IMG/VR virus record: IMGVR_UViG_3300050821_008340
Coordinates: 1 to 42,365 of that record
Reading direction: 5' to 3' (one strand)
DNA: 42,365 nucleotides
DNA from: a virus
Part shown: in pieces, positions 1 to 42,365 of the stretch
Layout of the letters: each line of letters starts with the position of its first letter
Numbering within the stretch: position 1 is the stretch's first letter
The notes under the pieces: model-generated
Database searches by the model: none
What the model saw: only the letters and a program-made list of their open reading frames with translations
Told to the model about the DNA's origin: nothing
Position numbers and translations under genes: made by a program

Positions 1-1086
1 CACATATTCCGAGTTCTTGGTGTAGACCACCATCCGGTCATTCGCACCTGGTGCGGCGGTCCCGATGGTGCCCCCGGCCCCGGCCCCGTTGCACCATTTG
101 CACGGGTAGATTTCGAGCCGGCCCGCACCCGAGCGCGCCAGGATGTTGTTCTCCTCGATGTATCTGAGGATCGAGGTGGTGCCGGCGGCCGAGACGAGCT
201 GCGTGGCGATGTAGCCATATTGCGCGGTCGGGAGCAGTGTGCGCGACGGCACCACGGCCCAGCCCGATTGCTGCCACACAGTGTTCAGCGCGAAGTTGAA
301 ATCGGCGAGGATTTCGGCCGGAGTCTTGCCCTGCATCCAGCCGGTCGGGTTACCGGTGCCCGCCCCTGCCGGGAAGTTGGTAATAATGCCGACGCCAGGG
401 ATGCCAGGTGCCGCAACAGGCAAGTTGACGAGCCCCTTATCACCAGTATCGGAGTCGCCCACATACACCATTGCATCGATGTCCATTTGGTGCTTGAGGC
501 GCATTCCCTGGTATTTCTGCTGATCGATCGGGCGTCCGATCTTCAGCGCGCTTTCCAATTCCAGCACGGTGTATTTGAGCTCGATCGCCCACGGCCGCAG
601 CGGCTTGGTGAGCTGGGCGATATCGACGCTGACGCCGGCAATCTCGGTCGTGTTCTTGCCGATCCAGGCTTTGCCGCCGGTGATCGCGTTCGACATGCCG
701 AGCCCGCCGGGCGAGCCGAAATTCGACAGCGTCCAGCTGGTCGCCTCGTCGGCGATCGTCACATCGGAGCGCAGATCGATGTCGCGGCCCCAGCTGACCG
801 AGGCCAGCGGCAGGTGCAGCGTCTGATCCAGCCGCACCAGCTCGCCGTGATAGAAGGCGCCTGACGAGTCGTACCACTTGCCGTCATGCGCCTTGTAAGG
901 CCGCTCGAACTGGCGGCCGAGGTGGTTGCCCTGGCTGTCGTAAGTCGGGCGCCGGTTGTCGTAAGTCACCAGCTCGTCGGCGGTCCGCCAGCGGCCTCGG
1001 TGAATGATGGCCGGTGCGGCGATCACCGCATCCGGTACCGCGTGGCGCATGGGGAGCGCCGTGCTGCTCAGCAGTCCGTCGAACAT
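1..1086 (-). CDS. Major capsid protein, DUF2184-like (3' end outside window)
   Basis: The reading frame is open from an ATG at 1086 to the window edge (362 codons), so the C-terminus is missing. The fold family is inferred from the DUF2184 phage coat pattern. A middle region gives WTLSNFGSPGGLGMSNAITG. A conserved stretch follows, LRYIEENNILARSGAGRLEI, and then the usual DRMVVYTKN near the end. It would form the icosahedral shell. It lies immediately downstream of the cement-protein gene and the protease/scaffold gene in the same minus-strand operon, which is the normal order for head genes. A Cys pair (KWCNGAG) before the DRMVVY motif is unusual. Confidence is high for a capsid role and moderate for the exact family. 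Confidence 0.8.
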   Translation of the reverse strand, partial: MFDGLLSSTALPMRHAVPDAVIAAPAIIHRGRWRTADELVTYDNRRPTYDSQGNHLGRQFERPYKAHDGKWYDSSGAFYHGELVRLDQTLHLPLASVSWGRDIDLRSDVTIADEATSWTLSNFGSPGGLGMSNAITGGKAWIGKNTTEIAGVSVDIAQLTKPLRPWAIELKYTVLELESALKIGRPIDQQKYQGMRLKHQMDIDAMVYVGDSDTGDKGLVNLPVAAPGIPGVGIITNFPAGAGTGNPTGWMQGKTPAEILADFNFALNTVWQQSGWAVVPSRTLLPTAQYGYIATQLVSAAGTTSILRYIEENNILARSGAGRLEIYPCKWCNGAGAGGTIGTAAPGANDRMVVYTKNSEYV

Positions 1087-1103
1087 TGCTGGTCCCCCTT
1101 GGG

Positions 1104-1646
1104 TTACGAAAGGCCGATGTTGAAAGCGAGCTCGACGTTGCCGTTGGCGTCGGCCGCACCGTTGAAGGTGCACGAGGCGGGCAATTCCTGCGAATTCGTG
1201 GTCTGATCGGCCGCCTCGAAGCCGCCCTGCACATGCGGCGCGGCGGTCGCCGAGATCCACACCCAAACCCGGCCGCCCTTTCTGGTGGCACCATTGGCCG
1301 CGACGAGGATGTAGCCCTGGCGCAGCACATCGACGTTGGCGGGCGGCTGCCCGGCGGCGAGCCACGGCGTTGCAGAACCGAAACCCTGCGCGCCGTAGTA
1401 GCCGCTGGCGTTCGGCACTTGCGTCGGGAAGGCGCGCACGACGATCCCGTAGACCAGCTCGGTGGCGAGTGCCACCGGGCGCACGCCGCCGCTCACTGCG
1501 TCGACTGTCACCGCCTGGCCGACAAACTGCGGCGGGTTGGTCGGATCACTGGCGCACGGCTCGATGATCGCCGCCGGCGTCATGCGGGTGACATCGCCGA
1601 CCGCACCGGCGGGCATGCGGTACGTGTAGACCATTGCGTCGGGCAT
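1104..1646 (-). CDS. Head decoration/cement-type structural protein
   Basis: This 180-residue protein begins with YRMPAGAVGDVTRMTPAAI, a pattern seen in small phage cement proteins of the Gp24 type, which bind the outside of the capsid and stabilise it. The middle and end are rich in Gly, Ala and beta-branched residues and have no enzyme motif. It sits 17 bases upstream of the capsid gene and downstream of the protease/scaffold gene, so a capsid accessory role fits. The family assignment comes from the N-terminal motif and gene order only. A generic minor head protein is the alternative. Confidence 0.6.
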   Translation of the reverse strand: MPDAMVYTYRMPAGAVGDVTRMTPAAIIEPCASDPTNPPQFVGQAVTVDAVSGGVRPVALATELVYGIVVRAFPTQVPNASGYYGAQGFGSATPWLAAGQPPANVDVLRQGYILVAANGATRKGGRVWVWISATAAPHVQGGFEAADQTTNSQELPASCTFNGAADANGNVELAFNIGLS

Positions 1647-1685
1647 GGCCGATCCCCTCTCCTCGATTGTGGGTGTGAGTGTCGT

Positions 1686-2645
1686 TTAGCGCTGTTGCGG
1701 GCGCTGGGCTGCGTAGTGCTTGTCGAGCACCGCTTGCAGATCGGCCGGGCCGCGCAGGTCGCCGGTCGCCTGGACCCCGCCGCCAAAGACGAGATCAATC
1801 GGATTGCTCATGCCGCCGTTGTTCGTGCGCCGCTTGGTGTCGGCGACGGACCGGAACAGCATGCGCGCGGCCTCGCAGCTCATGCTCTTGGCATTGGCGA
1901 AACGGCCGCCGGTGATCTGCTCGATCAGCTCGCGGGTGTCGGGCTGCTGATAGGCGAGATCGAGCACGCGAACCCGCAGCCCGCAGATCGCATCCACCGT
2001 CTTGCGCGGTGCCGCGGCCCGGTCGAAGGTCGGCAGGCGCACACCCGGCATGATGATCTCGGCCAGTGCGAGGGTCTCGCCAAAGCTGTCCTCGAAGAGT
2101 GCCGAGTCGCGCGCCCGCCGCAGCTCGGAGTCGGCGGTCCCCGGCGGCGCTTCCAGTTGCAGGGGCCCGAGGATCGCGCGGTTGCCGCCGCTGCCCGGTG
2201 CGCCGGGGAAGTCGTCGCGGTTGCGCGCGTCGTCGGTGTCCTCGTCGTCCTTCTTCGGCGGCTCTTGATCGCGCCCGCGCTTGCCGTCACGAGCGCGGCG
2301 GGCGTCGCGGTGCGGATAGGCGTCGGCGACCCGATCGCCGGCGGCCAGCCGGTCCATGGCACTCCACGCCTCGTCCATCTCGGCACCCTGGGCGATCATC
2401 TGCTCCTCGAGCGCGTGGATGGTCGCAACCGCCGTCTCGAGCTGAGCGGGGTCGAGTGAGACGCCGCCCTGATCGCCGCCCTCCTTGGCCTCGCCGTTGC
2501 CCTCGCCGCCCTGGTGCAGATGCACGTGGACGCCGCTGGCGGCCTCTTCCGCCGGCTCCTCGTCGAGCGCCTTGTTCAGCTCCTCCTCGTCGCGCGCCTT
2601 GAAGGCGTCGCGAATTCGCTTTGCCCAAGTTGTCCTCGTCGTCAT
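1686..2645 (-). CDS. Nested in-frame scaffold protein (internal start of the protease gene)
   Basis: Within the protease/scaffold frame, an ATG at 2645 (MTTRTTWAKRIRDAF) is preceded by AAGAGGAG seven bases upstream, a stronger site than that of the full-length gene. Use of this start would give a 319-residue protein that lacks the protease domain and holds only the acidic, helical scaffold part. Phages such as lambda (C and Nu3) make their scaffold in just this way. The site and the domain boundary coincide, which is why I list it. Expression is inferred, not shown. Confidence 0.5.
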   Translation of the reverse strand: MTTRTTWAKRIRDAFKARDEEELNKALDEEPAEEAASGVHVHLHQGGEGNGEAKEGGDQGGVSLDPAQLETAVATIHALEEQMIAQGAEMDEAWSAMDRLAAGDRVADAYPHRDARRARDGKRGRDQEPPKKDDEDTDDARNRDDFPGAPGSGGNRAILGPLQLEAPPGTADSELRRARDSALFEDSFGETLALAEIIMPGVRLPTFDRAAAPRKTVDAICGLRVRVLDLAYQQPDTRELIEQITGGRFANAKSMSCEAARMLFRSVADTKRRTNNGGMSNPIDLVFGGGVQATGDLRGPADLQAVLDKHYAAQRPQQR

Positions 2646-3281
2646 TTCGCGGCTCCTCTTGCGCGGGTGATCCTCTGCACTGTCGCTGGTTTTGATCTGG
2701 TCTTGCTCGGGGCAGCACTCGGCGATCCCCACGAGCTCGCGGTCGCCGATCGCACAGCGCGGTCCGCAACGGCCCCGCTCGACGAGCGCGACATGGTTCG
2801 CCCTGATGTTGCACTGGCGGCCCAAACCGGGGCCGAGCTCCTGGTAGTCGGCGTCATAGCCAACGCTGACTTCGCGCTTGCCGGCGTCGATCAGGTCGAT
2901 CGCGAGCTGGTCGGTGAACAACAGATCGGCCAGCAGCACGTCGTCATCGAGGCCCTCGCCGCGGTGCGGGTTGAGGGTGTGGCCGATCGACAAGTCGCGC
3001 CAGTTCTCGCAGGTGACGTCGGCGCGCTGGCCCTCGGCGTCCATCGGATGGTCGTTGACCAGCGGTGCGGTCAGCAGCGAGGCGATGGTCAGCGGGTGAA
3101 AGACCTCCTCGGGGTCGCGCTCGATGCGCACCACATCGGCGGCACCCGGGTCGATCGGCGTCTCGCCCGGCCCGTAGAGCTGCATGCCGGTCCGCGCGAT
3201 CGGCACGTCCTGACACAGCAGAAAGCCGTGCGGCGTGCGCGAGCGCTTGGGGCCGAGCTGCTCGACGGTGAAATAGCGCAT
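1686..3281 (-). CDS. Prohead protease fused to scaffold (DUF2213-like)
   Basis: This 531-residue protein has two parts. Residues 1-180 resemble DUF2213 prohead proteases. Candidate catalytic residues of the His-Ser-His type are H78 (VNDHP), S139 (EVSVGY) and H163 (NHVALV). From about residue 213 it becomes low-complexity, acidic and helical (ARDEEELNKALDEEP and a long Asp/Glu-rich linker), as expected of a scaffolding region removed during head maturation. A folded C-terminal part (about 390-500) follows. The start ATG at 3281 has GGAG upstream. An internal ATG at residue 213 carries a strong ribosome-binding site and is listed separately. The protease assignment is inference from motifs; the position between MuF and capsid genes supports it. 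Confidence 0.75.
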   Translation of the reverse strand: MRYFTVEQLGPKRSRTPHGFLLCQDVPIARTGMQLYGPGETPIDPGAADVVRIERDPEEVFHPLTIASLLTAPLVNDHPMDAEGQRADVTCENWRDLSIGHTLNPHRGEGLDDDVLLADLLFTDQLAIDLIDAGKREVSVGYDADYQELGPGLGRQCNIRANHVALVERGRCGPRCAIGDRELVGIAECCPEQDQIKTSDSAEDHPRKRSREMTTRTTWAKRIRDAFKARDEEELNKALDEEPAEEAASGVHVHLHQGGEGNGEAKEGGDQGGVSLDPAQLETAVATIHALEEQMIAQGAEMDEAWSAMDRLAAGDRVADAYPHRDARRARDGKRGRDQEPPKKDDEDTDDARNRDDFPGAPGSGGNRAILGPLQLEAPPGTADSELRRARDSALFEDSFGETLALAEIIMPGVRLPTFDRAAAPRKTVDAICGLRVRVLDLAYQQPDTRELIEQITGGRFANAKSMSCEAARMLFRSVADTKRRTNNGGMSNPIDLVFGGGVQATGDLRGPADLQAVLDKHYAAQRPQQR

Positions 3282-3298
3282 GCGCAGCTCCGGCGGAA

Positions 3299-3326
3299 TT
3301 TGTCGGACTTTGTCGGGGTTTGTCGG
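3299..3326. repeat. Three TTTGTCGG copies at exact 10-bp spacing
   Basis: TTTGTCGG occurs at 3299, 3309 and 3319, 18 bases upstream of the protease/scaffold start on the minus strand, where it reads CCGACAAA. One-helical-turn phasing suggests protein binding. The rest of the 214-base gap up to 3495 shows no gene. Confidence 0.5.
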
Positions 3327-3495
3327 GCAGGCGCGGGCAGTCGCCGTGTCCCCGGCCGCTGCCCGCTCCGCCCGGCTCGGGACCGCGTTTGCGCTCGCGG
3401 CTAACCCGGCCGAAATGGCGAGGCCGGGACCGCCCCCCGGCTCCCGGCCTCTAAGCCGCCTGGCCCAACGCTACCAACCAAGCTTTCCCAAGCGG

Positions 3496-4416
3496 CTATT
3501 CGAATGCGGCTCCGGTGCTGTAGCCCGCCTGGCGCAAGGCGGCCAGATACGCCGGGTTGCGCGGCACCGGCCGGTACCCTTCGGGCTCGCCGGGCAGCAC
3601 GATCTCGGGAAAGCACCGGCAGTTCGGTCCCGAGCCGGGGTGGTAGCGCATGACGCGCTGGCCGGGCTCGCTGGCGATCGGCGGCTCGGCCCACCGCTGA
3701 AAGGTCCCTTCCAGCTCGCGATGGCGCGGGCGGACATCGGCGTCCTTGGCGGTGCGCCAGATGTAGCCGGGCGATCCGACATGCTCGCCGCGGACCTCCA
3801 TCAGCGCCGTCGCCGCCCGCCCGGTCTCGGTGCGCGCGATAAGATTTGCTCTCGCGGTCGAGACCTGCCCCGAGGCGCGCAGGTCCGCGGCGATCTCTTC
3901 CCAGCGCCGGCCGCCGGTCACCGCCTCGAGCGAGAGCGCATGCACCCGTTCGGCGGCCTCGCGCGGCAGCGAGGTGATCAGGTGCACCTGATCGGCCAGG
4001 AGCTGTTGCAGGGTGGGGCCGATCGGTGCGGTTGCGATTTCGGCGCGCAAGGCGCGGTTGATGGTCTGCCCGAGCTGGTGCCAGCTCGCCGCGTCGCGGC
4101 GCTCGACCTCGGCCAGCATGCGGCGGGAAACCGATGTCGCCCACGGCGTGATCAGCCGCCCGTAATCCTCCAAGGTGCCGACGACGAGCACCCACTGGCT
4201 CGGGTCGGCAGGGTCCGCCATCCCCGAAATGATCTGCCCGATGTGGCGCGCCAAGTGTCGGAGCTGCACGGCGAACTGGTTTTCGGCGCGACGTGCCCGT
4301 AATGCGGCTCGTCGGGCGGCTTCGTAGCCGGTATGGGCGCCCTGACCGCCGAAAACCGGGCTCCAACCGCGAAACCAGGGGCTTTCGCCGCCGGCACCGC
4401 CCTGTTGCCCGCGCAA
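3496..4416 (-). CDS. Phage head morphogenesis protein, MuF/SPP1 gp7-like
   Basis: This 306-residue protein carries the Phage_Mu_F signature in its C-terminal half. The run ARANLIARTETGRAATALME is followed by YIWRTAKDADVRPRHRELEG and then GSGPNCRCFPEIV, the usual conserved W-x-T / D-x-R-x-R-x-x-H and NCRC motifs. These proteins are minor capsid components injected or packaged with the DNA and needed for head assembly. The N-terminal 150 residues are helical and less conserved. It starts a few bases after the portal stop, the standard portal-MuF order. The ATG at 4416 follows the portal end at 4420, which fixes the start. Confidence 0.85.
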   Translation of the reverse strand: MRGQQGGAGGESPWFRGWSPVFGGQGAHTGYEAARRAALRARRAENQFAVQLRHLARHIGQIISGMADPADPSQWVLVVGTLEDYGRLITPWATSVSRRMLAEVERRDAASWHQLGQTINRALRAEIATAPIGPTLQQLLADQVHLITSLPREAAERVHALSLEAVTGGRRWEEIAADLRASGQVSTARANLIARTETGRAATALMEVRGEHVGSPGYIWRTAKDADVRPRHRELEGTFQRWAEPPIASEPGQRVMRYHPGSGPNCRCFPEIVLPGEPEGYRPVPRNPAYLAALRQAGYSTGAAFE

Positions 4417-4419
4417 TGT

Positions 4420-6045
4420 TTAAGCCCGGCCGTTGCCGGTGTGAGCGCGCAGCGTGACACCCTTGGGGATCGCCACGGGCGGCGGGCGCTTGCCGGTTTG
4501 GCCTTCGCCCTCCTCCTCGCCGGGCGCACCCTTTGGCTCGACACCGGGATCGCCGGGATGCGGCGGCCCGCCGGGGCCCATCATGCCGAGCATCTCGCCG
4601 GGCTGCGGCGGCAGGTCCTCTTCGGCCTGGTCGATCATCTCGTCCGTGATGGTCTGCCACACGCCCGTCTCGCGGCCGGCTTGCCGCAGCTCTTGCAGCG
4701 TGGTCTTGCGCGGCACGATGCCCAGCTCGTCGGCGGCGAGCACGGTGCGGGTGTTGGTCTCGGCGACCTGTGACTTTTCGACCGTCGTCATCTGCCACAG
4801 GTTGCGGAACTGGTAATTCCACTCGTTGGGCAGCTTGACGCCTTCGGACTTCGCCATGACGTGCAGCACGGCGGTGACCCCGCGGCGCAAGCGCAGCTCC
4901 TGTTGCTGGTGTATCCCGTCGTAGTAGTTGCGCCAGTCGCTGTCGCCGGTCGCGTTGAGCCCCGCCGGCGATTGCCCAAAGAGCCGCACACCGGGGATTT
5001 GCAAGGCGCCGCAGAGCTGCTGACCGAACTGGAGCAGCACTTGATCGAGCCCGCCGAACGCATAGGCGATGCTTTCGAACTCGTCGCCGTCGCCCAGCAG
5101 CGTGATCCCCTCGGCGGTCTGAAACCGGGTCATGATCTCGACCCGCCGCATCAGGCCGCGTTGCGCCTCCTGGCTCATCGAGGCGACCTCGCGGAGGTCC
5201 TTCAGCTTGATGATCCGCAGATAGGCCCGATAGACCAGTTGGGCGATCCCCTGCGTCGTGCTGTCAAAGGCGGTCAAGCGGTCCCACAGCCGCTCGTAGA
5301 TCGACATGCCCCAGAGGTTTTCCTGCACCCGCTGCCAATAGGGGAGCGGAATGCCCTCGTAGCGGATCACCCGGCTGTAGTGCACGTTCATCCGCGGCAC
5401 GCTCATCGCGTCAGCCGTGGTGCGGTAGAATTTCGGCAGTCCGTGATCGGGGCCGATATCGGTCACCAGGTTGTTGAGCGAGGGCTCGACCTGCCAGCGG
5501 TCGAACACCTTCAGCCCTTTGAACTGGCCCTTGGCGACAGCCTCGACGCGCAGCGGTGTCGAGGGGTCCTGGCCGTCGATCATGATGACGGCGATCGCCC
5601 CGCCGTACAGCCGGCCCCATTTGATCAGCTCATTGAGCGAGGCCCAGAGCTGCATCGTGTTCATCGTCTGGTCGAGGGTGTCTGAGTCGTCGGGCGGGAT
5701 GGTGCCGCCGAAATCGACGCCCATCTTGACCATGTCGTCGGCGATCGCATCGACGGCGACCCCGCACACCCAGCTCCCGCGGTACATCCATTCGAGCAAC
5801 AGGCGCTCGCGGGTCAGCGGGTTGAAGCCGTAGGAGCTGCCGGCGCTGAGGTTGAACGTCCCCTGGCCGACCGAGGCCATGAAATTCTGATAGCTGTCGG
5901 CAGTCGGCATCGGCCGCGTCTGGCCGGGGATGATCTCGCCGGTCTTTTCGTCACGCGAGGCGGCGGTTATGCGGACGCGCGGGCGCTCCGCACCCCGCAT
6001 CATGCCGCTCGACCAGGCTGCGGCGTTGGGATTGGCGGACTGCAC
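4420..6045 (-). CDS. Phage portal protein (DUF1073/Phage_portal_3-like)
   Basis: The portal forms the dodecameric vertex through which DNA is packaged and ejected. The protein (about 541 residues from the start chosen) shows the family's core. This includes NPLTRERLLLEWMYRGSWV, then VDAIADDMVKMGVDF and the run ELIKWGRLYGGAIAVIMIDG. Further along is LFGQSPAGLNATGDSDWRNY, a hallmark of this portal family. The C-terminus is a Pro/Gly/Glu-rich tail. The frame is open upstream to an ATG at 6114, but that overlaps the terminase. I prefer a GTG at 6045 that shares a base with the terminase stop (TAGTG). An ATG at 6003 is a third option. Its place between terminase and MuF supports the call. Confidence 0.85.
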   Translation of the reverse strand: MQSANPNAAAWSSGMMRGAERPRVRITAASRDEKTGEIIPGQTRPMPTADSYQNFMASVGQGTFNLSAGSSYGFNPLTRERLLLEWMYRGSWVCGVAVDAIADDMVKMGVDFGGTIPPDDSDTLDQTMNTMQLWASLNELIKWGRLYGGAIAVIMIDGQDPSTPLRVEAVAKGQFKGLKVFDRWQVEPSLNNLVTDIGPDHGLPKFYRTTADAMSVPRMNVHYSRVIRYEGIPLPYWQRVQENLWGMSIYERLWDRLTAFDSTTQGIAQLVYRAYLRIIKLKDLREVASMSQEAQRGLMRRVEIMTRFQTAEGITLLGDGDEFESIAYAFGGLDQVLLQFGQQLCGALQIPGVRLFGQSPAGLNATGDSDWRNYYDGIHQQQELRLRRGVTAVLHVMAKSEGVKLPNEWNYQFRNLWQMTTVEKSQVAETNTRTVLAADELGIVPRKTTLQELRQAGRETGVWQTITDEMIDQAEEDLPPQPGEMLGMMGPGGPPHPGDPGVEPKGAPGEEEGEGQTGKRPPPVAIPKGVTLRAHTGNGRA

Positions 6046-7436
6046 TACCAGCGGCCCCAGGCTTCGAGGTGGCTGGTTCCCGAGCCTTCGACCAACAGCT
6101 CGGTGATCGCCCACACCAGCCCGTCAACCCGGTCGGGCGAGCCGTCGCGCTCGCGATCGTAGTCGATCGTGAACGAGGTCATCTGGTCCTCGAGCTGCGG
6201 GAAGAAGCCGACATGATGGACTTTCCCCTGCTCGTAGAGGGCTGACACCGGCTCGGCCCGAATGACTTTGCCGCGCGAGGCATGCACCGCCGTAAAGGGG
6301 ATGCCCTGGTCGATCATGCGCAGCGTGTTCTCGACCATCTCGCCGCCGTTGTTGACCTCGGCGACAATGCGGTCGGCGTGGCGGTCGGGATGGTGGAATT
6401 GGGCGATCGCCTCGCGCGCCCACTCGGTCGGCTGGTAGTGGCCCGACCGGTCGGCGAGCACGTAGCCGTGGCCGTGATAATCCTTGCCGGCGACGATGAT
6501 GCCGGTCTCGTCGGCGTCCTCGCCACTGGTCACTGCCGGGTCGATGGCGACGACGATGCGCGCCAGGTCGGGGAGTGCCGCGTTAAACGGCAGGCGGTCG
6601 CGCTCCAGCCCGTCGCGCGTCCACAGCGCCCCCGGCACGTCGTCGAGGATCTCGGCATAGATTTCCTGGCGGCCGAGGCGGGTCCCCTCGTGGCGGGCGA
6701 TGATCCGCGAGAAGTAGCGCTCGGGCAGGTGCGCGCGGTTCGCGTAGCTCGAGGTGCGCCGCACAAAGCACTGCGGGTCGGCGACGAGCTGGCGGACGAT
6801 TTTGATCGGCCTGGGCGTGGTCGTGATCATCGCTTGCGGATTGCGCCCGACGCGCAGCCCGAACTCGAAATTTGACCAGGTCTCCTCGGGGTATTTCCAG
6901 GCGGCGAGCTCGTCGGCCCAGCCGATGCCATGCTGCGGGCCGCGCAGCCGGTCGGGGCGCTCGGCGCTGTAGAGCAGCGCTTGCGCACCATTGGGCCACA
7001 TCAGGCGACCGTTTTTTAGCACCGGGTAATCGCCGAGCGGGGCGATGCGCTGCAGTCCCGCAGGGCCTTCGATCATCACACCCATCACGTCGTCATGCGT
7101 CGCGCCGATCAGCGCGATCGGCGAGACGATGTTCTTCATTTTGCGGACGAATTCGGCGCCGGCGCGGGTTTTGCCCGAACCGCGGCCGGCCAGCATCATG
7201 TAATAAACCCAATCGTCGCCGGACGGCGGCAATTGCGAGGGGCGGGCCCAGAAATCCCAATCCCACCAGAGGCCGGCTGCGTCATTCGCCGACAGTCGCC
7301 GGATCAGTCGTGTCCGCTCCGTTGCCTCCAGTAGCGCCATTCGCTCGGCCGGGGATAAGTCGAGGCTCGCCATCCCCGACGGCGGCGAGCCGTTGCCCCA
7401 TCTGCTCAAGCTCGGCAAGGAGGCGGTCCTTGGCAT
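6045..7436 (-). CDS. Terminase large subunit
   Basis: This packaging motor ATPase/nuclease has a Walker A at residues 83-90 (AGRGSGKT), a Walker B-like GIGWADELAAW, and a ring of Arg/Thr motifs typical of alphaproteobacterial phage and gene-transfer-agent terminases. The nuclease half has VVAIDPAVTSGEDADETGI, AEVNNGGEMVENTL and DRVDGLVWA, giving the acidic metal ligands of the RNase H-like fold. The start is uncertain. The ATG at 7436 has GAGG at good spacing but overlaps the small-terminase gene by about 155 bases. In-frame ATGs at 7373 and 7340 are alternatives and match the usual N-terminal length. Confidence 0.93.
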   Translation of the reverse strand: MPRTASLPSLSRWGNGSPPSGMASLDLSPAERMALLEATERTRLIRRLSANDAAGLWWDWDFWARPSQLPPSGDDWVYYMMLAGRGSGKTRAGAEFVRKMKNIVSPIALIGATHDDVMGVMIEGPAGLQRIAPLGDYPVLKNGRLMWPNGAQALLYSAERPDRLRGPQHGIGWADELAAWKYPEETWSNFEFGLRVGRNPQAMITTTPRPIKIVRQLVADPQCFVRRTSSYANRAHLPERYFSRIIARHEGTRLGRQEIYAEILDDVPGALWTRDGLERDRLPFNAALPDLARIVVAIDPAVTSGEDADETGIIVAGKDYHGHGYVLADRSGHYQPTEWAREAIAQFHHPDRHADRIVAEVNNGGEMVENTLRMIDQGIPFTAVHASRGKVIRAEPVSALYEQGKVHHVGFFPQLEDQMTSFTIDYDRERDGSPDRVDGLVWAITELLVEGSGTSHLEAWGRW

Positions 7437-7785
7437 CGGTCACCTCGATCGGTTTGCCGCCAACCCCGGTCATCTCATGCCGTAGCGAATAGCCGCGGTT
7501 CTTGCCCTTGGTCAGCAGGTAGAACCGGACCATGCCGTTGTCGCCGCCATTGATCGCGGTGACGACTTTGGACTCGCAGAGGTCGAGGGTGGTTTCGACC
7601 GACTCGTCGACGACGTCCCGCAATGAAGCATAGCGTTTGAGGTAGTTGCGGACGGTCTGCGCAGTGCACGTGCCTGTGCCGCCGGGCAGTTTCGCGAGGA
7701 TCTGGGCGGCCAGCGACGGGATGCCGGCGCCCTTTTCCAGCGCCTCGGCGACGTCCTTGATCTTGAAGCGCGCGTGGCCGGCCAT
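7282..7785 (-). CDS. Putative terminase small subunit
   Basis: This 167-residue protein lies directly upstream of the large terminase. The N-terminal 70 residues look like a helix-turn-helix DNA-binding unit (DVAEALEKGAGIPSLAAQIL, then TVRNYLKRYASL), followed by a helical stretch suited to oligomerisation and a disordered Gly/Asn-rich tail. Small terminases recognise the packaging site and feed DNA to the large subunit. The ATG at 7785 is chosen because it overlaps the stop of the preceding ParB-like gene as TGATG. The call depends mainly on position and HTH-like architecture; another HTH regulator is possible. Confidence 0.65.
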   Translation of the reverse strand: MAGHARFKIKDVAEALEKGAGIPSLAAQILAKLPGGTGTCTAQTVRNYLKRYASLRDVVDESVETTLDLCESKVVTAINGGDNGMVRFYLLTKGKNRGYSLRHEMTGVGGKPIEVTDAKDRLLAELEQMGQRLAAVGDGEPRLIPGRANGATGGNGADTTDPATVGE

Positions 7786-8372
7786 CAGGGTTTGACGAAC
7801 ACGTGGTTGCCGCACTCGTGGCAGATCACTTCGAGGTACTCGGGCGCCTCGGTCTGCGGCACGGTGCGGGCGATGTCGCTCGAGGTGATGAACGGCGCGC
7901 CGGGTGCGGTCGCCGGCGGCGGGGCCGCACCAGGTGCGGGCGGCGGCGCTGGTTCACTGCCGGCGACGGTGAAGGCAGGGAGCGCGAATTCGAAGTTCAG
8001 CTTTGACAGGTCGAACTCGAAGCTGAGGTTGAGCCCGGCCAGCTCGCGCGCCAGCGCTTCCTCGTCCCAATCGGAGAACTCGTGCACCCGGTTGTCGGCG
8101 ATCCGGTCGAGGCGCTTGGTCTCTTCGTCGGCGTCGGTATAGACGCACGGCAGCGCCTTCATCTTCAGCCGCTGGGCCGCGCGGTAGCGGCTATGGCCCT
8201 TGACGATCACGTTCTGCCGGTCGAGCAGCAACGGCACATTGAAGCCGACGCGCGGGATCAGCTCGACCAGCTTGTCGACGGTCGCGTCATTGCGGCGCGG
8301 GTTGCGCTCGTAGGGTGTGATCTCTTTGAGCGGCACCATCACGAGCTGACTGGTTACGGCGACGGCGGCCAT
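7785..8372 (-). CDS. ParB-fold protein with C-terminal Cys pair (copy 2)
   Basis: The N-terminal 110 residues are a ParB/Srx-type domain. PLKEITPYERNPRRNDATV leads into GFNVPLLLDRQNVIVKGHSR, where GHSRYRAA takes the place of the ParB GERRxR box. IADNRVHEFSDWDEEALA then resembles the ParB subunits that accompany phage DNA methyltransferases. A Pro/Ala linker follows. The C-terminus ends in EVICHECGNHVFVK, with C184 and C187 as a possible half zinc ribbon. The neighbouring gene 8372-8938 is a close tandem paralogue. The start (TGATG overlap, AGGGAGG upstream) is well supported. It is not a partition ParB, since it has no long dimerisation domain. Its role in methylation targeting is inference. 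Confidence 0.75.
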   Translation of the reverse strand: MAAVAVTSQLVMVPLKEITPYERNPRRNDATVDKLVELIPRVGFNVPLLLDRQNVIVKGHSRYRAAQRLKMKALPCVYTDADEETKRLDRIADNRVHEFSDWDEEALARELAGLNLSFEFDLSKLNFEFALPAFTVAGSEPAPPPAPGAAPPPATAPGAPFITSSDIARTVPQTEAPEYLEVICHECGNHVFVKP

Positions 8373-8938
8373 CAGGCCTCCCTCTGTTTGACGCGCAGTC
8401 GCGTGCCGCACTGGTTGCACACCACCTCGATGTAGCCCTCGGGCGGCGGCGGCGGCGCTGACAAGCCCTCGGCGGCAGGATCGGGCGGCGGTTCGGCGTG
8501 CGGCGTCTGTGCGGCGCCGTTCGGCGGCGGTGCGGCGGCGGGTGCACGGGACGGCAGCTCGATTTTGAAGTCGAGTGCCGCCAGGTCGGGGCCAAAGGTC
8601 GGCGCGATCAGGTTCAGCTCGAGGGCCAGGTTCTCTTCGTCCCACGCCGAGAACTCCTGCACCCGGTTGTCGGCCAGGCGGTCGAGTTTGATCGTTTCCT
8701 CGTCGGCGTCGGTGTAGACGCAGGGCAGCTCGGGCATCTTGAGCCGCACCGCGGCTTTCCAGCGCGAGTGCCCTTTGACGATGACATTGCGCCGGTCGAG
8801 CACCAGCGGCACGTTGAACCCGACTTTCGGGATCAGCTCGACGAGCCGCTCAACCGTGGCGTCGTTGCGGCGGACGTTCTTGTGATAGGGCCTGATCTGC
8901 CGGATCGGCACCATCACCAGAGCCTGGGCAACCTCCAT
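8372..8938 (-). CDS. ParB-fold protein with C-terminal Cys pair (copy 1)
   Basis: This 188-residue paralogue of the preceding entry has the same layout: a ParB-like domain (NVPLVLDRRNVIVKGHSRWK, LADNRVQEFSAWDEENLAL), a Pro-rich linker, and a C-terminal EVVCNQCGTRLRVK. The two copies share long near-identical stretches such as VIVKGHSR and LPCVYTDADEET, so they probably arose by tandem duplication inside the phage. The ATG at 8938 overlaps the stop of the next upstream gene (TGATG). An adjacent methyltransferase and an IbrA/IbrB-like pair in the same operon point to a DNA-modification or DNA-targeting role. Confidence 0.75.
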   Translation of the reverse strand: MEVAQALVMVPIRQIRPYHKNVRRNDATVERLVELIPKVGFNVPLVLDRRNVIVKGHSRWKAAVRLKMPELPCVYTDADEETIKLDRLADNRVQEFSAWDEENLALELNLIAPTFGPDLAALDFKIELPSRAPAAAPPPNGAAQTPHAEPPPDPAAEGLSAPPPPPEGYIEVVCNQCGTRLRVKQREA

Positions 8939-9534
8939 CAGAGAATTTCCCGCGCGATGTAGTCGAGGCACTTCTTGTCGATGTCGGACCCGATGATGTA
9001 GCCGAAGGGCCGCAGGGCGTTGCCGTAGCCACAGCTGAAATCGTAGACGCCGCGGTAGCGCTGGGCGAGCTGCTCCACCAGCTTGACGGTATCGGTTCCC
9101 TCGGGCAGGTCCTCGGCATAGCTGACCGCCAGCCAGCCCTGATCGCCATAGAGCCCGATCGGCCGCGGCGGATGGTGCCCGAGGATCGCGGCGTCGCGCT
9201 TCGAGCAAACGATAAAGGCCGGCTTCTCGAAGGTGTCGAGGATCGTGCTTTTGATGGCGGCGATGTACTCGGCATGCGTCCCGAGCGGTGTCACACCGGC
9301 GCGCTCGTGAAAGGTCGCCCAGCCCCGCGGCCACGGCACTTCGGAATAGATGCACTTGGCACAGGCGCTCACGATCGCCGTCTCGCCGGGGCGAAAAGGT
9401 GCGCCCACCGCGTGCGCGAACACGACCCCGCGGCTCGATGCGGCATAGGCGGTCTCGCCAAGCCCGGCGCGGATGCCGGCATCGGCGAACTTCGCCAGCG
9501 CGCTGTTATGCAGCGGGTGCGCTGCCCTGCTCAT
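8938..9534 (-). CDS. Methyltransferase-like protein lacking a catalytic motif
   Basis: I do not recognise the full 198-residue protein. Its last 40 residues read GVYDFSCGYGNALRPFGY and then IIGSDIDKKCLDYIA. This matches motif I and the following acidic strand of SAM-dependent methyltransferases, in the C-terminal position typical of beta-class DNA methyltransferases. No DPPY/DPPW or NPPY catalytic box is visible upstream. A middle segment (PAFIVCSKRDAAILGHHPPR) could hold a divergent substitute. It overlaps the next gene by 29 bases and sits between ParB-like genes and a canonical methyltransferase. It may be a regulatory pseudo-enzyme or a partner subunit. Function is unproven. Confidence 0.55.
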   Translation of the reverse strand: MSRAAHPLHNSALAKFADAGIRAGLGETAYAASSRGVVFAHAVGAPFRPGETAIVSACAKCIYSEVPWPRGWATFHERAGVTPLGTHAEYIAAIKSTILDTFEKPAFIVCSKRDAAILGHHPPRPIGLYGDQGWLAVSYAEDLPEGTDTVKLVEQLAQRYRGVYDFSCGYGNALRPFGYIIGSDIDKKCLDYIAREIL

Positions 9535-10084
9535 GCTTCAGCCGCTCCTCGATCTGCTTGCCGGTTTCCAGTGCGCGGCCATACTCCTCGCCGGCGAAGA
9601 ACCGGGCATAGCCGGTCATGTGCTTCAATCGGATCAGCTCCTCCTTTTCCAGGCCCAGCTCCGCGCAGATGCGCGCGTCGCCCCAGCCGCCGTTCAGCAT
9701 CTCGATCACCAGCGAGCCCATGCCGTCGATCGAGTGCTTGCCGCGCGCCCGGTTGTGGCGGATCGTCGAGGCCATCCGGTCATTGACACCCTTGTCGAGC
9801 ACGACCACCGGCAAGAGGCCGTGATTGAGCTCGTAGATGTCGCGGTAGCGCTTGGCGATCAGGTAGCGGTGGAAGCCGTCGACGATGGTGTAGCGGTCGC
9901 GGGCCGCGTCATAGATCGTGACGATCGGCTGAGTGTAGCCGTCGTGTTTGATCGAGATGTACAGCAGCCGCATCTCCATCAGTGCGACTGCGTTCGGGTT
10001 GTAGTCGTTGGCGAAAATTTTCTCGACCGGGACCCAGCGCACCCGGTCAACCGGGTTGTGGCTCATATCGGGCGCCGTCGACAT
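9506..10084 (-). CDS. ParB-like protein resembling IbrB
   Basis: This 192-residue protein has a ParB/Srx-type N-terminal domain. VRWVPVEKIFANDYNPN leads into HDGYTQPIVTIYDAARD and IVDGFHRYLIAKRY, where GFHRY stands in for the GERRxR box. IRHNRARGKHSIDGMG follows, a conserved feature of the IbrB family. A helical C-terminus with an HTH-like element (ICAELGLEKEELIRLKHM) completes it. IbrB was described as a co-activator of prophage genes acting together with IbrA, and an IbrA-like gene lies one gene upstream in this operon. GGAGG eight bases before the ATG supports the start. The biochemical role of the family is unsettled. Confidence 0.7.
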   Translation of the reverse strand: MSTAPDMSHNPVDRVRWVPVEKIFANDYNPNAVALMEMRLLYISIKHDGYTQPIVTIYDAARDRYTIVDGFHRYLIAKRYRDIYELNHGLLPVVVLDKGVNDRMASTIRHNRARGKHSIDGMGSLVIEMLNGGWGDARICAELGLEKEELIRLKHMTGYARFFAGEEYGRALETGKQIEERLKHEQGSAPAA

Positions 10085-10733
10085 CCCACTGTCCTCCGAG
10101 CTGGGCGATCTTGTTGACCAGGACCGCCAGGCGGGCCGGATTGAGCTCGGTTCCGCGAAACTGCCGGCCGTGGCGGAATGCCTCGTAGCCGACCACGCCG
10201 CGCCCCATGCAGGGGTCGGCGATCACGTCGAACCGCTCGTGCTCGCAGATGCGGGCGACGACTTGCTCGTCCCAGCCGCCGAAATCGGCACTGGAGTCGG
10301 CGCGGCCGGCGCGGACGATGAAGCACGGATGGCGGCGATAATAGGTCGCCGGATAGGTTCGCACGTGCGGGTACAGCCGGCGCAGGCCTTGCTCGACCAG
10401 GCCGACGTATTCCTTGCCCATTTCGACAAAACAGGTCGCCGGCGCAATGCTGCGGATGCAGGCGAGCACCAGCCCGAGGAAGTCGGCAAAGTCGCCCTTG
10501 TGGTGCTCGACCCCGGCCTTGGTGCGGAAGCTGTTCTCGTTCCCGCGGTTCCACGGCGGATCGACGAACACGCAATCGGCCTCGGACATGAACCCGGGGA
10601 GCCCATTGTAGAGGTCGCGGACCATCACCTTGCCGAGCGTCTTCGGGTGGCCGTCAACCGCACAGCTCCACAGCTCGCCCGGTTTTAGAGGCCACCGCTC
10701 GATGCTGCCGTCATAGGTCCAGTTGCGGGGCAT
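10047..10733 (-). CDS. DNA methyltransferase, beta-class order (N4/N6 type)
   Basis: This 228-residue enzyme has the catalytic box DPPW at residues 58-61 (CVFVDPPWNRGNENSF). The SAM-binding motif I comes near the C-terminus (VIADPCMGRGVVGYEAF, about 170-186), followed by FRGTELNPARL. The order catalytic motif then motif I defines beta-class amino methyltransferases that modify adenine N6 or cytosine N4. It would methylate phage DNA, perhaps guided by the ParB-like neighbours. It overlaps the IbrB-like gene by 38 bases. It is short for this class and has little room for a target-recognition domain, consistent with recognition being supplied by another subunit (inference). Confidence 0.8.
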   Translation of the reverse strand: MPRNWTYDGSIERWPLKPGELWSCAVDGHPKTLGKVMVRDLYNGLPGFMSEADCVFVDPPWNRGNENSFRTKAGVEHHKGDFADFLGLVLACIRSIAPATCFVEMGKEYVGLVEQGLRRLYPHVRTYPATYYRRHPCFIVRAGRADSSADFGGWDEQVVARICEHERFDVIADPCMGRGVVGYEAFRHGRQFRGTELNPARLAVLVNKIAQLGGQWDVDGARYEPQPG

Positions 10734-10765
10734 GACTTGCGCCCAGGTTGCGCGGCAGCGTGGGG

Positions 10766-10777
10766 GTTATTAGTGAC
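10766..10777. promoter_or_regulatory. Operator-like site GTTATTAGTGAC
   Basis: This is one of five near-identical 12-mers (consensus GTTATTAGTAAC), with one change here. It lies in the 46-base gap between the methyltransferase gene and the end of the IbrA-like gene. The arms GTTA and TAAC are complementary in the consensus. Confidence 0.5.
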
Positions 10778-10779
10778 GC

Positions 10780-11880
10780 TCAGGCGGCGGCCTGGCGCCG
10801 GCGGTGCGCCTGCATCCGGTTCTTGCCGTAATTGTTGTGGTTTGTGGTGCCGTCGACATCGTTGATGACGACCTCGCGGACATGCGCCTTGCACCAGGCT
10901 TCGCCCTCCTGGCCCTGCCAGCGGTTGCGGAAGATCGGCCGGCTTTCGGGCTCGGTCAGGTGCTCGAGCAGATAGTCGCGATAATCCTCCCACGAGGCGA
11001 AGTAGGGCGGGAGCTGGCGCGGCACGATATCGCCGGTCTCGCCCAGGTGGTTGAAGGTGGACACCCCGGCCACCCGGTTGACGTAGCGGTTATAGATCTG
11101 CGGCTCGATCTCCTGCAGGCGCTCGATCGCCACCCACGAGGTTTCGTGAATGAGCGCCGACACCCGCATGCCCTTGCCCGTCACGCCGTAGCGGTAGAAC
11201 TGATCATAGATCCGGTTGTAGGGCAGCTCGTTCCGCGCCAGGCAGATCCACACATCGCGGTCGGCCCAATCGTAGATCGGCCAAAAGGTGCGGGTGTTGC
11301 GGATCAGCTTGCGATGGCACCACTTGATCCCCTCGTAGGCCGCCGGCTTTGACCACAGCTGGTAGCACCGCATCAGGCTCTCGACCATGCGAATGCCAAC
11401 GAGCACGCCGACGTGCTTCTTGTCGGCCACCTCGCAGCAGGCCGGCAGGTTCTTGACCAGGTAGTGGAACCGGTCATGTCCCGGCAGCGGGTTGCGCTTG
11501 ATGGCGAGCGGGTCCTGGTTGCGGATCCACAGATCGCGCTTCGCCGGGTCCCAGCAATGCAGAAAGCTCTCGCGGTAGGAGAGCGAATTCGTCAGCCGGA
11601 ACGGGAACTGGAACCAGTAAGGCTTGACGTCGGGCAGCTCGAACACCGAGCGCATGTAATCCTCGGTCGCCTGCCACTCGGCCTCCTGATCGAGCCAGTA
11701 GACCTTGACCGGGAGCTGCCCGCGCTCGCGCGCGATGGCGAGCGCCAGGTGCAACAGCACCGTCGAGTCCTTGCCGCCGCTCATCGCCACGATCACGTCG
11801 TCGCAGTGCTCGTAGACAAAGCGGGTGCGAGCGAGCGCGGCGTCGTAGACGTTGATGTCGAGATAGGTGGCGCGGGTCAC
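10780..11880 (-). CDS. IbrA-like PP-loop ATPase (PAPS-reductase family)
   Basis: This 366-residue protein opens with a PP-loop, SGGKDS at residues 34-39 (DVIVAMSGGKDSTVLLHLAL). This motif is used by PAPS reductases and related enzymes that adenylylate or sulfurylate substrates. VYWLDQEAEWQATEDYMRSV is followed by WPIYDWADRDVW, both typical of the IbrA/DndC-like branch. The long C-terminal part is characteristic of IbrA. A GTG start at 11880 is chosen because it overlaps the upstream stop as GTGA; an ATG at 12000 would overlap that gene by 124 bases. With the IbrB-like gene it forms a known phage pair whose chemistry is unclear. DNA sulfur modification is one possibility; prophage gene activation is the published phenotype. 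Confidence 0.8.
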   Translation of the reverse strand: MTRATYLDINVYDAALARTRFVYEHCDDVIVAMSGGKDSTVLLHLALAIARERGQLPVKVYWLDQEAEWQATEDYMRSVFELPDVKPYWFQFPFRLTNSLSYRESFLHCWDPAKRDLWIRNQDPLAIKRNPLPGHDRFHYLVKNLPACCEVADKKHVGVLVGIRMVESLMRCYQLWSKPAAYEGIKWCHRKLIRNTRTFWPIYDWADRDVWICLARNELPYNRIYDQFYRYGVTGKGMRVSALIHETSWVAIERLQEIEPQIYNRYVNRVAGVSTFNHLGETGDIVPRQLPPYFASWEDYRDYLLEHLTEPESRPIFRNRWQGQEGEAWCKAHVREVVINDVDGTTNHNNYGKNRMQAHRRRQAAA

Positions 11881-12317
11881 TCGGGCGGCGCCGGCGCTGG
11901 CGGCTCGACCTGGCCCTCGGCGATCAGCCGCGGCAGATCGTCCTCGATCTTCATGCGGTTGAGCACCCGGCTCGACGGCTCGTGCGTCGTCATCGCCCAA
12001 TATTTGAAGCCGTCGCCGGGGTAGAGGTACTTTTTCTTGCGGCGCGCCCAGCGCTCGTCGCGGCCGTGCTGCTGGATCGCGTTGAACAGCGCGACATAGA
12101 GCTGCTCGTTTCCCGCCGGGCGCCCGCGCACGGCATAGGCGTGCGGCACCTGCGGGTTGCCGCGCTGGTCGAGCGGCTTGGCGGTGTGGAATGCGAGCTG
12201 ACCGATGATACGCAGGATCGGTGCGGCGTCGAAGGTCGGCTGCGGGAAGGGAGCGAGTTTCACGGGCGCCGGCGGCGGGTCCAGCAGGAAGGGGCTACCA
12301 AGTAATATAATACCCAT
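11877..12317 (-). CDS. Conserved-looking protein of unknown function, first gene of the leftward operon
   Basis: I do not recognise this 146-residue protein. Its C-terminal half contains RRKKKYLYPGDGFKYWAM, an aromatic and basic patch that could bind nucleic acid. The start at 12317 has GAGG five bases upstream; an ATG at 12359 is also in frame but has no such site. The GTGA overlap with the IbrA-like gene suggests coupled translation and a related function. It follows a structured leader on the same strand. Confidence 0.6.
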   Translation of the reverse strand: MGIILLGSPFLLDPPPAPVKLAPFPQPTFDAAPILRIIGQLAFHTAKPLDQRGNPQVPHAYAVRGRPAGNEQLYVALFNAIQQHGRDERWARRKKKYLYPGDGFKYWAMTTHEPSSRVLNRMKIEDDLPRLIAEGQVEPPAPAPPE

Positions 12318-12359
12318 CCGCACCTCGGGCAAATGGTTAGCGGAGCGCGGATAGAACAA

Positions 12360-12503
12360 CGGCGCCGTGGGTCTGCCCGAAGGTAACCCGCACGGCGCCG
12401 CTGTCTCCCGGTCTATTGTGAGGGGGCCAGGACCCAGTTCCCTTCCACAGGAACTGTCGCTGCCCTGAAGGGTGTAGGGTGCAACCCGAGTAATCTGGCA
12501 GCG
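12360..12503 (-). ncRNA. Structured 5' leader with three stem-loops (candidate)
   Basis: Read on the minus strand, three helices follow each other. Helix 1 pairs 12497-12503 with 12458-12464 (7 bp) and encloses a small GGGT/ACCC hairpin at 12477-12487. Helix 2 pairs 12450-12456 with 12435-12441 (7 bp, 8-base loop). Helix 3 pairs 12386-12400 with 12360-12372 (13 bp with a two-base bulge). The leader ends 43 bases before the operon's first ATG. Helix 3 is followed by TTGTTCT, a weak U-rich stretch, so attenuation is conceivable. I match it to no known riboswitch. It may instead be DNA structure at a divergent promoter. Confidence 0.45.
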
Positions 12504-12539
12504 CGCCGCGGCGCCGTCAAGCCGGCCATCCGCTTTAAG

Positions 12540-12568
12540 TTGAACTTTGGCGCATTTGCTTATATATT
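12540..12568 (+). promoter_or_regulatory. Promoter P1 of the rightward small-gene block
   Basis: The -35 element is TTGAAC (12540-12545) and the -10 is TATATT (12563-12568), with a 17-bp spacer. The -10 region, GCTTATATATTA, is shared almost exactly by six promoters in this block. The leader after the -10 differs from the others in spacing before the shared CCCTTCCACACGGAG. Confidence 0.7.
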
Positions 12569-12605
12569 AGAGCGGTACTTGTCCCTTCCACACGGAGACT
12601 TCCCG

Positions 12606-12812
12606 ATGACTTCCAAGACCGTGCGTCAATTCAGTGCCGCCGGCCCTTGCCTCACGCTTGGCGCGCTGGTGCGCGAGACCGAGCAATTTTACGTCTACAC
12701 GCCCAACCACGGGCGCGAGCGCCGCGTCGGCAAGGGCGCGGTGCACATCGAGCCGTGCTCGTCATGCCGCGATCATCCGCGGACCCAATACCCGCACGGC
12801 TACATGGACTGA
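12606..12812 (+). CDS. Small protein of unknown function with CxxC
   Basis: This 68-residue protein is the first gene after promoter P1. The ATG at 12606 follows the shared leader motif. It contains EPCSSCRDHPRTQ, a CxxC pair that might bind zinc, and is otherwise basic. An upstream in-frame ATG at 12540 lies within the promoter and is rejected. Confidence 0.65.
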   Translation: MTSKTVRQFSAAGPCLTLGALVRETEQFYVYTPNHGRERRVGKGAVHIEPCSSCRDHPRTQYPHGYMD

Positions 12813-12816
12813 CCGG

Positions 12817-13047
12817 ATGATCACCCTGCACCGCGAGCCCACCCCTCAGCAGAAGCGGCTCCAGGCTCACGTCGCCCGGCTGTCGCTCGCCCAGCTCAAG
12901 GCGATCTGCCAGCGGTTCCACGGTACAACCAACGAGGATTTCGAAGCCGTCTTCGACGCCTGCCTGGCGCGCATCGGCTCCCTGGTCAGCGAGAGCGAAT
13001 TCACCGCGTTCTGCCAATCCCTTCCCGCGGAGCAACCCAAGCCATGA
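12817..13047 (+). CDS. Small helical protein of unknown function
   Basis: This 76-residue protein has helical content (QQKRLQAHVARLSLAQLKAI) and no recognised motif. It begins four bases after the previous stop and ends with an ATGA overlap to the next gene, so it is probably cotranslated with it. Confidence 0.6.
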   Translation: MITLHREPTPQQKRLQAHVARLSLAQLKAICQRFHGTTNEDFEAVFDACLARIGSLVSESEFTAFCQSLPAEQPKP

Positions 13048-13526
13048 AAACCAAGGATCGCTGGCGCCCGCTGCAGCGCGCCAACATCGTGCAGCCGCTG
13101 ACCGCCGCCGATGTAGCCGAGGCGATGCTGATCACCGGCGCCGACGAGGCCACCGCGCGCAAGGCGCTCGAAGACGAGGTGTCGGGCGTCGAATACTGGA
13201 TCAACGATCTCTACCAGGTCGCCCTGCGCCGGCTCGACTGCCAACCGCCGATGATCCACCTCAACATCAGGCGGCGCGACGGCAAGGTCATCTTCCGCGA
13301 CTGGCGGCACTTCATGCGGATCAAAAACCAGCTCGTCGGTGCTGAGTGCGAGGCGGTCGAGATTTACCCAGCCGAGTCGCGGCTCAACGATACCTCGAAC
13401 AAATATCACCTGTGGTGCTTCAGCGATCCGACGTACCGCCTGCCGTTCGGCCTGACGCGGCGCGATGTCGTCGCCGATGACGGCGGCGCCAAGCGGCCGG
13501 GGCACCGGCAGCGGCGGATCACATGA
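13044..13526 (+). CDS. Conserved phage protein (DUF7694-like)
   Basis: The 160-residue protein contains RDGKVIFRDWRHFMRIKNQL, then VEIYPAESRLNDTSNKYHLW. This is a block I recall from many phage and prophage proteins of unknown function, tentatively the DUF7694 family. The N-terminal 60 residues are helical. It lies in a four-gene translationally coupled run (ATGA overlaps on both sides). Confidence 0.65.
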   Translation: MKTKDRWRPLQRANIVQPLTAADVAEAMLITGADEATARKALEDEVSGVEYWINDLYQVALRRLDCQPPMIHLNIRRRDGKVIFRDWRHFMRIKNQLVGAECEAVEIYPAESRLNDTSNKYHLWCFSDPTYRLPFGLTRRDVVADDGGAKRPGHRQRRIT

Positions 13527-14143
13527 AAACGCCTCGCCCCGACATCGTCGAGCGCCGGCCCGCCGGCAGCCGCGAGGAAATCGCGGAAATCCTCGCCGAG
13601 CAGTTGGCGCGCGACGATCTCAGCGTGATCCAGTTCGGCGAGGGGCCCGAGCGGATCATCGTCGCCGGCCCGCAGACCCGCCACTGCGGCGACTGCGAGT
13701 TCTGCTGCTCGGCGGCCGGGATCAACCAACTTGAAAAGCCGCCGATGGTGCGCTGTCGCTATCTCGCCAAGCGGCCGGCCCGCGGCTGCGGGATTTACCC
13801 GGATCGACCCGAGGCCTGCGCCAAGTTCAACTGCGCTTGGCTGCTCGGCAATTTCGACAACCGCTACCGGCCCGACAAGATCGGCGCCTATGTCGCCTTC
13901 TTCCTCTACGAGGGCGACTTCTATGCCGTCGTGCAGGTGGACAGCCGGCGCCTCGACAAAAAGCGGCTGAGCGAGATGGTCGCGATGCTGCACCGCCGCG
14001 TGCCCGAGGTCCGCATCCTCTACGACGACAAGCACGGCACCGTCCTGCGCTGGGGCGAGAAGCCGCTCAAGGTGCTGATCGGCGAGCGCGCGCCGGGCGA
14101 GTACGAGGAGCTACCGTTACTGATCCTCGACGAGGAGGGGTGA
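13523..14143 (+). CDS. YkgJ-type cysteine-cluster protein (1)
   Basis: This 206-residue protein has a CxxCxxCC cluster (HCGDCEFCCSAAG) followed by RCRYLAKRPARGCGIYPDRP and ACAKFNCAW. This is the arrangement of YkgJ-family zinc- or iron-binding domains. The C-terminal half is a mixed alpha/beta region of unknown role. A second YkgJ-like protein is encoded at 34897-35271. The function of phage members is unknown; metal binding is inferred from the cysteines. Confidence 0.75.
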   Translation: MKTPRPDIVERRPAGSREEIAEILAEQLARDDLSVIQFGEGPERIIVAGPQTRHCGDCEFCCSAAGINQLEKPPMVRCRYLAKRPARGCGIYPDRPEACAKFNCAWLLGNFDNRYRPDKIGAYVAFFLYEGDFYAVVQVDSRRLDKKRLSEMVAMLHRRVPEVRILYDDKHGTVLRWGEKPLKVLIGERAPGEYEELPLLILDEEG

Positions 14144-14144
14144 G

Positions 14145-14639
14145 ATGCCGCTCACACTTCAGGAATGGCTCGATTTCAATATCGCCTACCTGCTGGCGGA
14201 AGTCGTCAAGGTGCCGGCCGGCAAGGATTTCCCGATGACGTTCTACTTTGTGACCGGCACCAGCGAGATTTACTTGCGCCATCCAACCTCTGACGATCGC
14301 GATCTCGAAATCGCGCTCTTCCGCGGCATGATGAAAGCTGCCGGCGCGGTGCAATACGCGATCATCTCGTCTGCCTGGGTGGTCGCCCTGCGCGGCGCCG
14401 AGGTGCCAGCGGCCCGCGCGCTGATGGAGCGCGAGGGCACCGGGACCAAGTACAAGGATCGGCGCCAGGAGGTCTACCTCGTCGTCGCCGGCGACAAGGA
14501 TGAAACCCTGCAGGCCTACTTTGACGTGCGCCGTGACTACAAGGGCAAAATCCGCGAACTGATCCGCCGCAACACCGGGCCGCTTTTCTCGGAAGGCCGG
14601 CTGATCGACCTGCTGATCAGCCGCGAGGGCAAGCACTAG
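14145..14639 (+). CDS. Protein of unknown function, end of first rightward operon
   Basis: This 164-residue protein has a predicted alpha/beta fold without known motifs. YKDRRQEVYLVVAGDKDETL is its most distinctive part. It begins one base after the previous stop. An operator-like site and the next promoter follow, so it probably closes the operon. Confidence 0.6.
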   Translation: MPLTLQEWLDFNIAYLLAEVVKVPAGKDFPMTFYFVTGTSEIYLRHPTSDDRDLEIALFRGMMKAAGAVQYAIISSAWVVALRGAEVPAARALMEREGTGTKYKDRRQEVYLVVAGDKDETLQAYFDVRRDYKGKIRELIRRNTGPLFSEGRLIDLLISREGKH

Positions 14640-14659
14640 AATGATCGCGGAGGGGCCTG

Positions 14660-14671
14660 GTTATTAGTTAC
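14660..14671. promoter_or_regulatory. Operator-like site GTTATTAGTTAC
   Basis: This is a member of the five-copy GTTATTAGTAAC set with one change. It lies between the gene end at 14639 and promoter P2, 44 bases ahead of the -35 element. Confidence 0.5.
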
Positions 14672-14701
14672 AGTATTCGCCGAAAATAAGTTCCAAATAA
14701 T

Positions 14702-14744
14702 ACTGCCGCGGATATTGTATTCGCGGCAGTTGTGCTTATATATT
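14702..14744 (+). promoter_or_regulatory. Promoter P2 with hairpin around the -35
   Basis: The -35 is TTGTAT (14715-14720) and the -10 is TATATT (14739-14744), with an 18-bp spacer. The -35 lies in the loop of a perfect 9-bp inverted repeat, ACTGCCGCG (14702-14710) and CGCGGCAGT (14722-14730). After the -10, ACTTGTCAGCAGCGAC and then CCCTTCCACGGAG form the leader of the gene at 14784. Confidence 0.75.
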
Positions 14745-14783
14745 ACTTGTCAGCAGCGACGATCCCTTCCACGGAGCCTTCAG

Positions 14784-15023
14784 ATGAACCCCACCCGCAA
14801 GCCTCGGAGCTCGAATGCTGAGCGCCAAGCGCGGTTTCGCGCCAAGCAAGCCGGCCAGAACGGCTTTGTTCAGTGCTGTGTGTGGATACCCGAGGCGGCG
14901 ATGGCGGACATGCAGTTGCAGGCGGAAATCCTGCGCAAGTACCCGCACCTGACCGTCGGCCCGCTGCGCGACCCCCACACCGGCAAGTTCGTCGCCCTGC
15001 GCGAGAAGCGCTCGGCGGCCTAA
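14784..15023 (+). CDS. Small basic protein of unknown function
   Basis: This 79-residue protein has an N-terminus, RKPRSSNAERQARFRAKQAG, that resembles the short basic helices found at the start of some phage ribbon-helix-helix-like proteins. The remainder (EAAMADMQLQAEILRKYPHL) is helical. A ribbon-helix-helix regulator is possible but not shown. The start follows promoter P2 and the shared leader. Confidence 0.6.
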   Translation: MNPTRKPRSSNAERQARFRAKQAGQNGFVQCCVWIPEAAMADMQLQAEILRKYPHLTVGPLRDPHTGKFVALREKRSAA

Positions 15024-15028
15024 CCCGC

Positions 15029-15047
15029 GCCGGGGCGGTTCCCCGGC
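15029..15047 (+). terminator. Hairpin between small genes (GCCGGGG/CCCCGGC)
   Basis: A perfect 7-bp stem with a 5-base loop lies right after the TAA at 15021-15023 and before the leader at 15057. There is no T-tract. The sequence around it (TAACCCG, stem, CATC) recurs at 17328-17354, so the unit was copied with the leader. It may stabilise or attenuate transcripts. Confidence 0.45.
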
Positions 15048-15078
15048 ATCTCCCCTCCCTTCCACACGGAGCAGTCAA

Positions 15079-15270
15079 ATGTCAGCCTCCAAACGCGCCC
15101 CCCGGCCGGCCACCTTCGAGGCCTACCGCGAGGCGGTCGATATGGCCGTGCTCGTCAAGTGCGGCCTCTCCCTCGACGATCTCCCCGATGTCGCCCTCGT
15201 CGACTGGTTCGACGATGGCGTGAGCGTCACCAGCGCGGCCAGCCGCGCCATCCGCAATGCCAAGGATTGA
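15079..15270 (+). CDS. Small protein of unknown function
   Basis: This 63-residue acidic protein (LVKCGLSLDDLPDVALVDWF) starts after the shared leader at 15057 and has no TATATT promoter of its own. No motif is recognised. Confidence 0.55.
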   Translation: MSASKRAPRPATFEAYREAVDMAVLVKCGLSLDDLPDVALVDWFDDGVSVTSAASRAIRNAKD

Positions 15271-15274
15271 GGCG

Positions 15275-15922
15275 ATGGCACGCACCGACAACCGGCGCGC
15301 CGCTACGCCCGCGGAGGCGGTTCAGCTCGAAACCCTGCGCACCGCCAGCGTGCCGCCGCGCCAGGCGGAATTCGCCGGCAGCCTGATCAATCAGGCCAGC
15401 GGCGGTCTGACGACCCGGCAATGGTGGTGGGTCGGCGAACTGGCCCGCCAGGTGAGCGGCGAGGAGTCCGCGCCCGCGATCACCAATGTCGGCTCGGTCA
15501 AGGGCATCGTCGACTTGCTCGACCGCGCCAAGGCCCATCTCAAATATCCGGCCCTGCTGGTGCGCGCCAACGATCGCCACATCAGGCTCAACATCGCCGG
15601 ATCGAGCGCGCAAGCGCCGGGCACCATCAACGTCTGCTCGGCGGTCCGCGACAATGCCGGGCAGCGGCGCTGGTACGGTCGCATCACAGTCGAGGGCGAG
15701 TACGAGCCCTCGCGCCGCATCGAGCCCGCCATGCAGACCGCGATCGCCACCGCCCTTGCGGCGATGGCGTCGGACCCGGCCAAGGCCGCCAGCGAGTACG
15801 GGCGGCTGACCGGCCATTGCTGCTTCTGCACCCTGCCATTGACCGACCCGCGGTCCACCGCAGTCGGCTACGGCAAGATTTGCGCCCGCAATTACGACCT
15901 GCCCTGGGGGACCCCGAAATGA
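15275..15922 (+). CDS. Protein with C-terminal Cys4 zinc finger (DUF6011-like)
   Basis: This 215-residue protein ends in TGHCCFCTLPLTDPRSTAVG followed by YGKICARNY. The spacing of cysteines matches the DUF6011 zinc finger found in phage and plasmid proteins. The middle (VRANDRHIRLNIAGSSAQ) is beta-rich. The ATG at 15275 has GAGG just upstream. It overlaps the CtrA-like gene by ATGA, so the two are probably translated together. Confidence 0.65.
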   Translation: MARTDNRRAATPAEAVQLETLRTASVPPRQAEFAGSLINQASGGLTTRQWWWVGELARQVSGEESAPAITNVGSVKGIVDLLDRAKAHLKYPALLVRANDRHIRLNIAGSSAQAPGTINVCSAVRDNAGQRRWYGRITVEGEYEPSRRIEPAMQTAIATALAAMASDPAKAASEYGRLTGHCCFCTLPLTDPRSTAVGYGKICARNYDLPWGTPK

Positions 15923-16617
15923 CCCGCGTTCTGATCATCGAGCCCACCGCCGAGTTGGCGGCCGACATCGCCCGCCATCTGGCACAGCACGGCATGATGC
16001 CCGACGTGATCGACTTCGCCGACGAGTTGGAGCGCGGCGGGCTCGACTACGATGCAGCGGTGCTGAACCTCGCCCTCGACGGCCCGGCGGTATTGCGGCG
16101 CCTGCGGGCGGCCGGCAAGCGCATCCCGGTCATCGCCCTGACGACAGGGCAGAAGAGCCCCTCGGCGCGCATCATCGAGGCGCTCGACGCCGGCGCCGAC
16201 GACTGCCTGGTGATGCCGTTTCTCGGCCCCGAGCTCGCCGCCCGGCTGCGGGCAGTGGTGCGCCGCAGTGTCGGGCTGGCCGACAACATCGTGGTGACCG
16301 GGCGCCTGGCGGTCGATCTCGGCCGGCAGACGGTGGCGGTTGACGGCAAACCGGTGAACCTCTCGCCCAGGGAGTTCGGGCTGCTCGCCGCACTGTGCCA
16401 GCGCCAGGGCAAGATCGTCCCGAAGGATCAGCTTCTCGCGCAGATGTACCAGCTCGATGAAGAGCCCGAGGCTGGCCTCAAGATCATCGACGTGATGGTC
16501 TGCCATATCCGCAAGAAACTCGGCCCGGCGCGCGAGTCTCTTGCCACGGTGTGGGGCCGCGGCTACCGGCTGGTTGAGCCCGCGGCCGTGGCGATCCCGC
16601 TGCAGGTGGCGGCGTGA
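15919..16617 (+). CDS. CtrA-like response regulator with degenerate receiver
   Basis: This 232-residue OmpR/PhoB-type protein has a receiver at residues 1-115 and a winged helix at 125-220. The DNA-binding half closely resembles CtrA, the alphaproteobacterial cell-cycle master regulator. LKIIDVMVCHIRKKL and TVWGRGYRL correspond to CtrA LKIIDVFICKLRKKL and TVWGRGYVL. The receiver has lost its chemistry. The acidic pocket EDD is E8-P9-T10, the phospho-acceptor position is N50 (AVLNLAL) and the conserved Lys of KPF is M99 (MPF). It should therefore bind DNA without phosphorylation, possibly at host CtrA sites or as a competitor. It is coupled to genes on both sides (ATGA, GTGA). A SciP-like gene lies 2.3 kb downstream. 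CtrA sequences were recalled from memory. Confidence 0.85.
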   Translation: MTRVLIIEPTAELAADIARHLAQHGMMPDVIDFADELERGGLDYDAAVLNLALDGPAVLRRLRAAGKRIPVIALTTGQKSPSARIIEALDAGADDCLVMPFLGPELAARLRAVVRRSVGLADNIVVTGRLAVDLGRQTVAVDGKPVNLSPREFGLLAALCQRQGKIVPKDQLLAQMYQLDEEPEAGLKIIDVMVCHIRKKLGPARESLATVWGRGYRLVEPAAVAIPLQVAA

Positions 16618-16808
16618 TTACCGCGGGGCTGGTCCTGAGCGGCCTGCTGTTGGGCTGGGTCCTCGGCCGGCCCCGCCCCCAGGCAACGCGGCGGCCCCAG
16701 CCGCCGCCCTTCTCCTGGCCCGCCAGCATCGCCACGGCCCTGGCCATCGCGTTTGTCGGCTCGTGGCTGGTGCACGCCATCATCGCCTTTGGCTCAGCGC
16801 GCCCGTAA
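16614..16808 (+). CDS. Small membrane protein with two transmembrane segments
   Basis: This 64-residue protein has hydrophobic segments at about 4-17 and 38-58, separated by a Pro/Arg-rich cytoplasmic-type loop. The GTG start overlaps the CtrA-like stop as GTGA. Function is unknown. Confidence 0.6.
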   Translation: MITAGLVLSGLLLGWVLGRPRPQATRRPQPPPFSWPASIATALAIAFVGSWLVHAIIAFGSARP

Positions 16809-16823
16809 CACTGGAGCACTGCA

Positions 16824-17027
16824 ATGGAACCGGACTTCGCTTTCGAGATGTTCAACGTCACCAAGACCATCGTGCGCCCCCTGACCCAGCGGGCGCTCGA
16901 CTGGCTCAACGCCAACAGCTTCGGCACGCCGCTCTCCGAGGGGCGGGTGATGATCGAGACCAACCAGGCTCAAGTGCTGATCGTGATCATGCACGAGGAG
17001 GGATTTGAACTAATAAACGCCAACTAA
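16824..17027 (+). CDS. Small protein of unknown function
   Basis: This 67-residue protein (NVTKTIVRPLTQRALDWLNA) has GGAG upstream of its ATG and is the last gene before promoter P3. No motif is recognised. Its stop region holds ACTAATAAAC, a poor partial match to the operator-like site. Confidence 0.55.
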   Translation: MEPDFAFEMFNVTKTIVRPLTQRALDWLNANSFGTPLSEGRVMIETNQAQVLIVIMHEEGFELINAN

Positions 17028-17040
17028 TACGCGCGCGGTA

Positions 17041-17071
17041 TTGAATATTCGCCGGCCTATGCTTATATATT
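17041..17071 (+). promoter_or_regulatory. Promoter P3
   Basis: The -35 is TTGAAT (17041-17046) and the -10 is TATATT (17066-17071), with a 19-bp spacer. It uses the shared GCTTATATATTACTTGT and the CCCTTCCACGGAG leader. It drives the first of three secreted-protein genes. The flanking inverted repeat is weak here. Confidence 0.7.
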
Positions 17072-17108
17072 ACTTGTGCAGAGCGACAACCCTTCCACGG
17101 AGACCAAG

Positions 17109-17330
17109 ATGACGATCCTTAAAACCCTCACCGCAGCCGCCGCTCTTCTTCTCGTCGCGAGCGCGGCACACGCCGAGCTGACTGAGACCATGAAGGACTG
17201 CCTCGCCGTCGCGGTAGCGGCCCAAGTCAGCGGATCGGAGGCTATGCAATCCCCGCCGGCCTTGCTTTCCCGCTGCCATGTCAGCGATCAGCGCGCCGGG
17301 GTTGCTTACGTCCTCGAACTGCTGAAGTAA
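17109..17330 (+). CDS. Secreted small protein, signal-peptide family member 1
   Basis: This 73-residue precursor has a Sec signal peptide (LKTLTAAAALLLVA followed by SAAHA, cleavage after about residue 22). The roughly 51-residue mature part has two cysteines (KDCLAV, SRCHVS), fit for one disulfide in the periplasm. Nearly the same signal peptide precedes two unrelated mature sequences at 17375 and 17836. Function is unknown; acting in the periplasm, for example in superinfection exclusion, is conjecture. Confidence 0.7.
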   Translation: MTILKTLTAAAALLLVASAAHAELTETMKDCLAVAVAAQVSGSEAMQSPPALLSRCHVSDQRAGVAYVLELLK

Positions 17331-17335
17331 CCCGA

Positions 17336-17351
17336 GCCGGCTTCCCCCGGC
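17336..17351 (+). terminator. Hairpin GCCGG/CCGGC between secreted-protein genes
   Basis: This 5-bp stem sits directly after the stop at 17328-17330 in the same context as the hairpin at 15029-15047 (TAACCCG before, CATC after). There is no T-tract. It is probably part of a duplicated intergenic unit. Confidence 0.4.
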
Positions 17352-17374
17352 ATCCCCTTTCCACGGAGATCAAG

Positions 17375-17647
17375 ATGACAGCCCTCAAGACCCTGACCGC
17401 AGCCGCCGCCCTCCTCCTCGTCGCCGGCGCAGCGCATGCCGAGACGATGCCTAAGTGGCAGGGGATCGACTATGCCCACGGCGCCAAATGCGTGCACCAG
17501 TTGGACGGCAGTTGGATCTGTTCCGACGGAGAGCAATACAACGGCGCCGGGCGGCCTTTGAACGGGATTTGCAACGCAGCCGACGAATGCCACCAGCCGG
17601 AAATTCCGGCCTGTTGGGCCAAGGGATGCAGAAAGCAGATGCACTGA
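17375..17647 (+). CDS. Secreted Cys-rich protein, signal-peptide family member 2
   Basis: This 90-residue precursor has a signal peptide almost identical to that of member 1 (LKTLTAAAALLLVAGAAHA). The mature part of about 68 residues has six cysteines (KCVH, WICS, GICN, ECHQ, ACWA, GCRK), probably three disulfides. It is unrelated to member 1 beyond the leader. The start follows the leader at 17355. Confidence 0.7.
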   Translation: MTALKTLTAAAALLLVAGAAHAETMPKWQGIDYAHGAKCVHQLDGSWICSDGEQYNGAGRPLNGICNAADECHQPEIPACWAKGCRKQMH

Positions 17648-17683
17648 CCCTCCTCACCCCGCCCCTTCCACGGAGAACCAGCG

Positions 17684-17839
17684 ATGAAGATCATCAAGTT
17701 TATGGTCGCCACTGACGACCCCGCGATCATCGAAGAGCTCAAGGATGCCATCGTCAGCAAACTCAAGGAGCTTGAAGTCGAGGCTCGCTGGGACGATGGC
17801 GAGAGCAACGAGGCGCCCCTTCCACGGAGCACTCGATGA
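17684..17839 (+). CDS. Small acidic protein, 51 residues
   Basis: The protein begins MKIIKFMVATDDPAIIEELK and continues as one acidic helix. It starts after the leader at 17663. Its last codons contain the next copy of the leader motif (APLPRSTR encoded by CCCTTCCACGGAGC), so the ribosome-binding site of the following gene is inside this gene. ATGA overlap links the two. Confidence 0.6.
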   Translation: MKIIKFMVATDDPAIIEELKDAIVSKLKELEVEARWDDGESNEAPLPRSTR

Positions 17840-18198
17840 ACACCCTCAAGACCCTGACCGCATCCGCCGCTGTGCTGCTGGCGCTCGTCGGCACCGCCCA
17901 GGCGCAGGTCAACTGGGGCGACAAAGATTACTGTCGCCTTGCGTCCGCGAATGTTTGGCCGAATATCCTCGACGCCTTCGAGAACGAGATGCGCAGTCGG
18001 ACCTATCAGGCGTGCATGGCGGGACACCCGCTAATGCAAAACCCGGCGCAAAGCCCGCCGTCGCAACCAGCCGACTCGCCCGCCGTGCAAGCCTGTGTCG
18101 ACGCTAATATCCCCGACGGCCACGTGTCGGGCGCCTACATCAGAGATGTCTATGCCGCCTGCCAAGCGTCGCCGTCATGGCGCGGGTATGCGCGCTGA
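17836..18198 (+). CDS. Secreted protein, signal-peptide family member 3
   Basis: This 120-residue precursor has the third version of the shared signal peptide (LKTLTASAAVLLALVGTAQA). The mature part has four cysteines (DYCRLA, QACMAG, QACVDA, AACQAS). The C-terminal half (CVDANIPDGHVSGAYIRDVY) looks like an independent helical unit. Periplasmic location is inferred; function is unknown. Confidence 0.7.
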   Translation: MNTLKTLTASAAVLLALVGTAQAQVNWGDKDYCRLASANVWPNILDAFENEMRSRTYQACMAGHPLMQNPAQSPPSQPADSPAVQACVDANIPDGHVSGAYIRDVYAACQASPSWRGYAR

Positions 18199-18226
18199 TG
18201 GGCCGCGCCATTGCCGCGGCAAAGAA

Positions 18227-18604
18227 ATGACCACTCTCGCCGCTCAACTGCTCCACATGGCGGCGCTGGTACCGGCGCCGGCCGCGGGGCCTAAGACCGA
18301 CCAGCTGCTGGCGCTCTGGCATCGCTGCGTGCTCAACCGCACGCCGTGGCCGCAGGTGCGGCACCAGGCCGTCAGCCAGCCGGGCGAGCTCAGGTTTCTG
18401 CGCTGGCTCCTCGCCCACCAGGCGCCGGGGATCCTCGCGCATGCCTGCCAGAGCGCGGACTCGCGCGCGGCGGCAGCAGCGGGCGAGCTCGCCCGGCGTG
18501 CCGACCAGGCGCGCCAGCTACTCGCCAGAAAGGGCGGTGGCGGGACTTTTGGTGCGGCGATGTTCCGCGCCGATCAGCGCTGGTATGCGGCCCTTCCGGT
18601 CTGA
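18227..18604 (+). CDS. Protein of unknown function
   Basis: This 125-residue Ala/Arg-rich helical protein (AAAAAGELARRADQARQLLA) has no known motif. The start is uncertain. ATG 18227 lacks a good Shine-Dalgarno, and ATG 18188 overlaps the previous gene by 11 bases. A 6-bp hairpin (GCAGCG/CGCTGC) follows in the gap to 18690. Confidence 0.5.
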   Translation: MTTLAAQLLHMAALVPAPAAGPKTDQLLALWHRCVLNRTPWPQVRHQAVSQPGELRFLRWLLAHQAPGILAHACQSADSRAAAAAGELARRADQARQLLARKGGGGTFGAAMFRADQRWYAALPV

Positions 18605-18689
18605 GACCGAAACCGGGTGAGAAAGGCGCCCGGTCGCAGCGTGAGGCGCTGCCTGACGATGGTCAGTCCCTTCCACAGAGTACACCCCA

Positions 18690-18875
18690 ATGGACAATGT
18701 CATCACCAAGGTCGAGGGCGACACGCTCACCATCACCATCGACCTGACGCATCCCGGCGCTCTCTCGAAGAGCCAAAAGACGACGCTGGTGGCCTCGACC
18801 CACGGCAGCTTGGCGATCACCTATGCCAAGCGCAGCGGGATCACCCTGTCGCTCAACGTCATGGCGCCGAAGTGA
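18690..18875 (+). CDS. Small beta-rich phage protein of unknown function
   Basis: This 61-residue protein reads VEGDTLTITIDLTHPGALSK, then VASTHGSLAITYAKRSGI. The pattern recurs in small phage proteins that I recall only as hypothetical. It starts after the leader at 18668 (here CCCTTCCACAGAG) and is joined to the SciP-like gene by GTGA. Confidence 0.6.
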   Translation: MDNVITKVEGDTLTITIDLTHPGALSKSQKTTLVASTHGSLAITYAKRSGITLSLNVMAPK

Positions 18876-19072
18876 GCGGCGAGCGCTGGACGCCGCAGCG
18901 CAAGCGGGCGGTGCTGGCCGAGATTGATGCCGGCCTCGACACCGGCGAGGCCTGCCGCCGCTGGGCAATCTCGACCGAGGAACTGGTCTCGTGGCAACGC
19001 AACTATGAGCACCGCGGCGTCGCCGGACTGGCGCAAAAGGGTCTGGCGCTGCGGGTGAGGGCCGAGGCGTGA
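18872..19072 (+). CDS. SciP-like (DUF1153) protein, truncated N-terminus
   Basis: This 66-residue protein aligns through its length with SciP/DUF1153, the small alphaproteobacterial protein that binds the CtrA DNA-binding domain and blocks its activation of target promoters. Matching features are RWTPQRKRAVLAEIDAGL, GEACRRWAISTEELVSWQR and HRGVAGLAQK, against SciP RW, EEACERY, FLSWQ and RHGLAGL. The phage protein begins at the RW and lacks the roughly 27 residues that precede it in Caulobacter SciP. A short transposase-like HTH is the main alternative, since DUF1153 and such HTHs look alike. The GTG start overlaps the previous stop (GTGA). The presence of a CtrA-like gene in the same block strengthens the call. 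Confidence 0.75.
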   Translation: MSGERWTPQRKRAVLAEIDAGLDTGEACRRWAISTEELVSWQRNYEHRGVAGLAQKGLALRVRAEA

Positions 19073-19299
19073 GCGTTTATCGCTGGACGGTCAGCGGCAC
19101 CGCGGCAGACGGCCAGACCTGGGAAACCTCGGGGACCGTCGAGTCGGTGCAGCCCGGCAATTTCCCCGACGTGTGCGGGGTCGCCCTTCAGCAGTCCTTC
19201 ATGGACCTGACCCGCGGCCGGGCGGTGTTCGGCCAACCGGGCGTCGGGTGCCGCGGCCCGTACAAGATCACCCGGTTGCTGGTCGAGATCGAGCCATGA
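19069..19299 (+). CDS. Small protein of unknown function
   Basis: This 76-residue beta-rich protein (YRWTVSGTAADGQTWETSGT) ends in KITRLLVEIEP. The GTG start overlaps the SciP-like stop as GTGA, so it is in the same translational unit. A strong terminator follows directly. Confidence 0.55.
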   Translation: MSVYRWTVSGTAADGQTWETSGTVESVQPGNFPDVCGVALQQSFMDLTRGRAVFGQPGVGCRGPYKITRLLVEIEP

Positions 19300-19303
19300 G
19301 TAT

Positions 19304-19340
19304 TCGCCGGCGGGTGGCAAGTGCCCGTCGGCGATTTTTT
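19304..19340 (+). terminator. Intrinsic terminator
   Basis: The arm TCGCCGGCGGG (19304-19314) pairs with CCCGTCGGCGA (19324-19334), 10 of 11 bases, with a 9-base loop. T6 follows at 19335-19340. This is the clearest rho-independent terminator in the block and ends the operon that carries the SciP-like gene. Confidence 0.85.
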
Positions 19341-19356
19341 CGATTTTAGACTAGGC

Positions 19357-19368
19357 GTTATTAGTAAC
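19357..19368. promoter_or_regulatory. Operator-like site GTTATTAGTAAC
   Basis: This consensus copy of the five-site set lies between the terminator and the -35 of promoter P4, three bases from the -35. A protein bound here would cover the promoter. Confidence 0.55.
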
Positions 19369-19371
19369 GGC

Positions 19372-19401
19372 TTGAATATTCGCGCCGAGTGCTTATATAT
19401 T
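19372..19401 (+). promoter_or_regulatory. Promoter P4
   Basis: The -35 is TTGAAT (19372-19377) and the -10 is TATATT (19396-19401), with an 18-bp spacer. The leader ACTTGTCAGCAGCGACGAT is identical to that of P2 over its length, and is followed by CCCTTCCACACGGAG. A short CGGC/GCCG stem brackets the -35. Confidence 0.75.
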
Positions 19402-19443
19402 ACTTGTCAGCAGCGACGATCCCTTCCACACGGAGTACCTACA

Positions 19444-19947
19444 ATGACCCCGAAAGTTTTGCAGAGCGATCCCTGGCGCCGCGTCGGCGAAATGACCGTG
19501 AGCGGCCTCATCGCCGATCTCCCGAAGACCCGCGGCAATTACGCCTACATCGTCGACGGCACCGAGCTCGCCTATGTCGGCGTCGCCCAGAGCCTCTACA
19601 ACCGCAACAATGGACACGGGCGGCGGCTGGCTGACCCGGACCTCAAGCACGCCGCCAAGGCGATCTATGCCGAGATGCGCCAGGCGATCGCCGACGGGCA
19701 CAAGATCAGCCTGTGGGTCCTGGTCGAGCCGCAGGTCACGTACAACGGCCGGGTGATCGACGGCCGCCATAGCGTCGAGGCGGATTACATCACCCGCTTC
19801 GAGCCGCGCTGGAATATCCTCGGCGTCCGCGGCCGCCGCCATGCGGGTTTTTCGGATGGTGCCCGCAAGGCCAATGCCAGCCGCACGCCGGAACAGCGCA
19901 GCGCTGCTGCAATCAAGGCCAGTGCTCGCCGCAGGATCGCCGCCTAA
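19444..19947 (+). CDS. GIY-YIG-like endonuclease with NUMOD3-like tail
   Basis: This 167-residue protein has an N-terminal GIY-YIG pattern: NYAYIVDG for the first strand, then LAYVGVAQSLYNRNNGHG, giving the Y-V-G and the catalytic-type Arg. A central ISLWVLVEPQVTYNGRVIDG and E-containing VEADYITRFEPRWN could supply the conserved Glu. The C-terminus (DGARKANASRTPEQRSAA) resembles the NUMOD3 DNA-contacting repeat of homing endonucleases. It would cut DNA and may be a mobile or exclusion nuclease. Its location in a monocistronic unit under P4 fits a self-standing homing gene. No interrupted gene was noticed next to it. Confidence 0.6.
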   Translation: MTPKVLQSDPWRRVGEMTVSGLIADLPKTRGNYAYIVDGTELAYVGVAQSLYNRNNGHGRRLADPDLKHAAKAIYAEMRQAIADGHKISLWVLVEPQVTYNGRVIDGRHSVEADYITRFEPRWNILGVRGRRHAGFSDGARKANASRTPEQRSAAAIKASARRRIAA

Positions 19948-19964
19948 AGCATCGCGCAAGTAAT

Positions 19965-20007
19965 TCGCCGGCTTGTGTTGTAATTCGTCGGCGAATGCTT
20001 ATATATT
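19965..20007 (+). promoter_or_regulatory. Promoter P5 with hairpin around the -35
   Basis: The -35 is TTGTAA (19978-19983) and the -10 is TATATT (20002-20007), with an 18-bp spacer. The -35 lies between the arms ATTCGCCGGC and GTCGGCGAAT (9 of 10 pair). The CCCTTCCACACGGAG leader is at 20026. Confidence 0.75.
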
Positions 20008-20048
20008 ACTTGTCGATAGCGACAGCCCTTCCACACGGAGACTTCACC

Positions 20049-20801
20049 ATGAGTGACGAACGCGAGAAGATTGCCCGCCGCATCCGCGGGCTGCTGAACC
20101 TGAGCGCCGATCAGAGCGTGACGGAACAAGAGGCGATCGAGGCCGCCCGCAAGGCGCGCGAGTTGATGGACAAGTACCGGGTCACGATGACGGACGTCGA
20201 GATCAAGGCCGAGCCGGTCGAGCTCGACGAGGTTAAGTCGGCCTACGCGACCACCGCCCCGGTCGATTACTGCCGCCCCGGCATCATGGCCTATTGCGGC
20301 GTCAAGCTGTGGTTCGAGAGCCACCGCGGAGCGGTGCGCCGGGTCAAAATTCTCGGGCTAAAAGCCGACACCGACATGGCGGGCTGGCTTTACACGATGC
20401 TTCAGACTGCCTTGGAGTCCGACTGGCGGGCCTACAAGAAAACGCCGGCCTGGCGCGAATTGACGGGCGGCGGCAAGCGCAGCGCCACGCAATCGTTCTT
20501 CGTCGGCATGGCGGTCAGGATCAACGAGCGGCTGCTCGAACTGGCCGAGGCGCTCGAACCGGTCGCCAAGACGGCCAGCGGCACCGCACTGGTCGTGATC
20601 AAGAACCAGCTCGTCGACGCGGCCTTCGCGGAGTTGGACCTGCACTTTCGCAAGTCGCGCGGGCTGAGTATCCGCGACGGCGGCGCCTACCATGCCGGCA
20701 AGGCGGCGGGTGACCGGGTGAACCTCAATCGGCCGATCGGCGCGGCAGCGGCGGCGCGGCGGCTGGCGACGACCCCCAAGCGGGTTACTCGCGTTAAGTA
20801 A
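20049..20801 (+). CDS. DUF2786/DUF7168-type protein
   Basis: This 250-residue protein begins with IARRIRGLLNLSADQSVTEQ, then EAIEAARKARELMDKYRV, the N-terminal DUF2786 helix pair common in phage and plasmid proteins. The remainder matches the partner domain (DTDMAGWLYTMLQTALESDW, then SFFVGMAVRINERLLEL). The C-terminus is basic. The family's function is unknown. It is a single-gene unit under P5. Confidence 0.75.
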   Translation: MSDEREKIARRIRGLLNLSADQSVTEQEAIEAARKARELMDKYRVTMTDVEIKAEPVELDEVKSAYATTAPVDYCRPGIMAYCGVKLWFESHRGAVRRVKILGLKADTDMAGWLYTMLQTALESDWRAYKKTPAWRELTGGGKRSATQSFFVGMAVRINERLLELAEALEPVAKTASGTALVVIKNQLVDAAFAELDLHFRKSRGLSIRDGGAYHAGKAAGDRVNLNRPIGAAAAARRLATTPKRVTRVK

Positions 20802-20820
20802 GTATTCGCGCAACACATCT

Positions 20821-20861
20821 CGGGCGCTGGATTGTAATTCAGCGCTCGATGATTATATATT
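20821..20861 (+). promoter_or_regulatory. Promoter P6 with hairpin around the -35
   Basis: The -35 is TTGTAA (20832-20837) and the -10 is TATATT (20856-20861), with an 18-bp spacer. The flanking arms are GGGCGCTG and CAGCGCTC (one mismatch) with the -35 in the loop. The leader CCCTTCCACGGAG is at 20881. Confidence 0.75.
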
Positions 20862-20901
20862 ACTTGTAAGCGCAAGCAATCCCTTCCACGGAGTACCTGA
20901 C

Positions 20902-21144
20902 ATGACCGACGAGACCTATGGCGTAATGCCAGGCTCGGGCAATTTCCGCCGCATCCTCGCGGCGATGCTGGCGGCAGCGGCCCTCGCGGGCGCGGTGCCG
21001 GCGATCGCCGCACCGGAGCAAGGGCGGCCCTACTCCTGCCGGCTGCTCGACGACGAGCAACGCAAGTGCGCCTTCGGGCAGTGCGACGCGCGGACGATCG
21101 AGCGGCTGCGCAAGGAATGCCTGCGCGATGGCGGGCGGCCGTGA
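20902..21144 (+). CDS. Secreted or membrane-anchored small Cys protein
   Basis: This 80-residue protein has a hydrophobic segment at about 20-37 (ILAAMLAAAALAGAVPAIAA) ending in an AxA site, so a signal peptide with a long n-region is likely. The mature part has four cysteines (YSCRLL, RKCAFG, QCDART, KECLRD). It may be functionally related to the secreted proteins at 17109-18198, but the leader is different. Confidence 0.6.
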   Translation: MTDETYGVMPGSGNFRRILAAMLAAAALAGAVPAIAAPEQGRPYSCRLLDDEQRKCAFGQCDARTIERLRKECLRDGGRP

Positions 21145-21329
21145 GCGCGCGGCGCCAGGTCGAACCGCCGGCCCCGCCGCACAAGGCGCCCTGGCGGATC
21201 GTCGCAACCTACACCATCGCCGACATCGAGGATGCCCGCAGCCATCGCGATCAGATCCGCGCGGGGCGGGTTGAGGCCCAGATGATCGTCGCCGGCGACT
21301 CGGTGTTCGTGCAGATCAGGAACCGCTGA
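21141..21329 (+). CDS. Small protein of unknown function
   Basis: This 62-residue protein (WRIVATYTIADIEDARSHRD) has a simple alpha/beta composition. The GTG start at 21141 overlaps the previous stop (GTGA). It ends in a TGATG overlap with the next gene. Confidence 0.55.
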   Translation: MSARRQVEPPAPPHKAPWRIVATYTIADIEDARSHRDQIRAGRVEAQMIVAGDSVFVQIRNR

Positions 21330-21538
21330 TGGCCCGCACCGTCCTGCCCTGGCTGATGGTCACCGACGTGGCGAGCGCGCAGACCTATGTCATCGAGCCT
21401 ACCAGGCGGGGCAGTGCCAAGCTGCGCGCCTCGCGGATGGGCGCCACCGACCGCTCGGCGGACTCGCCGGTCAGGTGGCGCGAAGTCCCTCTCTACATTC
21501 GCCGCTCGGCCAGGGAGGCGCTGAGCCCGAAACGCTGA
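21329..21538 (+). CDS. Small basic protein of unknown function
   Basis: This 69-residue protein (RRGSAKLRASRMGATDRSAD) has a TGATG start overlap. No motif is recognised. Confidence 0.5.
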   Translation: MARTVLPWLMVTDVASAQTYVIEPTRRGSAKLRASRMGATDRSADSPVRWREVPLYIRRSAREALSPKR

Positions 21539-21575
21539 CCGCCCGCCTCCCCTTCCCTTCCACACGGAGCCACCA

Positions 21576-21788
21576 ATGATCGCCAGGATCATGTTCTACA
21601 ACCACGCCCGCAAAGTCTTTCACCGGATCGAGGTCGACGCGCCCGATTGGCGGCGCGGCGAGTTCGTCGCCCGCGAGGCGGCCGATTTCTGGCGCGCGCC
21701 CTACTTCACGATGGGCCGCGAGACCCTGCTCAACACGACCCACCATTGCATGCACGACGACGAGCTCGGGCGCCGGCTGGCCGCTTGA
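21576..21788 (+). CDS. Small protein of unknown function
   Basis: This 70-residue protein (MIARIMFYNHARKVFHRIEV) has two neighbouring His residues and one Cys (TTHHCMHDDE), a possible metal site. It begins after the last copy of the shared leader, at 21555. Confidence 0.55.
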   Translation: MIARIMFYNHARKVFHRIEVDAPDWRRGEFVAREAADFWRAPYFTMGRETLLNTTHHCMHDDELGRRLAA

Positions 21789-21837
21789 CGCGCGGGCGCG
21801 CGAGTCCTGCAAAATCGACAAAAGAATGGAGCCCACG

Positions 21838-22218
21838 ATGAAAGGCACGACCCTGATCTACCGGCCGGGCGAGGCGGCCCCGGAAGCGCAGACCCACACC
21901 GAGAGCCCGAGCCTCGAATTTCTCCAGGCGGTCGTCGGCGGCTACATCGAAGCGGTCCCCGATTGGGGCACCATCGAGATCGACGGCAAGGTGTTCCCCT
22001 GCGTCGTCTACTGCAACGAAGAGGGCAAACTGACCGAGGGCATGCTGGTGAACCACCGGGCCACGATCCTCTGGGATCAGGCGCTGCGGCGGGTGGTGCA
22101 CGACGGCAAGCCGGCCTACCCCAACGGCCTGCTGCGGGCCGATGGCAACCCGATCGATATGCTGTTGGGGCCGATCATCGTGGTGACCGGCGATCCCGAA
22201 TTCATGCGGTCGCTATGA
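21838..22218 (+). CDS. DUF3846-like protein
   Basis: This 126-residue protein contains LEFLQAVVGGYIEAVPDW, then CVVYCNEEGKLTEGMLVNHR. This matches DUF3846, a family common in phages and plasmids with unknown function. I choose ATG 21838 (GGAG six bases upstream) over ATG 21826. It overlaps the next gene by ATGA. Confidence 0.7.
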   Translation: MKGTTLIYRPGEAAPEAQTHTESPSLEFLQAVVGGYIEAVPDWGTIEIDGKVFPCVVYCNEEGKLTEGMLVNHRATILWDQALRRVVHDGKPAYPNGLLRADGNPIDMLLGPIIVVTGDPEFMRSL

Positions 22219-22451
22219 GCAGGCGCGAGCAATATTCGGTCTACCTGTTTTTCCCCGACGGGTCGTCGCATTGCGAGCGGGAATTCGTCAGCGACAAGGA
22301 GGCGGTCGAGCTGGCGGCCGAGTGCTCCAGGCGGCCGGCGGCGATCGCCGGGTTAATTCGGCGGATAATCATCACCGATGCCGGCGACGACACGGTGTTC
22401 GAATGGAAATTCGGCGAGGGCGTCACATTTCCGCCGCGCGAGCCCGAATAA
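22215..22451 (+). CDS. Small conserved-looking phage protein, last of the rightward block
   Basis: This 78-residue protein reads SRREQYSVYLFFPDGSSH, then IIITDAGDDTVFEWKFGEGV. I recall similar small phage proteins of unknown function. A hairpin and the convergent gene at 22600 follow. Confidence 0.6.
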   Translation: MSRREQYSVYLFFPDGSSHCEREFVSDKEAVELAAECSRRPAAIAGLIRRIIITDAGDDTVFEWKFGEGVTFPPREPE

Positions 22452-22468
22452 ATTGATTAAACGAGGGT

Positions 22469-22485
22469 GCGGGAATAGCTCCCGC
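22469..22485 (+). terminator. Weak terminator-like hairpin
   Basis: GCGGGA (22469-22474) pairs with TCCCGC (22480-22485) around a 5-base loop, followed by ATCTTC rather than a T-run. It lies between convergent transcription units and may end rightward transcription. Confidence 0.45.
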
Positions 22486-22599
22486 ATCTTCAATTACGCA
22501 GCATCGTTGAGGTTGCTGCTCGCCCTCGTCAAGCAAAAAACTACACCACCCCGCGGTTTAATAAATCGAATTTCGCGAATATCGCGGGCGATTATTTTC

Positions 22600-23190
22600 T
22601 CAGCCGGTTGACGTCTTGCTCGGTAGCGGCAGGTGCAGCGCCAGATAATCCAGCGCCCGGCGCAAATCGACCACAAATTCGGGAAAGTCCTCGCCGTAAA
22701 CATTGTCGATGGCGGCGAGTGCGGCCCGCCACGAGGGGCTGCCCAGCGCCCGGCGGAAGCGGGCGAGTGCGCGGCGGGCGCGCTCGGCACCGGGCACGGC
22801 AAAATCGGCGAGCACCTGGCCGCTATGGGCGGCGGTGAGGATATTGCGCCAGGCGCCGGCGGGCGAGGCCTCGGTCAGACCGAACCCGAGGCGCACCAGG
22901 CGCACCAGTGCGGCGAATTCGCGGCTGGCGGTGTATTGCTCCGGGTCGATGACGCCGTGGCCGTAAAGTATGCCCAAGAGATCGTCGGGCAGATCGGAGT
23001 CGCCGGTCGCGGCCAGCCGGCGATGGCGTAGCTCAGGGGTCCCGCGATCGAGAAACGGGGCACGCTCGGCGAGCGTGGTTGCGCGCCGCTTGGCGTTGGC
23101 CTTGCGCGGACGGCCGCGGCGATCGCGGCGAGCCTTCAGTTTGCGGCGGGTCACAACCGGGTGTTTCACGTGAAAGCGCGCTGGCGTCAA
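22600..23190 (-). CDS. Basic N-terminus protein of unknown function, parS-like site in its start
   Basis: This protein of up to 196 residues has a very basic N-terminus (RRKLKARRDRRGRPRKANAK) suited to DNA binding and a helical body. The pattern FLDRGTPELRHRR is one I associate with alphaproteobacterial prophage proteins of unknown function. The start is unclear. The longest frame begins at a TTG (23190) without a Shine-Dalgarno. The good AGGAGG nearby serves an ATG at 23233 in another frame, which is open to 23033 (66 codons). A frameshift or a leader peptide is possible. The parS-like palindrome encodes FHVKH here. Confidence 0.55.
   Translation of the reverse strand: MTPARFHVKHPVVTRRKLKARRDRRGRPRKANAKRRATTLAERAPFLDRGTPELRHRRLAATGDSDLPDDLLGILYGHGVIDPEQYTASREFAALVRLVRLGFGLTEASPAGAWRNILTAAHSGQVLADFAVPGAERARRALARFRRALGSPSWRAALAAIDNVYGEDFPEFVVDLRRALDYLALHLPLPSKTSTG
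23162..23177. promoter_or_regulatory. parS-like palindrome
   Basis: The plus strand reads TGTTTCACGTGAAAGC, 14 of 16 identical to the bacterial consensus parS TGTTTCACGTGAAACA. One half-site is perfect and the other differs at its outer bases. It would recruit the host chromosomal ParB. It lies at the 5' end of the gene 22600-23190. Confidence 0.6.
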
Positions 23191-23259
23191 CCGCCGGGAG
23201 GGGCGGGAGTGCGGGCGAATCCGAGAAGGCCATCAGGCGACCTCCTGCGCGGCCCGTAT

Positions 23260-23448
23260 TTAATCCTGGCAGGGACTCAGCTCGGATAATCGCATCTTGG
23301 CCACGATGTCGGAGGCAGGGTCTGGCTTGGCGCCGACGTAGATCGTCACGCTGTACCCGTTGAGGTCGAAGGTCTCGGCGACCCAGCGGACGGCGTCACC
23401 GGACCCCACGAACGTGACGCTCATGTCGCAGTCGAGGCGCTGTCTCAC
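23260..23448 (-). CDS. Small protein of unknown function
   Basis: This 62-residue protein (DAVRWVAETFDLNGYSVTIY) starts at a GTG that overlaps the preceding stop (GTGA). No motif is recognised. Confidence 0.5.
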   Translation of the reverse strand: MRQRLDCDMSVTFVGSGDAVRWVAETFDLNGYSVTIYVGAKPDPASDIVAKMRLSELSPCQD

Positions 23449-23774
23449 GGCAGCTCGCTTCCTGGCCCCGGATCACCATCGCCGATGACGGCGGCGGCGG
23501 CGCGCTGCTCGGTCTCGTTCTGCTTCAGCGCTGGCAGCGCCTCGGCCATCGTCAGCCAGCGCGTCGTCGCGACCTCGTAGCGCCAGGAGTCGTTCGTCGC
23601 CCGGCAGATGCCGCACCACGGATTGAGGATCCGCTTGCGGATCAGCTCGGTGATCCTGTTGCGCAGCGGCGCCACGATGGTCTCCCACGCCTGCAGGGCG
23701 GTCTCGGCCTCATCAGCAGAGGCCAGGATGGCATGCCCCTGCGGGCATTTGCACTGCGCGATCCAGACGGTCAT
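23445..23774 (-). CDS. Phage protein with two Cys pairs
   Basis: This 109-residue protein begins MTVWIAQCKCPQGHAILASA and later has NPWCGICRATNDSWRYEVAT. I recall a similar hypothetical family from alphaproteobacterial prophages. The CxC and CxxC could form a zinc site. The ATG at 23774 has AGGGAG upstream; the in-frame start at 23810 is less likely. Confidence 0.65.
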   Translation of the reverse strand: MTVWIAQCKCPQGHAILASADEAETALQAWETIVAPLRNRITELIRKRILNPWCGICRATNDSWRYEVATTRWLTMAEALPALKQNETEQRAAAAVIGDGDPGPGSELP

Positions 23775-23790
23775 GGCGGCCACTCCCTTG

Positions 23791-23898
23791 TTAGCGACAC
23801 GTGACCACAAGAAGCAGAAGGTTCAGACCGATGCTGAGGGCGGCAATCAGCATTGCCGCCTGCGCTCGTGTCTTCCATTTTTGAGCTTCTGTGCTCAC
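23791..23898 (-). CDS. Very small membrane protein, 35 residues
   Basis: A GTG at 23898 opens a frame with a short charged head (STEAQKWKTRAQ) and one transmembrane helix (AAMLIAALSIGLNLLLLVV). It fills most of the gap between its neighbours. The Shine-Dalgarno is weak, so the call rests on fit and hydrophobicity. Confidence 0.4.
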   Translation of the reverse strand: MSTEAQKWKTRAQAAMLIAALSIGLNLLLLVVTCR

Positions 23899-23909
23899 GC
23901 TCGTCAGCT

Positions 23910-24203
23910 TCAAATCGCGAAATCGCGGGCGTGGAGCAGCATGCGAGCGGCAGCCCAGCCGGTTGCCAGCCGGCCCTCGGGCGGCGCCGGCTCGGCGCCC
24001 AGCTTCTCGACCGCCGGCCAGTTGATGGTGACCGCGCCGTCAGCCTGCACGACCACCAGCTCGGTCTCGGCGCCGTCCGCATGCAGGACATACCGCAGCA
24101 AGCGGTCGCCGGGCTGCACCCGTTCCCAAACTTTCACTTCGGCCATCGGCTCCTCCTCCAGGTCGATATCGGCGACGCACTCGGCCAGGATGCGGCGCAT
24201 CAT
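23910..24203 (-). CDS. Protein of unknown function
   Basis: This 97-residue acidic protein (VKVWERVQPGDRLLRYVLHA) has no recognised motif. The ATG at 24203 overlaps the preceding stop (ATGA); a second ATG follows at once. Confidence 0.55.
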   Translation of the reverse strand: MMRRILAECVADIDLEEEPMAEVKVWERVQPGDRLLRYVLHADGAETELVVVQADGAVTINWPAVEKLGAEPAPPEGRLATGWAAARMLLHARDFAI

Positions 24204-24520
24204 GGCGTGGTCTCCAGCCGCCTGACCATGCACCAGGCGCAAATCTTGGGCGCTGGTGTCGGCACGTCGGGGCGGAACTGGACGCGGCGCCCGCAATCGA
24301 CGCACTCGCCGATTTCGTTGTCGAGAAAGCGCAGCGGGTGCCGGTCGTCGCACGCCAGGCTGATCACCGCCGCGACCGCCTCGCCGGGCGCTACCGCCAC
24401 AAAGCCGGGTGCGGGCGGCTGCGCAAAGTCTTTGCCGCTGTAGAGGCCCCACATCCGCCCGGCCGCGCTGGCGGCCAGGATGATTTTCAGCGCGGCGATT
24501 TCCTCGCGGTCGCCGCTCAT
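24200..24520 (-). CDS. Small zinc-ribbon protein
   Basis: This 106-residue protein has two CxxC pairs in its C-terminal part (GECVDCGRRVQF and KICAWCMVRR), a probable zinc ribbon. The ATG at 24520 overlaps the preceding stop (ATGA). Its role is unknown. Confidence 0.65.
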   Translation of the reverse strand: MSGDREEIAALKIILAASAAGRMWGLYSGKDFAQPPAPGFVAVAPGEAVAAVISLACDDRHPLRFLDNEIGECVDCGRRVQFRPDVPTPAPKICAWCMVRRLETTP

Positions 24521-24768
24521 GGCTCGGTCCCGAGGATCCGCGCGTTGACGCTCGTCAGCGCCCATACCTGCTCGAGGTGGAACTTCAGCGCTGTCTCGCG
24601 CACCGAGCGGGTGCCGTCGCGGTCGCCGGGGACGACATGCCCGGCGAGCCAGATCGCCAGGCAGTCGGCGAGCACGGCTCCCTGCGTCTCGACCGGGCGC
24701 CCGGCCAGCAGCGGCCTGATCTGATCGACGATCGCCACGACCTCGCGGGTGCGGCGGGTGCCGATCAC
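24517..24768 (-). CDS. Small helical protein of unknown function
   Basis: This 83-residue protein (REVVAIVDQIRPLLAGRPVE) starts at GTG 24768, overlapping the preceding stop (GTGA). A longer frame from 24870 would bury most of the next gene. No motif is recognised. Confidence 0.55.
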   Translation of the reverse strand: MIGTRRTREVVAIVDQIRPLLAGRPVETQGAVLADCLAIWLAGHVVPGDRDGTRSVRETALKFHLEQVWALTSVNARILGTEP

Positions 24769-25001
24769 GTCAGGCCCCAGGGCGACGCCTTGGACGCGGG
24801 CAGGCGGACCAGCGTCTCGCCGGTGTTGAGCCTGATCAGCTTGTCGGCGCGCAGCTCGTCGCGGGCCCAACGCAGCGCCTCGGCATAGTTCATCTCGGGC
24901 GGCGAGACGCGCCAGCGCGAGCGCTCGGCGAGCGAGATTTCGCGGATGTAGACGAGGTCGCCGTTCCAGCGCTCCTCAGTGATCACCAGCGGTTCGGGCA
25001 T
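24765..25001 (-). CDS. Small protein of unknown function
   Basis: This 78-residue protein (LVITEERWNGDLVYIREISL) overlaps the preceding gene by 26 bases and the next by GTGA. No motif is recognised. Confidence 0.55.
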   Translation of the reverse strand: MPEPLVITEERWNGDLVYIREISLAERSRWRVSPPEMNYAEALRWARDELRADKLIRLNTGETLVRLPASKASPWGLT

Positions 25002-25407
25002 TGGACAACTCCCATGGAAGGGCGACTTCGTCGAGCAACAGCGGGCGCGCCCGATACGTGGTGCGGGCGCCGGTCGGGGTGATCAGCACGCAGGACGTCT
25101 CATCGAGCTCGTCAACGCGGGCGCGGTTGACCAGCCACAGTAGGCCCATCTGATCGACCCGGGCGAAGGGCTTGACGCGATTGGCGCCCAAGAGCTGCAA
25201 CGGGTCCCAGCCGAGGTCCAGCGCCAGCAACGCCCACCCCGGATTATCGGCAAGAAACTGCCGGCTGTCCTCCTGCAGCGTGCGCCAGCGGGCGGGCGGA
25301 ATATCGCAGGGCGGGAGCGGCGGCAGACCGGCGAGGCGCTCGCGCAGCTCGAGCACGCGCTGCAGGTGGTCGACGACCGCAGCGGCGGCCTCACCGATCG
25401 AGATCAT
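24976..25407 (-). CDS. Protein of unknown function
   Basis: This 143-residue protein has a helical first half (AAAVVDHLQRVLELRERLAG) and a beta-rich C-terminus (SCVLITPTGARTTYRARPLL). Similar C-termini occur in prophage proteins of unknown role. ATG 25407 is preferred, since it overlaps the preceding gene only slightly. Confidence 0.55.
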   Translation of the reverse strand: MISIGEAAAAVVDHLQRVLELRERLAGLPPLPPCDIPPARWRTLQEDSRQFLADNPGWALLALDLGWDPLQLLGANRVKPFARVDQMGLLWLVNRARVDELDETSCVLITPTGARTTYRARPLLLDEVALPWELSNARTAGDH

Positions 25408-25792
25408 CGCCGATAGGCCTCCGTATGTGGAGCTGATACGCCCCCCATGTCGGGCGATAGGCAGGATCGTCGGCGCTCCAGAAGCCATGCTTGACGCACA
25501 CCTCCCACAGCTCGCAGTAGGATTTAGCCCCGAAATTCCACATTCGGAGCAGCTCGCCCCGTCCCTTGGCTGCCACCTGCGAAAGCCGCGAGGGCGAGTC
25601 GGGGAAGGTGTGGCGCAATGCGTTGCGGATGCGCGGCGACAGATCGAGGTCGTCGAGATCGGGGTCGCCGCGCCGCAGCGCCTTCAGCTCGGCGAGGAAT
25701 TGCTCCAAGAACGCGATCTGCTCGTCGAGGATCGCCCTGGTTCGCGGGTCGGCTGCCGTGCCTGCCATGAAATCGGCGATGATGTCGGTCAT
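25391..25792 (-). CDS. Protein with RNA polymerase alpha-CTD-like domain
   Basis: This 133-residue protein is helical at its start (ILDEQIAFLEQFLAELKALR). Residues about 43-104 then resemble the C-terminal domain of RNA polymerase alpha, LDDLDLSPRIRNALRHTF followed by ELLRMWNFGAKSYCELWEVC. These match the alpha-CTD pattern of LxLSVRxxNxL and LLxxxNxGxKSLxEI. Alpha-CTD binds AT-rich UP elements and activators, so a phage copy could steer host polymerase. A generic helix-hairpin-helix DNA-binding role is the alternative. It starts three bases after the preceding stop. Confidence 0.65.
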   Translation of the reverse strand: MTDIIADFMAGTAADPRTRAILDEQIAFLEQFLAELKALRRGDPDLDDLDLSPRIRNALRHTFPDSPSRLSQVAAKGRGELLRMWNFGAKSYCELWEVCVKHGFWSADDPAYRPTWGAYQLHIRRPIGDDLDR

Positions 25793-25794
25793 CG

Positions 25795-26094
25795 TCAGTC
25801 CCGCGAGAGGTCGAGGTTGCGGAGATAACGCGAGCCGCCATGGGCGGTCCCCACGATGTCCTCGAACAGCTCGGCGAGGCGGTCGAGGTGATAGGCGATA
25901 TTGGCGAGGTCCTCGGAATAATCCGGCTCCGGGTTGAGCCGCAGTTCGATCTCGTTCGCGGGGCACTCGAAGTGCGCGACCTCGCCCGCGGCGTCGAGGA
26001 TCGTCCAGAGGTTCGGCGCATCGTTCCTGGTCGGATAGACGCGGCGGGCGGTTGCGAGGTTCACGAACCCCTTGTCGGTGCGAACGTAGGCCAT
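25795..26094 (-). CDS. Protein of unknown function
   Basis: This 99-residue protein (MAYVRTDKGFVNLATARRVY) has a beta-rich first half and acidic helices after. It is the first gene downstream of the iteron-like region. Confidence 0.55.
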   Translation of the reverse strand: MAYVRTDKGFVNLATARRVYPTRNDAPNLWTILDAAGEVAHFECPANEIELRLNPEPDYSEDLANIAYHLDRLAELFEDIVGTAHGGSRYLRNLDLSRD

Positions 26095-26120
26095 GTTCCA
26101 GCTCCATCATGGAAGGGGGC

Positions 26121-26294
26121 ACTCCGATCTGGACTCCGAAAAAACCGCTATGGAATGCCTGCATCCCCGCCCTCCGATAATTTCCCCCGTAGGGGGGATT
26201 ATCGGGGTGGGGTTCCGTCGCGGGGAATTCGGGACTCCGATCCGACTCCGATAATCGGCTTTTTGACTCCGATAATGGCCTTTTCGACTCCGAT
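26121..26294. repeat. Iteron-like array of ACTCCGAT repeats, candidate replication origin
   Basis: ACTCCGAT or a one-base variant occurs at 26121, 26133, 26234, 26245, 26266 and 26287, with CTCCGATAAT at 26172. The last three are 21 bp apart, two helical turns. The 26234-26245 pair is 11 bp apart. Several extend to GACTCCGATAATCGG-type copies. The array sits in the intergenic gap downstream of the RepA-like ATPase gene. Iterons are bound by initiators; an operator cluster is the alternative. Confidence 0.65.
26174..26205. repeat. Inverted repeat inside the iteron-like array
   Basis: CCGATAAT (26174-26181) and ATTATCGG (26198-26205) form an 8-bp inverted repeat. Inside it, CCCCC and GGGGG pair, so nearly the whole segment can form a cruciform or hairpin. 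It embeds one iteron copy on each strand. Confidence 0.6.
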
Positions 26295-26303
26295 CTTGAA
26301 AAA

Positions 26304-27581
26304 TCACACCCAGCCGGGGCGCGCAACCACAAAGAGCCCCCGCTCCTTGTCGCTCCCTTTCGGGCTGTATTCTTTGGCCTGGAGGAAGCGCCTGTCACCG
26401 TTGAGCAACCAGGTCTTGATCACTTCGCGGCACTGCGCCTCGGTGAGAGCGGGGCATATCTCGGCCACGACCGGCCAGGCGGCGCGATCCTTGGCTCGAC
26501 CGTCCGCCGAGTAGCGTCGGCTGGGCGAGGGTCCCATCTCGATCCGGTCGAGGATCTGGTTGGCGATCAAATCGGTGACCACTTTCCAGAGATCGGCGGG
26601 CGTCCAGCGTTCGACGCTTTGCACCGTGTCACCCTTGGGATAGGCCTGGTTGCCGTTGCCGATCTCGACGCCGACCAGCTTGAACCAGCGGGCGCTCTTG
26701 GCGGCTGGAGCGATATTGACCTTGGCCGAGTCCATGCGGACGTATTGGTAGCGATCGGCCTCGGGAACGGCGAATATTTCGGCGTCGGCTTCGGACATTT
26801 TGGTCAGCGTGTAGACGAGGCGCCCGGCGTCTTTTAATGCGCTGGCTCCGCGCCCGACATCGGCATTGCCAGGATCGGCCGAGCCGCCTTTGCGGGTGTG
26901 GTGCGGAACGTCGATCGCAATTCCATATTTGGTCGCCAGGCCGCTGAGGATTTCAGCAACCAAATCAAGGGCGTTATTGTCGTTTTCCTGCACGCCGTGG
27001 GTTTTGATCAGCGGGTCCATGATCACTACATCGACGCCGCGGCGTTCGATCGCCTTTTCAACTGCGGCGCCGAGCTTTCCGGCGATCACGTCGCCGTTGC
27101 GGCGCTGCATCGCCAGTTTCAAATCACTGCGCGAGATGGCGGCCAGAAATAAATAGCCCTCAGTGTCGGCTTTGCTGACGCCGTGATGAATTTCGGCAGC
27201 GCGGACTCGGCGCCGCAGCTCCTCGCGCCCATCCTCGAAACTGAGGTATAAAACCCGGCACCGCTCGAAAACGTGCTCGCCGACGATGTCATGGCGCCCG
27301 GTGGCGAGCGCGAGAGCGCAGGCAATCCGCACGGCAGTTTTGCCGGTTGCGCCGTCGCCGAGCAGCGATGAGAGGAATTCCCGACAGAATAAATTCCCGA
27401 GCAGCCAGCCGCGCGGGGCGATCGGCTCGTCGTCGAGCCCGGCATCCCATTCGCCGAGATCAATCGGTGGCTCTGGCGCACGTGGCTGCTCCGGTCGAAA
27501 GCCCCTCCTGTCGTGAACCTGGCCAACGGCGTCGTCGATCGCCTCGAATGCCCCGCCCCGTCCCCCGTTGCGTGCGACCAT
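26304..27581 (-). CDS. RepA-like P-loop ATPase (AAA_25/RecA-fold helicase type)
   Basis: This 425-residue protein has a Walker A at residues 75-82 (GDGATGKT), then RCRVLYLSFEDGREELRRRV, and a Walker B, VDVVIMDPLI. VPHHTRKGGSADPGNADVGR follows, the pattern of RSF1010 RepA-like hexameric helicases found in phages and plasmids. The C-terminal 120 residues are probably a separate DNA-binding part. It would unwind or remodel DNA at a phage origin, and the iteron-like array begins 10 bases after its stop. The gene upstream (27582) is usually its partner. No separate primase was recognised. Confidence 0.8.
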   Translation of the reverse strand: MVARNGGRGGAFEAIDDAVGQVHDRRGFRPEQPRAPEPPIDLGEWDAGLDDEPIAPRGWLLGNLFCREFLSSLLGDGATGKTAVRIACALALATGRHDIVGEHVFERCRVLYLSFEDGREELRRRVRAAEIHHGVSKADTEGYLFLAAISRSDLKLAMQRRNGDVIAGKLGAAVEKAIERRGVDVVIMDPLIKTHGVQENDNNALDLVAEILSGLATKYGIAIDVPHHTRKGGSADPGNADVGRGASALKDAGRLVYTLTKMSEADAEIFAVPEADRYQYVRMDSAKVNIAPAAKSARWFKLVGVEIGNGNQAYPKGDTVQSVERWTPADLWKVVTDLIANQILDRIEMGPSPSRRYSADGRAKDRAAWPVVAEICPALTEAQCREVIKTWLLNGDRRFLQAKEYSPKGSDKERGLFVVARPGWV

Positions 27582-28268
27582 TTAATCCCCCTCAGCTCTC
27601 AGCGGTGTGTAGTCGTTACCCCAATGTTCCTCGGCTTGGCGCCGGCGGTTCGAGCCCGGCCCGTAGTTGGGCCGCGGCCCGCCTCCCCGCTGGGTCAGGA
27701 TGCGCGGCGGATGGGCGACGGGTGTTGCGACGAGCTTTCTGAGCTGGGCGGTGAGCACGTCGCTTTCGGTGTGCACGCCATATTCGAACTCGCCGAGGAT
27801 GGCGCGGACCTCGACCGGGTCGCGGCTGAGCACAACCAGGCCGTCGCAATCGGCCTTGAGCCAGGACAGCGGAGAGGCGCGGAGCAAGGCCGGGAACGGC
27901 TCGCCCCACGGAATGCTGCCGAGCCAGTGCGAGTTGCCGACCCGCAGGGCCCAGGATTGCGGTGCGTCCGGGTCCCACGCGATCAGATCGGCAAGCTCGC
28001 CGCAGCGTGCGGTCTCCCACGGATCAAGGCTCAGCGGCGTCGCGAACCGGTCGACGCGCAGCGGCGTGATGTACGCCAAAGGGCCGGCGCCGTCGGGGTC
28101 GGGCTCCCAAAGCGCGCCCTTGCGGCGGATCGGCAGGATGCCGACGAGCTGGTGAATGATGACGAGGAAGAACGGGATTTCGAGCTGATCGACCAGCTCG
28201 ACCGCGTCCTCGGTCTTGAGGTTGCGGACCGCGGCGCGGTGCTCGGCCGCGAGGTCGGCGGTCTTCAC
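27582..28268 (-). CDS. Protein of unknown function paired with the RepA-like gene
   Basis: This 228-residue protein contains DAPQSWALRVGNSHWLGSIP and SPLSWLKADCDGLVVLSRDP. I recall this arrangement from proteins encoded next to RepA-like ATPases in alphaproteobacterial phages. A primase-related role has been guessed for such partners, but I see no catalytic motif. The start is GTG 28268. Confidence 0.6.
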   Translation of the reverse strand: MKTADLAAEHRAAVRNLKTEDAVELVDQLEIPFFLVIIHQLVGILPIRRKGALWEPDPDGAGPLAYITPLRVDRFATPLSLDPWETARCGELADLIAWDPDAPQSWALRVGNSHWLGSIPWGEPFPALLRASPLSWLKADCDGLVVLSRDPVEVRAILGEFEYGVHTESDVLTAQLRKLVATPVAHPPRILTQRGGGPRPNYGPGSNRRRQAEEHWGNDYTPLRAEGD

Positions 28269-28439
28269 CGAATCGCCTGCCGGCGAGCGGGCGGAATATT
28301 TTTGCCGGGAAACCGAATTTCCATGCCCTCAGCTCCTGTGGATCAACCCCGGAAGCTGTTGGGCCGGCGTGCAAATCAGCGGTTAAATCGGACACACCTC
28401 GGGCGTCACGAAAAATTCGCTTGCACGAAATCGGGAAAT

Positions 28440-28475
28440 ATCGGAAAAGGGGCTGTCCAGGCGCCCTTTTCCGAT
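28440..28475. terminator. Perfect 12-bp inverted repeat
   Basis: ATCGGAAAAGGG (28440-28451) and CCCTTTTCCGAT (28464-28475) enclose a 12-base loop. There is no T-tract next to it. It lies in the roughly 500-base gap between divergent genes and could be an operator or terminator. Confidence 0.55.
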
Positions 28476-28492
28476 CCTCACCGATCACCAGA

Positions 28493-28515
28493 CCCCCGTA
28501 GCTGCGGGGGTTTTT
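28493..28515 (+). terminator. Intrinsic terminator
   Basis: CCCCCG (28493-28498) and CGGGGG (28505-28510) enclose TAGCTG, followed by T5. It is oriented to stop rightward transcription that would otherwise run into the HTH gene at 28769. The gap 28269-28768 shows no other gene. Confidence 0.8.
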
Positions 28516-28730
28516 GGTTTATGGGGGAGTAATCGGGGGATCGTCTTGCCGGGGGTCTTTTCTCCTACCGGTGACTTAAACCGGCAGGATAATTCGCGGC
28601 CGACCGAATCGTCTATAAGCACGAAAAGTGAACTTGCGCCGGTCGCAGCGGGCCGCGAGATCTTGCGTCAGCCGCCGAGCTTAGATCAAATTCTAGTATT
28701 CCCCCCTGTTCACCGCCGCTGTGCGGGCTC

Positions 28731-28979
28731 GTGCCATAGCACGTTCGCCGCTCTGTGCAGGGGGAAGCATGGCCGAGGCTGATCAGGACCGCTGGCTGAC
28801 CTATGCCGAGGTCGGCGAGCTGCTGGGGTGCTCAGCGAACGCCGCACGCATGCACGCCGCTCGCCGGCACTGGCCCAAGCGTGGGGCGAACAAAATCGGC
28901 GAGCGGGCGCGGGTGCTGGTGCCGGAAAGCCTCGATGTGCAGACTGTGCCATGGCACGTTCGCCCGCGTGCTATGGCAC
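28731..28979. promoter_or_regulatory. Three GTGCYATRGCAC palindromes
   Basis: GTGCCATAGCAC is at 28731-28742, GTGCCATGGCAC (perfect palindrome) at 28946-28957, and GTGCTATGGCAC at 28968-28979, the inverse of the first. The first two share a further CGTTCGCC. The first is 27 bases before the ATG of the HTH gene; the other two are inside it. Confidence 0.6.
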
Positions 28980-29176
28980 AGACCGCACCGATGAGCGGGG
29001 AGCCGAACGGGCATGATCAGGCGAACAGTGCGGCGATCGCCGCACTCGTCGAGCAGCTCGGCATCGCCAACCGGCGGATTGACGAGCTGCAGGCCGCCTT
29101 GACCGAGGAGCGCCGGCGGGTGATCGAGATTTTGACCCCCGATCGCCGGGCCTGGTGGCGCCGGCTGTTCCGCTAA
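28769..29176 (+). CDS. HTH protein with C-terminal coiled coil
   Basis: This 135-residue protein has an HTH of MerR/excisionase look (LTYAEVGELLGCSANAARMH, then RRHWPKRGANKIGERARVLV) and a coiled-coil-type C-terminus (IANRRIDELQAALTEERRRV) ending in an amphipathic WWRRLFR. Such proteins are common on alphaproteobacterial plasmids and phages, probably as regulators. It stands alone on the plus strand, with candidate operators in front and within. GGGGGAAGC precedes the ATG at 28769. Confidence 0.7.
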   Translation: MAEADQDRWLTYAEVGELLGCSANAARMHAARRHWPKRGANKIGERARVLVPESLDVQTVPWHVRPRAMAQTAPMSGEPNGHDQANSAAIAALVEQLGIANRRIDELQAALTEERRRVIEILTPDRRAWWRRLFR

Positions 29177-29211
29177 TTCCCCAATTCCGCTAATTCCGCA
29201 AATTCCGCTAA
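29168..29211. repeat. Five tandem TTCCGCTAA-type 9-mers between convergent genes
   Basis: Units start at 29168, 29177 (8 bases), 29185, 29194 and 29203. The first supplies the stop codon of the HTH gene and the last that of the nuclease gene on the other strand. Phasing is about 9 bp. The role is unknown. Confidence 0.6.
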
Positions 29212-29648
29212 GCCGCGGCGGGCCAGCCGCGCAGCGGGATGCCCCAGCGGGTGATCTGGTCGAGCGCTTCCTCGACGCTATGCGCGACGCCGATCGCCGC
29301 GAAGCCCCCCGATGCGATGAGCTTGGGAAAGACCTCTTCCTGACCTTCGAGGATGCGCGGCGATCCGCGCCGGGTGCGCCCGACGCGGGTTTTCGAAAGC
29401 CGGCCGCCGCGGCGCTTCAGCTCGAGGCCCCAGCAGCCGAAATACCAGATGATCACGTCGGGCATCCCGCGTTTAAGCCCGACGCGCGTCAGGCGTGCTG
29501 TCTCGTGCGGGGCGAGCTGCACATGGCCCGCCGGATAGCACGCCCAGAAGGCCGGCGGCGGCAGCAGCATGTCGAGGGCCCGAGCCAGCGCCTCGTGAAT
29601 GTCCAGCTCGAGCGGATCCGGCGGTGTGAGGCGGAAGGGGCGGGCCAT
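29208..29648 (-). CDS. VRR-NUC nuclease
   Basis: This 146-residue PD-(D/E)xK nuclease has D64 in KRGMPDVIIW and E76-L-K78 in CWGLELKRRGG, the metal and catalytic residues, and a downstream Q103 in EGQEEVFPKL. GGFAAIGVAHSVEEAL near the C-terminus is typical of phage VRR-NUC proteins. Known relatives act as structure-selective nucleases in recombination or restart. It is last in a leftward run that begins at 34600. Confidence 0.8.
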   Translation of the reverse strand: MARPFRLTPPDPLELDIHEALARALDMLLPPPAFWACYPAGHVQLAPHETARLTRVGLKRGMPDVIIWYFGCWGLELKRRGGRLSKTRVGRTRRGSPRILEGQEEVFPKLIASGGFAAIGVAHSVEEALDQITRWGIPLRGWPAAA

Positions 29649-30518
29649 TCAGTCGGCTCTTCCGCCGTCGATGACGGACAACAGCGGCGCCTCGTGCGTC
29701 AGGCGATACTGTGCCGGTTTGACGAACCCCTTGCTCGGGTCGCCCGCCAGGCACTTTCGCACCCACCCCCCCTTCTCGAACTCGCTGTGGCGGTGATAGA
29801 CCCGCCAGTGCCCGCGCCGCCAGTGCAGTGCCGGGGATTCGTGTTGGCCGCCTCTGCCGCTTCGGCTGACCGCATAGCGCACTGCCGGCACATTGAGCGT
29901 CAACACATGCGAAGGCTCGGCTTTCAAGCGCGGGAGTCCTCGTCTTAGCGTGCTGAGTTGCGGAATGGCGACTGGACCGGGCTGGTCGATGAGCAGCTTG
30001 TCGGACATCAGCGTGAGCACCCCAAGAAGCAGCTCGGCGGCCAGTTTGTCGACCTCGCTCTCAGCCTCAAAACGTTGGTAAAATTCGCTCGCCTCGGCAG
30101 GGTGGTTGTGAAACATCCCGCCCCATATGGTGGGCGGGGTTTCCTTCCAGCCGAGGCCGCTGCCGTCTTTGGGAGCCTGGCTCCATCCGCCTCCAGAGAT
30201 GTCACTGCAGTAAATAATCGAGACAACATCATCCCGGCTCTCCATTGCCAGGAGGCCAGACGCATCTTCAAATTCAAAGTAGCATGCGGGAAAAGGCAAA
30301 TACACATGCTCTTTGAGTTGCTCGGTTTCGTCGAAGGCAATTTCTCCGGTGTGCTCGACAAAAACGAACGGCAGGCGACGACAATCGAAAACGGTCGCGG
30401 CAAGGAATCCGGCGAACGGCATCAGGCCGGGAGCAACGTCGTCCAAACTATCAAAAAGGCGAGGCCAGTGCTTAAGCGCCGGAAGGATGTCGGTGTAGAG
30501 TGCTAGTCTTGATTTCAT
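29649..30518 (-). CDS. Phage protein with AcrVA2-like C-terminal motif
   Basis: This 289-residue protein is of unknown function. Its C-terminus contains LHWRRGHWRVYHRHSEFEKG, then WVRKCLAGD. A similar HxRRGHW tail is present in the anti-CRISPR AcrVA2 and in many uncharacterised phage proteins. Internal LPFPACYFEFEDASG also fits that family's general layout. Resemblance was judged from memory and is weak over the full length, so inhibition of Cas12a should not be assumed. ATG 30518 is chosen; it overlaps the preceding gene by 47 bases. Confidence 0.55.
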   Translation of the reverse strand: MKSRLALYTDILPALKHWPRLFDSLDDVAPGLMPFAGFLAATVFDCRRLPFVFVEHTGEIAFDETEQLKEHVYLPFPACYFEFEDASGLLAMESRDDVVSIIYCSDISGGGWSQAPKDGSGLGWKETPPTIWGGMFHNHPAEASEFYQRFEAESEVDKLAAELLLGVLTLMSDKLLIDQPGPVAIPQLSTLRRGLPRLKAEPSHVLTLNVPAVRYAVSRSGRGGQHESPALHWRRGHWRVYHRHSEFEKGGWVRKCLAGDPSKGFVKPAQYRLTHEAPLLSVIDGGRAD

Positions 30519-30750
30519 CTTCGAGCAGTCCTGCGGCAAGCCAGGCTTGGCGCAACTCGGGCGGTAGCTGGCGCCAGCGCGCGCGCCCCCTGGCATAGCG
30601 GGCCAATCGGGCGCACCGATCGGAACAGGACGTGGCCGGCATTTTGAGGCTGAGCCCGTCGCGATACAGCGCGCCGAGGAATCTTCCGCAGATCGGGCAG
30701 TGCACCGGGTAGAGCGGGCGCCCGTCGCGGCCGAGCGGGGTGAAGATCAC
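30472..30750 (-). CDS. Small zinc-finger protein
   Basis: This 92-residue protein has CPICGRF near the start and CSDRCAR about 25 residues later, a likely Cys4 site, followed by a basic helix (RLARYARGRARWRQLPPELR). The GTG start overlaps the preceding stop (GTGA). Confidence 0.6.
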   Translation of the reverse strand: MIFTPLGRDGRPLYPVHCPICGRFLGALYRDGLSLKMPATSCSDRCARLARYARGRARWRQLPPELRQAWLAAGLLEDEIKTSTLHRHPSGA

Positions 30751-31004
30751 GCCGGCGGCTCGGTCTCGACCTCCCCGTTGCCGATCGCCAGCGATTTGAG
30801 CGGCTCGGATCGGCCCTCACTCTCGGCCCATTTGCGGAACTCCAGCTCGAGTGACGCCACCGTGACGATGGTCCTGGCGGTGTGCGAGATTGCCCGGGCC
30901 TGCTCGGCGTCGATCTGCTTGCCGTTCAGCCGGTCGATCGTGTCGAACAGGGCGTCGACCAGGCCCTGCGAGGTTCGCGCGACCTTCTGCATACTCTGCG
31001 CCAT
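30747..31004 (-). CDS. Small helical phage protein of unknown function
   Basis: This 85-residue protein reads VDALFDTIDRLNGKQIDAEQ, then ARAISHTARTIVTVASLELE, a pattern I have seen in phage proteins without assigned function. A GGAGG upstream of ATG 31004 defines the start. Confidence 0.65.
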   Translation of the reverse strand: MAQSMQKVARTSQGLVDALFDTIDRLNGKQIDAEQARAISHTARTIVTVASLELEFRKWAESEGRSEPLKSLAIGNGEVETEPPA

Positions 31005-31026
31005 CGGTTCCTCCGGGGGGTGAGGG

Positions 31027-31278
31027 TTAGATGCTAAGGCTGAGCTGCTCTGAGCTGGCGTGGTCGGGGCAATAATCGACGTTGCGGCCAGCCGGCACCC
31101 GGTGCACCTCGCATAGCCAGCGGTCGCAGGTGCCGTGCCCCAGCGGGTTGCGCGCGTCGCACTGGTAGCGGCCGGGCTCTTCGCACAGCGCCACCGAACA
31201 GCGCGGCGAGCGCCGCCGGCCTCGGGTGCAGATGATCGCCGGACTGCCATCGGGGAGACGCACTGGCGTGCATGTCAT
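31027..31278 (-). CDS. Small Cys-rich zinc-binding protein
   Basis: This 83-residue protein has a Cys/His array (ALCEEPGRYQCDARNPLGHG, then TCDRWLCEVHR and DYCPDH) typical of a two-site zinc finger in phage proteins. Its function is unknown. Confidence 0.65.
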   Translation of the reverse strand: MTCTPVRLPDGSPAIICTRGRRRSPRCSVALCEEPGRYQCDARNPLGHGTCDRWLCEVHRVPAGRNVDYCPDHASSEQLSLSI

Positions 31279-31320
31279 TGGCAGGCTGCCCTTTCGCTCG
31301 GCGTGGCACTGGCGGGTGGG

Positions 31321-31332
31321 GTTATTAGTAAC
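31321..31332. promoter_or_regulatory. Operator-like site GTTATTAGTAAC
   Basis: This is an exact consensus copy in the 60-base gap between 31278 and 31339. On the minus strand it sits 43 bases upstream of the 31278 start, a place for an operator. Confidence 0.55.
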
Positions 31333-31338
31333 GCCGGA

Positions 31339-31782
31339 TCAGGCCGCCCTGAAGCGCCCTCGAGCCCAGGCTGCAAGCGAGTCGGCATGTTTCAGCTTGG
31401 CGCGCCCTTCAGCCCGCAAACGCTCAATATTGTAATCGGCGTCGGCTTCGCTCAGCACTTCGAGCCGAATATATTCGGGCTCGTGACTATTGCTTGATCG
31501 AGCTGTCGGATAGCGCGCCTGGAGCTCGGGGAACAATTCATGCTGGCTACGCTCGCCGGCGAGCTCGTCGCCTTCGAAAGTCCTGCGCAACAGCTCGCGG
31601 GCAAGCTGCCGCAGTTGCAGGTGGCAGGCGATATAGATCAGCGGAAAGTCGTCGCGGACTCGGCGGCGCGGGTCGAGCTGCTGATACGCCTCGGTGGCGA
31701 CCCAAGATGGGCTGATCCGGTCGTGGTGCGCCCGTAGCTCAAGGATCCGGGCGAGAATTTCAATGAGCTGTCGGGTTTCCAT
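31339..31782 (-). CDS. Protein of unknown function
   Basis: This 147-residue protein (RISPSWVATEAYQQLDPRRR, IYIACHLQLRQLARELLR) resembles prophage proteins of unknown function. It overlaps the upstream gene by 23 bases. Confidence 0.6.
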   Translation of the reverse strand: METRQLIEILARILELRAHHDRISPSWVATEAYQQLDPRRRVRDDFPLIYIACHLQLRQLARELLRRTFEGDELAGERSQHELFPELQARYPTARSSNSHEPEYIRLEVLSEADADYNIERLRAEGRAKLKHADSLAAWARGRFRAA

Positions 31783-32422
31783 CGACCTCTCCCAGCCATT
31801 TGAGCCAATCGGCGACTAGCGGGGCGAGCTCGCGCACGTCCTCGCGCATTTCCGGTGTCATCGTCGCCAGCAGATCGCGCGGGTGTTGTGTCAGCAGACC
31901 GTCGCGCTGGAAATCGCGCAGGCGACCCCAGAGCCACAGCGCCGCGGCCGACACTGGCTCGACGGGTGGCGCTGGCGAGACCGTCTCGATGATCCTGCCG
32001 GCGTTCGGCCTGGCGGACCCGGCAAGTGCTGTCTCGAATTGATCGTCGGGCACAGCGCCGAGCTTTTGCCAGCTCGATGACTGTTTTTCCGAGACGCCAA
32101 GATCGTGCAGGGTCGAAACTCCTGCCGAACCGGAAGGAGTTTTTGCCGGGCGACCGCCCTTCGCCTTTTCGCCAGCACTGTAGAGCTGGCCCCACCTGCG
32201 CTCGGCGCGCAGCCGGATCTCGCAGCACTGCCGCTCGGCTTCGGTGTTGCGCGCCTGGCGCGCGTAATGCTCCAACGCCGCCGCACGGTCGCGGATGTCT
32301 TTGACCTCGTCGGTCGAAAAGGCGTCCGCGATCGCCCGGCACATCGCGTCGTAGCGGATGAGCTCGCCGGCGACCTGGGCAGGCTCGATCAGGGCGAGCG
32401 AGGTTTGCGCCGCGTCCATCAC
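31760..32422 (-). CDS. Conserved phage/plasmid protein of unknown function
   Basis: This 220-residue protein has an N-terminal block, RYDAMCRAIADAFSTDEVKD then ALEHYARQARNTEAERQCCE and IRLRAERRWGQL. It is widespread in phages and plasmids without assigned function. A helix-turn-helix-like stretch follows (STLHDLGVSEKQSSSWQKLG), suggesting DNA binding. It overlaps the next upstream gene by ATGA. Confidence 0.65.
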   Translation of the reverse strand: MMDAAQTSLALIEPAQVAGELIRYDAMCRAIADAFSTDEVKDIRDRAAALEHYARQARNTEAERQCCEIRLRAERRWGQLYSAGEKAKGGRPAKTPSGSAGVSTLHDLGVSEKQSSSWQKLGAVPDDQFETALAGSARPNAGRIIETVSPAPPVEPVSAAALWLWGRLRDFQRDGLLTQHPRDLLATMTPEMREDVRELAPLVADWLKWLGEVDGNPTAH

Positions 32423-32607
32423 AGATGCCCGCTGGTCGGCCAGTATTGCCAGCCCTGCTTCTCGCCAATGCGGGTCAGCAGTGCGGCGATCTCGGTGTCG
32501 ATGATGTCGCGCAGGGTGTGCATCTCCCGTTCGTCGGCGACGCGCCGCAGGATCGTGTCGGTGGTGTTGCTGGCGACGGCCAGCAGGTTCGGGTCGTCGG
32601 GCTCCAT
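32419..32607 (-). CDS. Small helical protein of unknown function
   Basis: This 62-residue protein (MEPDDPNLLAVASNTTDTIL) starts at 32607 in a TGATG overlap with the upstream small frame, which supports both genes. Confidence 0.5.
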   Translation of the reverse strand: MEPDDPNLLAVASNTTDTILRRVADEREMHTLRDIIDTEIAALLTRIGEKQGWQYWPTSGHL

Positions 32608-32684
32608 CAGAACGGCCAGAACCGCCAGCCCAGCCAGATGATCAGCGCCCACACGCCAAGCGAAGGCAGCAAGGCGAAGGCCAT
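32607..32684 (-). CDS. Very small membrane peptide, possible
   Basis: A 25-codon frame (MAFALLPSLGVWALIIWLGW) encodes one transmembrane helix and is linked by TGATG to the next gene. The frame is open further upstream without a clear start, so the N-terminus is unsure. Confidence 0.35.
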   Translation of the reverse strand: MAFALLPSLGVWALIIWLGWRFWPF

Positions 32685-32872
32685 GCCGCGGCGCACCCCG
32701 CGACCGCAGTCGTCCTCGTCCTGCTGCTCGGCCAGGTCGGCGGGGATCGCGAAAATTAAATTGCCATTTTTCGGTGAGTGCCGACCCCCCAGATGTTGTG
32801 TTAACCCGTTGTCCCCCGACAACTTTCCGGGGAAATTCGGATTTTCCGCGAAAAGGCTCACGGCGAATTTTT

Positions 32873-32888
32873 CATAATCGCGGTTATG
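32873..32888. promoter_or_regulatory. Near-palindrome CATAATCGCGGTTATG
   Basis: Fourteen of 16 bases are symmetric. It lies just downstream of the gene ending at 32894, in a 209-base gap (32685-32893) with no clear gene, and could be an operator for the leftward genes beyond. Confidence 0.35.
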
Positions 32889-32893
32889 CGTCG

Positions 32894-33160
32894 TCAGGCG
32901 GCAGACGCGACAATCTTGACGGGAGGCGGCGCGCTGCTGTTCGCATTGGCCTCGACCCGTTTTCGACCCGTTTTCGACCCGTTTTCGGGGATCGCCACGG
33001 CCGCGGCGGCGGCGCTGAGCAGCTCGGCCAGCCCGTTGCCGTGCAGCATCATCTGCAGCTCGAAGGCGCCGCCGCTCTTCGCGTCGGCGAGCCGCACGGT
33101 GCGGCCCGTCAGCAAGGCGCGGCACAGCGCCTCGTCGAGCACGATGCGCAGGCTGATCAC
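32894..33160 (-). CDS. Small protein of unknown function
   Basis: This 88-residue protein (ISLRIVLDEALCRALLTGRT, ELQMMLHGNGLAELLSAAAA) starts at a GTG overlapping the GapR-like stop (GTGA). Three 11-bp repeats encode its ENGSKTGRKRVE segment. Confidence 0.55.
   Translation of the reverse strand: MISLRIVLDEALCRALLTGRTVRLADAKSGGAFELQMMLHGNGLAELLSAAAAAVAIPENGSKTGRKRVEANANSSAPPPVKIVASAA
32953..32985. repeat. Three tandem CGACCCGTTTT 11-mers
   Basis: Exact copies start at 32953, 32964 and 32975, inside the coding region 32894-33160. The period is not a multiple of three, so protein repetition is not the reason. It could arise by slippage or bind a protein. Confidence 0.7.
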
Positions 33161-33753
33161 GCTGCGGCGCCAGATTTGGGCCGGTTCCTCGAGCCCGGCG
33201 GCCGGCCGCGCTTCCTCGGCGGCGGCGCCTCGCTCGGGCCGATCTTGCGCGCCAAGACCTCCTGGCCGGCGAGCCAGTTGGTGTCCCAGGTCTGATAGAG
33301 CAGCGTTCCCGGCGACCACGGATTGGCGTCGCGATCGCGGCCCGCCTCGCCGGCGGCCCGCCCCGCCATCTGCACCTGGTGTTGCTGGTGCTCGCTGACC
33401 GCGGCGGTGTCCTCGCCGTTGGGCGCTGGGCGGGTGCCGCGCTCCGGGTCGATCCAGTCGGACTGATAGCCGATCGGCTTGCCGAACCACAGCATGTACA
33501 GCCGGAAGTCGCGGTCGTGCTGGTCGCGCTTGTCGCCGGATTGCTCGGCCACCTTGCGCGCCTGGTCGACGGCTTTCATGTTGAGCCCGGCCCCGATCGC
33601 GCGCTTGCGGACGTCCTTGCGCATGCCGACCGCCTCGGCCACCGCCTGGTCGGCGTTGTCGAGCTCCTCGACGAATTTGAGAAACGTCGCCTGGCTGACG
33701 TTGCTGCCGGGGTGAGGTGCTGACGAGGTCGCTGGTCCTGTGTGCTCGCTCAT
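33157..33753 (-). CDS. GapR-like protein with RMF-like segment and AT-hook
   Basis: This 198-residue protein has three parts. Residues about 23-93 (FLKFVEELDNADQAVAEAVG, RAIGAGLNMKAVDQARKVAE, RDFRLYMLWFG) follow the helical plan of GapR/DUF2312, the alphaproteobacterial nucleoid protein that binds overtwisted DNA. Residues about 130-165 (AGRAAGEAGRDRDANPWSPG, WDTNWLAGQ) resemble ribosome modulation factor. The end (PRKRGRPPGSRNRPKSG) contains an AT-hook core, RGRP. It would bind AT-rich DNA. GapR likeness is a judgement from pattern and is less certain than the CtrA call. It is coupled to the HTH regulator upstream (ATGA). Confidence 0.5.
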   Translation of the reverse strand: MSEHTGPATSSAPHPGSNVSQATFLKFVEELDNADQAVAEAVGMRKDVRKRAIGAGLNMKAVDQARKVAEQSGDKRDQHDRDFRLYMLWFGKPIGYQSDWIDPERGTRPAPNGEDTAAVSEHQQHQVQMAGRAAGEAGRDRDANPWSPGTLLYQTWDTNWLAGQEVLARKIGPSEAPPPRKRGRPPGSRNRPKSGAAA

Positions 33754-34034
33754 TCCCGCGCCCTCCCTGACAGAAACGAGTCGGCGCTGAGCGCCCCCTC
33801 GCTGAACTCGATCAGTCGCTCGATGACGCCGAGGGTCGGGGTCTGATGCCGGGTCTCAATGCGGGAAATTGTGGATTTGCTGACCTTGACCGCGGCGGCG
33901 ACGCTCTCCTGCGACAGCCGGCGCTGGATGCGGAATGTCTTGAGCGGGTGCACCGCCGCCAACGCGCTCACCTCATCGGGATACGCTGGGAGCGGGGGCG
34001 CAGGTGGTTCGCTCGCGGTCGATTCGCCTCGCAT
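33750..34034 (-). CDS. XRE-family HTH transcriptional regulator
   Basis: This 94-residue protein has a Cro/C1-type helix-turn-helix (LKTFRIQRRLSQESVAAAVK, then VSKSTISRIETRHQTPTLG) after a Pro-rich N-terminus. It is probably a phage repressor or antirepressor of the leftward genes. It is the first gene after a long AT-richer gap. No peptidase or multimerisation domain is present. Confidence 0.8.
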   Translation of the reverse strand: MRGESTASEPPAPPLPAYPDEVSALAAVHPLKTFRIQRRLSQESVAAAVKVSKSTISRIETRHQTPTLGVIERLIEFSEGALSADSFLSGRARE

Positions 34035-34369
34035 CGCCGGAATTAACCAGTCGAGGCAAAAGTTGCACGCCGTGTAACAAATCTGTCAACGCCAAATCCG
34101 CGAGTATCCCCAAAAATAGGTTACGCCAGATGCAACACCCGCAGCAAATAAGGCCTAAGCGGCGGGTCTCTGGGGCAAATACCCGATGAGGCTCGCGGGG
34201 CGCGTCAAGCGGAATATTATTTCATGCATGCTGGCGCGCGCCAAAAAATTGCCGCAAAGCCGCAAAGAGAAATTCGTTAACGCGACGAATATAATTTAGG
34301 AGAGGGAATTTTTAGACTTGGCCCAGCCGTGTGCGGCGGAAACATCGCAGGTGCGGCGAAATTAACCCA
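34035..34369. promoter_or_regulatory. 335-base regulatory gap between two HTH genes
   Basis: No gene is seen. The segment is AT-rich for this genome. It has a perfect TATAAT at 34290-34295 followed by TTAGGAGAGG, but no rightward gene starts nearby and no -35 at standard spacing is clear. TTAACCCATTAACC at 34362-34375 contains two TTAAC half-sites of the CtrA type at a non-standard spacing. It is probably the control region of the XRE gene. Confidence 0.45.
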
Positions 34370-34600
34370 TTAACCTTTTTTATTGCGCCGGGCGGGTGGC
34401 GGGTAAATGTCGGGCCGCAGCTCGTGGCGCGGGATCTTGATCGCCTTTTCGATGATCAGCACATGCTCGACCGGAATGCGCGTCCACACCGCGACGGTCG
34501 AGGAGCTGCGCTCGACCAGGCGCGCCAGCTTGCGGACCCCGCCGGCTTCGGCGATGGCGATCTCCAAACCGGGGTCGCGTTGGTTGGTCATGGCGAGCAA
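34370..34600 (-). CDS. Cro/YdaS-like HTH protein
   Basis: This protein of up to 76 residues has GLEIAIAEAGGVRKLARLVE, then SSSTVAVWTRIPVEHVLII and RHELRPDIYPP. This is the signature of YdaS-type Cro-like regulators. It opens the leftward block and is divergent from the gene at 34682, the layout of a switch region. The start is TTG 34600 (AGGA three bases upstream) or ATG 34591. Confidence 0.75.
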   Translation of the reverse strand: MLAMTNQRDPGLEIAIAEAGGVRKLARLVERSSSTVAVWTRIPVEHVLIIEKAIKIPRHELRPDIYPPPARRNKKG

Positions 34601-34681
34601 AAATCCTAAATCGCCGGTCGCCCGGCGACAAGGGCTGCGCTAGAATATGGCGAGCAACAAGGGAATTTCCGGGCGCCCCCG

Positions 34682-34897
34682 ATGGCCGATCACGAGCAGA
34701 CGATTCGCAACTGGTCCGCCTTTGTGACGATCAACCTCGGCATGCTCGCCGGCACGGTCGAGGGGATCACCCAATCGCTCGACACGATGAACCCGGAGCA
34801 GCGCGAGCGGATGGCGCGCGAGCTCGCCCCGTCGCTCGATCGCGTCGAGCGGGTCCTAGCGCAGTTGCGCAGTTTTTTGACCCCGCACAAGAATTGA
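34682..34897 (+). CDS. Small helical protein of unknown function
   Basis: This 71-residue protein (TVEGITQSLDTMNPEQRERM) is helical and acidic. It is the first gene of the rightward run. A TAGAAT element at 34640-34645 could be its -10. It overlaps the next gene by one base (TGATG). Confidence 0.55.
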   Translation: MADHEQTIRNWSAFVTINLGMLAGTVEGITQSLDTMNPEQRERMARELAPSLDRVERVLAQLRSFLTPHKN

Positions 34898-35271
34898 TGA
34901 CCGAGCCACCCAAATTGCCGCCGGGCTCGCCCTGCACGAATTGCGGCAAGTGCTGCACCAATTCCTCGTTCATGGGCTCGCTGAGCGCTACCGAGGCGGA
35001 CGTGCGCCGGTGGCGGCGCGAGGGGCGGGATGACATCTTGCGGTTTGCCGCGGTGCTCGGGCCGGGCGGCGCGTCTCTGCCGGGCGGCGGGTTTGCCGAT
35101 CTGTGGATCGACCAGCAGACCGGAAACGAACGCGAGCGCTGCCCTTTTGTCCGCAAGGTGCGCGGTACCAAGCGCTACCTGTGCACGATCTATGAGACCC
35201 GCCCGCAGGTCTGCCGGGATTACACCGCGTGGGCACCCGGCTCGATCTGCGAGGTGGTGAGCGACGAGTGA
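34897..35271 (+). CDS. YkgJ-type cysteine-cluster protein (2)
   Basis: This 124-residue protein has PCTNCGKCCTNSS near the start and RCPFVRKVRGTKRYLCTIYE, then RPQVCRDY, the Cys arrangement of YkgJ-family metal-binding domains. It is shorter than the copy at 13523 and clearly a different branch. A CPF motif and IYETRP are family hallmarks. Confidence 0.8.
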   Translation: MTEPPKLPPGSPCTNCGKCCTNSSFMGSLSATEADVRRWRREGRDDILRFAAVLGPGGASLPGGGFADLWIDQQTGNERERCPFVRKVRGTKRYLCTIYETRPQVCRDYTAWAPGSICEVVSDE

Positions 35272-35567
35272 TGTTGCAGCCAGGAGTAGGCCGCGACGTG
35301 GTGCCCTGGGAAAGCTACCCCGAATGTCCCGACTGCGGCGCCAACGCCTGGCGGCTTGGACCGCGCGGCGGCTTGTCGGTCAACATCGAATGCACGCGTT
35401 GCGGTGAAGCGTTCAACGCCGTGCTCGCCCTACAACTGATTCAGCGGATCACCGGCGGCGCCCAGGAATACGATGTCACCCGGTGCCATTACTGCGGGCA
35501 GCCGACCGGCTCGCGCTATCACCTGATGCACTGCCCGCTTGGCAAGGGGCCGGATCATGCCACGTAA
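35271..35567 (+). CDS. Small protein with zinc-ribbon motifs
   Basis: This 98-residue protein has CPDCGANAW, then CTRCGEAF, and a third pair, CHYCGQPTG, with a final HCPLG. The first two pairs probably form one zinc ribbon. The ATG at 35271 overlaps the previous stop as TGATG. Confidence 0.7.
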   Translation: MLQPGVGRDVVPWESYPECPDCGANAWRLGPRGGLSVNIECTRCGEAFNAVLALQLIQRITGGAQEYDVTRCHYCGQPTGSRYHLMHCPLGKGPDHAT

Positions 35568-36018
35568 GCCGGCCCTGCCGGGGCGGGGATTGCCCGACAA
35601 GCTCGCCCGCTACTACATCACGCAGGTGCCGAGCTACGAGCGGCCGAAGGGTGCGGGGCGGGTGGCGATCGAGCCCGAGCCCGGCTATTTCCGGCTGAAG
35701 CTGGTGCGCGGCGGGCCGTGGGTTCCGGCGATCATCTGGCGGCCGTGCCCGCTGATCCTGCCCGATCCGCTCGAGGCGACCGCTCCGGGGCCCGAGCAAT
35801 GGTGTCAGCCGGCCGAGCGCTCGCGCCCGTTGCGCGCGCGGATCGGCGAGGATGAGGCGGACCCCTTCGACGTGTGGACGCGCGGCAGCGACATCGACGC
35901 CCGCGAATATGCCATGCGCCTGGCGCGCCGGGATTGGGCGGTGCGCTTTGCCCCGGCCCAGCCCGAGGCCAATCCGAAGAAGCCCGCCGAGCTCGCCAAG
36001 CTGCCGTCGCTGTTCTAG
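35557..36018 (+). CDS. Conserved phage protein of unknown function
   Basis: This 153-residue protein contains PGYFRLKLVRGGPWVPAIIW, then DPFDVWTRGSDIDAREYAM, a pattern seen in phage proteins of unknown role. It starts inside the end of the preceding gene (11-base overlap). Confidence 0.6.
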   Translation: MPRKPALPGRGLPDKLARYYITQVPSYERPKGAGRVAIEPEPGYFRLKLVRGGPWVPAIIWRPCPLILPDPLEATAPGPEQWCQPAERSRPLRARIGEDEADPFDVWTRGSDIDAREYAMRLARRDWAVRFAPAQPEANPKKPAELAKLPSLF

Positions 36019-36039
36019 CGACGTTCTTCTCCCCAAGGC

Positions 36040-36051
36040 GTTACTAATAAC
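36040..36051. promoter_or_regulatory. Operator-like site, reverse orientation (GTTACTAATAAC)
   Basis: This is an exact inverse copy of GTTATTAGTAAC, in the 216-base gap before the recombination operon. A 9-bp hairpin at 36081-36105 (GGGTGCTCG/CGAGCGCCC) follows. A possible promoter (TTGGCG near 36179) and AGGAGG before 36235 complete the gap. Confidence 0.55.
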
Positions 36052-36234
36052 GGCCTGTTGCAGGGGCATTCCAGCCCCGAGGGTGCTCGATAAATGCGAG
36101 CGCCCGCGGAAATTAAATTCCGCCGGTTGAAAATGGGGAAATTCAATAAAAAACCCTCGGTTTTCCTGCCGGAACGATTGGCGCGGGCCTCCGAAAAATG
36201 CTAGGTTCAATCGAGCACAGCAGGAGGGGATTTT

Positions 36235-37083
36235 ATGGCCGCATCCGCGCCCGCGGCAGAGCCGATCCGCGGCCCGCTCGCCCATGATCCGAGCAATCGC
36301 CCCCCGGAAATAATCGACCTCTTCGACCCGGATATTTTGCAGGTCCGGCTCGACCGCGAGTATCGCGACCTGGCCGCCCGCTTTGTCGAGCTGGAGCTGG
36401 GCGCCAAGAAGGTCCCGCAGCAGATCACCACCGAGCAAGAGGCCCAGACGGTCACCGATTGGATCGGCCAGCAGTGCAAGGTGCTGATCGCCCGCGCCGA
36501 GCGCGAGCACGAAAAAGAAAAAAAGCCGTACCTCGACGGCGGGCGCATCGTCGACGGGTTTTTCCTCGCCCGCATCAGGCGGCTTGGCCAGGTGCTTGGT
36601 CTGGACCGTCGAACCCGTACCCGCGACAGCGTCATGGGGCGGGTGCAGCAATATTACGATCTCAAAAAAGCCGAGCAGCGGCGTCGCGAAGATGCCGAGC
36701 GGCGGCGGGCGGCCGAGACCCGGGTGCGCGAGGCTGCCGAGGCCCAGCGGCTGGCGGCCGAGGCGGCAGCAAGCGAGGCGGCGGGCGACCGCACCACAGC
36801 GGTCGAGCTGACCCAGATGGCCGAGCGCGCCGAAACCAACGCAGCACTCGCAGCGGTGCAAGAGACGGCCGCGCCCCAACCGGTGGCGATCCGCGGCGAG
36901 TATGGCTCGACCGCCTTTGCCGTCGAGCAATGGGATTACGAGGTTGAGGACCCGGCCGCGGTGCCGCTCGGCTACCTGACGATCGACGACGAGGCGGTGC
37001 GCCAGGCGATCGCCGAGGGCGTGCGCGACATCGCCGGCCTGCGAATTTTTCCGTTCGACCGCTTCACCATCAAACGCTGCTGA
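36235..37083 (+). CDS. Coiled-coil accessory protein of the RecT-like operon
   Basis: This 282-residue protein is largely helical. Residues about 40-150 include EREHEKEKKPYLDGGRIVDG, a pattern found in phage proteins encoded next to RecT- or Gam-type recombination genes. A long Ala/Glu/Arg coiled coil follows (EQRRREDAERRRAAETRVRE). The C-terminus (IFPFDRFTIKRC) is conserved in such neighbours. The strong AGGAGGGG supports the start. A nuclease domain was not recognised. A role in recombination or single-strand DNA handling is inferred from context. Confidence 0.6.
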   Translation: MAASAPAAEPIRGPLAHDPSNRPPEIIDLFDPDILQVRLDREYRDLAARFVELELGAKKVPQQITTEQEAQTVTDWIGQQCKVLIARAEREHEKEKKPYLDGGRIVDGFFLARIRRLGQVLGLDRRTRTRDSVMGRVQQYYDLKKAEQRRREDAERRRAAETRVREAAEAQRLAAEAAASEAAGDRTTAVELTQMAERAETNAALAAVQETAAPQPVAIRGEYGSTAFAVEQWDYEVEDPAAVPLGYLTIDDEAVRQAIAEGVRDIAGLRIFPFDRFTIKRC

Positions 37084-37096
37084 AAGGAGGTTCCCT

Positions 37097-38608
37097 ATGC
37101 CTGCCGATATCGCTGTTGCCGAGCGCCTGCCCGAGACCGGGCTGGTTCTGCCGGCCGAGCCGATCATCCACATGCCGAGCCTGCCGGTCTCGCTGCAGAT
37201 TTTCTTCAACGACGATCTCTTCCGGCGCTGCCAGACCGTGGCGAATTACCTCGCCAAGGCCGAAGGCTACGCGCCGCGCCATCTGATTGGCAAACCGGAG
37301 GCCTGCTTTGCCGTCGTCTCGCGCGCGCTGACCTGGCGGCTCGACCCCTACGCGGTCGCCCAGGCCACCTATCAGACCCCGAACGGGCAGGTCGGCTATT
37401 ACGGCTCGCTCTGCCAGGCGATCATCGAGAACAGCGGACGCCTCGACCCATCCTATGGCGGTGTCAAGTTCGAGCACGTCGGCGACTGGTTGAAGCTGCG
37501 CGTCGGCGCCAACGGCCGGATGTTCAAGATGGCGACCAGTCAGCGCGGCGGCGACTATCCGGTCCCGGCATGGGAGCAGTGGGGTCCGCTCGAAGAGGGG
37601 CTCGGCGTCATCGTACGCGCCAAGCTGAAGGATGAGGACAACCCGCGGGAAATGCCCTTCGACCTGCTGCAAGCCTACCCGCGCAATTCGACGCTGTGGG
37701 CGACCGACCCGCGCACGCAGATTTGCTATACGTCGGTGCGGCGCTTTTCGACCTCGACGGTGCCGACGCTGTTCATGGGAGTCCCGTTCGACCATGAAAC
37801 GATGGACGACTGGATTGCCAGCCTGCATGACGTCACCCCGCCGCGCCCCGAGCTGGAGCATTTCAGCGAGACGGGTGAGCCCAAGGGCGGCCGGCGATCG
37901 CGGGGCCCGAAGCCCTCGGTACCGGGTGAGCGGCCGATCGCCGAGGATCCGCAACTGCAGACCCACACCAGCGGGCAAGCCTCACCGGCGACCGGAAACG
38001 GAGCGGCCGGGCCAACGGCCGGGTCAGCCAAGGTCGAGAAGCCGTGGTTTTTCTCCGACGAATACGGCGAGGTGACCGAGTTCGAGGACGTCGACGAGGC
38101 GGTCACCACCTATGCCGGCGTGCTCGAAGGGCGGCGCAACAATGTGAAGGCCCTCGAAACGGCCTGGCTGAATGGGGCGCGGCTGCTCGCGACGTTGCGC
38201 GACCGCGGCCACACCGAGGCGGCCGACGCGCTCAACACCGAATATTCCCGGCTGCTCGAGGAGGCGGGGCGGGCCGAGGAGGCGAGGAAGCCTGCCGCAA
38301 CCGGCGAGCCCGCGGCTGCAACGGGCGGCCCCGCGGCTGCAACCGCCACTTCCGAGCCGGCACAAGCGGCGGCGAGCCCGGCCTATGACGTGGCGGTGCC
38401 GCTGCCCGAGGGCATGCCGATGAACCAGTGGCACATGGCGGCGCGCGAGCGGCTCAAGGTGATGACCCAGGAGCAGCGCCCGCCGGTTGATTTCACCCGC
38501 TTCCGCGAGGTGAACAGCACAGCGTTGGACCGGCTCAAGGGTGAGCTGCGGAGCTGGTACAACATGCTCGACAAGGAAATCACCAGGGGCGCGGCGCCGC
38601 CATCATGA
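37097..38608 (+). CDS. RecT-like single-strand annealing protein
   Basis: The N-terminal 260 residues fit the RecT/Redbeta-type annealase plan: CQTVANYLAKAEGYAPRHLI, then ACFAVVSRALTWRLDPYAVA and TPNGQVGYYGSLCQAIIENS, followed by a core with VRAKLKDEDNPREMPFD. It would pair complementary strands during phage recombination. The C-terminal half is unusual. It is an Ala/Pro/Gly-rich linker with repeated AATGEPAAATGGPAAAT-type units and a further helical part (LRSWYNMLDKEI), making the protein about 503 residues, longer than typical RecT. AAAGGAGG precedes the ATG. Confidence 0.75.
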   Translation: MPADIAVAERLPETGLVLPAEPIIHMPSLPVSLQIFFNDDLFRRCQTVANYLAKAEGYAPRHLIGKPEACFAVVSRALTWRLDPYAVAQATYQTPNGQVGYYGSLCQAIIENSGRLDPSYGGVKFEHVGDWLKLRVGANGRMFKMATSQRGGDYPVPAWEQWGPLEEGLGVIVRAKLKDEDNPREMPFDLLQAYPRNSTLWATDPRTQICYTSVRRFSTSTVPTLFMGVPFDHETMDDWIASLHDVTPPRPELEHFSETGEPKGGRRSRGPKPSVPGERPIAEDPQLQTHTSGQASPATGNGAAGPTAGSAKVEKPWFFSDEYGEVTEFEDVDEAVTTYAGVLEGRRNNVKALETAWLNGARLLATLRDRGHTEAADALNTEYSRLLEEAGRAEEARKPAATGEPAAATGGPAAATATSEPAQAAASPAYDVAVPLPEGMPMNQWHMAARERLKVMTQEQRPPVDFTRFREVNSTALDRLKGELRSWYNMLDKEITRGAAPPS

Positions 38609-38757
38609 GCCGGTTCGGACAGCGCCTGCTGGCGACCGGCGCCGTGATCGAGATGCCGCGGCACAAGCATACGCGTGAAGGTCTGATGGGGCTGGCGATC
38701 GTCCTGCTGATCGCCGCCGCCGCCTGGGGGTTGCTGATATGGCTCAACCTCCGCTGA
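38605..38757 (+). CDS. Small membrane protein, 50 residues
   Basis: A basic N-terminal part (MSRFGQRLLATGAVIEMPRH) is followed by one transmembrane helix (GLAIVLLIAAAAWGLLIWL). It overlaps the RecT-like stop (ATGA) and the HIRAN gene by 19 bases. Function is unknown. Confidence 0.6.
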   Translation: MSRFGQRLLATGAVIEMPRHKHTREGLMGLAIVLLIAAAAWGLLIWLNLR

Positions 38758-39029
38758 CGGTGCCGATCGCCGGCTACCGCCACTACCGCGGGGCCCGCGA
38801 GCGGCTCCTCGACCTGGCGCTCGGGACCCCGCTGCGGCTGGTGCGCGAGAACCATCCGAAGGACTCGCTGGCGGTCCAGGTGCGCGCCGAGGATCAGATG
38901 CTGGGTTACGTCCCCAAGGCCAACAATGTCGATGTCGCCTGGGCGCTCGACGGCGGGGTTGCAGTCAAGGCAGTGTTCGCCGGTTTCACGACCGACAGCG
39001 TGCCGGCGATGCAGATCGTGTGGCCGTGA
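38739..39029 (+). CDS. HIRAN-domain protein
   Basis: This 96-residue stand-alone HIRAN domain reads VPIAGYRHYRGARERLLDLA, then LGTPLRLVRENHPKDSLAVQ and GYVPKANNVDVAWAL. HIRAN domains bind 3' ends of single-stranded DNA in Rad5/HLTF-type enzymes. Next to a RecT-like annealase, a role at recombination ends is plausible. Confidence 0.8.
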   Translation: MAQPPLTVPIAGYRHYRGARERLLDLALGTPLRLVRENHPKDSLAVQVRAEDQMLGYVPKANNVDVAWALDGGVAVKAVFAGFTTDSVPAMQIVWP

Positions 39030-39211
39030 TGGCTGAAATCTGGCAGGCCAAGCTCGCCGGCCACGTGAAGTGCAGCGTCGAGGATCATTCCCCGACAATG
39101 CAGTCGAACCATGCGGGCGGCGTGCGCGTCGAGCTGATCGGGCGCGCGGAACAGTGGACCATCGAGCTGAGCCGCGCAGAGTGCGAGCGGATCGCCGAGC
39201 TGATAAAATAG
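39029..39211 (+). CDS. Small protein of unknown function
   Basis: This 60-residue protein (VKCSVEDHSPTMQSNHAGGV) has a beta-rich make-up. It begins in a TGATG overlap with the HIRAN gene. A strong hairpin follows its stop. Confidence 0.5.
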   Translation: MAEIWQAKLAGHVKCSVEDHSPTMQSNHAGGVRVELIGRAEQWTIELSRAECERIAELIK

Positions 39212-39215
39212 CGGA

Positions 39216-39243
39216 GCGCGCCCTTGTGGCCACGAGGGCGCGC
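39216..39243 (+). terminator. Strong GC hairpin without T-tract
   Basis: GCGCGCCCT (39216-39224) and AGGGCGCGC (39235-39243) form a perfect 9-bp stem with a 10-base loop. It is followed by CCCTTGCC, so it may slow or end transcription of the recombination operon or stabilise its 3' end. Confidence 0.5.
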
Positions 39244-39275
39244 CCCTTGCCGCCAATCGAGAAAGGACCTCGACC

Positions 39276-39716
39276 ATGGCTGACGACGACAATACTGGAG
39301 CACCACCCACGGCGAAAGGCGATCGGTTCTACCGCGAGCCCGTCCAATGGGTTGTCTGGAGCGAGGAACACGGCCAATGGTGGCAGCCGCCGGGTGTCTG
39401 GGGCTACACCCCTTCACTACTCAAGGCCGGGCGGTTTAGCGAGACGCGCGCCAGAGAGATCGCCGACGACGGCAACCGTTACAGCGAAGAGGTGCGCGAG
39501 GTGGCGCTGCCCGACCCGCTCGGGGTCGGGGGCCTCGATCTGGTCGCCGCCGCCGCCCTTGCCCATCACTTGATCGTCGTTGGGCATGCTCTCGCCCGGG
39601 TCGAAAAGACACTGTCGCGCATCGAAGGAACCAAGGTCGATCTTGCCGAGATCAAGGCAACGGTCAGGGCCATCGCCGGCGCCGCCGATCCGGCCTTTCC
39701 GATACGCCGGCCATGA
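39276..39716 (+). CDS. Protein of unknown function with aromatic N-terminal region
   Basis: This 146-residue protein has VQWVVWSEEHGQWWQPPGVW near its start and a helical C-terminus (VDLAEIKATVRAIAGAADPA). AGAAAGGA upstream supports the ATG. The aromatic N-terminal half may be a small ligand-binding or structural domain; no family is recognised. Confidence 0.6.
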   Translation: MADDDNTGAPPTAKGDRFYREPVQWVVWSEEHGQWWQPPGVWGYTPSLLKAGRFSETRAREIADDGNRYSEEVREVALPDPLGVGGLDLVAAAALAHHLIVVGHALARVEKTLSRIEGTKVDLAEIKATVRAIAGAADPAFPIRRP

Positions 39717-39719
39717 GCG

Positions 39720-39836
39720 ATGTCCTGGCTCGCCGTCTGGATTGTGGGGCTTCCGATCATTCTCGACCAGCCACAGCTGCTCGCGCTATGGCTGGCCGTG
39801 GGATGGTGGTTCCTGCCTGACGATTGGTGGTTATGA
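39720..39836 (+). CDS. Very small membrane protein, 38 residues
   Basis: This tryptophan-rich hydrophobic peptide (MSWLAVWIVGLPIILDQPQL, then LALWLAVGWWFLPDDWWL) has two short membrane spans. An ATGA overlap with the next membrane gene supports it. Confidence 0.5.
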   Translation: MSWLAVWIVGLPIILDQPQLLALWLAVGWWFLPDDWWL

Positions 39837-40066
39837 CCATGACGATCGTCGAAAAGCTGGTCCTGGCTTTCCTCCTCGTGGTCTACGCCACCGGGTGCGC
39901 GGCGACGGCGGTCGAGCTGCATACCCAAACCGCGGAGGCCTTGTCGCCCGCGCAGCGCGCGCTCGCCAAGCGCTACCCCAAGGTGCACGTGCTGACGCTG
40001 GCGACGATGGTCGCACTGTGGCCGTTCCTGATGACCTGGACGAAGGTGCGCGACTACTGGCGCTGA
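39833..40066 (+). CDS. Small membrane protein with two transmembrane segments
   Basis: This 77-residue protein has spans at about 5-24 (VEKLVLAFLLVVYATGCAAT) and 54-71. The Cys at the end of the first span could suggest a lipobox, but ATGC-A is a weak match. A holin-like role is possible given size and topology, but no lysis enzyme was found nearby. Confidence 0.5.
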   Translation: MTMTIVEKLVLAFLLVVYATGCAATAVELHTQTAEALSPAQRALAKRYPKVHVLTLATMVALWPFLMTWTKVRDYWR

Positions 40067-40482
40067 CGCCCCAGCTCCCAGGCGGCGAGCCGCTCGGCGA
40101 AGCGCTGATCGTCCTGGCCGTCATCGGGGATCGAGGCGGCGAGCGACAGCATGGTCAAGAGGCGCTTTGCCGTCTCGCGCCCGTGGTATGGCGCGCGCAG
40201 CGCCGCGGTCAGCAATTCGGCCTGGGTCGTGTTGGCGATCAGAAACTCGACGCGGCGCGAGGTGGCGGCGATCGCCCGGCGCGATCCGTGCTTGCCCTTG
40301 ATCAGCATGCTGGTCCTGTTCGGCCAGATGATGGTGATCATCTGGCCCTGGCTCAGCAGCGCCAGCAGCCGGCCCGCGGTGATCGGCGGCGGACCCCGCT
40401 CGCCGGCGAGCGGGTTTGCCAACTTGCGCAGGTTGCAGCGTTGCGCCGGCACGTGCCAGGATATTCGCCCCCGCGACCTCAA
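40054..40482 (-). CDS. Protein of unknown function, convergent
   Basis: A frame of up to 142 residues on the minus strand reads GSRRAIAATSRRVEFLIANT, then LTMLSLAASIPDDGQDDQRF in its second half. Internal ATG at codon 48 (MITIIWPNRTSMLIKGKHG) is the more likely start. It overlaps the membrane-protein gene tail to tail by 13 bases. Confidence 0.45.
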   Translation of the reverse strand: MRSRGRISWHVPAQRCNLRKLANPLAGERGPPPITAGRLLALLSQGQMITIIWPNRTSMLIKGKHGSRRAIAATSRRVEFLIANTTQAELLTAALRAPYHGRETAKRLLTMLSLAASIPDDGQDDQRFAERLAAWELGRQRQ

Positions 40483-40496
40483 GACGGGAATTCACG

Positions 40497-40793
40497 ATGA
40501 GACCATGCCCGGCCTGCCTCCCCTACGGCAGCGATCCGCCGGGTTTCGTCCCGGTCCTGGTCCCGCGCACACCCGAGGAGCTCGCCCTGCCGGCCGAGCG
40601 GCGTCCGCCGGCGCAAATCATCTGGGTTCCCTGCACCGGCTGCCACGGCAGCGTGGCGAGCTGTTGCGAGGCCGCCGGGGCGAACGGGGCAGATGTAAAC
40701 TATCCCGACACCCTCTACCGGCCCGCCGCCAGCGAAACCGCCCCCGCAGCCGCTGGCGCTGTAAAGTTTCCCGACACCCATTTGGTTAATTAA
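40497..40793 (+). CDS. Small Cys-rich protein of unknown function
   Basis: This 98-residue protein begins MRPCPACLPYGSDP and has WVPCTGCHGSVASCCEAAG in the middle, Cys pairs that could bind zinc. The C-terminus is low-complexity. The upstream GGGAATTCACG gives a modest ribosome-binding site. Confidence 0.55.
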   Translation: MRPCPACLPYGSDPPGFVPVLVPRTPEELALPAERRPPAQIIWVPCTGCHGSVASCCEAAGANGADVNYPDTLYRPAASETAPAAAGAVKFPDTHLVN

Positions 40794-41013
40794 ATTCGTT
40801 AAAAGTGAGGCGGCGCAAGGGTTGAACGCGTCGCGGCGGGATAATCCGGCTTTATTCTGTGTAAATATTCGCGACAGTCGCCTGGCGCGCCCGGTCCCTT
40901 GCCTGCTGATCAATTGTTGCTTGTCAACGGGTTGCGCGAAAATTGGTTAACTGGCCTGGAAATTGCGTGCTATCGTGTGAGGAAGTCGGTTAATTTTTTC
41001 GGGGAGACGAGCC
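40794..41013. promoter_or_regulatory. Intergenic region with TTAA clusters upstream of the PEP-CTERM gene
   Basis: No gene is seen. TTAA occurs at 40786, 40790, 40799 and again near 40947 and 40990, the last two within GGTTAA. None is spaced as the CtrA site TTAA-N7-TTAA. GGGGAGACGAGCC is the ribosome-binding region of the next gene. Confidence 0.4.
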
Positions 41014-41709
41014 ATGCGAAAATTCGGACCCATCGCGACAATCGCGGCGCTGGCCTTGGCGGCCGGGCTGTCCGCCCCGGCCGACGCCGGGATCCTCAAT
41101 TGCACCGTTTTCGTCGACAACGTGCAGCAAGGCGCGTGTACGCAGAGCGCCACCGGGCTGCTGACCTTCAGCTCCTCGACGATCCCGAATTTCTCGGCGG
41201 TCGGTCTGGTCGCCACCGGCGATCCGCTGGTCGCCAGCCCCTCTCTCAGCTCGGTGACCCTCGATGTCAGCAGCGCCCCAACCTTCACCGGGCCGCATAC
41301 ACTGACGCTCGACGTCTTTCAGACCGGCATCAGCGCGCCGATCGGCACGCAGGTGGAGAGCACCTTTACGGTCAACAATCTGATCGGCGTTCCGGGGCCT
41401 GCCACACTGAGCGATTTCTTCAATGGCACCAGCAGCACGCTTGGCACCTTGTTAAGAACCTCGACCTTCCCGGTGGGCACGACCAACGCCACAACCGGCC
41501 CGTTTCTCGACACTGCCGGGCAGGTGATCACCGCCGACGCGCACCAGTTCTCGATCACCTTCTTTGCGCCCGGTCAGAGCGCCAATGACACGATCCAGCT
41601 CATCGGGACCCAGGTCCCCGAGCCGGCCTCGCTCGCATTGCTCGGCAGCGCCCTGGTCGGGTTTGGCCTGTGGCGCCGCCGGCGTTCACAGCCGCCCGCC
41701 GCCGCGTAG
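41014..41709 (+). CDS. PEP-CTERM secreted protein
   Basis: This 231-residue protein has a signal peptide (IATIAALALAAGLSAPADAG, cleavage at about 25) and a beta-rich body. It ends in a complete PEP-CTERM sorting tail, VPEPASLALLGSALVGFGLW followed by RRRR. Such proteins are exported, processed by exosortase and usually placed in extracellular polymer. It is unusual in phage DNA, so it may be host sequence beyond the phage end or cargo. The beta-helix gene downstream is also secreted. Confidence 0.85.
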   Translation: MRKFGPIATIAALALAAGLSAPADAGILNCTVFVDNVQQGACTQSATGLLTFSSSTIPNFSAVGLVATGDPLVASPSLSSVTLDVSSAPTFTGPHTLTLDVFQTGISAPIGTQVESTFTVNNLIGVPGPATLSDFFNGTSSTLGTLLRTSTFPVGTTNATTGPFLDTAGQVITADAHQFSITFFAPGQSANDTIQLIGTQVPEPASLALLGSALVGFGLWRRRRSQPPAAA

Positions 41710-41712
41710 CGG

Positions 41713-42365
41713 GTGCGCTCTCGTCTGGGAGTATTGGCGGCGGGCCTGGTCATTGCGACCGGCGCCCGCGCCGGTACCATCACACTGACGGTCGGCGATC
41801 CCTTGACGCCGACCCTCTCGGCTGCGGCAAATCTCGCCGATGCCGGCAGCCTGGCTGACGACTACACGATCCTGATCCCTGCCGGCACGTACACCAACGA
41901 TTTCGCGCTGGTCACCCGGCCGATGACGATCGCCGCCTCGGGCGGTCCGGTCACTCTGCAGGCGAGCGGCGGCGCTCTTTTGCAGGACAAGGGGATCATC
42001 GTCACCACGAGCTCGCTGACGGTGCGCGGGCTGACCTTCCAGGGGGCGGCGATCGCCGATGCGCTCGGCGGCAATGGTGCGGCGATCCGCGATCAGAGCC
42101 CTGGTGCGACCACCTTGCGCGTCGAGAACAGCATCTTCCGCAATAATCAGGACGGCATCCTGACCGCCGGCAGCGCCAATCAGGAGACCGTGCAGATCAT
42201 CGGCTCGCAGTTCTTCGACAATGGCAGCGGCACCGGCCAGACCCATGCGCTCTACGTCGGCGATGCGCTGAGCCTGCTGGTTTCGAACAGCGTGTTCTGC
42301 GGGACCCTCGAGGGTCACAACATCAAGAGCCGGGCGCAGACCAGCACTGTCCAGAGCACCACCAG
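41713..42365 (+). CDS. Secreted right-handed beta-helix protein (3' end outside window)
   Basis: A GTG at 41713, three bases after the previous stop, opens a frame that runs off the window (217 complete codons). A signal peptide (LGVLAAGLVIATGARAG) is followed by the regular short strands of a parallel beta-helix. Examples are YTILIPAGTYTNDFALVTRP, LTVRGLTFQGAAIADAL and VENSIFRNNQDGILTAG. GHNIKSRAQTS resembles polysaccharide-active or matrix beta-helix proteins. A depolymerase or adhesin role is inference. Confidence 0.75.
   Translation, partial: MRSRLGVLAAGLVIATGARAGTITLTVGDPLTPTLSAAANLADAGSLADDYTILIPAGTYTNDFALVTRPMTIAASGGPVTLQASGGALLQDKGIIVTTSSLTVRGLTFQGAAIADALGGNGAAIRDQSPGATTLRVENSIFRNNQDGILTAGSANQETVQIIGSQFFDNGSGTGQTHALYVGDALSLLVSNSVFCGTLEGHNIKSRAQTSTVQSTT

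Follow-up and report, generated by a model that had tools for sequence, protein, structure and literature searches.

The locus examined here raises the question of whether a phage with a CtrA-like gene also carries its own form of SciP, and what such a protein would do; among alphaproteobacterial phages, use of host CtrA and carriage of GcrA or CtrA copies are known. The GcrA homologue in phiCbK-like phages (PMC3556154) and the CtrA of roseophage RDJL Phi 1 (HM151342 annotation) are, like the gene described below, alphaproteobacterial phage copies of host cell-cycle regulators, although the regulators differ. In Caulobacter, SciP represses CtrA-activated promoters and contacts CtrA (PMC4287350). 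The window, by which we mean the whole stretch of DNA analysed (IMG/VR record IMGVR_UViG_3300050821_008340, 42,365 bases), comes from a phage whose hosts are probably alphaproteobacteria. A preliminary description had proposed that a 66-residue DUF1153-like protein lacking the SciP N-terminal part lies 2.3 kb downstream of the CtrA-like gene in the same block, and that the two form the inhibitor and activator of a coordinated takeover. The features on which the argument turns are the following.

14705 to 14750, plus strand: further copy of the promoter repeat, preceding the run in which the CtrA-like gene lies
15919 to 16617, plus strand: response regulator of CtrA-like type, its receiver degenerate (NCBIfam CtrA 7e-45, under the cut-off; phrog_731 1.5e-36)
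17032 to 17077, plus strand: promoter repeat TTGAAT ... TATATT ahead of the gene run 17109-19299, its CTTATATATTACTTGT core at 17062
18690 to 18875, plus strand: upstream gene of 61 aa with its own CCCTTCCACaGAG leader; no Pfam match
18872 to 19072, plus strand: SciP-like protein (DUF1153 core), GTG start, 66 aa
19069 to 19299, plus strand: downstream gene of 76 aa, GTG start; no family match
19304 to 19334, plus strand: strong intrinsic terminator-like hairpin with a T-run (13-pair stem, 9 G-C pairs), closing the SciP-like operon

The open reading frame at 18872-19072 is a real gene and more than a chance frame. Its GC content by codon position (0.74/0.55/0.86) resembles that of the rest of the phage's genes, its codon log-likelihood exceeds that of all five other frames, and it overlaps its neighbours by 4 bp at either end, its start with the stop of 18690-18875 and its stop with the start of 19069-19299. 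The start codon lies 4 residues ahead of the conserved RW motif. The 66-residue frame proposed earlier was thus recovered at its exact coordinates, with the support of these coding statistics and of the DUF1153 and SciP profiles, and its distance from the CtrA-like gene also held (2254 bp from the stop at 16617).

Among Pfam models the protein matched DUF1153 best (PF06627; 1.2e-11 over profile positions 27-79 of 87), its 45 bits exceeding the curated threshold of 23.5. The top NCBIfam model was SciP (NF051866; 46.5 bits, 3e-12, positions 31-82 of 90), short of the 100 bits set as curated equivalog cut-off. HTH_Tnp_1 (PF01527) gave 32.1 bits (1.4e-7), above its own cut-off and 13 bits under DUF1153, and IS481 gave 0.0017. 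In this comparison with short transposase helix-turn-helix (HTH) families, which the preliminary description had suggested, DUF1153 and SciP were best and IS3 far behind (0.015, 14.6 bits), so the IS3-type best match that would have pointed away from SciP was not obtained. The OrfA HTHs of IS3, IS481 and IS66 (HTH_Tnp_1) resemble the window protein in being trihelical and in the weak cross-match, but a genuine insertion-sequence OrfA used as a control reversed the ranking, with 90.9 bits for HTH_Tnp_1 and no match to DUF1153. A transposase-type HTH identity was rejected on the profile ranking and this control. It is highly improbable that the gene is decaying or is a functionless fragment of a transposase-type HTH. 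The protein is the most diverged phage copy compared (DUF1153 45 bits, against 65-82 in other short phage copies), the alignment places a one-residue deletion between its helices 1 and 2, and its HTH_Tnp_1 match passes that model's cut-off; against this, the frame is intact, overlaps its neighbours and has the codon usage of real genes, several other phage DUF1153 proteins give the same weak cross-match to HTH_Tnp_1, and no OrfB or DDE transposase catalytic gene stands beside it, the neighbours being the 61-aa and 76-aa genes. The results support assignment of the 18872-19072 protein as a DUF1153 core, a SciP homologue rather than a full SciP.

Which parts of SciP are kept was scored at positions conserved among 18 host SciPs. 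Across the HTH core (RW..RRKAEVV...GGLL...ACxRYxL..EEF..WQ), 16 of 30 such positions are retained and several others are conservative. The N-terminal segment VIGPxGxPLTxxDLPxPxT retains 1 of 10 (the start Met only), confirming the absence of this part, and the C-terminal tail GLRxTRxQxYR 1 of 7. Like the SciP of Caulobacter and other Alphaproteobacteria, the protein therefore has the core elements RW..xRK...V....G, EACRR[WY]xISxEE[LF]xSWQR and G..GL and scores above the Pfam cut-off for DUF1153; unlike SciP, it is phage-borne and short (66 aa against about 90-100), has neither VIGPxGxPLTxxDLPPPxT nor TRxQxYR, has one residue fewer separating helices 1 and 2, and falls below the NCBIfam equivalog cut-off. 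Judged from its sequence, it is of DUF1153 descent, with the N-terminal segment and nearly all of the tail lost and the trihelical core kept. An AF2 model of the 66-aa protein predicted a three-helix HTH (residues 8-19, 24-31 and 35-47; pLDDT ~87). A structure search with the model placed SciP 2jrt at Z 4.9, level with numerous unrelated HTHs, and was rejected as evidence of identity, since it matches generic HTHs and so common a fold does not discriminate. A PDB profile search with the family alignment returned two entries only, 2jrt and 2oa4.

Two loss-of-function alleles of Caulobacter sciP, T24I and T65A (PMC4241560, PMC7591256), were located by counting along the conserved host sequences. 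The equivalent of T24 appears to fall in the PLTxxDLP segment, which is missing from the window protein, and CtrA antagonism therefore cannot be assumed. The equivalent of T65 would be where the third helix begins, corresponding to S34 of the window protein, and serine at this position is common in host SciPs. For a protein that has the HTH and not the N-terminal segment, regulation through DNA binding is an easier reading than full antagonism of CtrA; direct contact with CtrA, as made by host SciP, appears less likely because the N-terminal part is missing.

DUF1153 genes were found in about a dozen viral records, several of them trimmed to the core. The closest sequence to the window protein is a phage copy in G197 (56% over 50 aa), followed by host SciPs, with at most 48% identity in the core. 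Two SciP-like genes are present on the 57-kb contig G197, one of them sharing its reading frame with a long open frame downstream; the contig also encodes a short winged-helix protein of the CtrA type (features at L053:9355-9792, L055:13451-14812 and L054 about 18700-18918). A relative of the window phage itself, G198 (IMGVR_UViG_3300036828_001020, 69 kb), has a terminase 60% identical to that of the window and many other genes in common. Its SciP-like gene belongs to the same phage lineage and a similar gene region, adjoining a homologue of window 20902-21144 with a homologue of 13523-14143 close by; unlike the window protein, the G198 copy has 83 aa, with a partial N-terminal segment (ELPDP) and a TRLQQFR tail, and G198 has no CtrA-like gene. 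Identity between the two copies is only 45% over the core, so their separate acquisition is conceivable. Core-type copies also occur in G196 (116 kb; L048, L240, L241), on the same contig as a GcrA-like gene, and in G248 (88.5 kb), and a core-only copy lies within an apparent head-tail connector operon in G249. A search for GcrA within the window found none. The single clear homologue found among named phages was XM05_97 of the isolated Erythrobacter phage XM05 (PV416404), annotated as hypothetical, with 64 aa of core and tail; like the window protein it has a DUF1153 core beginning at R-Y/W and comes from a phage of an alphaproteobacterium, but it keeps an RVTRTQTYR tail.

Several further viral records (L043-L047) encode near full-length SciP and may represent prophages or their edges, or include host DNA; our conclusions on lineage rest on G198, G197, G196 and XM05. 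Plasmid matches were dismissed as kin, being DUF1153 proteins of host replicons and not close, and a tree of the 50-aa core was not used, as it gave no well-supported placement and paired the window row with a long-branch HTH (85/57). Scans of the viral collection with single proteins found no SciP-like homologues and alignment queries were needed, one profile alignment being too diverse for use in scanning. The open-access papers searched held no report of a phage SciP, and one may exist elsewhere.

The promoter-like repeats of the window consist of TTGNAT or TTGTAA, 17-18 nt, TATATT and the CTTATATATTACTTGT core; in some of them the -35 region is overlapped by an inverted repeat. The core is identical at 14735, 17062, 19392 and 19998 and has one mismatch at 20852, and a variant of the repeat lies near 12560; these near-identical repeats likely represent one phage promoter class. 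The repeat at 14735 precedes the run with the CtrA-like gene, and that at 17062 the run with the SciP-like gene. Because the repeat at 17062 stands between the two genes, each probably has its own transcription unit, with a promoter of the same kind, in a common rightward block; the earlier placement of both in the same block stands as regards the common rightward block, but they probably do not form one operon. A ribosome-binding leader of the form CCCTTCCAC(A/AC)-(G)GAG occurs at 12 plus-strand sites from 12440 to 21555, 11 of them preceding an ATG (genes between 12600 and 21600). The SciP-like gene has no leader of this type and 18690-18875 has its own, so the SciP-like gene is probably read through translational coupling from 18690-18875. 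An Rfam search of 12000-23000 gave no match. The run after 17062 also includes three consecutive small secreted-looking proteins (17109-17330, 17375-17647 and 17836-18198) with nearly the same signal peptide (MTxLKTLTAxAAxLL..A.AHA) and apparently unrelated mature parts.

The most likely role of the SciP-like protein, on these comparisons, would be to regulate promoters of the SciP/CtrA type or of the phage as a small DNA-binding protein. In its fuller form, to which we give a probability of about 50%, this reading holds that the protein is a minimal SciP-derived HTH transcription factor, which would be made from rightward phage transcripts through translational coupling, bind DNA by its SciP-type HTH and repress or re-time SciP/CtrA-type host promoters, and possibly phage promoters too. 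The DNA sites reported for SciP are GCGNC-N5-GNCGC or GCGAC (PMC4287350). Of the 5 promoter repeats, 4 contain GCGAC, which at 5.7 per kb across the window is indistinguishable from background; the palindromic motif was not found near the window promoters, and the window has no exact CtrA box (TTAA-N7-TTAA). A purely phage-internal regulator, its HTH repurposed for phage promoters such as the promoter repeats and the host circuit abandoned, is possible though doubtful. The loss of both SciP ends, the existence of several near-identical phage promoters open to joint regulation and the G249 copy in its apparent head-tail connector operon are in keeping with it, but no specific site was identified, the GCGAC in the repeats being at background level, and window-type promoter repeats were not found in the G198 cluster.

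The identification of the neighbour at 15919-16617 as CtrA-like was upheld by the NCBIfam CtrA and phrog_731 matches and by alignment (40-42% identity to host CtrA). CtrA was the best match of this protein in each of five genomes (41-42%), and the CtrA-type winged helix motifs KIIDV..C..RKKL and TVWGRGY are present. In the receiver, IEDD is replaced by IEPT (acidic pair DD to PT), the phospho-acceptor D51 by N and TKPF by VMPF (K to M); the D51 and acidic pocket of a phosphorylatable receiver are thus missing and the protein is probably phosphorylation-independent. T170 of host CtrA is replaced by P, the one feature hinting that the phage version might be spared. In Caulobacter CtrA, T170A is described as a gain of function and T170I as a partial loss of function, and P at this site therefore does not predict immunity to SciP. 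Structure prediction of the CtrA-like protein without an alignment gave pLDDT 38 and was useless.

The earlier proposal of a conserved activator/inhibitor module was not sustained. Searching the whole G198 record revealed no Trans_reg_C protein, and DUF1153 was missing from all 48 other viral records that had either a CtrA-like gene or a related terminase, many of these records being fragments. Trans_reg_C was absent from 26 terminase relatives, where many records are fragments and each absence is weak evidence, and from the 152-kb XM05 genome; among about 14 DUF1153-bearing viral records examined, many of them fragments, only the window and G197 had it, and in G197 at least about 15 kb separates the SciP-like from the CtrA-type genes. 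In the window phage the pairing is real, but related phages do not conserve it. As G198 has a SciP-like gene without a CtrA-like gene, the former is a gene of the phage lineage for which the CtrA-like partner is dispensable, and it would act independently of the phage CtrA-like protein; its history in the lineage is most likely independent of that of the CtrA-like gene.

These results bear on whether the SciP-like protein blocks RNA polymerase recruitment at host CtrA promoters while the phage CtrA-like protein is immune, the pair replacing host control, which we consider unlikely. SciP core homology, the position of both genes in one rightward block behind near-identical promoter repeats, a CtrA-like protein with P at the T170 position and no phosphorylation pocket, and the presence of both kinds of gene in G197 are all consistent with such antagonism. 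They are countered by the absence of the N-terminal segment where T24I appears to lie, by G198 with its SciP-like gene alone, by the 0/48 result and by the opposing effects of the T170 alleles, which make P no predictor of immunity. The pairing is not conserved and the genes are far apart in G197, and a coordinated takeover, as first suggested, is therefore unproven; it is possible, with a low to quite low probability. Quite improbable, too, would be a two-part rewiring of CtrA control, in which a phosphorylation-independent CtrA-like factor drives its own regulon and a trimmed SciP shuts down the host's CtrA promoters while leaving the phage factor unaffected, both expressed from the same promoter class.

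What is new here is that phages, apparently alphaproteobacterial, recurrently carry trimmed SciP cores, the isolated XM05 included. A phage-borne trimmed SciP would add a negative arm to the copies of the CtrA circuit in phages. Since it occurs naturally without the two ends, such a SciP core would also reveal which part DNA binding or CtrA binding needs, and XM05, as an isolated phage, makes direct testing of a trimmed SciP possible.

Two observations were made elsewhere in the window. The protein encoded at 19444-19947 weakly matches a phage endonuclease family (phrog_1111, 4.3e-5), and 41014-41709 encodes a PEP-CTERM-type protein with VPEPASLALLGSALVGFGLWRRRR near its end and a partial match in G198 (63% over 35 aa; L229:3031-3135).
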